Part shown: positions 1 to 40,974 of the stretch, piece by piece
Layout of the letters: every line of letters begins with the position of its first letter
How positions within the stretch are numbered: the first letter of the stretch is position 1
DNA from: Candidatus Omnitrophota bacterium
GTDB taxonomy: Bacteria; Omnitrophota; Gorgyraeia; Gygaellales; Profunditerraquicolaceae
Reading direction: 5' to 3'
Assembly: GCA_028718245.1 (NCBI GenBank)
Contig: JAQUME010000004.1
Coordinates: 1 to 40,974 of the forward strand
DNA length: 40,974 bases
Notes under the pieces: generated by a model
The model's database searches: none
What the model saw: only the letters and a program-made list of their open reading frames with translations
What the model was told of the DNA's origin: nothing
Translations under genes and position numbers: made by a program

Positions 1-50
1 ACCCCAAATTAAACCAAAACTACTTGACAAATATGGTTTATGGGGGTAAA

Positions 51-119
51 GTGAATTCACGATTCGAGAAAATTAGACAGTGGTATCGTTTCGAAGGGGG
101 AACTGCCACTTTAAAATAA
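51..119 (+). CDS. 22-residue small ORF or 3' fragment of a gene
   Basis: A short open frame starts at GTG 51, after a GGGGG Shine-Dalgarno-like run, or at an in-frame ATG at 33. It ends at TAA 117-119, two bases before a strong terminator hairpin. The peptide ends FEGGTATLK and is rich in aromatic and basic residues. It could be a genuine micro-protein or the surviving tail of a gene cut off by the window or by island insertion. I do not recognise the family. Being in frame up to a terminator favours coding, but the evidence is thin. Confidence 0.3.
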   Translation: MNSRFEKIRQWYRFEGGTATLK

Positions 120-120
120 C

Positions 121-152
121 AAAAACCTTCGCCTTTTCAAGCGAAGGTTTTT
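121..152 (+). terminator. Intrinsic terminator hairpin
   Basis: A perfect 12-bp inverted repeat (AAAAACCTTCGC at 121-132, GCGAAGGTTTTT at 141-152) with an 8-base loop is followed by GTTT. A-rich and T-rich arms on both sides would let it terminate on either strand. It separates the small frame at 51-119 from the methyltransferase at 190. Confidence 0.8.
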
Positions 153-189
153 GTTTAAATAAACAAGCAAGCTTTCTAAAATTACAAAA

Positions 190-1449
190 ATGATTACACA
201 GCTAGAGAGTGATTTTAAGTCTTTGCAGAGAATGATTCCCCATAGTGAATCTAAATACGCCACGCATTATTTACATCGTTACCCAGCAAAATTCTTACCA
301 CATTTCCCGAGAATATTTATAAAACACTTTTTATCTGGCAACAAGAATGAATTAATCTTAGATCCTATGTGTGGATCAGGAACTACCTTAGTGGAATCTT
401 GTTTAGCCGATAAAAAATGCATTGGTATAGAGATAGATCCGACTGGCCATTTGATTGCGCAAGTTGCAACGACACCATTAAATATAAATATAACAAGAAA
501 ATATGCCACCAAGTTAATTTCAAGAATTGAAAGCGGTCTCAAATATAATATTCATAAAAGAATACCATTGCCATCTGAACATGAATTTCCCAATGCTTCG
601 CTATGGTTTAGAAAAGATGTTTTAAGGGAAATAATTTTCATAAAAGAATTATTGAATAATTCAAAATTAAATGAAAACTGTCGAAACTTCTTTAAATTAT
701 CCCTGTCCTCTATTATAAGAGATATTTCTAATGCTGATCCAAGGGATATATTTCCTCAGAGGGACCAAAGTGTTTTAGTAAGAGAGAGAAAGAATGTAAT
801 ATTGGAATTCAAGAAATCATTAGATAGAAATCTCATTTATGTAGAAGATTTTTCTAGAAGATTAAATGGGAATCACTCTTGTAAGGTAATTCATGGAGAT
901 GCAAGACAAACCGGTCTCAAAGGTAACAGCGTAGATTTTGTTTTTACTTCACCTCCGTATGCTTACGCTATGGATTACGCAAGAATTAATCAACTTAATA
1001 CCTTAATTTTATTTATGAATAACGAGGAACTAAAAGAACACCGTAAGAAATACGTAGGTACCGATAGGGTTTCAGATTGTTTTATTAATAATAATGGGGA
1101 TTACGCTGGGTTTGAGTTCGCAAGAAAAGCTATCGAAGACGTCCATAACCAAAATAAAAGATATGGCGTATGTCTATATAAATATTTTTCTGATATGCAT
1201 AAAATAACCAAAGAAATATATCGCGTTTTGAAACCCGATTCCTATCTAGTATATGTTGTAGGAAATTCTACTATCAATAGAACAAAATTTTATACTGATG
1301 AAGTATTTAAGGGTATGTGTAAGAATGTTGGTTTTGAAATAAAATTGACATTAGAGCGAAAATATTATGCCTATCGTCTTACAAGAAAAAGAAATGCGCA
1401 TTCCAATACAATCAAAAAGGACGTTTTTATTGTAGCAAAAAAGAATTAA
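190..1449 (+). CDS. DNA methyltransferase, SPPY (probable N4-cytosine) type
   Basis: This is a site-specific DNA methyltransferase of 419 residues that would transfer methyl from S-adenosylmethionine to a base in a recognition sequence. Motif I (SAM binding) is DPMCGSGT at residues 58-65, preceded by a conserved YPAKF-type segment at about 31-35. Catalytic motif IV is TSPPY at 253-257, and SPPY usually marks N4-cytosine enzymes. The roughly 190 residues between the motifs would hold target recognition. No convincing ribosome site precedes the ATG at 190. It is 12 bp upstream of an HNH endonuclease gene and 1.4 kb upstream of a second methyltransferase, so it most likely protects host DNA in a restriction-modification operon. 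Base composition is AT-rich compared with genes after 10.5 kb. Confidence 0.88.
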   Translation: MITQLESDFKSLQRMIPHSESKYATHYLHRYPAKFLPHFPRIFIKHFLSGNKNELILDPMCGSGTTLVESCLADKKCIGIEIDPTGHLIAQVATTPLNINITRKYATKLISRIESGLKYNIHKRIPLPSEHEFPNASLWFRKDVLREIIFIKELLNNSKLNENCRNFFKLSLSSIIRDISNADPRDIFPQRDQSVLVRERKNVILEFKKSLDRNLIYVEDFSRRLNGNHSCKVIHGDARQTGLKGNSVDFVFTSPPYAYAMDYARINQLNTLILFMNNEELKEHRKKYVGTDRVSDCFINNNGDYAGFEFARKAIEDVHNQNKRYGVCLYKYFSDMHKITKEIYRVLKPDSYLVYVVGNSTINRTKFYTDEVFKGMCKNVGFEIKLTLERKYYAYRLTRKRNAHSNTIKKDVFIVAKKN

Positions 1450-1461
1450 AAGGAGCCCGAC

Positions 1462-2838
1462 ATGCCTATTACTCAAGAAGACTGGAATGAGTTATTTAAT
1501 TTTTGGCAAAGAGAATCCCTTAGGGTGCAAAGATTAGTAAAGAGTTCTCAGCAGGGGAAGATTGGGTGGAAAGTTATCCATCAGAGAAAAATAAAAGACT
1601 ATATACCGCAATGGGTGAATTATTTTAAATTTGTTGACGAGAATCCTAGAGCGTCAGATTCCCGCATTCAAGCTGCAACAGGAATTCATTGGCGCGGAAC
1701 GATATATATGCGTTATCTAGGGATGATTACCGAAAATAAGAAGATTACTCCACCGGCTGTAAGATTTTATAAAAATCAAGATATGCGAGCTGGTATTTTA
1801 CAGCAACAGGTAGAAAAATGGCATTATTGTGTCGATGATTTCTTCAGGCCGGGAGATGCGACTTATAATATTTTCCCATTTTTTGTTTTACTAAAAATTC
1901 TTATAGAGATAGGGAAGAAGAGCGGTCACTGCTCAATAACGTTAGATGAATTTAGGTACTTCGTATTAATTACTAAAAAATATTATGATTATAAGATGGC
2001 TACTGAATTTATTCTGGCTTATAGAACTAATTCTGTGCATTTACGGCCAGATTTGGAAAGAATTTTCTCGAATACTTCTTATGATCGTGTTTTATTTCTT
2101 TTGGAGATATCCAATATTTTAAAGATAACAAGAGATGCCATCTCTATCGAAAATACACAAATTCAAAATGCTAAAAATAAGACAACAGCATATGAAATGC
2201 TTGAATTGAAGAACAAAGTTCCATATTATCATATAAATAAGTCACGATATTTTAGAATGCTTTATAGTGATGAAACTATATTTGAATTTTGTGAATCAGA
2301 GCAAGATATAGACCAAGTAGTTAATGATGTTATAGCCATAGAAGAAAAGTCAAAGATTACGGATGAGGATGAAACAAAGATCGAGAAAAAGATTGAGAAA
2401 GCGAGATCGAAATTAACCGCAAGCCAGCTTAAAGATAGAATCAAAAAGATTTTACAGAGAAGAAGTATTATTTTGCCGAATTCCCTGAGAAAAAAGTATA
2501 GGAAACAATCAAATATAAATGAAAAAGATGCCACTAAAATTGAGAGAACAATTGGGAGATTGTTGGCTGATTATTTTCAATGTTGTCAAATTAAAGGTTG
2601 CGGTTTTTCATTCCCCAAAGGAAAAGGTGGTAAAAAAGGAAATTATGTTGAAGCCCATCATCTTCAAAGTCTCGCAGATAACGGAAAAGATGTTCCTGAA
2701 AATATAGTAGTTTTATGCGCAAATCACCACAGACAGTTTCATTACGATAATGCTAAATTGATAAACAGAGCACCGAAAGAAATAGTAGCGGAACTTAGCG
2801 GTAAGCAGCATAAGATTAATATAGACTACTCTCCATAA
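1462..2838 (+). CDS. HNH endonuclease, probable restriction enzyme
   Basis: A 458-residue protein with a C-terminal HNH nuclease domain. The ββα-metal core is visible as EAHH (397-400) followed by CANHHRQFH (419-427), and upstream cysteines (CCQIKGC) may complete a structural zinc site. The N-terminal 370 residues are not recognised and would be expected to hold DNA recognition. A charged, helix-prone stretch precedes the HNH domain. The start has a good AAGGAG site. It lies between two methyltransferase genes (12 and 16 bp gaps), which points to a restriction endonuclease whose sites are protected by one or both neighbours. The HNH assignment is firm; the restriction role is inferred from context. 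Confidence 0.82.
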   Translation: MPITQEDWNELFNFWQRESLRVQRLVKSSQQGKIGWKVIHQRKIKDYIPQWVNYFKFVDENPRASDSRIQAATGIHWRGTIYMRYLGMITENKKITPPAVRFYKNQDMRAGILQQQVEKWHYCVDDFFRPGDATYNIFPFFVLLKILIEIGKKSGHCSITLDEFRYFVLITKKYYDYKMATEFILAYRTNSVHLRPDLERIFSNTSYDRVLFLLEISNILKITRDAISIENTQIQNAKNKTTAYEMLELKNKVPYYHINKSRYFRMLYSDETIFEFCESEQDIDQVVNDVIAIEEKSKITDEDETKIEKKIEKARSKLTASQLKDRIKKILQRRSIILPNSLRKKYRKQSNINEKDATKIERTIGRLLADYFQCCQIKGCGFSFPKGKGGKKGNYVEAHHLQSLADNGKDVPENIVVLCANHHRQFHYDNAKLINRAPKEIVAELSGKQHKINIDYSP

Positions 2839-2854
2839 GAAATCTCTATGCTTT

Positions 2855-4474
2855 ATGAATTATCCACTTATTGCAGAATCCCACCCGAAGCATTACCTAC
2901 TCCACAAGTATTGGGGGCGAAAGCCGCATAATATAATTAAAGCTTATATCAATAAATATTCAAAAAAAAGAGAAACTGTTTTTGATCCCTTTATGGGAAG
3001 TGGTGTAACTATTATCGAGTCTTTAAAGCTACATAGAAAGGCAATAGGAATTGATTTAAATCCCCTTTCATATTTCATAACGAGAGTAACGCTTGAAAAT
3101 ATAAATCTGGATAATTTCAAAGAGCATTTTAATTCGATAGTTGATTCTTCGCAAGACATAGAAAAACAAATTTATGTCACTAAATGCGCAAGATGCAAAG
3201 GAAATGCATTAATAGCTAATACGATATGGGAGGGAGAGGTTCCTAAAAGGATTAGAGGGTTATGCGAAAAATGCGGTATTTTCTTGAAAGATCCAGATAT
3301 TAATGATAAAAAGAATATTAAATTCTTGGAAACTAATTTTCAAAATCTATGCAATAAATATAATATAAGAAATATTCCAAATGAAAATATAATTAGATAT
3401 GTTAAAAGGAGTGGAGCGTCAAAAATAACGGATCTTTTTTCTACCAGGAATGTGATCGCTCTCGGGATATTGAAATCTAAAATTGATCAAGTGAAAGAAT
3501 TGAGCTGTCGGGATTTACTCAATTTGTCATTTTCTTCCTTGTTGCCGAATGTTTCTTCTATGATTCCAGGAAATGCTATTAAGGGTACCGGTAGATCAGG
3601 ATGGGTTATCAGCAAAATGTATATTCCTAGAATTCATACTGAAAAGAATGTTTTTTTAGCATTTCGCCAAAGATTAAATACTATATTAGAAGGGAAAAGA
3701 GAATTAAATTTAAAATCATCTGATAAAAAAGTTAAATTGTTGAATATCTCTAGTGAAAATATCCAAGGCATATTAAAAGACAATTCAGTAGATTATATTT
3801 TTACCGATCCTCCCTATGGAGAAAATATTCCATATTTCGGTTGCAGCATGCTTTTTAATTCATGGTTAGGATTTTGTAGCGATTATTCTAATGAAATAAT
3901 CTGTGATAATTATAGGGGAAAAAATATAGAGGATTATAAAATAAGAATGAGTTCTGTAATGAAAGAATGTTGCAGGGTGTTAAAGCCAAATAAATTCATG
4001 ACAGTGACATTCAATAATAGGGATTTCAAGATTTGGAAAGTAATTTTAGAGTCAATTTGTGGCAATGGATTTATTTTAAACCACATAAACCATCACCACA
4101 GCGCAGTTACATCTGGTACGCAAGGCCTAAATAGGGAAAGCGCTATCAAGGGAGATTTTTTCTATACGTTCAAGAAAACAAAAAAAGTGAAACCGCAAAA
4201 ACAATTAGAATTATCTTTATTTAGCTACAAAGATTTGGAAAGTTACTTGATTAAATTGATTAGAGAGGTTATTGATAGAAAGAATGGAGCTACAATATCA
4301 GAAATATATGAAAATTTAATTCCTATTCTAGTAAATAATAATATGATGGGAAAGTGCGCCGAATATCTTAACAACTTCGATACAATTCTTAGCAATCACT
4401 TTATCTTGATCTCCGAAAAAAACAAACAAACTAAAATGCCGGAATATAAGTGGGGTATTAAAGAAAGTTTTTAG
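2855..4474 (+). CDS. DNA methyltransferase, DPPY type, with zinc ribbon
   Basis: A second SAM-dependent DNA methyltransferase, 539 residues. It starts with the HKYWGRKP-type segment typical of DUF1156-like and related DNA methylases. SAM motif I is DPFMGSG at 44-50 and the catalytic motif DPPY is at 318-321, compatible with N6-adenine or N4-cytosine methylation. A zinc ribbon (C111-x2-C114 and C137-x2-C140) is inserted between the motifs. The last 110 residues look like an added helical domain. The different catalytic motif from the first methyltransferase suggests that the two enzymes modify different bases or strands, as in systems with asymmetric recognition sites. The gene is followed with no real gap by a nuclease gene. 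Confidence 0.86.
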   Translation: MNYPLIAESHPKHYLLHKYWGRKPHNIIKAYINKYSKKRETVFDPFMGSGVTIIESLKLHRKAIGIDLNPLSYFITRVTLENINLDNFKEHFNSIVDSSQDIEKQIYVTKCARCKGNALIANTIWEGEVPKRIRGLCEKCGIFLKDPDINDKKNIKFLETNFQNLCNKYNIRNIPNENIIRYVKRSGASKITDLFSTRNVIALGILKSKIDQVKELSCRDLLNLSFSSLLPNVSSMIPGNAIKGTGRSGWVISKMYIPRIHTEKNVFLAFRQRLNTILEGKRELNLKSSDKKVKLLNISSENIQGILKDNSVDYIFTDPPYGENIPYFGCSMLFNSWLGFCSDYSNEIICDNYRGKNIEDYKIRMSSVMKECCRVLKPNKFMTVTFNNRDFKIWKVILESICGNGFILNHINHHHSAVTSGTQGLNRESAIKGDFFYTFKKTKKVKPQKQLELSLFSYKDLESYLIKLIREVIDRKNGATISEIYENLIPILVNNNMMGKCAEYLNNFDTILSNHFILISEKNKQTKMPEYKWGIKESF

Positions 4475-4501
4475 TTGTTTAGTATTTATTGGGGGGGTAT
4501 C

Positions 4502-5416
4502 ATGGCACACTATATATTTGAAAATGGGAAGATGAAGAATATTGGAGAAGGTTCGTTTAAACTTGAAAGGGAAATCCAGGGAATTATAGAGAAAAATCTA
4601 AAGTTATTATTTGATTTACAGTATATTCGATCAGAATTCGAGTTGCACGGCCTTCGCATTGATACGCTTGCTTTTGATAAACAATCGAACTCCTTCGTTA
4701 TTATTGAATATAAACAAGATAAGCGATTCAGCGTAATCGATCAAGGATTCGCATATTTGTCTTTAATGCTAAATAATAAAGCAGATTTTATTTTGGAGTT
4801 TAATGAACGGACAAAGACACAATTAAATAAGGATAGCATTGATTGGTCGCAGTCACGAATAATCTTTATTTCTCAATCATTTACTACTTATCAGAAATTA
4901 GCAATTAACTTCAGGGATTTACCAATAGAATTATGGGAAATTAAAAAATATGAAGATGGTTCAGTTTCCTTAAATCAACTTATTTCTCCTGCAAGCAGCG
5001 AGTCAATAAAAACGGTTTCTAAGGGAGACACAATTGTAGAAAATGTAAGCAGAGAGGTTAAGAAGTATACAGAAGAGGATCATACAAGCGGTATACCAGA
5101 AAGCATTTTAGAATTGTATAATAAATATAAGGATATGGTATTGAATATAGCGGATGGGATAACGATCAGACCAAGAAAATGGTACATAGGATTTGTAGCT
5201 AAAACTAATTTCACCGATGTTCTATTACAAAAATCAAAAATTAAAATATGGTTGAATCTTAAGAAAAATTCAATAGACGATCCCAGAAAATTGGCAAGAG
5301 ATATTTCTAATGTTGGACATTGGGGAAACGGAGATTACGAAATAAGTATTTCTGATGACAAAAATCTAGAATATATTGTTTCTCTCGTTAAGCAGGCATA
5401 TTTAAAAAATAAATAA
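4502..5416 (+). CDS. PD-(D/E)xK nuclease-like protein with C-terminal DUF5655-type domain
   Basis: A 304-residue protein. I chose ATG 4502 because a GGGGGGG ribosome site sits just upstream; an open frame extends back to 4475. The N-terminal half has a PD-(D/E)xK nuclease pattern: D54 in RIDTLAFD, then E69-Y-K71 in IIEYK, followed by a Q81-G-x2-Y helix typical of RecB/NucS-like nucleases. The C-terminal 100 residues, with WYIGF and a closing helix, resemble the DUF5655 domain found beside this nuclease fold. It ends the restriction-modification operon, so it may be the second or main nuclease. Family recognition is from motifs; the role is inferred. Confidence 0.72.
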   Translation: MAHYIFENGKMKNIGEGSFKLEREIQGIIEKNLKLLFDLQYIRSEFELHGLRIDTLAFDKQSNSFVIIEYKQDKRFSVIDQGFAYLSLMLNNKADFILEFNERTKTQLNKDSIDWSQSRIIFISQSFTTYQKLAINFRDLPIELWEIKKYEDGSVSLNQLISPASSESIKTVSKGDTIVENVSREVKKYTEEDHTSGIPESILELYNKYKDMVLNIADGITIRPRKWYIGFVAKTNFTDVLLQKSKIKIWLNLKKNSIDDPRKLARDISNVGHWGNGDYEISISDDKNLEYIVSLVKQAYLKNK

Positions 5417-5445
5417 ACCTAATACAGGAGAAATTAAATCTACAA

Positions 5446-5497
5446 GTTTAGGAATACAGACGGATTAGATTTCTTTGTTATTCTTCGATTCCTAAAC
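5446..5497. repeat. 10-bp perfect inverted repeat at the edge of cassette repeat copy 1
   Basis: GTTTAGGAAT (5446-5455) and ATTCCTAAAC (5488-5497) are perfect reverse complements separated by 32 bases. The right arm overlaps the first bases of the 58-bp direct repeat. No T-run follows, so it does not look like a terminator. It could be a protein-binding dyad or mark the junction of the restriction-modification module. Confidence 0.5.
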
Positions 5498-5547
5498 ATT
5501 GCGGTAATTTCTTGAAAAGATAGCGCTAGGCGGGACGCGGAGTGGGG
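5490..5547 (+). repeat. Inter-module direct repeat, copy 1
   Basis: The pattern is CCTAAAcATTGCGG, then TTGAAAAGATAGCGCTAGGC, then a G-rich tail ending GTGGGG. This copy has small substitutions (CATT for AATT, GGGACG for GGGGCG). It lies between the restriction-modification module and the cyclase/PIN module, on the same strand as the genes. The same sequence recurs at 7464, 9590 and 10460, with a truncated form at 6389. Confidence 0.85.
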
Positions 5548-5598
5548 AGTCATATTAGAGCTAATTAGGAATTTATAAATAGAAAATGTGAGGTAATT

Positions 5599-6396
5599 AT
5601 GAGAAATATAGATTTAGACAATAAAGAATTTACTTTTTACGGAGATTTGTTGGGAATTTCAAATTTATATCAAATTGAGACGACACTAGCAAAACAAAAA
5701 CTAGATATTTTCTATAATAATGTTTTTAACAATTTTAAAGATATGGTTTTGGCCAATGAGATGAGAGGTTTTCTGTTTAGCGACTCCTTGTTTATTACAA
5801 GCAAAAAACTAAAAACTATTTTAATTAAATTAGGGGATTTATATGAAGAGCTTTTTGAAAGAAATATTTTTATCCGAGGCGCAATAGTGAGTGGGACGCT
5901 TGACTTTGATCCTAGAATTCAACTGGATAATTTACCCAAAATGCTGCCGAGTACCGATGCTTTATTTAGGGCTAATAGCTTAGAAAATAGCGTTAACGGA
6001 ATGAGATTACTGATTGAAAAAGATCTGGCGAAACAAATCTTGCCTGAAGAATGGTTAACGGAAGATTTATACAAGAATAATATAATATTAGATGATATAG
6101 ATCAGTATGATTTTAGAAGAAAGATAATTTTGACTAGCGAATGGAATGCTTATGAATATCTTTGGATGTGCCATTTAAATCCTAGCGAAATATTTGGCCC
6201 TCCAATTTCAGAGCTAATGGAGAGATTAAATAGAGATCCTTATGAGATTATTGATGAAAGGATATTACAACTGCCTAAAGCTGTACGGGTTCATTTAGAA
6301 CAAACAAAAGAACTTTTTGAGCGAACGGGGAAACGCTGGAAGATTACATACGATACTTTTAATAAAGGTAATAATTCTGTTTCTAACTCCCCTTAA
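5599..6396 (+). CDS. Class III nucleotidyl-cyclase-like protein (Pycsar-like candidate)
   Basis: A 265-residue soluble protein with a clear GTGAGGT ribosome site. Its layout matches the class III nucleotidyl cyclase fold: FYGDLLGIS with D16 as first metal-binding aspartate, FSDSLFI with D62 as second (46 residues apart, close to the usual spacing), and a β-strand RGAIVSG at 93-99. Bacterial Pycsar cyclases make cCMP or cUMP as an anti-phage signal and have the same general look. Known Pycsar loci pair the cyclase with an effector holding a cyclic-nucleotide-binding domain; here the next gene is a PIN protein in which I see none. The stop codon lies inside a truncated copy of the inter-module repeat. 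The fold call is moderate and the defence role is inferred. Confidence 0.55.
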   Translation: MRNIDLDNKEFTFYGDLLGISNLYQIETTLAKQKLDIFYNNVFNNFKDMVLANEMRGFLFSDSLFITSKKLKTILIKLGDLYEELFERNIFIRGAIVSGTLDFDPRIQLDNLPKMLPSTDALFRANSLENSVNGMRLLIEKDLAKQILPEEWLTEDLYKNNIILDDIDQYDFRRKIILTSEWNAYEYLWMCHLNPSEIFGPPISELMERLNRDPYEIIDERILQLPKAVRVHLEQTKELFERTGKRWKITYDTFNKGNNSVSNSP

Positions 6397-6412
6397 AAAT
6401 TGCGGTAGTTTT
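6389..6412 (+). repeat. Inter-module direct repeat, truncated copy
   Basis: Only the 5' part is left (CCCCTTAAAAATTGCGG then TAGTTTT); the GATAGCGCTAGGC and G-rich parts are absent. It supplies the TAA stop of the cyclase-like gene and lies just before the PIN gene, as expected if the two genes were once separate units and the junction decayed. Confidence 0.65.
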
Positions 6413-6434
6413 AAGATGAGAGTTGATTAAAGCG

Positions 6435-7451
6435 ATGAATAGAAATCTTGAAGAAATTAGTAAAGAGATAGACAAAGTCCTTGAACAGATTGTGAGCTAT
6501 TTTAAAGGCAATGGAGAACTATTAGCTGACATTAAGAATTATGTTGAAAAGAACTCCCAGAATATTGTTAGTGGAAAAATAGAGTTGAAGTTTATTATTG
6601 ATATGAATATTCTGATGGATGAGATCTCATCTTATGCTAAAGTAGGCAATTTCTTTCTTTTGAAGCTTACAGATACGCCCTTCTTAAAATTTGTAGCTCC
6701 GCGCTATCTTGAACAAGAAGTTAAGAATAAAACTTTACATATGGCCGAACTCTTCAAAATCAGCGAAGATGAAGTGCAGCGAATTGCAGCTATCGCTATG
6801 AAAAAGCTAAATTTTGTGGATGATATAGACAAGCAATCATTCTGTAGAGCTTGTAAAAAGATTGCTGGCAGAGATCTCAAAGATGTCCCATATCTTGCTT
6901 TATATTTTTCAAGTCCATCTCACGGAATTATAACAAGAGATAAAGATATTATATCTATTTCTGAACTTAACATTTGGAAGGATAAAAGAAAAGTCGCTAA
7001 GATCGTTACGATATTTGAGAAAGGGACTATTTCTTTGTTCGTAATCGCCAAGAGCGCAGAATATTTATCTAGAAATTTTTATCTTATTTGTGCTTCTTTA
7101 TTCAAATTCTTAGGTGAATTATTTAAGAAGATAGTAAATTCATTTTCAGGGGCCACAAAGGTATTAATTAATGGATTAAAAGAATTACCGCCATTGGCTA
7201 AAACCTTTATTGGTTGCGTGATCTCGTTTTTAATTCTATGCAAAGAAACGCGAGAAGTAATTATAGCGTTGATAAAGGAATTTCTACGGGTTCTTAAAAT
7301 GCTCGCCGAAATATTTAGTATGATATTTAAGATGTTAGGAAGAATTTTAGAAGTCATTACTGGGATTTCTTCCACTGTTTTATATCGTTTTTTTGAACAT
7401 TTTGATGAAGCAGTAAAAACAATTAAAGAGCTAAATACTCAGCCAGGATAA
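6435..7451 (+). CDS. PIN-domain nuclease with long hydrophobic C-terminal region
   Basis: About 338 residues from ATG 6435; a TTG at 6423 is an alternative and neither has a strong ribosome site. The middle part has a PIN ribonuclease pattern with four acidic positions, numbered from 6435: D56 in FIIDMNIL, E94 in YLEQEV, D149 in DLKDVPYLALY, and D168 in ITRDKDI. Residues from about 195 to the end are a run of hydrophobic and amphipathic helices that could insert in a membrane or form a bundle. The gene follows the cyclase-like gene by 38 bp and may be its effector: an RNase or membrane toxin released or triggered on infection. PIN recognition is reasonable; the pairing is inference. Confidence 0.6.
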   Translation: MNRNLEEISKEIDKVLEQIVSYFKGNGELLADIKNYVEKNSQNIVSGKIELKFIIDMNILMDEISSYAKVGNFFLLKLTDTPFLKFVAPRYLEQEVKNKTLHMAELFKISEDEVQRIAAIAMKKLNFVDDIDKQSFCRACKKIAGRDLKDVPYLALYFSSPSHGIITRDKDIISISELNIWKDKRKVAKIVTIFEKGTISLFVIAKSAEYLSRNFYLICASLFKFLGELFKKIVNSFSGATKVLINGLKELPPLAKTFIGCVISFLILCKETREVIIALIKEFLRVLKMLAEIFSMIFKMLGRILEVITGISSTVLYRFFEHFDEAVKTIKELNTQPG

Positions 7452-7463
7452 GGATCGTCTGTA

Positions 7464-7519
7464 CCCTAAAAATTGCCGCAGTTTTTTGAAAAGATAGTGC
7501 TAGGCGGGGCGCGGCGGGG
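7464..7519 (+). repeat. Inter-module direct repeat, copy 2
   Basis: CCCTAAAAATTGCcGcAG, then TTGAAAAGATAGtGCTAGGC, then a G-rich tail (GGGGCGCGGCGGGGG). It starts 12 bp after the PIN gene stop and ends about 90 bp before the next gene. Confidence 0.88.
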
Positions 7520-7611
7520 GCGCGACCGTAGCTTGCGATGCATCCGCTTCTAATTTTTGAAAAAAAGAGAAGTTTCCTTGTTTTCGAAGGTTTTTTGTTT
7601 TGGGGGATAAA

Positions 7612-8238
7612 ATGATGGGGAATCAATGGATAGAATCCTTTCTAGAATCTTTGTTTGAACGTAAGGATGAATCGAATCTCGATGTTTATAATGAGAAGGA
7701 CAGCAAGTGGACAAAATTTATGGTGGAGAATGTGATAAAAAAGGGAATGGAAGAGAAAACAAACTGTCATGTTGTGTGCATCACAAGTAACGACTCAGCA
7801 ATAAAACAAGAAAGTGGAGAATATTTAAACATAGATGCCATGTTTTTTAATACTTCGGATTACCAAAAACAAGTATATCTAAAAGTTAACAATAAAATAG
7901 ATTTTGATCCCTGGGTTTTACCTGCAGTAATCGTAGAGCATGAAAATGCAGGTTCTGGAAAGGAAAAAATTGCCTATTGTTTATGGAAATTATTGTGTAT
8001 TCGGTCTCAATTAAGGGTTTTAATCTGCTATTGGGATAGTGTTGATGGGATTAGAGAATTCTTAGAAAATACGATCATAGAAGGTGGATTGGCAGAAGGA
8101 TTAATAGGCGAGCTGCTTATTATTATTGGAGATCGCTTGAAAGATAAAGTCCTTTGGCATGACCGCGCAGATATAAATAATTATTTTAGTATATTCCAAT
8201 GGAAGAATAATCGCCTAGATAAATTTAGTGTGTCTTAA
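7612..8238 (+). CDS. Restriction-endonuclease-like protein of unknown specificity
   Basis: A 208-residue protein. ATG 7612 is preferred because GGGGGAT lies five bases upstream. I do not recognise a named family. The central part has an α/β nuclease-like pattern: D75 in YLNIDAMFF, then the strand AVIVEHENA with E109-H-E111, then a helix and the strand LRVLICYW. This resembles a PD-(D/E)xK core in which the usual lysine is replaced (ExE), so it could be a variant or inactive nuclease. Nineteen bases separate it from the metallo-beta-lactamase gene and both lie between two copies of the direct repeat, so they probably form a two-gene unit. Confidence 0.5.
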   Translation: MMGNQWIESFLESLFERKDESNLDVYNEKDSKWTKFMVENVIKKGMEEKTNCHVVCITSNDSAIKQESGEYLNIDAMFFNTSDYQKQVYLKVNNKIDFDPWVLPAVIVEHENAGSGKEKIAYCLWKLLCIRSQLRVLICYWDSVDGIREFLENTIIEGGLAEGLIGELLIIIGDRLKDKVLWHDRADINNYFSIFQWKNNRLDKFSVS

Positions 8239-8257
8239 TACATGATAAAAGGAATAT

Positions 8258-9520
8258 ATGTTGGGATTATTGATTAAGAATAAAGAAAGGAAAAGCTGTT
8301 TTATTGATGCAGTTGCTCCGGTCATAAATAAAGGAGAAGAGACTGGACTGCTATTTAGATTGCAATCTGAGAATGCGACATATTTCTCCTCTGGTTATTT
8401 CTATTTGGATAATCCTAAAGAACACCAATCTGAAATAAATAAATTTATGATGCCGGGAGAATGGATAAATGTGCCTAAGTTGAGGAAGAAGAGATACCTT
8501 AGCGAATTAAGGTATCATGTTTTGTCTTGCGGTTTAAATGAAATTGAACCAATTGCAGAAACTAAGCTTGCCAAAGATGAAGAGATCGGAAAGATAGAGG
8601 ATAGTTTTGATAAACTACCTGAAAATCCAACATTTGAATTTGATGGCAAAGGGAATCTTAAAGTAGCTGTATTAAGAGTAGGACAGGGTGATTTGATCTT
8701 GGTAAGATTTCCTTCTGGAGAAGGAATCATAATTGATGCAAATTATAGCGCGATTCATAAAAGAAGGGTAAATAAGTATATTGCTGAATTTTTTAATGAT
8801 TGTTCCCTAAAGGCTTTGATAATAAGTCATAAGCACTTAGATCATATAAAATACGCGGAAGAAATTGCCAGAGATTTTAAAATACCCGAATGCTGGTGGC
8901 CGGTATGTAGTGCGCATCGTCATGCCGGACCTACCGTAAAGCGAATAATAATAAATATGCCAAGAAATGGCACGAAAATATTGACTATGAATAAAGACTT
9001 GAGATATAAAATTAGTAAAGATTTTAAAGTTTCTTTTCGTTATCCAGCGGTAAGATTCCAAAAGCATGGAGTCGATCCTAACCATCATTCAATAGTGGTA
9101 GATATTGAGCTGGCTAAACATAGGATAATATTAGGTGGGGATTTATCTTCTTGGGGATGGAAAAATGAATACGGGGATAGTTTCCCTGAGACAATAGATT
9201 TTTTAAAAGTACCCCATCATGGAAGCAAGGAAGGATTGGGCTTTGAGGTAATTTCAAAAACTAAAATATTAAACTCTGTAACTTCTTGTGCTCAGCGAAA
9301 TCGTTACTCCCATCCTCATTGTGAACCATTAAGATCTTATTTTGATAGCGGAGAGCATAAGATAACATGCCTAATAGATGAAAACGCTGTGGAATATGAA
9401 GTAGATAGAAATGGTCACTATTCTATAAATCCATCTCAACAAATAATAAAATTTTTAAATTGTCAAACCTTGGATTGCTTCATGTACAACAATATAAATT
9501 GTAATGGTTGTGAACAATAG
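8258..9520 (+). CDS. ComEC-type metallo-beta-lactamase-fold hydrolase
   Basis: A 420-residue protein. The C-terminal 280 residues are a metallo-beta-lactamase domain of the type found at the end of ComEC and in stand-alone phosphodiesterase/nuclease-like hydrolases. It has the opener VGQGD, the metal motif H191-K-H193-L-D195-H196, GGD at 293-295, and PHHGS starting at P319. No membrane segments are seen, so it should be cytosolic. The first 125 residues form an extra domain I do not recognise. It is the second gene of the unit with the nuclease-like protein. It would be expected to hydrolyse a phosphodiester bond in nucleic acid or a nucleotide signal. The fold is firm and the substrate is unknown. 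Confidence 0.75.
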   Translation: MLGLLIKNKERKSCFIDAVAPVINKGEETGLLFRLQSENATYFSSGYFYLDNPKEHQSEINKFMMPGEWINVPKLRKKRYLSELRYHVLSCGLNEIEPIAETKLAKDEEIGKIEDSFDKLPENPTFEFDGKGNLKVAVLRVGQGDLILVRFPSGEGIIIDANYSAIHKRRVNKYIAEFFNDCSLKALIISHKHLDHIKYAEEIARDFKIPECWWPVCSAHRHAGPTVKRIIINMPRNGTKILTMNKDLRYKISKDFKVSFRYPAVRFQKHGVDPNHHSIVVDIELAKHRIILGGDLSSWGWKNEYGDSFPETIDFLKVPHHGSKEGLGFEVISKTKILNSVTSCAQRNRYSHPHCEPLRSYFDSGEHKITCLIDENAVEYEVDRNGHYSINPSQQIIKFLNCQTLDCFMYNNINCNGCEQ

Positions 9521-9589
9521 GAAAACTATAAGGCCGTTTTTCTTAAATCTATGGCCAAAAATGGCTCTTAACAGAAGTAACTCTGGGTT

Positions 9590-9648
9590 CCCTAAAAATT
9601 GCGGCAGTTCCTTGAAAAGATAGCGCTAGGCGGGGCGAGGGGTGGGGT
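9590..9648 (+). repeat. Inter-module direct repeat, copy 3
   Basis: CCCTAAAAATTGCGGCAG, then TTGAAAAGATAGCGCTAGGC, then GGGGCGAGGGGTGGGG. It lies 70 bp after the metallo-beta-lactamase gene and 52 bp before the HEPN-like gene. The gap before it contains a GGCCGTTTTT / AAAAATGGCT hairpin (9532-9566) with two G-T pairs and no T-run. Confidence 0.9.
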
Positions 9649-9699
9649 CAGTATGGAACTGGGAACGTCCCCATAGCAGAAACTGTCTAAGAGATTGAC

Positions 9700-10437
9700 A
9701 TGAGTAATTCAAAAAGGAAAAGGGCATTTATCCCTGTTCGCACAATCCCCCTCGCTGATGAGGAAATGCCTAATTTTTGCAAAAATCTTAAGGAAGAACT
9801 TTTGAGGGAGTATAAAAACAAACTCGGGCTTCAGCTTAGATTAACAAAAGATATTCATTCTTTAATAGATGAAAAACTAAAGTATCTTGAAGGGGATAAT
9901 CAAAATAACCAAAAGCAAAAGAACCAATCGCAGTGCTTATCTATAGCTCATGCAAAAATATCGAGAGGTGCGTTGATCGAGAGCTTCACGATACTTGACG
10001 AAATGATAGGTCAAGCTTTACATCATTATCAGCTTAGGAATCTTAAGAGGATTGATAAAGAAATTAGGAATTGGCAGGAAATTGAGGATGGATTAAACGG
10101 GTGTCTCAATGGATTAAAAACGACAAATGAATTCAAAAGTTGTCGTTCTCTTATGCAAAGCTACAGGACATTAAGACATCAGTTTGCTCACAATCCAGTG
10201 GGAGTCTTTTCATTTACTGCAAAAAAAGAGAACTTCGAATCTTTTTTAATTGGCCTAAAAGGGATTAAGCTGGGTACGCCATATCATGTGTGCATCGATG
10301 GTAAGGCGGGTGTGTTTATTTGCTACAACATCGAGTCCGATGAGTTCTTAATTGAATTTTTTGATGAATCTGTGAAGTTTTATTCGATGTTGCTTGAGAT
10401 TCTATTACCAACTGATACCGAAAAAGCTCTAAAATAA
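9700..10437 (+). CDS. HEPN-like protein, possible RNase or abortive-infection toxin
   Basis: A 245-residue protein with weak ribosome binding sequence. Most of it is helical. The best functional clue is SYRTLRHQFAHNPVG, where R159-x4-H164 fits the catalytic Rx4-6H motif of HEPN ribonucleases, placed after a long helix as in that fold. A short Q/N/K-rich linker lies at about 66-78. The C-terminal part is not recognised. It stands alone between two copies of the direct repeat, so it may be a one-gene defence unit such as an abortive-infection RNase. An alternative is a non-catalytic HEPN-like structural protein. Confidence 0.45.
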   Translation: MSNSKRKRAFIPVRTIPLADEEMPNFCKNLKEELLREYKNKLGLQLRLTKDIHSLIDEKLKYLEGDNQNNQKQKNQSQCLSIAHAKISRGALIESFTILDEMIGQALHHYQLRNLKRIDKEIRNWQEIEDGLNGCLNGLKTTNEFKSCRSLMQSYRTLRHQFAHNPVGVFSFTAKKENFESFLIGLKGIKLGTPYHVCIDGKAGVFICYNIESDEFLIEFFDESVKFYSMLLEILLPTDTEKALK

Positions 10438-10459
10438 AAGGGACGATTCATTTTTCTCT

Positions 10460-10517
10460 CCCTAAAAATTGCGGTGTTTTCTGAAAAGATAGCGCTAGGC
10501 GGGGCGCGGGGTGGGGG
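10460..10517 (+). repeat. Inter-module direct repeat, copy 4
   Basis: CCCTAAAAATTGCGGTG, then CTGAAAAGATAGCGCTAGGC, then GGGGCGCGGGGTGGGG. It marks the end of the AT-rich island: the next gene and everything after it is clearly richer in G and C. Confidence 0.9.
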
Positions 10518-10601
10518 GCCGCAAGAGGCGGGTCATTATAGATGCTTCGCGCGAATGAGGAAATGGAATGGGGGGATTATCAACAAACCATGGAGTTTAA
10601 A

Positions 10602-11261
10602 ATGAAGGCGAAGAAAAAGATCCGCGTAGTTCTGGGGGTTTGGTTTTTGACGCTAGCTTGTATTTTTGTGGCGCAGGCAATGGCGCAGGAGCAAAAGAAG
10701 GTTTATGTCGCTGATTTTTTGTTTGATAAGCAGGCGGTGATCGAGGAGGATAACGTAAGGCACGGTCCCCTGGAGGGCTTGCGGCCGGGGATCTTTAAGC
10801 AAATAGACCAGGATCGCTCGCTTAGAGACGCGGAGAACCTGGTGCAGTCATTATCCCGGTTCTTGGTTGATGACCTTAATAAAAAGGGGATCCCATCCAG
10901 CAGGGTTTCCGGCATTGATGAGCTTGCCTCCGAGGGCATATTAGTGCAGGGAGAATTCTTGAACCTGGATGAAGGCGACCCTTTGAAGCAGGCGGCAGTC
11001 GGATTTAACGAAGGCGCGGCCAAAATGGAGATCAGGGTCATGATCAGCGAGCTTCCTCTTAGCCAAAATAATACGGAGACATTGGATCTGCAGTCTTCAA
11101 GCACGCAGAAAGGCCCCGGAGGAGTTTTGGGGCTGGCCATTTGCGGCAATCCCTATGTATTAGCCGCCAAGTTCGTGATCGCCAAGCACGCGGCCGAGGG
11201 AGACATCAGGAAGCTTGCTTCGGAGATCGCCGCAGCAATCCAGAAACATTTACAGAGCTAG
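10602..11261 (+). CDS. Exported DUF4410-like protein
   Basis: About 219 residues from ATG 10602, which follows a GGAG site and begins a typical signal peptide (MKAKKK, then a hydrophobic stretch ending AMAQEQ). The open frame runs back to 10542, but that extension has no signal-peptide logic. The mature part resembles the DUF4410 family: opening strand VYVADF, a conserved helix with SLSRFLVDDLNKKG, and a late GPGGVLGL segment. DUF4410 proteins are envelope-associated and of unknown role. The next gene, a DUF3313 lipoprotein, is 18 bp downstream. A degraded copy of the end of this gene appears near 18.9 kb. Confidence 0.6.
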   Translation: MKAKKKIRVVLGVWFLTLACIFVAQAMAQEQKKVYVADFLFDKQAVIEEDNVRHGPLEGLRPGIFKQIDQDRSLRDAENLVQSLSRFLVDDLNKKGIPSSRVSGIDELASEGILVQGEFLNLDEGDPLKQAAVGFNEGAAKMEIRVMISELPLSQNNTETLDLQSSSTQKGPGGVLGLAICGNPYVLAAKFVIAKHAAEGDIRKLASEIAAAIQKHLQS

Positions 11262-11279
11262 CAAACAGGGAGGCAAGTT

Positions 11280-11987
11280 ATGAAAATATCCGGTAAGCTG
11301 ATCACGCGCGCAGTGAGCATAGTTACCCTGGCGTTGGTTATCTCGGCTTGCGCGACGACCGAGCAGGTGCCGAATGTCAGGATGTCGGGTTTTCTCGGCG
11401 ATTATTCCAAATTGCATCCAGGGAAGCCCGGGCAGGCGGAGTTTACCTACCGGGATACCAGCGTAGATTTAAGTAAGTACCGGAAGGTTATACTTGATCC
11501 TGTGCAGATCTGGACTGCCGAAAGAAACTCTGCCTTGAGCGAGCTATCCCGGGAAGACCAGCAGTTGTTAGTGGATTATCTTTATGTTGCCCTGCGCGAC
11601 GCGCTTGCGAAAGATTATACTCTTGTCAATGAGCCAGGCCCCGATGTGATGCGGATCCGTTGCGCCATAACCGAGGCCAGGGCAGACAGCCCGGTCAAGG
11701 ATATACTTTCTACCGTTACACCCATCGGGCTGGGGATCAGCTACGCCAAACGGCTCACTACCGGCACGCATAGCGGTGTGGGAGTTGTAAGCGTGGAGGG
11801 AGAGCTGCTGGATAGTGTTAGCGGAAAGCGTATCGCCGCGGTGATCGACCGGCGCGCCGGCACCAAATCACTGGCCGGCAAGCCCACTCGCTGGGGCGAC
11901 GTGCAGGATGCCTTTAATTTCTGGGCCCGCCGAATGCAGACTAATCTAGCGGTACTCCGGCTGCGCGGCACCCAGGATATTTCTTAA
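11280..11987 (+). CDS. DUF3313 family lipoprotein
   Basis: A 235-residue lipoprotein precursor with a GGGAGG ribosome site. The signal peptide ends in a lipobox with the lipidated cysteine at residue 24 (VISAC), so the mature protein is anchored in the inner or outer membrane. The body matches DUF3313: SGFLGDYSKL near the N-terminus, a KVILDPVQIW strand, the LVDYLYVALRDAL helix, and a GKRIAAVIDRRAG strand. The function of the family is unknown. It sits directly after a DUF4410-like gene and 17 bp before a serine hydrolase gene, so an envelope operon is likely. Confidence 0.78.
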   Translation: MKISGKLITRAVSIVTLALVISACATTEQVPNVRMSGFLGDYSKLHPGKPGQAEFTYRDTSVDLSKYRKVILDPVQIWTAERNSALSELSREDQQLLVDYLYVALRDALAKDYTLVNEPGPDVMRIRCAITEARADSPVKDILSTVTPIGLGISYAKRLTTGTHSGVGVVSVEGELLDSVSGKRIAAVIDRRAGTKSLAGKPTRWGDVQDAFNFWARRMQTNLAVLRLRGTQDIS

Positions 11988-12004
11988 ATAAAAAAGGAGT
12001 TGTA

Positions 12005-13549
12005 ATGAAGAACCTGAAATTATCTCTTGCGTTCATTCTCGTTTTTATTTTCGCGCAAGCCTTCGCCGAGGAAAAGAAAACCTCCCCCACAGCTGAACGC
12101 TGGAAGCAGATAATCTCCGATGTGGAGCAATACGCTAAAAAAGGAATGAAGGAATGGGAGATCCCCGGCATGGCCGTAGGGATAGTCCAGGACGATGAGG
12201 TCATCTACGCGAAAGGTTTTGGCGTAAAGTCCGCCGGAGGCAATAGCGCGGTAACAACCGGCACGATTTTCCAGATAGGTTCAACCTCTAAGGCCTTTAC
12301 CGCCTGCGTGGCAGGGATGCTGCAGGATGAAGGCAAGTTTAGCTGGGATGATCCTGTGATCAAGTATTTACCCGATTTTGTGATGTATGATCCCTGGGTC
12401 ACCCGGGAGTTTCAGATATGGGATATGATGGCCCAGCATAGCGGGCTTCCCGGCTATTCCGCGGATTTTTTGTCCTCCTGCGGGTTTGACCGCAACCGGA
12501 TAATCCAGGCGATCCGCTACATTAAACCGGTAACGAGCTTCCGCGCTAAATACGCTTATCAAAATAACATGTTTTTGGCAGTCGCAGCGTTTGAGGAGAA
12601 ATTAAGCGGAAAAACCTGGGAGGAAAATGTAAAAGAGCGGATCTTTAAGCCGCTTGGCATGGAGAGCTCTACTATGGATCTTGCGTCGTTGCGTAACGCA
12701 AAAGATGTTGCTTCTCTGCATGTTAAGGTAAAAGATAAAGTTATAGCCATCCCGATGGACTGGAAATATATGAATTGGGTTTATACTTACGGCCCGGCAG
12801 GCGGGATCAATTCCAATATAACGGATATGGTAAAGTGGCTTAAGTTCCAGATAAACGAGGGCTCATTTGGCGGAAAACAGCTGGTGAGCAAGGAGAATAT
12901 CAGGTTCCTGCAAACTCCCAAGACCATATTGGGCCAGGCAATCGGCAGCCACCAGGCTTTTTATTGCCAGGGATGGCTCTATATGGAAAGAGAGCCTTAT
13001 CCTGTAATCTGGCATAATGGCGGGACAACCGGGATGAAGACGATGATCGCTTTTGTGCCGCAGGCAAAGGCAGGCATTGTTATACTCTCTAATCTCATTA
13101 CCGAGTTTCCCGAGGACCTGGCTTTCAGGTTTTTTGATGATTATTTCGGTTTGGAGTTAAAGGATAACATCGCCAAGTTGAAGGAATCGGAGAAGAAAGC
13201 AAAGGATGAGGCGCTGGCAAAGATGCCTAAGGTCCCTCAAGCTCCTTGTGCCGCAATGCCGCTTGAGCAATATGCCGGCGAGTATGAGAATGACGTCTAC
13301 GGAAAGATCAGTATTACGGTGAAGGATAAGGGATTATCGATCCTGATCGGGCCGCTTAAATCAGAATTAAAGCTGACCCATTTTGATAAAAATGATTTTC
13401 AGGCGGTTTATACGGAGTTGGATCTTACTGAAACCCCCAGTTTCGTAAGGTTTAATGTTGAGCTGGACAGGACTGTTTCGGGATTAACCATCGAGGCCCT
13501 GAATGAGGACGGCTGCGGGGTATTTGAAAAGGTAAAATCCAATTTTTAA
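12005..13549 (+). CDS. Exported serine hydrolase, beta-lactamase/esterase family
   Basis: A 514-residue member of the class C beta-lactamase/penicillin-binding-like serine hydrolases, with an AAGGAG site and a signal peptide ending AQAFA. The catalytic set is visible: S93-x2-K96 in GSTSKAFTA, Y185-x-N187 in AYQNN, and H337-N-G-G340 in place of KTG. A C-terminal lipocalin-like domain (about 415-510, opening EQYAGEYENDVYG) matches DUF3471, common in periplasmic peptidase/esterase relatives. HNGG in place of KTG suggests an esterase or D-amino-acid peptidase rather than a true beta-lactamase. It closes the envelope group and is followed by a strong terminator. Confidence 0.85.
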   Translation: MKNLKLSLAFILVFIFAQAFAEEKKTSPTAERWKQIISDVEQYAKKGMKEWEIPGMAVGIVQDDEVIYAKGFGVKSAGGNSAVTTGTIFQIGSTSKAFTACVAGMLQDEGKFSWDDPVIKYLPDFVMYDPWVTREFQIWDMMAQHSGLPGYSADFLSSCGFDRNRIIQAIRYIKPVTSFRAKYAYQNNMFLAVAAFEEKLSGKTWEENVKERIFKPLGMESSTMDLASLRNAKDVASLHVKVKDKVIAIPMDWKYMNWVYTYGPAGGINSNITDMVKWLKFQINEGSFGGKQLVSKENIRFLQTPKTILGQAIGSHQAFYCQGWLYMEREPYPVIWHNGGTTGMKTMIAFVPQAKAGIVILSNLITEFPEDLAFRFFDDYFGLELKDNIAKLKESEKKAKDEALAKMPKVPQAPCAAMPLEQYAGEYENDVYGKISITVKDKGLSILIGPLKSELKLTHFDKNDFQAVYTELDLTETPSFVRFNVELDRTVSGLTIEALNEDGCGVFEKVKSNF

Positions 13550-13598
13550 TATTTTAGGTTGCAAACAGGCCATTGGCGCGGTAGAATATTGCCTATAA

Positions 13599-14996
13599 AT
13601 GGCCGGGATAAATAGATCGCGAATAAAAATTAAAAGGCAACTCTTTAAAAAACAAAGAGCTGCCTTTTTTTGCGCCTTGATCCTCATATCGGCAGCTCTT
13701 CCGGTTTACGCCTCCGCAGCCGAAAGCGCATGCGCCGGGCAAAATTCATGGCTTGGTTCCTGGCTGGGCCAGGATACGGCTACGGGGAACTGGGGCGGTT
13801 TGCGCGGTAGGCTTGTGGAGAAAGGTATTACCCTCTCCTCAAGTTTTACCATGGATATCGCCTGGAATCCCGCAGGAGGCAGGAGGCAGGGCTCTACATA
13901 TGCCGGCTTCCTGGAGCTTGCTGCCGCCTTGGATTTTGAGAAACTGGATTCTTTAAAGGGGTGGGCCCTGACGGTAAGCAATTACCTGGCATCGGGGAAT
14001 AACCTCTCCAATAAGATCGGGAATTTCTTCGGGGTGCAGGAAATATATTCTCCCGGCGATTACTATTTCGGGGAGCTTGATCTTTCCTATACGCTGCCGG
14101 GGGATAAACTGACTTTAGAGGCAGGCCGTCTTTTCGCCGGGGATGTTTTTGCCACCTCACCCTTGTGGCAATACTATGTGAGCGCGATCAACGGCAACCT
14201 GGTTTCCATGTCGGGCAATGTCTTTTTCCCTCATTTCCAGGTGGCGGCATGGGGAGCGCGGGCCACCTGTGAGCCGAACAAACAATGGCAGCTTGCCGGA
14301 GGCATCTATGATGCCAACCCCGCTGTCAGGGACCCGGAGAGGCACGGGGTCAATTTTAATCTTCATTTCGATAAGGGCTATTTGGCGGTCGGCCAGGCGA
14401 CGTTCAAGCATCATCAGGGACGGGAAGAGGGCCTTGGCGGGAGCGCTACTGTAGGAGGTTACTACGAGAGCAGCAAGTTCAGCTACTTGTCTGACCCGGC
14501 CAGGAGCAGGCGCGGCAATTACGGATTTTATTTTATAATGGACCAGATGCTTTACCGCGGGGATTGGCCGGAGTTCACCGGCCCTGCCCACCTGCGTTCA
14601 CAGGCCCCTTATTCGGAGAGCGTTAAATTCCCGTATCACCAGCAGAATACGGTTGCGGCAGACCGGCCAAAAGGATTAACTGCCTGGTGGGCCGGATATC
14701 TTGCCCCGCAGGAAACGATCAATGCCCAGACATACCAGCTGGCAGGCGGCCTGGTATATCAGGGCTTGCCACCTAACCGCGACCGCGATGTCACCGCTTT
14801 TTGCGTGATCTACGGAAATTTCAGCGATGACCTGCCTGGCCAGGATGCCGAGACCGTACTTGAACTTAATCATCGTTTCCAGCTTGGCCCCTGGTGTTAT
14901 ATTTCCCCGGATATCCAGTATATCTTTAATCCCAACGGCCGGCATGATATCAAGAATGCTTTAGTCCTGGGGGTAGAAACCAGCTTTAATTTTTAA
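13599..14996 (+). CDS. OprB-family carbohydrate-selective porin
   Basis: A 465-residue outer-membrane β-barrel protein of the OprB family, expected to let sugars or other small solutes cross the outer membrane. Family features are the opening GNWGGLRGRLVEKGI, long runs of alternating residues, LTLEAGRLFAGDVF, and a closing strand ending in phenylalanine (SFNF). The N-terminus has a basic region followed by the hydrophobic stretch AAFFCALILISAALPVYASA, a plausible signal peptide. The first 25 codons overlap a perfect-looking terminator hairpin (13632-13671) and no ribosome site precedes ATG 13599, so the start is uncertain; a TTG at 13677 would shorten the signal peptide too much. Confidence 0.8.
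   Translation: MAGINRSRIKIKRQLFKKQRAAFFCALILISAALPVYASAAESACAGQNSWLGSWLGQDTATGNWGGLRGRLVEKGITLSSSFTMDIAWNPAGGRRQGSTYAGFLELAAALDFEKLDSLKGWALTVSNYLASGNNLSNKIGNFFGVQEIYSPGDYYFGELDLSYTLPGDKLTLEAGRLFAGDVFATSPLWQYYVSAINGNLVSMSGNVFFPHFQVAAWGARATCEPNKQWQLAGGIYDANPAVRDPERHGVNFNLHFDKGYLAVGQATFKHHQGREEGLGGSATVGGYYESSKFSYLSDPARSRRGNYGFYFIMDQMLYRGDWPEFTGPAHLRSQAPYSESVKFPYHQQNTVAADRPKGLTAWWAGYLAPQETINAQTYQLAGGLVYQGLPPNRDRDVTAFCVIYGNFSDDLPGQDAETVLELNHRFQLGPWCYISPDIQYIFNPNGRHDIKNALVLGVETSFNF
13632..13671 (+). terminator. Intrinsic terminator or attenuator inside the 5' end of the porin gene
   Basis: Stem AAAAGGCA / TGCCTTTT plus CTCTTT / AAAGAG, with one A-C mismatch and a 7-base loop, ends in a run of seven T. 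It is a textbook terminator about 80 bp after the serine hydrolase stop. It also lies within the codons for the porin signal peptide, so it may act as an attenuator or the porin may have an unusual start. Confidence 0.8.
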
Positions 14997-15018
14997 GTCG
15001 CAAGGAGGCTTTTAAAAC

Positions 15019-15978
15019 ATGAAAATCATCCCCGACGTATCAATATTAAAAAAGGCGGTTGAGGAAGCGCATAAGCGCTTTGTAAATATTAAAGACGGCA
15101 AGAACGCCGATTACATACCTTATCTCGCCAAGGTCCCGCCGCAACTTTTCGGCATTGTGATAGTGACTGTGGACGGCAATGTGATTGAGGCCGGAGATTC
15201 GCGTTTCGCCTTTGCCATAGAGTCGATTTCAAAGGTGTTTAATATGGCCCTGGTAATGGAGGACGTCGGCTCTCTGGCCCTGCGTAAAAAGATAGGAGCT
15301 GATCCTACGGGTGAACCGTTCAACTCGGTGATGGCTATAGAATTACACCGCGGCAAGCCGCTCAACCCTTGCGTTAACGCGGGGGCAATGGCAACCGTAA
15401 GCTTGGTTAAGGCGTCAAGCGAGAGTGAGCGCTGGGCCCGTATCCTTGAGAATATGAGCGGTTTTGCCGGCAGGCCCCTTTCCCTGAATGAAGAAGTTTA
15501 TAAATCCGAAGCTGCTACTAACCAGCATAATCGCGGCATTGCCTGGCTGCTCGATAGTTACGGTTACATGTATTCTGGCCCTATGGAAGCCTGCGATGTT
15601 TATACTAAAGGATGTTCCGTGGATATCACAGCCGTGGACTTGGCAACTATGGGCGCGACACTGGCTGCCGGCGGCATTAATCCCATAACGAAAAAACGCG
15701 TGATTACCGAAACTCACGTTTCAAAGATACTCGCGGAGATTACCATGAACGGGCTTTATGATTCTACCGGAGATTGGCAATACAAAGTCGGATTGCCGGG
15801 CAAGAGCGGTGTGGGCGGAGGAATACTGGCGGTAGTTCCCGGCATCCTGGCGATCGGAGTTTTTTCTCCGCCGCTTGATATTTTCGGAAACAGTGTGCGG
15901 GGGCAGCTTGCCGCGGAATATTTATCTGATACCCTCAAGCTTAATCTTTTTACAAAAGGAGGCGCTCGTGAGCAATAG
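15019..15978 (+). CDS. glsA: Glutaminase
   Basis: A 319-residue serine-dependent glutaminase that converts glutamine to glutamate and ammonia in the cytosol; the length is close to the usual 305-330. The active site is S69-I-S-K72 in the beta-lactamase-like fold, with N120 in NPCVNAGAM and the closing GKSGVGGGILAVVPG block. An AAGGAGG site lies upstream. The stop overlaps the start of the antiporter gene by 11 bp, so translation is coupled. With the antiporter and glutamate decarboxylase that follow, it supplies glutamate and acid-neutralising ammonia in a glutamine/glutamate-dependent acid-resistance pathway. Confidence 0.95.
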   Translation: MKIIPDVSILKKAVEEAHKRFVNIKDGKNADYIPYLAKVPPQLFGIVIVTVDGNVIEAGDSRFAFAIESISKVFNMALVMEDVGSLALRKKIGADPTGEPFNSVMAIELHRGKPLNPCVNAGAMATVSLVKASSESERWARILENMSGFAGRPLSLNEEVYKSEAATNQHNRGIAWLLDSYGYMYSGPMEACDVYTKGCSVDITAVDLATMGATLAAGGINPITKKRVITETHVSKILAEITMNGLYDSTGDWQYKVGLPGKSGVGGGILAVVPGILAIGVFSPPLDIFGNSVRGQLAAEYLSDTLKLNLFTKGGAREQ

Positions 15979-17446
15979 TATCCAGAAAAAAGGCGGTGCT
16001 GCTTCGGCGGTGAAGATGAGCATACTGACGCTCGCCATCATGAATATTACTGCCGTAGTCAGTTTGCGCGGCCTGCCGGCAGAAGCCGAATACGGGCTTA
16101 GTTCGATTTTTTATTATATTTTTGCCGCGATATTTTTTCTGATCCCGGTTTCTATTGTCGCCGCGGAACTTGCTACGGGATGGCCGGAAAAGGGCGGGGT
16201 ATTCCGCTGGGTTGGCGAGGCTTTCGGGCCGCGCTGGGGTTTTGTGGCGATATTTTTATTGTGGATAGAATCGACGATCTGGTTTCCTACGGTATTAACA
16301 TTTGCCGCTGTTTCTCTGGCTTATACAGGCCCTAATCAGAGGTGGGATCAGATGCTCGCCTCTACCAATGTATATACAATCGTCGTCGTCCTCATGGTTT
16401 ATTGGGCGGCTACATTGTTTACATTGAGGGGCATAAAATCGGCCTCTAAGGTCGCCAAGTGGGGCGGGTTGGCAGGCACGATAATTCCCGGAGGGCTGCT
16501 GATCATCTTCGGCGCGATATATTTACTGCAGGGGAAACCGATACAGATGCCTTTGGGCTGGGGTAAGATGATCCCTGATTTTAGCCAGTTCAGCAACCTT
16601 GTATTAGCCGCAAGCATATTTTTGTTTTACGCCGGCATGGAGATGAATGCGGTCCACGTTAAAGAAGTGGATAATCCTTCGCGGAATTACCCCCTGGCCA
16701 TCCTTATCTCTTCGCTGGGAACAGTCGCCATATTTGTTTTAGGCACCTTAGCCATAGGGCTTATTATACCGAATAAACAAATAAATCTTGTGCAGAGTTT
16801 GCTTGTTTCCTATGATGACTTTTTGAGGGTCTTTGGGATGAATTGGCTCATACCTGTTTTTGGCCTGGCGCTTGGGTTTGGAGTGCTGGGAGGTGTTACG
16901 GTATGGGTGGCCGGTCCGTCGGCAGGCATGGCAGAAGTCGGCCGCGCCGGATACCTGCCGCTATTTTTTCAGAAGCTTAACAAGCATGGCATAGCAAGCC
17001 GCATTCTTATAGCGCAGGGCTTGATCGTCACGCTTCTGGCGGTGATGTTCGTTATATTGCCTTCGGTGCAGGCGGCTTATCAAATACTTAGCCAGCTGAC
17101 GGTTACTTTATACCTGATAATGTATCTTTTGATGTTTTCCGCCGCTATTTATTTACGTTACAGCCAGCCCAATACGCCGCGTCCTTACAAGGTCCCGGGT
17201 GGTAAGTTCGGTATGTGGATCTTCGGAGGGTGCGGATTGATAGGTTCGGTAACGGCGTTCATCTTGAGTTTTATCCCTCCGGGGCAGATTTCTGTCGGAA
17301 GCCCGGTGTTATATATGTCTATTTTGGTTGGGGCGAATTTATTCTTTCTGGCGATACCGCTGGTCATATACGCGTCACGCAAACCCCGGTGGAAAACGGC
17401 AGAAGGGGCCGCGGAGTTTACGTCATTTAAAAGCGGAAAATCATAA
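15968..17446 (+). CDS. gadC: Amino-acid antiporter of the glutamate/GABA (GadC-like) family
   Basis: I chose GTG 15968, which has AAGGAGG five bases upstream and gives 492 residues; the open frame reaches back into the glutaminase gene. It is a polytopic inner-membrane APC-superfamily transporter with about 12 hydrophobic helices. The opening helix [19 protein letters not shown] and the following [17 protein letters not shown] are typical of the glutamate:GABA antiporter branch. The C-terminus is short, so a long C-plug like that of E. coli GadC is not evident. Placed between glutaminase and glutamate decarboxylase, it would import glutamate or glutamine in exchange for GABA. Confidence 0.87.
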
Positions 17447-17472
17447 TCGGGATCAAAAGGGAGGGGGCAGCT

Positions 17473-18864
17473 ATGGCATTGCATGAAAGAAATAAGATCA
17501 AACCGAATATTGAGGATGACGTTTACGCGGCAGCTGATCTGTCGGTAAGCATACCTAAATACAAGTTTCCCGCAAAGGAAGAATTGCCCCGTAATGCCTA
17601 CGAGATCATCCATGACGAGTTGATGATGGACGGTAACGCGCGCCAGAACCTGGCAACATTCTGCCAAACGTGGCTTGATCCCGAGATCCATAAGATCATG
17701 GATGAATGCGTCGACAAAAATATGATCGATAAGGATGAGTATCCCCAGACAGCTGAAATTGAGGCGCGCTGCGTGCATATGCTGGCTGATCTGTGGAATT
17801 CACCGAATGCCGCCAATACCATGGGCTGTTCTACTACCGGCTCCAGTGAAGCCGCGATGCTGGGCGGCTTGGCAATGAAATGGCGCTGGCGCTCCAGGAT
17901 TAAGGCCAAGGGTAAGGCTGCAGATAAACCTAATCTGGTGATGGGCCCGGTGCAGGTGTGCTGGCACAAGTTTTGCCGTTACTGGGATGTCGAGATAAGA
18001 GAGATCCCCATGGGGGGAGAGCGTTTGATCATGACTCCCGAAGAAGCGGTAAAACGCTGCGATGAAAACACCATTGGCGTTGTGCCGACCTTAGGTGTTA
18101 CTTATACAGGCCAGTATGAACCGGTAAAAGAGGTAGCGGATGCCCTGGATGCTCTTCAGAAAAAAACCGGATTGGATATCCCGATTCATGTGGATGGAGC
18201 AAGCGGCGGATTTCTGGCGCCTTTTGTCGATCCTAAATTTGTCTGGGATTTCAGGATACCGCGCGTCCAATCCATTAACGCGTCCGGCCATAAATTCGGC
18301 CTGGCTCCTTTAGGGGTCGGTTGGGTGATCTGGCGCGACAAGTCAGACCTGCCGGAGGAGCTTATTTTTAAGGTGAACTATCTCGGCGGGGATATGCCGA
18401 CCTTCGCGCTGAATTTTTCCCGACCCGGAGGCCAGATTGTGTCGCAATATTACAACTTTTTACGTTTGGGTAAAGAGGGCTACCGTAAGATACACCAGGC
18501 ATGTTATGACACTGCTTTATATTTGTCTCAAGAAATAGAGAAAATGGGTATTTTCAAGATTCTGTATAACGGCAAGGGAGGAATTCCAGCTCTTTGTTGG
18601 TCGCTGAAGGAGGGCATTAATCCGGGTTTTACCCTTTATGATCTTTCTGATCGCCTGCGAAGCCGCGGATGGCAGGTGGCCGCGTATTCAATGCCGCCTA
18701 AACGCGAAGATCTTATCGTCCAAAGGGTGCTGGTGCGCCATGGGTTCAGCCGCGATATGGGCGATTTGCTCATAGGCGATATAAAGAGGTGCATAGAATA
18801 TTTTAAAAATAATCCTGTTGCTAAACCGCTGACGCAGCAGGAAGCCGGTGGATACAAGCACTGA
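17473..18864 (+). CDS. gadB: Glutamate decarboxylase
   Basis: A 463-residue PLP-dependent enzyme that converts glutamate to GABA and CO2, consuming a proton. The PLP lysine is K274 in NASGHKFG, and the upstream HVDGASGGF block binds the cofactor; the length is very close to E. coli GadB (466). The start follows GGGAGGGGG. The C-terminus ends GGYKH with a terminal histidine. In E. coli a penultimate histidine closes the active site at neutral pH, so the same control is possible here. It ends the glutaminase-antiporter-decarboxylase operon. A degraded sequence scrap lies between it and the next gene. Confidence 0.95.
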
Positions 18865-18959
18865 CATTCGTATTTAAAGACGCGGATGAAGGAGAGATCA
18901 GGAAACTTGCTAGTGAGCATAGTTACCCTGGCGCTGTTTCGGGTGAATCGAGAAAGTAC
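18865..18959 (+). pseudogene. Chimeric remnant of the DUF4410/DUF3313 gene pair
   Basis: Two pieces of the 11.2-11.3 kb region reappear here joined together. Codons for EGEIRKLASE match EGDIRKLASE near the end of the DUF4410-like gene. They run straight into AGTGAGCATAGTTACCCTGG, found also in the signal-peptide region of the DUF3313 gene. The bases between the two pieces are missing. It reads as a duplicated and deleted fragment with no start of its own. Confidence 0.6.
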
Positions 18960-19406
18960 ATGCAAATAAAGATCTTCTTGTCCGCTTTATTTTTCCCCAT
19001 CTTGCTTGTCTCGTTGATCTTTTCCCCCGGGTATTGCGGATCAGCCGATAAAGCATACGAACAATTAAAATTGGAGTTAGAAAGTGAAGGGGTATCCGGT
19101 GAATTTATTCAGGCCACAGGGAACTCTGTAAAGAGGATGATCGCCTCCGGAGGGCCGACAGCCGACATAAAAAAAGTTTTATTGGATCTATGGAGCGAAA
19201 AAGTAACCGGGAGGGCATTGAAAAACGCGGTGGCTGCCGTGGCTGAGCTGGTTGCAAGCGGAGATAATGTTTTAGAGGCCGGTAAGATCGCCTCCGGCGC
19301 GGCGCATAAAGCAGAGGCCGAAGGCCTAAGCGGATTTGGAGTGGGGATGAGGGTTAAAAAGGCGGTCCAGGAGAGAAAAGCGTATTTAAAGAGCCTCAAA
19401 AAATGA
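18960..19406 (+). CDS. Small exported helical protein of unknown function
   Basis: A 148-residue precursor. The N-terminus is a good signal peptide (MQIKIFLSALFFPILL through GYCGSA). The mature part is predicted by eye to be mostly helical, alanine- and lysine-rich, with no motif I recognise, and ends in a basic tail (KAYLKSLKK). The ribosome site is weak. The stop overlaps the start of the RhlA-like gene (ATGATGA), so the two are probably translated together. Secreted or periplasmic location is supported; the role is unknown. Confidence 0.65.
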   Translation: MQIKIFLSALFFPILLVSLIFSPGYCGSADKAYEQLKLELESEGVSGEFIQATGNSVKRMIASGGPTADIKKVLLDLWSEKVTGRALKNAVAAVAELVASGDNVLEAGKIASGAAHKAEAEGLSGFGVGMRVKKAVQERKAYLKSLKK

Positions 19407-20287
19407 TGAAGCCTAACGCGTCAAAATTTACAAAATATTCGAGCAGCGGATCGGCGATCGTAAAAGGGGTTATCGAGCTGGGGAGGTTCTCTATCCCCTA
19501 CCGGATCTACGAGAGCGAAGGCCCGCATATTATATGCCTTAACGGCGTGCAGCAGTCTATGGCAATGTGGCATACTGTTGTGGAGCGTTATTCCCCGCAT
19601 TACCGGATAGTGCTTTTTGATTTTCCTAATCAGGGCAGGGGCAAGGTGCTTTCAGGGCCGACGCTACTTACGCTGGATGAGCAGGTGGGTATTTTACGCG
19701 AGGTGATCAAAGCCACCGGCACAAATAACGGCGTTTCATTATGCTCTGCTTCATGGGGAGGGATAATCGCCATGGCCTTTGCCGCGCGCTATCCCGGCCA
19801 GGCAAAGCAATTATGCCTGGCAAGCCTGGGGACAAAAGCCAATGAGAAGATGGTTGAGACCATCAAGAAAGGCCTGGCAGCCGACCCGGACAACAGGCAG
19901 AAAATGGCCGATATATTAATAGATAGTTTTGGCCAGAACCTTCCCAAAGGTATTAAGGATAAGATCGTCAAACAGTTCCATTCGATGAGCCGGGAGAACC
20001 TGAATGCTTTTTATGAGCATGGGCTGGCAGTGGTGTCGGCAAAGAAGATAGGCGACCTGATCAAGCTTTCAGATATCAGGGAAAAGACATTTTTGATCTA
20101 CGGGGAAAAAGACACGATCATTGACCTTGAGGATGTCAAATTCCTTGCTTCTCAGATCCCTGATTGTCAGGTCCGGATCATAAAAGGCGCGGGGCATTTT
20201 CTGCACCTGGAGAAGGTAGATATCCTGGGTATCTACGCGGATATTTTTCCGATACCGCCTCCTCCGCCACCGGCAAGGTCAAGTTAA
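19403..20287 (+). CDS. RhlA-like alpha/beta hydrolase (possible hydroxyacyl-lipid synthase)
   Basis: A 294-residue alpha/beta hydrolase. The nucleophile elbow is S115-A-S117-W-G119, without the usual first glycine. The same SASWGG is a mark of RhlA, which joins two 3-hydroxyacyl chains to make the lipid part of rhamnolipids. Other RhlA-like blocks are NGVQQSMAMWHT, VLFDFPNQG, and the late GAGHFLHLE with the catalytic histidine. The C-terminus ends in a proline run (PPPPPPARSS). No rhamnosyltransferase gene is nearby, so the product could be a free hydroxyacyl lipid or something else. Hydrolase fold is firm; RhlA-like activity is moderate. Confidence 0.72.
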   Translation: MMKPNASKFTKYSSSGSAIVKGVIELGRFSIPYRIYESEGPHIICLNGVQQSMAMWHTVVERYSPHYRIVLFDFPNQGRGKVLSGPTLLTLDEQVGILREVIKATGTNNGVSLCSASWGGIIAMAFAARYPGQAKQLCLASLGTKANEKMVETIKKGLAADPDNRQKMADILIDSFGQNLPKGIKDKIVKQFHSMSRENLNAFYEHGLAVVSAKKIGDLIKLSDIREKTFLIYGEKDTIIDLEDVKFLASQIPDCQVRIIKGAGHFLHLEKVDILGIYADIFPIPPPPPPARSS

Positions 20288-20302
20288 AAACTGGGTATTA
20301 AA

Positions 20303-20956
20303 ATGGATAAGCTTACGCCTGTAAGTATCAGGGGTTTTCTTCCCCGGGATAGAGAGGATCTGCGCCGCATCAGCTGCCAGACCGCTTTCCCCGGCATCAA
20401 ACCGGGAGAAGTTTTTTCAGATAACGAAGTTCTGGCCGATGCCCTCACCATATATTTCACCGATCATGAGCCCCAGTCCTGTTTTGTCGCCGTTACCGAT
20501 AACCGGGTAGTCGGATACATTATCGGCACAAAAGATGCCTCCGCGATGGAGCATATAAACGGTAAAAATATTTTTCCCCGCCTGATCCGGAAGGCCCTGC
20601 GCAGAGGGGTTTTCCTGAATATAAGCAACCTGAAATTCATTTTTTATTGCCTGAGGAGCGCCTGCAGGGGTGAATTTTTTATGCCTGATTTTTCAAAGAA
20701 ATTCCCCGCGATGCTCCATATCAATATTGAGTCCGGCTACAGGCAGGCCGGGCTCGGCGCACGGCTGATCAAAACCTACGAAGCGTACTTAAGAGAGCAG
20801 GGAGTTAGCGGAGTGCATTTTGGCACCCTTTCGGAAGAGGCGAAGGGGTTTTTTCTTAAAATGGGCTTTACGATCCTTGCGCAGGGCAGGAGAAGTTACC
20901 TTAAGCCGTATTTAGGAAAAGAGGTGAATTTTTATGTCTTTGGCAAGCAGTTCTAA
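20303..20956 (+). CDS. GNAT-family N-acetyltransferase
   Basis: A 217-residue acetyltransferase. The acetyl-CoA binding motif A is recognisable as GYRQAGLGARLIKTYEAYL, following the strand MLHINIES, and motif B as the late FFLKMGFTIL. The first 40 residues (VSIRGFLPRDREDLRRI) are a standard GNAT opening. The insert of about 50 residues between the halves is longer than in small GNAT proteins. The substrate cannot be told. It is 15 bp after the RhlA-like gene and overlaps the DUF2062 gene by 23 bp, so the three are likely co-transcribed and may act on an envelope lipid or its precursor. Confidence 0.8.
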   Translation: MDKLTPVSIRGFLPRDREDLRRISCQTAFPGIKPGEVFSDNEVLADALTIYFTDHEPQSCFVAVTDNRVVGYIIGTKDASAMEHINGKNIFPRLIRKALRRGVFLNISNLKFIFYCLRSACRGEFFMPDFSKKFPAMLHINIESGYRQAGLGARLIKTYEAYLREQGVSGVHFGTLSEEAKGFFLKMGFTILAQGRRSYLKPYLGKEVNFYVFGKQF

Positions 20957-21413
20957 AGGGAAGCTGACCCTGAAGGAGCGCTTCTTACGGCTTTTGAGGC
21001 TTAATAGCTCGCCTTATGAGATAGCGCTGGGGGTGGCGATCGGAGTATTTATCGCTATATTGCCGGTCTACGGCCTTCATACGATCATGGTCATTATTGC
21101 GGCGTTATTGATCAAGCGGGTTAATAAGATCGCTATTCTTTTAGGCACCAATATTTCCACAACTATCACCTTTCCTTTTATTACCTGGGCAGGGTATAAC
21201 ATAGGCAGGCTGCTTATTAACAATGATTATCCGCCCCTTCAATGGCAGATGTTTAAACATTTTTCTTATAAGACATTACTCGGCCTTTACTATCCCCTGT
21301 TCATCGGCAGTTTGTTCCTGGCTTTGGCGCTGGCAGTGATATTTTACTGTCTTACCTTCTGGTTTTGCGCGATGCGAAAGAAGGCGGCTGAGAGTAAATT
21401 ACCGGTATCATAA
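20934..21413 (+). CDS. DUF2062 family membrane protein
   Basis: A 159-residue inner-membrane protein starting inside the end of the acetyltransferase gene, with a GAGGTG site upstream. Family features are SPYEIALGVAIGVFIAILPVYG, then a short helix and GTNISTTITFPFITWAGYNIG, then a long hydrophobic C-terminal helix. DUF2062 proteins have 3-4 membrane segments and unknown function, and often occur beside lipid or glycan modification genes. The neighbours here (RhlA-like hydrolase, acetyltransferase) agree with that. Confidence 0.82.
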   Translation: MSLASSSKGKLTLKERFLRLLRLNSSPYEIALGVAIGVFIAILPVYGLHTIMVIIAALLIKRVNKIAILLGTNISTTITFPFITWAGYNIGRLLINNDYPPLQWQMFKHFSYKTLLGLYYPLFIGSLFLALALAVIFYCLTFWFCAMRKKAAESKLPVS

Positions 21414-21477
21414 AGATACATCTTTGGATTGACTAAGCGGGTATCGGGATATACAATAAACGAGGAGAAGGAATAAT

Positions 21478-22536
21478 ATGACTAATATAGACATTTTGTT
21501 GCGCACCCTGGTGATCAAGAAATCATCCGACCTGCATTTCCAGGCAGGCTCACCGCCTATTTTCCGCGTCAACGGAGAATTGTCTTTTTCTGACCTAAGC
21601 CCTTTATCCTCCAAAGATATAGAGAAATACCTCTTTTCTATTATGACGAAAGAGCAGAAGGAAGAATTCGATAAGAGTCACCATTTCGATTTCTCTTATT
21701 CCGTGCCGGGGATAGCGCGTTTCAGGGTAAATGTTTATCAACAGCGTGGATGCGCAGGCGCGGTGATGCGCTGCATTCCTTTTGAGATCCCTACCATGGA
21801 TGAGCTGGGATTACCGCCGGTTGTCAAAGAGCTGGCGACAAAACCGAACGGCTTGATCTTAGTTACCGGGCCGACCGGCAGCGGAAAATCCAGCACCTTA
21901 GCGGCGATAATCGGGTATATAAACAACAGCATTAAAGGCCATATCGTAACCATAGAAGATCCTCTGGAATTTATTCATCAGAATAAACTCTGCGAAATAA
22001 ACCAAAGGGAGGTGGGGATAGATACCGATTCCTTTGCCGCCGCCCTCAGGGATGTATTGAGGGAGGATCCCAATGTCATCCTGGTCGGCGAGATGCGGGA
22101 CCTGGAGACGATTTCCAATGCCATTACCGCCGCTGAAACCGGGCACCTGGTATTTGCCACCCTGCATACAAACGACGCGGTACAGACAGTGGACAGGATG
22201 ATCGATGTTTTCCCATCCCACCAGCAGCCTCAGATCCGCACCCAGTTGGCCTCTACTTTAAGAGCGGTCATTGCCCAGAAATTGCTGCGCAAGAAGGATG
22301 GTTCCGGCCGGATCGCTGCCTTTGAGATAATGGTGGCTAACTCCGCGATAAAACATCTGATCAAAGAAGGGCACACTAATCAGATATATACCGCCATTCA
22401 GACCGGCCGCCAGGAGGGGATGCAGGCCATGGAGCAATCCCTGAAGAATCTTTGCCAGGCCGGAGTGATTTCCGCAGAAGAAGCGACGCATAATGCTAAT
22501 GACCCTAAAGCTTTTGAGCTGGCTCTCAAGAGTTAA
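21478..22536 (+). CDS. pilT: Type IV pilus retraction ATPase
   Basis: A 352-residue hexameric secretion ATPase of the PilT family that depolymerises type IV pili for twitching motility. The Walker A loop is GPTGSGKS at 131-138, followed by the Asp box (EDPLEFIH), Walker B (VILVGEMRD) and the His box (FATLHTND). The C-terminal NSAIKHLIKEG corresponds to the AIRNLIRE motif that marks retraction rather than assembly ATPases. No other pilus genes lie in the window. A receiver gene follows 24 bp later, so pilus retraction may be linked to the signalling genes downstream. Confidence 0.94.
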   Translation: MTNIDILLRTLVIKKSSDLHFQAGSPPIFRVNGELSFSDLSPLSSKDIEKYLFSIMTKEQKEEFDKSHHFDFSYSVPGIARFRVNVYQQRGCAGAVMRCIPFEIPTMDELGLPPVVKELATKPNGLILVTGPTGSGKSSTLAAIIGYINNSIKGHIVTIEDPLEFIHQNKLCEINQREVGIDTDSFAAALRDVLREDPNVILVGEMRDLETISNAITAAETGHLVFATLHTNDAVQTVDRMIDVFPSHQQPQIRTQLASTLRAVIAQKLLRKKDGSGRIAAFEIMVANSAIKHLIKEGHTNQIYTAIQTGRQEGMQAMEQSLKNLCQAGVISAEEATHNANDPKAFELALKS

Positions 22537-22560
22537 GCAAAACGAAAAAGGAGGATATTT

Positions 22561-22938
22561 ATGGCGAAGATCTTAGTCGTGGATGATGATCCAAAAGAGC
22601 TCGAGCTCTATCAGGATATTTTATTGAGCCAGGGATTTGAAGTTTTGACCGCCGGCAATGGGGAAGACGGCCTGAAGCTGGCTATCGCAAATACCCCCGA
22701 CCTGATACTTCTGGATGTGATGATGCCGAAGAAAGATGGCGGCAAGGTGTCCCAGGACCTCTTGAGGAATGATAAGACCAAAGATATACCGGTAATATAT
22801 CTCACCAGCATAATCACCGAGGAGGAGGTCAAGGCCCAGCACGGAGTAGTTTCCGGAAGGTTTATTATCTCTAAATCCTCTAACCGGGCAGAGCTTGTCC
22901 AAAGAATAAATGAGGTTCTTTCTTCCGGCGGTAAATAG
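22561..22938 (+). CDS. Single-domain response regulator (receiver)
   Basis: A 125-residue CheY-like receiver with no output domain. The acidic pocket is DDD at 8-10, the phosphoacceptor is D52 in LILLDVMMP, the switch threonine is in YLTS, and the conserved lysine is in FIISKSS. The loop around 95-105 is slightly different from the usual sequence. An AGGAGG site precedes it. It lies between PilT and a sensor kinase gene, which suggests that it is phosphorylated by that kinase and acts by protein contact. Confidence 0.9.
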   Translation: MAKILVVDDDPKELELYQDILLSQGFEVLTAGNGEDGLKLAIANTPDLILLDVMMPKKDGGKVSQDLLRNDKTKDIPVIYLTSIITEEEVKAQHGVVSGRFIISKSSNRAELVQRINEVLSSGGK

Positions 22939-22962
22939 CCCGGAGGAGGCGATACGAAAAGC

Positions 22963-24663
22963 ATGAGAGTACAAACTAAAATAATATTTTTGCTTCTTTC
23001 AATCGTTTTGGTATTTGCCTCTTCGGTCCTTTTGCAGAGGGCCTTTGAGAAGCAAAGGCTGGTCGCCTTATTCTCCAATGAACAAAAACAGATGCAGCTG
23101 GTTTTTGAAAAAATAGTTGAGCTTAAGGGCGAAACGCTGAATACCCTGGCTTATGATTATACTCACTGGGATGAGATGGCCGGTTTCCTGGCCAGCAGGG
23201 ATAAAACCTGGGCGGCTGAAAATATCAATACCGCGCTGCCCGCTTTCAATGCGAATGTAATATGGATATACGGGCTGGACGGTTCCTTTATTTACTCCGT
23301 AGATGATCTTAAAGGTCGCGGCCTTAAAGAGCCGCTTTTCCCCAAGGATATGATAAGCAGGCTTTTTGCCAACGGGCCTTTCTGTCATTTTTATATCGAT
23401 ACCCCAAAAGGTATTCTTGAGGTCCGCGGCGCCAGCATTCATCCGAGCAAAGATGTGGAGAGGAAGACCCCTTCGCAAGGCTATTTTCTGGCCGGCCGGC
23501 TCTGGGATAAGGGTTATATCGATGAAATTGCCAGGTTATGCGGTTGCAATATAATCATTACCCCGCTCTCGGGAAAGAAAGAATTTTCCGTTATCTCAAA
23601 TCCCCAAAAAGGGACCATTACCTTTACCCGGGTCCTTATGGGGCCGGATGCAAAACCGGCATTTGAAATAACCGTCTGGAAGGAATCCCAGCTGATCAAG
23701 GATTTTAACCTCGGTTATAAGAACTTCTTCTTTATAATGACGGCCTTCCTGGGGATATTTTTGATCATTTTCATAGCTTTGCTGGCCAGGTGGGTCAAGG
23801 TCCCGCTTCAGTTAATTTCCGGAGCTTTAAAGAACGAAAATATTGAATGCGCGGCTGCGCTGCAAAAAGACCGGACTGAATTCGGCGACATCACCCGTGT
23901 AATCAACCGGTTCTTCGAGCAGAAGCGCGAGCTTGAGAACGCGAAACTCCAGGCAGATGCCGCCAACCGAGCAAAATCCGAATTTTTAGCCAATATGTCC
24001 CATGAGCTAAGGACGCCCCTTAACGCCATCATTGGTTTTGCCGAGGTGCTGCAGGACCAGTATTTCGGCCAATTAAATGAAAAGCAGCGGAAATACGTTG
24101 ATAACATTAATACCAGCGGCAGGCATCTTTTAGGCCTGATCAACGATATATTGGACCTCTCTAAAGTAGAAGCCGGGAAAATGGAGCTTGAGCCGGAAAA
24201 GCTTTCTTTAAAAAAAGATGTACTTGAGCCTTCCCTTGTCCTGCTCCAGGAGAAGTGCCTCAAGCACAATATACGTTTGTCTTTGGATGTCGCGCCCCAG
24301 GCGGATATTGACATATCGGCCGATCCCAAGAAGCTTAAGCAGATAATGTTCAATCTCTTGAGCAATGCCGCGAAGTTCACCCCGGACGGCGGCGGGGTTG
24401 AGGTAAACGCAAAACGCTCCGCGGCGGATTTTATTGAGATCTCCGTAAAAGATACCGGTATCGGCATTAAACCTGAAGATCTTTCAAAGCTCTTTCAGAC
24501 CTTCAGCCAGATAGAATCTACCCTTACCAAGACCGTTGAAGGCACAGGCTTAGGGCTTGCTTTAACCAAAAAACTGGTTGAGCTGCACGGAGGGAAGATC
24601 CGGGTGGAGAGTGAATTCGGCAAGGGCTCCAGGTTTATATTTACGATACCCGTTAAATCATAG
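22963..24663 (+). CDS. Membrane sensor histidine kinase with CHASE4-like sensor domain
   Basis: A 566-residue inner-membrane kinase. The layout is TM1 (about 6-24), a periplasmic domain of the CHASE4 type with the mark [11 protein letters not shown]2 (about 255-275), a short HAMP-like linker, a coiled segment, HisKA with phosphoacceptor H347 in [10 protein letters not shown], and HATPase with [17 protein letters not shown] and GTGLGLAL. There is no attached receiver, so it must phosphorylate separate proteins. One receiver gene precedes it and three follow, which fits. The ligand sensed is unknown. Confidence 0.93.
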
Positions 24664-24667
24664 CGCT

Positions 24668-25039
24668 ATGGCCAAAAAAATATTGATTGTGGATGATAAT
24701 GAGAATAACCGGTTATTGTTGTCGGATATCCTGCAATACCGGGGTTATGAAATCCTGGAGGCTGATGGCGGAGCAAAGGGCATAAGCATGGCAGGACAGC
24801 TCAAACCGGATCTGATCCTTTTAGACATGCAGATGCCGGGGATTGATGGGTTCAGCGCGGCAAAAATGCTCAAAAGCGATCCCTTGACCAAAGATATAAA
24901 GGTGATCGTGGTAACCAGCTTCGCCATGAAAGGGGACAGGGAGAGGATCATCGCTCTGGGCGTAGATGATTATGTGGCAAAACCGATAGATACCCGGCAA
25001 TTCCCCGTTCTGGTGGAAAAACATATTGGGCCGGCTTGA
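24668..25039 (+). CDS. Single-domain response regulator (receiver)
   Basis: A 123-residue receiver. I start it at ATG 24668, four bases after the kinase stop; the open frame extends back inside the kinase gene without receiver sequence. Phosphoacceptor D53 is in LILLDMQMPG, the acidic pair is D9-D10, the switch residue is in VVTSFA, and the lysine is in YVAKPID. MAKKILIVDDNENNRLLL resembles the DivK branch of receivers. Tight coupling to the kinase gene suggests that it is the main partner. Confidence 0.92.
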   Translation: MAKKILIVDDNENNRLLLSDILQYRGYEILEADGGAKGISMAGQLKPDLILLDMQMPGIDGFSAAKMLKSDPLTKDIKVIVVTSFAMKGDRERIIALGVDDYVAKPIDTRQFPVLVEKHIGPA

Positions 25040-25048
25040 GAGGTGAAA

Positions 25049-25495
25049 ATGGGAAAAGCAAAGATTTTAGTCGTTGATGATAACGAAAAGAATGTCGAGC
25101 TCCTGGAGGCGATTTTACAGGCGGCAGATTTTGAGGTCTTGAAGGCCTATAATGGAAAGCAGGCAATAGAGATGGCCGAAACGGAACGGCCGGATCTGCT
25201 CCTGCTGGACATTATGATGCCGGAGTTAGACGGTTTTCAGGTATGTGAGATATTAAGGAAGGATCCCCGGAATGCCGGCCTGCCTGTTATTATGGTTACC
25301 GCCAAAGACAAAGAGAGCGATATCGTCGGATCCCTGGAAAGGGGTGCTGATGATTATGTTGTTAAACCGGTCGATAAAAAAGCGCTGCTGGTAAAAATAG
25401 GGGATATGCTGGCTAAGGCAAATAAAAACAACCTTCCCAGCCAGTTATATTCCAGGAAGCTGGAGCCGCAGCAGCCCGATAAGCATGATGAATAA
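25049..25495 (+). CDS. Single-domain response regulator with short C-terminal tail
   Basis: A 148-residue receiver; ATG 25049 is preferred because the AGAGG site fits it better than the GTG at 25043. Phosphoacceptor D54 is in LLLLDIMMPEL, the acidic pair is D10-D11, the switch threonine is in IMVTAKD, and the lysine is in YVVKPVD. After the receiver comes a polar tail of about 25 residues (KLEPQQPDKHDE) with no known domain, which may be a docking segment. It is nine bases after the preceding receiver gene. Confidence 0.9.
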   Translation: MGKAKILVVDDNEKNVELLEAILQAADFEVLKAYNGKQAIEMAETERPDLLLLDIMMPELDGFQVCEILRKDPRNAGLPVIMVTAKDKESDIVGSLERGADDYVVKPVDKKALLVKIGDMLAKANKNNLPSQLYSRKLEPQQPDKHDE

Positions 25496-25541
25496 GCTAA
25501 AAAGGACTCGGACTAATTCTGGGAGTTGAGAAAGATATCGG

Positions 25542-25913
25542 ATGGAGCTAAAGAAAAAGATCCTCATTGTCGATGACGAGGTGGATTTCCTGGAGGTCAT
25601 CAAGACCAGGTTCCTGGCGAATAACTACCAGGTGATCACCGCCTCAACCGGAGAAGAGGCGCTGCAAAAGTTTGACAAAGAAAACCCAAACGCCCTTCTT
25701 TTAGATATTATGATGCCCGGTTTAGACGGCTTATCGGTATTGGAGAAGATCCGCAGCAAAAATAAGCATATCCCCGTATTTATCACTACCGCTTTTTCCA
25801 GCGAGGAAAGATTCAGGACAGCCAACAAACTCAATGCCACGGGCTTTATCCTGAAGACCGACAATTTGAAGGAGCAGGTGGCTAATATTACGGAAGCAGC
25901 TTTCAGGATATAA
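25542..25913 (+). CDS. Single-domain response regulator (receiver)
   Basis: A 123-residue receiver, the fourth in the cluster. The acidic pair is D11-D12, the phosphoacceptor is D55 in ALLLDIMMPG, the switch threonine is in FITTAFSSEE, and the lysine is in FILKTDN. The gap of 46 bp before it is larger than between the other receiver genes, so it may have its own start of transcription. It has no output domain and probably acts by binding a target protein. Confidence 0.88.
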   Translation: MELKKKILIVDDEVDFLEVIKTRFLANNYQVITASTGEEALQKFDKENPNALLLDIMMPGLDGLSVLEKIRSKNKHIPVFITTAFSSEERFRTANKLNATGFILKTDNLKEQVANITEAAFRI

Positions 25914-25921
25914 GGAAGAGG

Positions 25922-26044
25922 GTGCCTGACCTGAAGAAGCTTAAAAGAATATCCGGGGTCATACCCAAGACTGACCTGAAAAATATCCTGGAGAAAATGA
26001 AGAAATACTTTGCCGAACATCCCGAAGAATTGGAAAATATCTAG
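25922..26044 (+). CDS. 40-residue small ORF in the signalling cluster
   Basis: A short open frame starts at GTG 25922, with AGGAAGAGG directly upstream, and ends at TAG 26044. It lies between the fourth receiver and the methyltransferase gene. The peptide is basic at the start (DLKKLKRI), has a central helix LKNILEKMKKYFAEH and ends acidic (PEELENI). The family is not recognised. A good ribosome site and fit in the operon favour a real gene, perhaps a small partner of the receiver. Confidence 0.45.
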   Translation: MPDLKKLKRISGVIPKTDLKNILEKMKKYFAEHPEELENI

Positions 26045-26061
26045 TGTTTAAGGAGAGCAAA

Positions 26062-26796
26062 ATGGCAGCCAAAGACCAGATGTGGAGGAGGGAGGACCTT
26101 AGCAAGCGTTTTCTGGAGGGGGTAAGACGGGCAATCCCGCTTGCCGATTACCAGATAAGAATTATTCTTTTACTGATCGGCAAGACAATTCCTAAAGCCG
26201 CCAGCTTCCTGGATCTAGGCTGCGGGGACGGCATACTTGGCAGGGCCATACTCTCGCAATATCCTAAAGCCCGGGGGGTCTTTCTGGATTTCTCGCCTAC
26301 TATGATAGAGGCGGCGCGTAAAAAGTCCCCTAAGAATAAAAAACTATCATTTTTTACGCAGGATTATGGAAAGCCATCCTGGGTCAATGCTATTAAGGGA
26401 TCCGGGAAGTTTGATGTAATTGTTTCCGGCTTTTCCGTGCATCACCAGCCCGATAAAAGGAAGAGGGAGATCTATAAAGAGGTATTTGGCTTGCTTAATC
26501 CGGGAGGATTATTTTTGAACCTCGAGCATGTGTCTTCTCCTTCACCCAGGTTACAGCGCATCTTTGACGAATTCTTCGTTGATTCCCTGTATAGTTATCA
26601 TCGCAGGATAGGTTCGGGTAAAACGCGGGGAGAGATAGCCAGGGATCATTATAAGAGCCCGCTTAGAAAATCCAATCTTTTATCACCCCTCGATATCCAG
26701 TGCTCCTGGCTTAGGAAGATAGGTTTCAAAGAGGTGGATTGCTATTTAAAGGTATTTGAACTGGCCCTCTTCGGCGGCATCAGGCCGGGAGAATAA
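26062..26796 (+). CDS. Class I SAM-dependent methyltransferase
   Basis: A 244-residue methyltransferase; ATG 26062 is chosen because TAAGGAG precedes it. SAM motif I is FLDLGCGDGILG, the acidic end of β2 is in VFLDFSP, and the post-motif region is FDVIVSGFSVHH. The overall look matches UbiE/Methyltransf_25-type enzymes that methylate small molecules or lipids. No chemotaxis CheR features are seen, despite the signalling neighbours. The substrate is unknown. It ends the signalling cluster; a promoter-like region follows. Confidence 0.82.
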   Translation: MAAKDQMWRREDLSKRFLEGVRRAIPLADYQIRIILLLIGKTIPKAASFLDLGCGDGILGRAILSQYPKARGVFLDFSPTMIEAARKKSPKNKKLSFFTQDYGKPSWVNAIKGSGKFDVIVSGFSVHHQPDKRKREIYKEVFGLLNPGGLFLNLEHVSSPSPRLQRIFDEFFVDSLYSYHRRIGSGKTRGEIARDHYKSPLRKSNLLSPLDIQCSWLRKIGFKEVDCYLKVFELALFGGIRPGE

Positions 26797-26828
26797 GCAT
26801 ATTTTCAGTATCTTTCGTTAATTAGATG

Positions 26829-26834
26829 TATAAT
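26829..26834 (+). promoter_or_regulatory. Probable -10 box of the NiSOD gene
   Basis: A perfect TATAAT preceded by TG lies 21 bp upstream of the NiSOD start, in an AT-rich gap of 58 bp. No good -35 box is seen at the expected distance. Confidence 0.4.
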
Positions 26835-26854
26835 TATTTTTTAAAGGAGGTAAT

Positions 26855-27307
26855 ATGAAAAGAACCGCGTTTTCATTAGCGCTGTTTTTATTTATTACTA
26901 CTCAGGCCTTCGCCCATTGCCAGATCCCCTGCGGCATCTACGATGATGAAGCCCGCATCAAGATGATCTCCGAACATATTACGACGATCGAGAAATCCAT
27001 GAATAGTATCATTGAATTGTCGGGAGCAAAGGTTATTGACTATAACCAGATCGTGCGCTGGGTCAACAACAAGGAGACGCACGCAACTTATATCCAGGAT
27101 ATAGTTTCCGAATATTTCATGTATCAGAGATTGACTCCCGTTGCCCGGTCCGACGCCAAGCTTTATGCGGATTATATTAACCAATTGACCCTGCTTCACC
27201 AGATTGGTGTTTACGCGATGAAGGCCAAGCAGGGTCTTGACCTTTCCAATGTTCAAAAGTTACGCCAGCTCCTAGAAAACTTCAAAAAGGCGTATCTCAA
27301 AAAATAG
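26855..27307 (+). CDS. sodN: Exported nickel superoxide dismutase
   Basis: A 150-residue precursor of nickel superoxide dismutase, which turns superoxide into O2 and H2O2. The nickel hook HCxxPCGxY is at H21-C22-Q-I-P25-C26-G-I-Y29. It follows a standard signal peptide (MKRTAFSLALFLF to QAFA), so cleavage after A20 would expose H21 as the mature N-terminus, the residue that binds nickel through its amino group. The rest is a four-helix protein as in known NiSOD. In Streptomyces a short propeptide is removed by a separate SodX protease; no sodX is seen here. The product should be periplasmic. AAGGAGG precedes the start. Confidence 0.9.
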   Translation: MKRTAFSLALFLFITTQAFAHCQIPCGIYDDEARIKMISEHITTIEKSMNSIIELSGAKVIDYNQIVRWVNNKETHATYIQDIVSEYFMYQRLTPVARSDAKLYADYINQLTLLHQIGVYAMKAKQGLDLSNVQKLRQLLENFKKAYLKK

Positions 27308-27349
27308 GCCTTTTATTCACCGGGGAATAAGAATCGTAAGGAGGGAAAG

Positions 27350-27715
27350 ATGCTTATCTTCATCAGGATCGTCGGGATCTACATGGCGGTAATGGGAGCG
27401 CTAATACTGCTTGTGCCGAAGTGTTTTGGCAAGATCGTAGATTTTTTTATGATAGGTAAAAGAATATACCTGGCCGGATTCTTACGCCTTGCGCTGGGAT
27501 TCATTTTTGTGGTTACCGCCTGGCAAAGCAGGCAGACAGTGTTTATTTATTCGCTGGGAGTATTGATCATTATGGGAGGCACCCTGCTCTTTGCCTTCAG
27601 GAAGGATACGATCAAAGCCATGGTCAGCTGGCTGGATAGCAGGCCGGCTGGTTTTATCCGTTTTTGGGGGGTCGCGGCAGCCGCCTTTGGCGCGCTTATC
27701 ATATATTCGGCGTAG
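27350..27715 (+). CDS. Small inner-membrane protein
   Basis: A 121-residue protein with three or four hydrophobic helices (about 3-22, 45-60, 65-85, 100-120) and a GGAGGG site. It begins MLIFIRIVGIYMAVMGALIL. I do not recognise a named family with confidence. It sits between NiSOD and an exported hemerythrin. Its last 20 codons and the following 100 bases are repeated near 34.1 kb in front of rubrerythrin, where the coding part is degraded. That duplication is the main point of interest. Confidence 0.7.
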   Translation: MLIFIRIVGIYMAVMGALILLVPKCFGKIVDFFMIGKRIYLAGFLRLALGFIFVVTAWQSRQTVFIYSLGVLIIMGGTLLFAFRKDTIKAMVSWLDSRPAGFIRFWGVAAAAFGALIIYSA

Positions 27716-27831
27716 GAAGAACAGCTACGGCCCAGGCAGCGTCTCACCAGGTAGAATAAAGTCAGAAAAAAAAGAGAATTTGCCGGTTTATCGAACCTGC
27801 GCTATAGGCTAATATAAGCTATCGGCAAATT
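27698..27831 (+). repeat. Leader repeat, copy 1 (before hemerythrin), with inverted repeat
   Basis: A stretch covering the end of the membrane-protein gene and the gap to hemerythrin is closely repeated at 34104-34235. Shared blocks include ATCATATATTCGGCGTAGG, TAGAATAAAGTCAGAAAAA and GAGAATTTGCCGGTTTA. It contains a perfect inverted repeat, AATTTGCCG (27777-27785) and CGGCAAATT (27823-27831), just before the ribosome site. TTGCCG (27780) and TATAGG (27803), 17 bases apart, could be a promoter inside the dyad. Confidence 0.75.
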
Positions 27832-27844
27832 AAGGAGGAATAAA

Positions 27845-28543
27845 GTGATAAGGAGGAGACTGATTCTGCCCGGGTTATTAACAACCCTTTTTGCCCTAAC
27901 TGCCGGATTCAATAATCTGTCCGCCCAGCAGCCCTCAGATCAGGAAGGCAATATTGCTGTTTCTCCTATAGAGGATCTTATGCGCGAGCACGGGGTATTA
28001 AGAAGGATCCTTTTGATATATGAGAAAGAGCTGAAGGGTATGGATAATGACAAAAATCCCCAATATGATGTCATTTTTAAATCCGCCAATATTATTCATG
28101 AATTTATCGAAGGCTACCATGAGAAGCTGGAGGAGGATCATATCTTCCCGATTTTTGAGAAAGCGGTAAAGCTGACAGACCTGACAAAGACATTGCGGGA
28201 ACAACATGAAGCCGGCCGTAAGCTTACCCGGGAAATTTTACGGTTTTCAAAGGCAAAAGAAACCGGAAGCAAAGATAATCCAAATGCTTTAGCCGGGAAT
28301 TTGCGCTCATTTATCAAGATGTACCGGCCTCATGCCGCCAGGGAGGATACCGTTTTGTTACCCGCCCTGCGTAAATTTATCTCCGAAAAGGAATATGACG
28401 AATTAGGGGATAAATTTGAAGATAAGGAACGGGAGTTATTCGGCGAAAATGGCTTCGAAAATATAGTAAAGGAAGTCGAAGATATAGAGAAGTCTCTGGG
28501 CATCTATGAATTATCGCGGTTCACGCCCGCGGGAAAGCTTTGA
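27845..28543 (+). CDS. Exported hemerythrin-domain protein
   Basis: A 232-residue precursor starting at GTG 27845 with AAGGAGG upstream. The signal peptide (RRRLILPGLLTTLFAL to LSAQQ) indicates a periplasmic location. The mature part is a hemerythrin HHE four-helix domain with di-iron ligands spread as expected: REHG in helix 1, HEFIEGYHEKLEEDHIFP in helix 2, LREQHEAG in helix 3, and MYRPHAAREDTVLLP in helix 4. Such proteins bind O2 or sense it. It sits with NiSOD in an oxygen-defence group, and its leader is shared with rubrerythrin. Confidence 0.87.
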   Translation: MIRRRLILPGLLTTLFALTAGFNNLSAQQPSDQEGNIAVSPIEDLMREHGVLRRILLIYEKELKGMDNDKNPQYDVIFKSANIIHEFIEGYHEKLEEDHIFPIFEKAVKLTDLTKTLREQHEAGRKLTREILRFSKAKETGSKDNPNALAGNLRSFIKMYRPHAAREDTVLLPALRKFISEKEYDELGDKFEDKERELFGENGFENIVKEVEDIEKSLGIYELSRFTPAGKL

Positions 28544-28566
28544 ATATAAAATGTATCTTAAAATAC

Positions 28567-28595
28567 TTGCGATTTTAATCTCTTTGCACGATAAT
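28567..28595 (+). promoter_or_regulatory. Candidate sigma70-type promoter of the H+-ATPase gene
   Basis: TTGCGA (28567-28572) and GATAAT (28590-28595) are 17 bases apart, each close to the -35 and -10 consensus. They lie about 57 bp upstream of the P-type ATPase start. Confidence 0.4.
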
Positions 28596-28652
28596 GGGAT
28601 TAATCAAACAGGAGAGATGGAATAGTAGCCCTGCCCACAGAAAGGCCGACGC

Positions 28653-31124
28653 ATGATCCGGAGAGGAATAAAGCCCGAGACAAGCTCCGCGCCACTACAG
28701 CAGAAACCCCCCTCAGTCGAAGAGATACAAAAAACATTGCAGACATCCCCTTCCGGCCTTAGCCAGGCCGAGGCGCGGCAGCGTGCCGGGCAATACGGCT
28801 ACAACGAGCTCATCGAAAAGAAAGCCAGCTTCTTCCTTAAATTCCTTTCCTATTTCTGGGGCCCGATACCGTGGATGATCGAGGCAGCGGTGATCCTTTC
28901 GGCGCTGGTCCGTCACTGGGCGGATTTTTCTATCATATTGGTCCTTTTATTGATCAACGCCATCGTGGGGTTCTGGGAGGAATTCCAGGCGGGTAACACG
29001 ATAGACGCCCTGAAAGCAAAGCTGGCTATAAAGGCCAGGGTTATGCGGGAGGGCGCCTGGCAGAGCATACCCGCCAGAGAGCTGGTGCCCGGGGATTTTA
29101 TCCGCCTGCGTATAGGAGAGATCGTTCCGGCGGACGCGGTATTGTCCGGCGGGGATACCATAGAGGTTGATCAATCCGCTTTGACGGGGGAGTCCCTTCC
29201 CGTGGAGCGTAAGCCGGGGGATATTGTCTATTCGGGATCTATCGTCAGGCGCGGGGAGATCGAGGCCTATGTCTACGCTACAGGCGCCAAAACTTACTTT
29301 GGAAAAACCGCGCAGCTTGTCGAGGAGGCGCATACAGTCAGTCATTTCCAAAGAGCGGTATTGAAGATCGGCGATTACCTTATTATCATCGCCCTGGTCC
29401 TGGTCGCCCTTATCCTGGTGGTCGCCCTATTCCGGGGGGAGCATATGCTTATGATACTGCAGTTCTCCCTGATATTGACGGTTGCGGCTATCCCCGTGGC
29501 TATGCCGACGGTATTGTCCGTTACGATGGCGGTGGGGGCCAGGATATTGGCGCTTAAACAGGCGATAGTCACTAAATTGGCAAGTATAGAGGAACTGGCG
29601 GGCATAAATGTGCTCTGCTCCGATAAGACCGGCACCCTGACGCAGAATAAACTGACTCTCGGCGAGCCTTTTACCGTGGAAGGCATAAACCGTGATGCCA
29701 TCATACTCAACGCCGCCCTGGCATCACGGGAGGAGGATGAGGATCAGATAGACCTGACGATACTCAGAGGGCTTAAAGATAAAGAAGAGACGAAGGCTTA
29801 CCGTATTGTTCATTTTATGCCTTTTGATCCTGTCCAGAAACGCACGGAGGCCAGCGTTACAGGGCCTGATGGCCGGACATTTTGGGTTACCAAAGGCGCG
29901 CCGCAGGTCATTTTGGCCTTGGCGCTTAACGCGGATAAGATAAGGTCCCAGCTGGATAAGGTTACCTCGGAGTTTGCCTCCAGGGGTTTCCGGTCATTGG
30001 GCGTAGCCCGCGCCGACCAGGAAGGCAAATGGCAGTATCTTGGGGTCATTCCCATGTTCGACCCTCCGCGCGAAGATTCCAAGGAAACTATTAAAACAGC
30101 CGAAGATATGGGTATAGATGTGAAGATGCTTACCGGTGACCAGATGGTGATCGCTAGGGAGATAGCCGGCCGCCTTAATTTGGGCACCAATATAATGGAC
30201 GCCAGCCTCTTCGGAGATATCAAACATCATGAGTCGGCGCAGCTTGGGGAGGCTATCGGGAAAGCCGATGGGTTCGCCCAGGTATTCCCTGAGCATAAAT
30301 ACCATATCGTTGATGTCCTGCAGCAGCGGGGCAATATCGTGGGGATGACCGGGGACGGGGTCAATGATGCCCCGGCATTGAAGAAGGCGGATGTCGGAAT
30401 TGCCGTATCGGGAGCCACTGACGCCGCGCGCGCCGCCTCCGCCATCGTGCTTTTGGCCCCCGGGCTTTCCGTGATAATCGACGCGATAAAAGAGAGCCGT
30501 AAGATATTCCAACGTATGAACAGTTATGCCATGTACAGGATCGCCGAGACGATCCGCGTGCTGCTCTTTATGACCCTCTCCATACTAGTGTTCAATTTCT
30601 ATCCCGTCACGGCGATCATGATAGTTTTGCTGGCCATACTTAATGACGGGGCGATCATCTCCATTGCCTATGACCGGGTCCGCTATTCCGGCAAGCCGGA
30701 GGAGTGGAATATGCCTGTTGTGCTGGGAATGGCTACTGTGCTGGGGATAGCCGGGGTAGTGGCTTCTTTTGGGCTCTTCTATCTGGGCGAACGGGTCTTT
30801 CATTTGAACAGGGTAATGATCCAGTCGTTGATGTATCTGAAGCTTTCCGTAGCCGGGCATATGACCATATTCGTGACCAGGACACGCGGCCCATTCTGGT
30901 CCTTCCGGCCATCCGGGATATTGCTTGCTGCGGTCCTGGGGACCCAGGTAATCGCCACCCTCATAACCGTTTACGGGCTGTTCATGTCCCCGATAGGATG
31001 GGGTTGGGCGTTCTTCGTATGGGCTTACGCCTCCGCCTGGTTCTTATTCAATGACCGCCTCAAGCTTTTAGCTTACGGCATTTTCGATAAAAGTCATTCG
31101 GGCCTGCTGGCTAAAAAACAATGA
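28653..31124 (+). CDS. P3A-type plasma-membrane H+-ATPase
   Basis: An 823-residue P-type ATPase that would pump protons out using ATP. Motifs in order: actuator LTGESLPVE, phosphorylated D324 in CSDKTGTLTQN, nucleotide domain KGAPQ, hinge MLTGDQ and GMTGDGVNDAPALKKADVGIAV. The membrane segment AILNDGAIISIAYDRV places an aspartate (D665) where plant and fungal H+-ATPases have their proton carrier, which separates it from calcium or metal pumps. No long C-terminal autoinhibitory domain is seen. An AtpZ-like protein follows. With the upstream GABA module it suggests that the cell faces acid or pH stress. Confidence 0.92.
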   Translation: MIRRGIKPETSSAPLQQKPPSVEEIQKTLQTSPSGLSQAEARQRAGQYGYNELIEKKASFFLKFLSYFWGPIPWMIEAAVILSALVRHWADFSIILVLLLINAIVGFWEEFQAGNTIDALKAKLAIKARVMREGAWQSIPARELVPGDFIRLRIGEIVPADAVLSGGDTIEVDQSALTGESLPVERKPGDIVYSGSIVRRGEIEAYVYATGAKTYFGKTAQLVEEAHTVSHFQRAVLKIGDYLIIIALVLVALILVVALFRGEHMLMILQFSLILTVAAIPVAMPTVLSVTMAVGARILALKQAIVTKLASIEELAGINVLCSDKTGTLTQNKLTLGEPFTVEGINRDAIILNAALASREEDEDQIDLTILRGLKDKEETKAYRIVHFMPFDPVQKRTEASVTGPDGRTFWVTKGAPQVILALALNADKIRSQLDKVTSEFASRGFRSLGVARADQEGKWQYLGVIPMFDPPREDSKETIKTAEDMGIDVKMLTGDQMVIAREIAGRLNLGTNIMDASLFGDIKHHESAQLGEAIGKADGFAQVFPEHKYHIVDVLQQRGNIVGMTGDGVNDAPALKKADVGIAVSGATDAARAASAIVLLAPGLSVIIDAIKESRKIFQRMNSYAMYRIAETIRVLLFMTLSILVFNFYPVTAIMIVLLAILNDGAIISIAYDRVRYSGKPEEWNMPVVLGMATVLGIAGVVASFGLFYLGERVFHLNRVMIQSLMYLKLSVAGHMTIFVTRTRGPFWSFRPSGILLAAVLGTQVIATLITVYGLFMSPIGWGWAFFVWAYASAWFLFNDRLKLLAYGIFDKSHSGLLAKKQ

Positions 31125-31174
31125 TTCCGGGGGGAAAGTTTTTTTCTGACTGGCCCCTAATAGGGGGGGTTGCC

Positions 31175-31435
31175 ATGGATGCGGATAAGAATAAAAATAC
31201 TTGGAAGATGGTGCAATTGGCCGGGCTGGGTTTTTCTATTCCCTTTGAAATAGCCGCGGGGCCTTTTATCGGGTACTTTATAGGCGTCTTCCTGCGGGAC
31301 AAATTCGGGGTGCACAGGTATTTTATCTACGTCTTTATTGTCCTGGGTTTTATCGCCAGCATAAGCAATACGGTGATGATAATCACGGAGATGATCAGGA
31401 TCCAGGAAGGGGAGCGCGACAAAACCAGAAAATAG
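31175..31435 (+). CDS. AtpZ/AtpI-like small membrane protein
   Basis: About 86 residues from ATG 31175, preceded by a GGGGGGG site; the open frame reaches back to 31121 but that part is overlap with the ribosome site. Two membrane helices with the signature FEIAAGPFIGYFIGVFLRDKFG match the AtpZ/AtpI family, which assists assembly of, or Mg2+ supply to, F-type ATP synthase. No F-type genes are in the window; instead it directly follows the P-type H+-ATPase, which is unusual. Confidence 0.75.
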   Translation: MDADKNKNTWKMVQLAGLGFSIPFEIAAGPFIGYFIGVFLRDKFGVHRYFIYVFIVLGFIASISNTVMIITEMIRIQEGERDKTRK

Positions 31436-31455
31436 TCAGCAAGGAAATTGAATAT

Positions 31456-32682
31456 ATGCGTAAAATTCTGCCGGAAAGATCAAAAGATGCATCGGGGGCA
31501 AACCAGGCGATAATTGCCGGATGGCCGAAGCTCTTATGGGATATGGCCAATAAACCGGTTATCCCGAATATGTTGTTGCTCCCGATCTTTTTAACCTTGA
31601 CGCCGGTTGCTTGTTTTGCCCACGAGGCCTACGTTTTGCCGAGGGAATTCTTCTGGAAAGTCATGCGCAGCCCCCCGGACCCCCGCGCGCTGGACGCCCT
31701 TAAAAAACCCCAGGATTTCCATATTTTCGTTACAGTAGTAGCGGGCGTATCGGCCTTTCTTTTCCTTAATTTCCTTTTCCGGCAGACATCTTTAGGCAAA
31801 AAGCTGCACGCGGGCATCGAAAAACTGGCCCCGGCAGGCCCGGTATTCGTGCGCCTGGCTATTGCCGCGGCATTCTTTATTTCCGCAGCCAGCGGTTGTT
31901 TCCTGGGGACGGAGCTTAAGCTGGCCCAGTTACCGGCAGGACCGCTCGTAAAGATGCTCTTGTATGCCTGCAGCATTTCGATATTTTTCGGGTTTCTGAC
32001 GGAGCTGGCCGGGTTCTTATCCCTGGCCGTCTTTGTCACCGGTTTTACGGTATTTGGCGGGTATATGATGACCTATTTTAATTATCTTGGAGAGATCATC
32101 GTGCTGCTGTTTTTTGGCTTGAGGCATTGGTCTTTCGATGCGGCCTTATTCGGTAAGCTGCGCGGTTGGCGGGAGCGTCTTGATATTTACTCCACGACCA
32201 TCGTGCGCGTTTTCTACGGTATAGCGCTTATGTATGCGGCCATAACCGTCAAGTTCCTTCATCCTGATCTTACGGTCAAGGTTGTGAAAGACTGGCACCT
32301 GACGCAGTTCCACTGGCTTTTTCCCTCCGATCCGCTGCTGGTTACCTTGGGCGCGGCGCTTGCCGAAGCCATCATCGGGCTATTCATAATCATCGGGTTT
32401 GAGCTGAGAGCTACCGTCATAATCAGCTTATTTTACATCACCCTCTCCCTGATGTATTTCAGGGAGATCGTCTGGCCGCATTTCATGCTTTACGGCATAT
32501 CCCTCAACCTTATCGTGGAGCCGGAAAGATTCACCTTTGACCATATTATATTTGCCAGGCACCGCAAGCACTGGTGGAGGCACATGCTCGGCAAACCCGT
32601 CCCTTCCGGAGACAATGCCTCTTTGCGTAAAAAAAGTCAGCAAAAACAGAATCATCAGATTTACACAACTGTTAATCTCTAA
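31456..32682 (+). CDS. Polytopic membrane protein, possibly DoxX-like
   Basis: A 408-residue inner-membrane protein with about eight or nine hydrophobic helices after an N-terminal cytoplasmic segment of about 35 residues. The second half (RVFYGIALMYAAITVKF, ALAEAIIGLFIIIGFE, TLSLMYFREIVWPHFML) resembles DoxX-type proteins. The first outer loop has HEAYVLPREFFW, with a histidine next to the membrane. The C-terminal tail is basic. No catalytic motif is recognised. It sits between the ATPase pair and the YHS flavoprotein, so a role in redox or ion balance is possible but unproven. Confidence 0.65.
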   Translation: MRKILPERSKDASGANQAIIAGWPKLLWDMANKPVIPNMLLLPIFLTLTPVACFAHEAYVLPREFFWKVMRSPPDPRALDALKKPQDFHIFVTVVAGVSAFLFLNFLFRQTSLGKKLHAGIEKLAPAGPVFVRLAIAAAFFISAASGCFLGTELKLAQLPAGPLVKMLLYACSISIFFGFLTELAGFLSLAVFVTGFTVFGGYMMTYFNYLGEIIVLLFFGLRHWSFDAALFGKLRGWRERLDIYSTTIVRVFYGIALMYAAITVKFLHPDLTVKVVKDWHLTQFHWLFPSDPLLVTLGAALAEAIIGLFIIIGFELRATVIISLFYITLSLMYFREIVWPHFMLYGISLNLIVEPERFTFDHIIFARHRKHWWRHMLGKPVPSGDNASLRKKSQQKQNHQIYTTVNL

Positions 32683-32696
32683 TAAAATGCATCAGA

Positions 32697-33752
32697 ATGT
32701 TTAAAGACCCCGTTTGCGGAATGGAAGTGGAGAATGAGCGGCTCTCCTTTGAGTTTGAGGGCAGAAGATACTTTTTTTGCTCCCGGGGCTGCCTGGAAAA
32801 ATTCAGGAATTCCCCGAAAGAATCTCTCGGTAAATATATATATGACCTGCTCATTATCGGGGCCGGTCCGGCCGGACTTACCGCCAGCATCTACGCCTCC
32901 GTCCTGAAAATAGATACTTTCCTGCTTACACAGGATTTTGGCGGCCAGGCCGTCGACAGCGCCGGCATTAAGAATTATATGGGATTTGATTTTATAAGCG
33001 GCAAGGAGCTCGTAAATAAATTCGAGCAGCAATTCCTGCGCGAGCATTATCTGGCGCACAGGATAGACGAGGCCATCGGGATAAAGAGGCAGGGGGAGTT
33101 TTTTGAAATACAGGCTAAAGAAACAAGGAAAATGCTCGCGCGCGCCCTGATCATTGCCACGGGAATGAAGCGCAGGGCCCTGGGCATACCGGGGGAAGAA
33201 AGGCTGTTGCGCAGGGGAGTTTTCTATAATCTGGTCCAGGATGCCGCGTTATTCAAGGGTGCCGATGTAGTTGTCGCGGGCGGAGGCAATTCCGGGGTCC
33301 AGGTATCCATCGAGCTTAAAAATCTGGGGTGTCGCGTTTGGCTGATATCAAAAGGCAAGCTTATTGCCGACGCGGGAGACATCGAGCGCCTCAAAAGCAG
33401 CGGCAAGGTGGATATCCTGGAAGGTTTTGAAGTTGTCGAGATCCGGGGAGAAGATAAAGTCGAATGCGCCGTAATCCAGGCTGCGGATGCCTCGGTGACA
33501 AAAGAGATCCCCTGTAAAGGGGTATTTATCGAGGTGGGGTTCCTGCCTAACACCGAGTTTTGCCGGGATCTAGTCGGCCTGAATGAAAAGGGGGAGATAA
33601 AAATAAAGCCGGACTGCTCCACCGGAGCTGAAGGCATATTCGCCTGCGGAGACGTGACCGATTGTTTTGGAAAAAGGATAATCATCGCTTCGGGGGAAGG
33701 TGCCAAGGCGGCCTTAAGTGCGAAAAAATATCTTTTAAGCAGGAAGAAATAA
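32697..33752 (+). CDS. YHS domain fused to a CxxC-less thioredoxin-reductase-like flavoprotein
   Basis: A 351-residue fusion. Residues 1-47 are a YHS metal-binding domain (DPVCGMEV, then FFCSRGCLEKF) with C7, C28 and C32. From about 49 it is a class II flavoprotein disulphide reductase like thioredoxin reductase: FAD motif IIGAGPAGL, FGGQAVDSAGIKNYMGF, ATGMKRRALGIPG, NAD(P) motif VVAGGGNSGVQ, and GIFACGDVTD. The redox pair CxxC normally found after GVxY is replaced by N178-L-V-Q181, so classic thioredoxin reduction is not possible. It could instead reduce a metal held by the YHS domain or a partner protein. It is 14 bases after the membrane-protein gene. Confidence 0.85.
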   Translation: MFKDPVCGMEVENERLSFEFEGRRYFFCSRGCLEKFRNSPKESLGKYIYDLLIIGAGPAGLTASIYASVLKIDTFLLTQDFGGQAVDSAGIKNYMGFDFISGKELVNKFEQQFLREHYLAHRIDEAIGIKRQGEFFEIQAKETRKMLARALIIATGMKRRALGIPGEERLLRRGVFYNLVQDAALFKGADVVVAGGGNSGVQVSIELKNLGCRVWLISKGKLIADAGDIERLKSSGKVDILEGFEVVEIRGEDKVECAVIQAADASVTKEIPCKGVFIEVGFLPNTEFCRDLVGLNEKGEIKIKPDCSTGAEGIFACGDVTDCFGKRIIIASGEGAKAALSAKKYLLSRKK

Positions 33753-33769
33753 GGATAAGGAGGTGCAGT

Positions 33770-33940
33770 ATGTGGGGACAAATGGGAAGTCAGGGGATGA
33801 ACATGGGTTATGGTATGAATTACGGCATGGGTATCGGCATGTTGATATGGCTGGGTATAATTATCTGGCTTGTTATCTTTACGGTCCTTGTGCTGACCAA
33901 AATGGACAAGATTATCCAGTTGCTCGAAAACAAAAATTAG
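33770..33940 (+). CDS. 56-residue Met/Gly-rich single-pass membrane protein
   Basis: ATG 33770 follows AAGGAGG by six bases. The first 25 residues are rich in methionine and glycine (MGSQGMNMGYGMNYGMG), then comes one hydrophobic helix (MLIWLGIIIWLVIFTVLVL) and a short cytoplasmic tail (KMDKIIQLLENKN). Methionine-rich segments outside the membrane can bind Cu(I) or other soft metals. It lies directly after the YHS flavoprotein and may be its membrane partner. The family is not recognised. Confidence 0.65.
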   Translation: MWGQMGSQGMNMGYGMNYGMGIGMLIWLGIIIWLVIFTVLVLTKMDKIIQLLENKN

Positions 33941-34058
33941 CGGGAGAGAGATCATTCTTACTTAATCCCACGTTAATATTATTTCCTGATTTAGGAATTC
34001 TGCTACGCGGTCTTCCAAAAAGATAGGTTTCGTCAGGAATAATAAATCACATAACAAC

Positions 34059-34121
34059 GGGGATTTCTTCCGGGGTATTGTCGCGGCGGCTTTCGGAGCC
34101 CTGATCATATATTCGGCGTAG
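34059..34121 (+). pseudogene. Remnant of a second copy of the small membrane protein
   Basis: In-frame codons for GDFFRGIVAAAFGALIIYSA end at TAG 34119-34121 and match the end of the 27350-27715 protein (GFIRFWGVAAAAFGALIIYSA). No start or earlier part can be read upstream. This gap of 331 bases (33941-34271) therefore holds a gene scrap and the leader repeat; I see nothing else in its first 115 bases. Confidence 0.75.
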
Positions 34122-34235
34122 GAGCAGCCATGGTCCCGGCGCCATCTCACCAAGTAGAATAAAGTCAGAAAAAAAGAGAATTTGCCGGTTTACCTGTCTG
34201 GCGCAATCGGTTATATTAATGAACAACGGGAAATT
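34104..34235 (+). repeat. Leader repeat, copy 2 (before rubrerythrin), with inverted repeat
   Basis: Counterpart of 27698-27831. The inverted repeat is kept with one change: AATTTGCCG (34179-34187) and CGGGAAATT (34227-34235). The non-coding blocks TAGAATAAAGTCAGAAAAA and GAGAATTTGCCGGTTTA are intact although the coding part upstream has decayed, which suggests selection on the leader. TTATAT at 34211 is a possible -10 box. Confidence 0.75.
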
Positions 34236-34271
34236 TGTTAATATAGTTTTAATATAAAGGAGGTAACCGGG

Positions 34272-34850
34272 ATGAGTAAGTCGATTAAAGGGACGAGAAC
34301 GGAGAATAATCTTTTAGCGGCATTTGCCGGAGAATCGCAGGCAAGGAACAGGTACACCTATTTTTCCTCAGCCGCCAAGAAAGAGGGCTATATCCAGATT
34401 GCCGATATCTTTGCCGAGACAGCGGAAAATGAAAAGGAGCACGCCAAGGTATTCTTCAAGCACCTTGAAGGCGGGGATACGGAGATAACCGCCACTTACC
34501 CGGCGGGGATGATCAAGGACACGAAGTGCAACCTTGAGCAAGCCGCGGCGGGTGAGAACCTGGAGTGGACGACCCTGTATTCGGATTTTTCCAGGATCGC
34601 TAAGGACGAGGGATTCCCGGAGATATCCCGCTCTTTTGAGCAGATAGCCAAGGTTGAGCAATTTCATGAGTCAAGATACAGGAAGCTGATCAACAATATA
34701 GTAAATAATGAGGTATTTAAGAAAAAGTCGGCGGTAAAATGGCACTGCATTAACTGCGGTTATATATTTGAGGGGGTAGAGCCGCCTAAAGAGTGCCCGG
34801 CATGCAAGCACCCGCAAAGTTTCTATGAGGTTCTTTGCGAGAACTATTAA
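34272..34850 (+). CDS. rbr: Rubrerythrin
   Basis: A 192-residue cytoplasmic peroxide reductase of usual length, with AAGGAGG upstream. The di-iron ligands are all present: E21, E54, H57, E95, E98, E129 and H132. The C-terminal rubredoxin domain has C159-x2-C162 and C175-x2-C178. It reduces H2O2 to water with electrons from a rubredoxin-type donor. It works with the superoxide reductase at 35474, which makes the peroxide. Its leader is a repeat of the hemerythrin leader. Confidence 0.96.
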   Translation: MSKSIKGTRTENNLLAAFAGESQARNRYTYFSSAAKKEGYIQIADIFAETAENEKEHAKVFFKHLEGGDTEITATYPAGMIKDTKCNLEQAAAGENLEWTTLYSDFSRIAKDEGFPEISRSFEQIAKVEQFHESRYRKLINNIVNNEVFKKKSAVKWHCINCGYIFEGVEPPKECPACKHPQSFYEVLCENY

Positions 34851-34867
34851 AGATAAAGGAGTCGCCG

Positions 34868-35434
34868 ATGAAAGCGTTGGGTATTCTTGCCGGTCCCCGC
34901 AAGGGGCAAGTTACGGACCATCTTCTTGATGAGGTTTTAAGAGGATTGAAAGATAAAGGCGCCGAAGTTAAAAAGGTTTATCTTTACGATCTCAAGATCG
35001 AGCCCTGCCTTGCCTGTAATGCCTGCAAGGATACGCAGGAATGCGTTATAAATGATGATTTCAAAGCAGTGGCGCAGGAGTTGGTCAACGCCGACGCGGT
35101 AGTTTTTGCTTCTCCGGTTTACGTAGGCAATGTCACCTCCGTGGCCAAGGCATTTTTCGACCGGGGTGTGTCTTTGTTTAAAATGACGAACTTCGGCCCG
35201 AAATGGCTGCATAATAAACCTAAGAAAGTAGTGCTGGTCACCGCCTGTTTTGCACCGTTTCCCTTCTCACATATCCTGGGTATTGTGCCGGGGTGCGTCA
35301 ATGCCATGAAAAATTTCTTCGGGATGATGAAGGCAAAGATCAGGGTCATTACTGCTACCGGGGGCTGGGATTTTGACGCCAAAAAGTGTAAAGGCGCCTT
35401 AGCTAAGGCCTATAGAGAGGGTTTAAATATTTAA
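34868..35434 (+). CDS. Flavodoxin-like NAD(P)H:FMN reductase / iron-sulfur flavoprotein
   Basis: About 188 residues from ATG 34868, with AAAGGAG seven bases before it; the frame extends back into rubrerythrin. The FMN fold is shown by MKALGILAGPRKGQVTDHLL and by FASPVYVGNVTSVAKAFFDRG. A cysteine cluster (CLACNACKDTQEC) resembles that of iron-sulfur flavoproteins, though an active cluster is not certain. It lies between rubrerythrin and superoxide reductase and may supply electrons to either. Confidence 0.82.
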   Translation: MKALGILAGPRKGQVTDHLLDEVLRGLKDKGAEVKKVYLYDLKIEPCLACNACKDTQECVINDDFKAVAQELVNADAVVFASPVYVGNVTSVAKAFFDRGVSLFKMTNFGPKWLHNKPKKVVLVTACFAPFPFSHILGIVPGCVNAMKNFFGMMKAKIRVITATGGWDFDAKKCKGALAKAYREGLNI

Positions 35435-35473
35435 TTCAGCAGAAGATGTTCAAAAAATAGAAAGGAGCGTAAA

Positions 35474-35869
35474 ATGGCAGATATCAAAGATTTGTTCCAA
35501 AGCGCGGATTGGAAGACGGAGAAACATGTCCCGGTGATAGAATCGCCGGATGCCGTAAACAAGGGGGAGTTTTTCAGGATCACGGTAAGCGTGGGCAAGG
35601 AGATCGCCCATCCCAATAAAACCGAGCACCACATCCGCTGGATAACGGTGCTTTTTCATCCGGCAGGAGAGAAATTCCCCTATCAGATCGCCAAGGCCGA
35701 ATTCGCCGCGCACGGAGAGTCGGTCAACGGCCCGGACACAAGCACGGTATATACGCACCCGGAAGCAGTGTTGAATTTCAAGACCGATAAACCCGGCATG
35801 ATCTACGCATCTAGCTATTGTAACATCCACGGGCTATGGCAGGGCTCCAAGGAGATAAAGATCAAATAG
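35474..35869 (+). CDS. Superoxide reductase, class II (neelaredoxin)
   Basis: A 131-residue enzyme that reduces superoxide to H2O2 without making O2. The iron site ligands are visible: E16 and H18 in EKHVPVIE, H46 in HPN, H52 (or H53) in EHHIRW, and C116 and H119 in SYCNIHG. There is no N-terminal desulforedoxin domain, so it is the one-iron type. A free-standing desulforedoxin is encoded 3.9 kb downstream. AAAGGAG precedes the start. Confidence 0.95.
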   Translation: MADIKDLFQSADWKTEKHVPVIESPDAVNKGEFFRITVSVGKEIAHPNKTEHHIRWITVLFHPAGEKFPYQIAKAEFAAHGESVNGPDTSTVYTHPEAVLNFKTDKPGMIYASSYCNIHGLWQGSKEIKIK

Positions 35870-35900
35870 CTGTATCCGGGATTAGTTTGCTTATGGAGGC

Positions 35901-36563
35901 GTGGATATCGTACGCATAATTTCCCACAGCAATGAGGCATTTAGAGACCGGCAGGAGGCAGGCCGGCTTCTTGCCGATGAGTTGAAATATTTGTCCGGAA
36001 AAGAAACCGTGGTGCTGGGCATTCCCCGCGGCGGGGTTATCGTGGCAGCGGAGGTTAGCCGCGTTTTGAACGCCAAGCTGGATATCGTGCTCTCCCGTAA
36101 ATTAGGGGCGCCTTATAACCCGGAGTTGGCGATAGGGGCTGTTACTGAAGACGGCAAGGTTTTTCTCAATGAAACCCTTGCGTCGCAGGCAGGCGCGGAT
36201 AAAGGTTATATAGAGTCGGAAAAGGCGCGGCAGCTGCTTGAGATCAAAGTCCGGATCAAGCGTTTCAGGAAGATTAAACAGAAAATCCCTTTAAAAGGAA
36301 AAACTGTTATTGTTACGGATGATGGGGCAGCAACCGGAGCCACGATGCAGGCAGCGCTTATAGCTTTGCGCCAGGAAAAACCGGCAAAGCTTATCGCAGC
36401 CCTGCCGGTCGCAGCCGGAGAGGCAGTTGAATTGTTAGCTGATTACGCGGATGAAGTGATAGCATTAAGGGTACCGGATTATCTGGGAGCCATCGGCGCC
36501 TTCTACCTCGACTTTAGCCAGAGCTCCGATGAAGAAGTATTGGGAATATTAAAAGATGGATAA
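35901..36563 (+). CDS. Phosphoribosyltransferase-family protein
   Basis: A 220-residue type I phosphoribosyltransferase fold. The PRPP-binding loop is VIVTDDGAATGATM, and the early IPRGGVIVAAEVSRVL and LSRKLGAPYNPELAIGAV blocks match a widespread group annotated as phosphoribosyltransferases of unknown substrate. The start is GTG 35901 with GGAGG very close, so it is somewhat uncertain. The end overlaps the next gene by 8 bp. The family is often fused to or near hydrolases and stress genes. Confidence 0.85.
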   Translation: MDIVRIISHSNEAFRDRQEAGRLLADELKYLSGKETVVLGIPRGGVIVAAEVSRVLNAKLDIVLSRKLGAPYNPELAIGAVTEDGKVFLNETLASQAGADKGYIESEKARQLLEIKVRIKRFRKIKQKIPLKGKTVIVTDDGAATGATMQAALIALRQEKPAKLIAALPVAAGEAVELLADYADEVIALRVPDYLGAIGAFYLDFSQSSDEEVLGILKDG

Positions 36564-36951
36564 GAAGAAATTAGCCCTGGTTCACATAGTCAAGAAGGAG
36601 CTTGGTTTAAGCGATCCCGAGTACAGGGCTATATTGCAGAAGGCTTGCGGGGTAGAGAGCGCCAAAGAGCTGGATAACGAAAAATTCAAGGTATTGATGA
36701 ATTATTTCGTGCGCAGTTCGCATTACCGGCTCAACGCCCAGGGCCTGACCATAAAGCAGAAATTGTTCATTAAATATCTGGCGCAACAATTGCATTGGGA
36801 ACAGGACCATCTGGATAATTTCATCCATAAATATTACGGTAAAACCGGTATTGATACCTTGAGCAGGAAGGAAGCAATTAAGGTGATCGAATCATTGAAG
36901 TACATCAGGCAGCATGAGTCAGGCGCTGTCAAACCGGCAGAGGCAAATTGA
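36556..36951 (+). CDS. GemA/DUF1018-like small protein
   Basis: A 131-residue protein resembling the DUF1018 family, whose known member is the phage Mu gp16/GemA regulator. Matches are the opening LVHIVKKELGLSDPEYRAILQ, then LTIKQKLFIKYL, and the closing LSRKEAIKVIESLKYIRQ. No other phage gene is near. It overlaps the phosphoribosyltransferase gene and the following outer-membrane gene (stop TGA within TTGA), so it is part of a coupled operon. It could be a domesticated phage regulator. Confidence 0.68.
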   Translation: MDKKKLALVHIVKKELGLSDPEYRAILQKACGVESAKELDNEKFKVLMNYFVRSSHYRLNAQGLTIKQKLFIKYLAQQLHWEQDHLDNFIHKYYGKTGIDTLSRKEAIKVIESLKYIRQHESGAVKPAEAN

Positions 36952-38198
36952 AAAGAATAGTCATTTCGCTTATATTTATTTTACTGCCTTTAGCGGCAAG
37001 GGCCGATAGCGGGCATATGCATATGGCTGAGCAAATGACAATGCAGGCATTTTACGGCGGCTATCCTGAAACCCGCGAGGCAAGCGGCACAAGCTGGCAG
37101 CCGGAATCTTCGCCTATGGAAGGGGTGCATTTCACTGCCGCAGGCTGGGATCTTATGGCCCACGGCTATGTATTCGGCATATATGACCACCAGGGCGGTA
37201 AAAGAGGAAAGGATAAAAGTTTCAGCACCAGCATGTTCATGTTGATGGGTGACCGTAAGGCCGGTCCAGGGATACTTGGTTTCCGCAGTATGCTCTCCCT
37301 TGACCCGCTGATGGGCAAACGCGGTTATCCTTTATTGTTCCAGACAGGGGAGACCTATGACGGAATTCATCCTTTGATAGACCGCCAGCATCCGCATGAT
37401 TTTTTCATGGAGGAAGCAGTGACTTACAGCCTTCCGCTTTCAGAAAAGAGCTCTCTGTTCGGTTATTTTGGCCTGCCGGGTGAGCCGGCATTGGGGCCGC
37501 CGGCTTTTATGCACCGGTTTTCGGCGATGGATAACCCCGAAGCGCCCTTAAGCCATCATTGGCTGGATTCAACGCATATCACATTCGGGGTGGCCACATT
37601 AGGATATATATTCGGCAACTTTAAGATCGACGCCTCCGTATTCCGGGGCAGGGAACCGAATGAAAACCGCTGGGAGATGGAATCGCCGAAATTCGATTCC
37701 TATTCGGCGCGGCTTACCTTCAATCCCACTGAAAATTTATCTTTCCAGGGAAGTTACGGCTACCTGGATTCACCGGAGCAGCTGGAGCCCTCCGTTGATA
37801 TTGCCAGGATCACTGCCTCGGCGATATATAACCGGGATTTTAAGAATGGGGTGTGGCAGACGACATTTGCCTGGGGCCGCAATGATAAAAAGCCCGGGCT
37901 TGATACCAATGCCTTCCTGCTTGAATCAGCCCTTAACTTCTCTAAGACGCATACCTGGTTTAGCCGCTTTGAATATGTGCAGAAGGATGAGCTTTTTGTA
38001 GAAGGGGACCCGATGGCCGGCAAGAGTTATGACGTTAAAAAGTTTACCCTGGGTTATGTTTATGATTTTCCCGAATGGAATAATCTGCAATTGGGCCTGG
38101 GAAGCTCATACAGCATACATTTTATATCTAAGACGCTTGAAGAAGTTTACTCGCGTCTGCCGCAATCGTATTTGGTATTCGTGCGCGTTAAATTGTGA
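36948..38198 (+). CDS. Outer-membrane β-barrel protein of a metal-resistance-associated family
   Basis: A 416-residue exported protein starting at TTG 36948, overlapping the preceding stop. The signal peptide ends ARADS, followed by a His/Met-rich mature start (GHMHMAEQMTM). Conserved blocks include GTSWQPESSPMEGVHF, SLDPLMGKRGYPLLFQTGE, DRQHPHDFFMEE and MHRFSAMD. Alternating β-strands continue to a final VKL. This family of unknown function is, from memory, often found near copper or other metal-resistance genes. A porin-like barrel with metal-binding ends is likely. Confidence 0.72.
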   Translation: MKRIVISLIFILLPLAARADSGHMHMAEQMTMQAFYGGYPETREASGTSWQPESSPMEGVHFTAAGWDLMAHGYVFGIYDHQGGKRGKDKSFSTSMFMLMGDRKAGPGILGFRSMLSLDPLMGKRGYPLLFQTGETYDGIHPLIDRQHPHDFFMEEAVTYSLPLSEKSSLFGYFGLPGEPALGPPAFMHRFSAMDNPEAPLSHHWLDSTHITFGVATLGYIFGNFKIDASVFRGREPNENRWEMESPKFDSYSARLTFNPTENLSFQGSYGYLDSPEQLEPSVDIARITASAIYNRDFKNGVWQTTFAWGRNDKKPGLDTNAFLLESALNFSKTHTWFSRFEYVQKDELFVEGDPMAGKSYDVKKFTLGYVYDFPEWNNLQLGLGSSYSIHFISKTLEEVYSRLPQSYLVFVRVKL

Positions 38199-38220
38199 GA
38201 AGCTTCGCGGAGAAGAATAA

Positions 38221-39486
38221 ATGAAAGGTGCCGTCAAAGTAGAAAATAGGGTCAATTTCATCAAAAAGGTTTCATCATTCACTATTTTAGGGGATCCCGG
38301 ATGCGACGGAATGGGAGTGGAGATAATGACCACCTTTGCCAAGGCAATGAACTGCACGGATACTGGCTTCAAGATCATCCTGGGCGATCTTGTCCCCTTC
38401 GGCCTGGAGGAATTCTATAAACACATTCACGGCATCATTAACAATATCTCCGGGAATCCCGTCTATACATTATGCGGCAACCATGATACCGACTACTACG
38501 TAAAATATTTTGGGCTAAAAGATTATATCCTGGTAAACGAGGATCTATTGATCGTTGTCCTGGATAACTCTAAACGGATATTCGAGGCAGATACCCTTAA
38601 ATTCCTTGAGGAGTCCCTTAAAGGCTACATTCGCCGCAATACCTTGATATTATTCCATATACCCGTGCCTAACAGCTTTTCTCCCAACAGCATGAAGATG
38701 GAAGAGTGGCAGAAGCTTAAATCCGTTATGGAACCGTATAAGGAAAATATCAGATATATTTTGTCGGGGCACGTCCACTCTTATTTTGAGGAGAATGTTG
38801 ACGGCTATAAAGTTATCGTATCCGCCGGCGGCGGGGCAAGATTAGATTTTTTCGGCCGGCTTCCGGATAAGAAGAGTTCGTTTCATCACGTATTAAGGTT
38901 TTATTTTGACAAGGATTCCCGGATCAAGTATGAATATGTGTCCCTGGCCGATAAATCTTATGACCGCGAGATAAAGAACAAGAAGATCCATCAATATCTT
39001 AGCGAAGCTTTTGAGAGCGAATCAATGGCGCATATCCGTTATCAATTTTACGCCGATGATGCCCATGAAAAGGGATTTATCGGTATAGAGAAACTTTTCC
39101 GGGCCTTATCAAAGTCAGCCTTCTATCACGCTAAGAATTATTTCAGCGTTTTAAACAAGCTGCAGGGTATCGGGTATAATCTTGAAGAGAGCCGGGAGGC
39201 CGAGAAGCTGGATACAGAGCGGCTGCGTTCCAGGTATTTGCCTTATTCCGTCAAGGCCCGCTTGCCTCTTAACCAGTATGCTTTTGGTGAGGCCTATGGG
39301 GCCAGGAATAATTATTTGGGACTCTTGCCGGAAGCGATCCATGCCTATGAGTCCGGAGAGGATATCGGGATCGCCTCTTATTATGTATGTACCTCCTGCG
39401 GCAATACCGGGCGCTTGGAACAGGGGCAGGAACTGGAGCATTGCCCTATATGCGGTGCGCCTTTGGATAAAATAATTAAAATGTAG
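38221..39486 (+). CDS. Metallophosphoesterase fused to a degenerate rubrerythrin-like domain
   Basis: A 421-residue fusion I have not seen described. Residues 1-245 are a calcineurin-like metallophosphoesterase with GDPG (D25), GDLVPFG, GNHD, LFHIP and GHVHSY; the usual D-x-H of motif 1 is D25-P-G, so one metal ligand is missing. From 258 the sequence matches the first helix pair of rubrerythrin (FESESMAHIRYQFYADDA), with E267 and H303 kept but A300 in place of the bridging glutamate. The C-terminus is a rubredoxin-like ribbon (C390/C393/C408/C411). A complete di-iron site is therefore doubtful. The domain may act in docking or in iron or redox sensing that controls the phosphoesterase. Confidence 0.85.
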   Translation: MKGAVKVENRVNFIKKVSSFTILGDPGCDGMGVEIMTTFAKAMNCTDTGFKIILGDLVPFGLEEFYKHIHGIINNISGNPVYTLCGNHDTDYYVKYFGLKDYILVNEDLLIVVLDNSKRIFEADTLKFLEESLKGYIRRNTLILFHIPVPNSFSPNSMKMEEWQKLKSVMEPYKENIRYILSGHVHSYFEENVDGYKVIVSAGGGARLDFFGRLPDKKSSFHHVLRFYFDKDSRIKYEYVSLADKSYDREIKNKKIHQYLSEAFESESMAHIRYQFYADDAHEKGFIGIEKLFRALSKSAFYHAKNYFSVLNKLQGIGYNLEESREAEKLDTERLRSRYLPYSVKARLPLNQYAFGEAYGARNNYLGLLPEAIHAYESGEDIGIASYYVCTSCGNTGRLEQGQELEHCPICGAPLDKIIKM

Positions 39487-39495
39487 CACAATAAC

Positions 39496-39517
39496 GTCCC
39501 GAATTCACATTTGGGAC
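39496..39517 (+). promoter_or_regulatory. Short hairpin in the leader of the Cys-rich peptide gene
   Basis: GTCCC (39496-39500) pairs with GGGAC (39513-39517), extended by G-T, A-T and A-T pairs. It lies seven bases upstream of AAAGGAGG, with no T-run, so it is more likely a translation or processing element than a terminator. Confidence 0.4.
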
Positions 39518-39535
39518 TAGAAAAGGAGGTGGCCT

Positions 39536-39646
39536 ATGTGTCAAAGTTGCGGGTGTACACCGTGTGAGAAATGCGGCAAACCCATTGAAAATGGGGTTTG
39601 CAGCGGATGCAAAAAGAAATCAAGCGAGTGTGTTTGTAAAAAGTAG
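39536..39646 (+). CDS. 36-residue cysteine-rich peptide
   Basis: ATG 39536 follows AAAGGAGGTGGCCT. The peptide has nine cysteines in 36 residues (C2, C5, C7, C10, C13, C22, C25, C32, C34), several as CxxC or CxC, and a basic ending. This is the pattern of a metallothionein-like or small zinc/iron-binding peptide. Placed between the phosphoesterase-rubrerythrin fusion and a desulforedoxin gene, it could store or buffer metal. The strong ribosome site supports it. Confidence 0.65.
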   Translation: MCQSCGCTPCEKCGKPIENGVCSGCKKKSSECVCKK

Positions 39647-39671
39647 CCCTTGATTTCTTAAACAGTTAAAA

Positions 39672-39719
39672 CCCGGCAGGAACCAAAGAGCCTTAACCGG
39701 CTTTTGGTCCCTGACCGGG
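39672..39719 (+). ncRNA. Long structured hairpin between two metal-protein genes
   Basis: A nested stem of about 48 bases: CCCGG (39672) with CCGGG (39715), AGG with CCT, ACCAAA with TTTGGT, and GCC with GGC around a TTAACC loop. It is followed by an A-rich stretch, not T, so simple termination is unlikely. It may be a processing site, a stability element or a cis-regulatory RNA of the desulforedoxin gene. Confidence 0.5.
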
Positions 39720-39739
39720 AATTAAAAGAAAGGATCAAA

Positions 39740-39865
39740 ATGGCGGTCAAATGCTTGGGAGAGAAATATCGTTGTTCAGTCTGCGGTAATGAGGTCACAG
39801 TGACCAAGGTAGGCGGCGGGGAGCTGGTCTGCTGCAATAAACCGATGGAAAAAATAGAGGGATAA
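39740..39865 (+). CDS. Desulforedoxin (free-standing 41-residue protein)
   Basis: A 41-residue rubredoxin-like protein with the exact desulforedoxin cysteine spacing: C12-x2-C15 and C31-C32, in RCSVCGNEV and GGGELVCCNKPM. It binds one Fe in a Cys4 site and probably dimerises. In two-iron superoxide reductases this domain is fused to the catalytic domain. Here the catalytic protein (35474-35869) is separate, so this small protein may be its electron donor. An AAGGA site lies upstream. Confidence 0.9.
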   Translation: MAVKCLGEKYRCSVCGNEVTVTKVGGGELVCCNKPMEKIEG

Positions 39866-39890
39866 CAAGAAAGGGACCGAGGTGGATAAG

Positions 39891-40544
39891 ATGAAGAAGA
39901 TAATTTTGGCGGGAATCTTAATTTTATTTTGCGCACTGGCCGCGGCTAATCTTTCATACGCAGAAGAGATGATGGGCAAGATGGAAGGTCCAATGATGTG
40001 CGGCTCGGCGGAACTCGATCTTAGGTTAGCCATGAGAAAGCTCTGGGAGGACCATATTACATATACCAGGAATTATATCATCAGCGCCTTGGCGGATCTT
40101 GAAGATGCCGGGGCAGTGGCGCAAAGGCTGCTTAAGAATCAGGATGATATAGGCAATGCCATAAAGGCATATTATGGGGATGCGGCCGGGGATAAGTTAG
40201 CTGCGCTGCTCAAGGACCATATAATGATCGCAACCGAGGTAGTTAAAGCAGCCAAAATGGGCAATAACGAAGAGCTTAAGATAGCCCAGGCAAAATGGTC
40301 GGCCAATGCCGATGATATCGCTGCTTTTTTGAGCGGGGCTAATCCCAATTGGACAAAAAAAGACCTGACCGATATGTTGTATAAGCATCTTGAGCTTACC
40401 ACGGGAGAGGTTGTCTCCAGGCTTAAAAAAGATTGGACGGCGGATATTGCTTATTATGATAAAGGCCATACGCATATGTTGATGTTTGCCGATACCCTGA
40501 CCGAAGGTATCGTGAAGCAATTCCCGGAAAAGTTCAAGAAATAG
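39891..40544 (+). CDS. Conserved exported helical protein of unknown function
   Basis: About 217 residues from ATG 39891 (a GTG at 39882 is possible). The signal peptide ends NLSYAEE. The mature part is helical with conserved blocks LWEDHITYTRNYIISALADL, LLKNQDDIGNAIKAYYG, KWSANADDIAAFLSGANPNW and GHTHMLMFADTL. I recall this family as widespread in bacteria and archaea, annotated only as hypothetical. Conserved His, Trp and Asp residues suggest ligand or metal binding. It follows the desulforedoxin gene by 25 bp. Confidence 0.75.
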   Translation: MKKIILAGILILFCALAAANLSYAEEMMGKMEGPMMCGSAELDLRLAMRKLWEDHITYTRNYIISALADLEDAGAVAQRLLKNQDDIGNAIKAYYGDAAGDKLAALLKDHIMIATEVVKAAKMGNNEELKIAQAKWSANADDIAAFLSGANPNWTKKDLTDMLYKHLELTTGEVVSRLKKDWTADIAYYDKGHTHMLMFADTLTEGIVKQFPEKFKK

Positions 40545-40576
40545 CTATTGCTAAAGATTCGCGAAGGGAGAGGGTT

Positions 40577-40974
40577 ATGGATAAAATAAAGGTTTTAGCC
40601 ACTCTGACCATATTATTTTTGGCTGCGGCAATAAATGTTCATGCAGCCGGGACAAGCTCATCATCCTGGTCTAGTATGGATTCGCAGAAAAGCTCCGCGG
40701 TTTCCCTGTATGACCGGGGGGTTGAGGCCACTAACGGCGGAAATTTTAACGGGGCTTTATCCTATTTTCAGCAGGCCCTGGCCGAAGACAAGGATAATCC
40801 CGACATACTCAATATGATCGCCCACACGCAATTAAAGCTGGGCCAGATCGATGAGTCATTGGAAACTTATAAGAAAGCCCTTGAGCTGCGGCCGAGATTT
40901 CCGGAGGCCAGGGAGTATCTTGGAGAGGCATATATAAAGGCGGCGCTGCGTGAAATAAAAACCCTTAAAGGTTA
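40577..40974 (+). CDS. Exported TPR protein, cut by the window end
   Basis: An open frame starts at ATG 40577 after a GGGAGAGGG site and runs past the last base. The signal peptide (MDKIKVLATLTILFL to VHAAG) is followed by a serine-rich linker and then TPR units: YDRGVEATNGGNFNGALSYF, NMIAHTQLKLGQIDESLETY and YLGEAYIKAAL. It is a likely periplasmic scaffold for protein contacts. The C-terminus is not in the window. Confidence 0.82.
   Translation, partial: MDKIKVLATLTILFLAAAINVHAAGTSSSSWSSMDSQKSSAVSLYDRGVEATNGGNFNGALSYFQQALAEDKDNPDILNMIAHTQLKLGQIDESLETYKKALELRPRFPEAREYLGEAYIKAALREIKTLKG

Follow-up and report, generated by a model that had tools for sequence, protein, structure and literature searches.

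A metallophosphoesterase-rubrerythrin fusion in Omnitrophota with altered metal sites, a candidate redox-controlled phosphodiesterase

The calcineurin superfamily comprises many phosphatases and phosphodiesterases. In the window studied here (the whole stretch of DNA that was analysed, 40,974 nucleotides, from a 1.2 Mb draft genome in 99 contigs), a domain of this superfamily is encoded in one gene together with a rubrerythrin, and the question raised by this locus is what such a protein could do when both of its parts depart from the textbook metal ligands. An initial annotation had proposed a fusion of these two modules with altered metal sites in each; both proposals held, since the open reading frame is intact and has homologous full-length fusions, and since motif I and the di-iron ligands indeed differ from the textbook ones.

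Architecture and distribution of the fusion

The gene (Table 1) opens with an ATG preceded by GGAG, 22 bp after the preceding gene, and its product is most likely one cytosolic protein. The domain-architecture search and structure prediction proposed with the initial annotation both bore it out. In Pfam, Metallophos (PF00149) was matched at residues 20-188 (E 4e-7, 31.1 bits vs a curated cut-off of 21.5) and Rubrerythrin at residues 259-316 (E 3e-8, 34.5 bits vs 22.8), with a rubredoxin-like ribbon (388-417) below threshold. The C-terminal part had been described as the first half of a rubrerythrin only; this did not stand, because phmmer against solved structures aligned residues 252-419 with P. 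furiosus rubrerythrin (1nnq) over its entire length (E 1.2e-25), so that it is a complete rubrerythrin with rubredoxin ribbon, including both bundle halves, the second being too diverged for the Pfam model. Moreover, the model built from a deeper alignment (pLDDT 93.6, pTM 0.86), used in place of a shallow-alignment model (pLDDT 72.8), contains the four helices and the ribbon, and its rubrerythrin half superposes on 1nnq with a target TM of 0.89 (rmsd 1.6 over 164 columns). Compared with the P. furiosus protein, to which the C-terminal part is 36% identical over its full length and with which it shares the four-helix bundle and rubredoxin ribbon, the fusion has an added N-terminal phosphoesterase.

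Table 1. Features of the fusion gene, its surroundings and the loci of stand-alone relatives (window coordinates unless a locus is named)
Feature	Position	Strand	Details
Separate normal rubrerythrin	34272..34850	+	NF045767, 295 bits; 3.4 kb upstream of fusion
NADPH-dependent FMN reductase-like flavoprotein	34835..35434	+	
Superoxide reductase, neelaredoxin type	35474..35869	+	
Three close-packed genes: phosphoribosyltransferase, GemA-domain protein, protein with signal-like N-terminus	35901..38198	+	Directly upstream of fusion
Fusion gene: metallophosphoesterase, rubrerythrin bundle, rubredoxin ribbon	38221..39486	+	421 aa; ORF, Pfam, phmmer, full-length homologues
Metallophosphoesterase domain, residues 1-248	38221..38964	+	Alignment; fold match to Rv0805 and GpdQ
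Motif I, residues G24-D29 (GDPGCD)	38290..38307	+	Gly for motif-1 His, then invariant Cys28
Rubrerythrin-type four-helix bundle, residues ~252-377	38974..39351	+	phmmer, structure model, ligand columns
Bundle helices of fusion			Residues 254-283, 287-310, 317-345, 349-377
Rubredoxin-type ribbon, residues 386-421	39376..39483	+	Cys390, 393, 408, 411
36-aa cysteine-rich mini-protein (MCQSCGC...)	39536..39646	+	Downstream of fusion
Desulforedoxin	39740..39865	+	41 aa; PF06397; downstream of fusion
Stand-alone GDxGC genes with MsrA/B, VIT1, ferritin-like or rubrerythrin neighbours	L026:294-1424, L027:711-1472, L018:2450-2872, L029:842-1474		

That two genes were joined by misassembly or a frameshift, a possibility to which the draft state of the source assembly (99 contigs) could lend weight and which had been named as what would undo the annotation, is extremely improbable and is refuted by the same join in ten further full-length fusions (39-81% identity) from separate assemblies in two phyla. 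The spread of the fusion was judged within Omnitrophota and Spirochaetota. It was found at full length in at least seven Omnitrophota-type loci, the full-length loci beyond the window being G049 (L003), G093 (L004 = L009), G075 (L005 = L011 = L016), G169 (L017), L010 and L008, of which L009, L010 and L011 are labelled Omnitrophota; within this phylum, it occurs in 4 of 384 genomes. Four other fusions (L012-L015) lie in Spirochaetaceae/Treponema bins, presumably of termite-gut origin as we read the bin names, and in a further genome of the spirochaete phylum (G453) the gene is split across two contig ends (L050/L051). The bin of L008 is labelled Paceibacterota, yet its fusion is 81% identical to those of Omnitrophota, and misbinning or transfer is therefore likely.

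In a tree of the phosphoesterase domain, the fusions form one group against 11 stand-alone relatives (support 100/100), which indicates that the fusion arose once; the same tree sets a five-member clade containing the window protein (hereafter the window clade) apart from L011, L017 and the spirochaete sequences (95/92). This distribution would fit either an ancient fusion event or a transfer from one of the two phyla to the other. A viral or phage origin was ruled out, as no relative appeared in viral contigs or phage records, and spread by plasmids was likewise set aside, the plasmid search having returned a stand-alone rubrerythrin match only.

In line with the initial annotation, which knew of no described protein of this design, none was found in a literature search that left subscription journals mostly outside its reach, and the main text of a survey of 2631 rubrerythrins contains no word beginning with "phospho". 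While each module comes from a known superfamily, their fusion thus appears, on this limited evidence, to be undescribed.

The GDxGC phosphoesterase half

The solved structures closest to the N-terminal domain, by sequence profile and by fold, are Rv0805 and GpdQ, which together with CpdA are its best matches among known enzymes. The fusion shares motifs II-V with them (GD, GNHD, H and GHxH) and differs in having GDxGC for DxH, besides its rubrerythrin. Across 18 aligned domains (7 fused and 11 stand-alone phosphoesterases from other Omnitrophota, 26-80% identity), the positions G24, D25, G27, C28, G55, D56, G86, N87, H88, H146, H184 and H186 are invariant, and so they remain in a wider set of 22 (11 fused and 11 stand-alone). 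The motif-1 histidine was correctly reported as missing, with G27 in its place, but simple ligand loss does not describe it: all 22 domains read G-D-x-G-C, the cysteine standing three residues past the motif-1 aspartate (D25-P-G27-C28 in the window protein), and they form a coherent subfamily. Since GDxGC is invariant in every domain examined, the absent histidine is a hallmark of the subfamily, not decay. DxH is found in nearly all other phosphoesterases sampled from Omnitrophota, and the two others of the source genome carry motif I as SDTH and GDIVG, proteins that we take from these motifs to be of the YfcE and YmdB kinds, respectively.

Purple acid phosphatases have a calcineurin-like fold with a non-DxH motif I (GDxG). 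Because such subfamilies exist, these and the YmdB-like protein among them, membership of the PF00149 superfamily stands despite the altered motif, and PF00149 matches all 18 relatives. Membership of the purple acid phosphatases themselves was ruled out by motif II, where their tyrosine ligand (GDxxY) is absent from the fusions (GDLVP in the window protein, GD-L/I-V-P/A across fusions). The NCBIfam equivalog model of CpdA (NF008359) also matches all 18 relatives, and the window protein, at 36.6 bits, lies far below its cut-off of 225.

Given that all other catalytic residues are invariant in the GDxGC subfamily, phosphoesterase activity is expected of it. We mapped the residues of the fusion onto the metal sites of GpdQ and Rv0805 by motif alignment, assuming what is generally known of those enzymes, and Cys28 emerges as the obvious candidate to stand in for the motif-1 histidine, possibly as a thiolate ligand. 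The uniform cysteine predicts a metal site for which we found no description among the solved relatives compared. In PhoD, an enzyme of this fold, a cysteine thiolate (Cys-180) is a ligand of Fe3+ (PMC4223295); it replaces an aspartate of the ligand set, whereas Cys28 of the fusion is at another position, so the substitution is a different one.

The rubrerythrin half and its altered ligands

The ligand columns of the rubrerythrin half were tallied over 34 sequences. The di-iron ligands E20, E53, H56, E94, E97, E127 and H130 correspond in the window protein to E267, A300, H303, E328, D331, R362 and Y365, and the set is thus incomplete. Retention of E267 and H303 and replacement of a bridging glutamate by A300 had already been noted in the initial annotation; D331, R362 (both for Glu) and Y365 (for His) are further changes. 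All five members of the window clade have A300, D331, R/K362 and Y365, in place of E53, E97, E127 and H130 of the P. furiosus protein, whereas the other six fusions and all 12 stand-alone rubrerythrins keep Glu300, Glu331, Glu362 and His365. Every sequence has E267 and E328, and H303 is present in nearly all, with Gln instead in L011; the set is otherwise full in L011 and complete in the sister fusions L017 and L012-L015. From these columns, both bridging carboxylates and one histidine have been lost in the window clade only, a loss most simply placed on its stem branch, and peroxidase activity is not expected for the window protein.

The four cysteines of the ribbon (C390, C393, C408 and C411, as CxxC...CxxC) are invariant in every fusion, in agreement with the rubredoxin assigned earlier, and the ribbon, at 78-91% identity, is conserved like the rest of the protein. 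Furthermore, the altered rubrerythrin half is still under purifying selection: by crude counts at near-saturated synonymous sites, its pN/pS is 0.13-0.23 in the window clade, not above the 0.22-0.29 of the spirochaete half with an intact site, and that of the phosphoesterase half is 0.09-0.15. The clade-specific exchange of di-iron ligands, Glu for Arg/Lys among them, under such selection offers a natural experiment in a ferritin-like bundle that outlives its metal site. In this context, the R2 proteins of class Ie ribonucleotide reductases (QSK/VPK), in whose ferritin-like bundle metal-binding glutamates are replaced, with lysine among the substitutes, are still functional (PMC11846895); their likeness to the window-clade bundle is an analogy for a metal-free bundle only and implies no radical chemistry.

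Gene neighbourhood and candidate function

The gene had been placed in an oxygen-defence region, and the rubrerythrin, superoxide reductase, FMN reductase-like and desulforedoxin genes around it (Table 1) confirm this. Desulforedoxin adjoins the fusion in five of the seven Omnitrophota-type loci, downstream in the window, L003, L009 and L010 and upstream in L011. It is not a universal partner, since no desulforedoxin was present in the flanks examined of the spirochaete fusions; desulforedoxin aside, the neighbourhoods differ between the two phyla. Directly after the fusion in L008, a short fragment (3570-3640) resembles a truncated desulforedoxin. Relatives of the 36-aa mini-protein, for which Pfam gave no match, also adjoin the fusion in L003 and L009, with their order relative to desulforedoxin reversed. 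Among stand-alone GDxGC loci, MsrA/B, VIT1, ferritin or rubrerythrin genes lie within 1.5 kb in 4 of 12, against 1 of 29 control phosphoesterase loci, a comparison that is a lead only, its categories having been chosen after inspection.

As the best explanation, which we hold tentatively and at somewhat less than an even chance, the fusion would act in the cytosol as a CpdA/Rv0805/GpdQ-type phosphodiesterase with a dinuclear metal site, which an attached redox module tunes or keeps reduced. The N-terminal module would be a dinuclear-metal phosphoesterase, most like the class III nucleotide phosphodiesterases and GpdQ, in which Asp25, Asp56 and His186 probably bind the first metal, together with the putative thiolate of Cys28 instead of the usual histidine, giving a thiolate-ligated site that perhaps contains iron. 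The C-terminal module descends from a full rubrerythrin, and in the sister fusions the retained di-iron centre could react with peroxide; in the window clade, its loss on one branch would have left a structural four-helix bundle, in whose core the basic residue (Arg/Lys) could form a salt bridge with the remaining carboxylates, and a rubredoxin iron site. This rubredoxin may keep an oxidation-sensitive phosphodiesterase site reduced, or tune it, under oxygen stress, with the neighbouring desulforedoxin as a possible electron partner.

Rubrerythrins form multimers, and the C-terminal half of the window clade might instead be an oligomerisation or folding scaffold for an ordinary phosphodiesterase, with no redox coupling. 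We consider this rather unlikely: ligands lost in all five members, with fold and purifying selection retained, are what a scaffold would show, but four cysteines invariant in every fusion and a well-conserved ribbon would be needless for it, and the frequent desulforedoxin neighbour speaks against it as well. Somewhat less probable is a bifunctional protein without gating, primarily a peroxidase or oxygen reductase, whose phosphoesterase would serve the same pathway by acting on a phosphate compound that is damaged or arises under stress. The sister fusions of Omnitrophota and spirochaetes, with their di-iron set (Gln at 303 in L011), the oxygen-defence genes beside the window fusion and the MsrA/B, VIT1, ferritin and rubrerythrin genes adjoining stand-alone relatives are in its favour; the window protein, however, lacks one histidine and the two bridging glutamates and is not expected to act as a peroxidase, and a normal rubrerythrin is already encoded upstream. 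That both metal sites are degenerate, leaving a non-catalytic binding or regulatory protein, could account for the absent motif-1 histidine and the lost di-iron ligands, but is improbable in view of the low pN/pS of the phosphoesterase half and of Cys28 and the other motif residues, invariant in 18 sequences of such divergent identity.

Returning to the redox-tuned phosphodiesterase, a role as a redox- or iron-gated enzyme acting on a nucleotide signal is possible. Turnover of cAMP was set aside and cAMP is not favoured as substrate, because no class III nucleotide cyclase was found in the same genome. A bolder reading, which we regard as doubtful, would make GDxGC a distinct iron-thiolate subfamily of calcineurin-like proteins and the fusion a peroxide- or redox-sensing phosphodiesterase, with an ancestral di-iron sensor that signalled oxidant to the phosphoesterase and, in the window clade, was rewired as a bundle free of metal, the rubredoxin iron being the sole switch; if true, oxygen defence would be linked directly to a phosphate-based signal or metabolite. 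More generally, the pairing of a GDxGC phosphoesterase with a rubrerythrin is a candidate redox-controlled phosphodiesterase and may make such a signal or metabolite depend on iron or redox state.

No RNA elements were found near the fusion gene, and promoter and terminator scans there gave results no better than shuffled sequence. Directly upstream lies a 416-aa open reading frame (36948-38198) whose N-terminus resembles a signal peptide and which matched no family significantly; between it and the phosphoribosyltransferase gene, a protein with a GemA (phage Mu) domain is encoded (36556-36951), and no further phage gene was recognised in its vicinity. Further upstream, a 408-aa membrane-protein-like frame without a Pfam match (31456-32682) lies near a P-type ATPase gene, and a single open reading frame at 32697-33752 combines a YHS domain (residues 3-42) with a thioredoxin-reductase-like flavoprotein.
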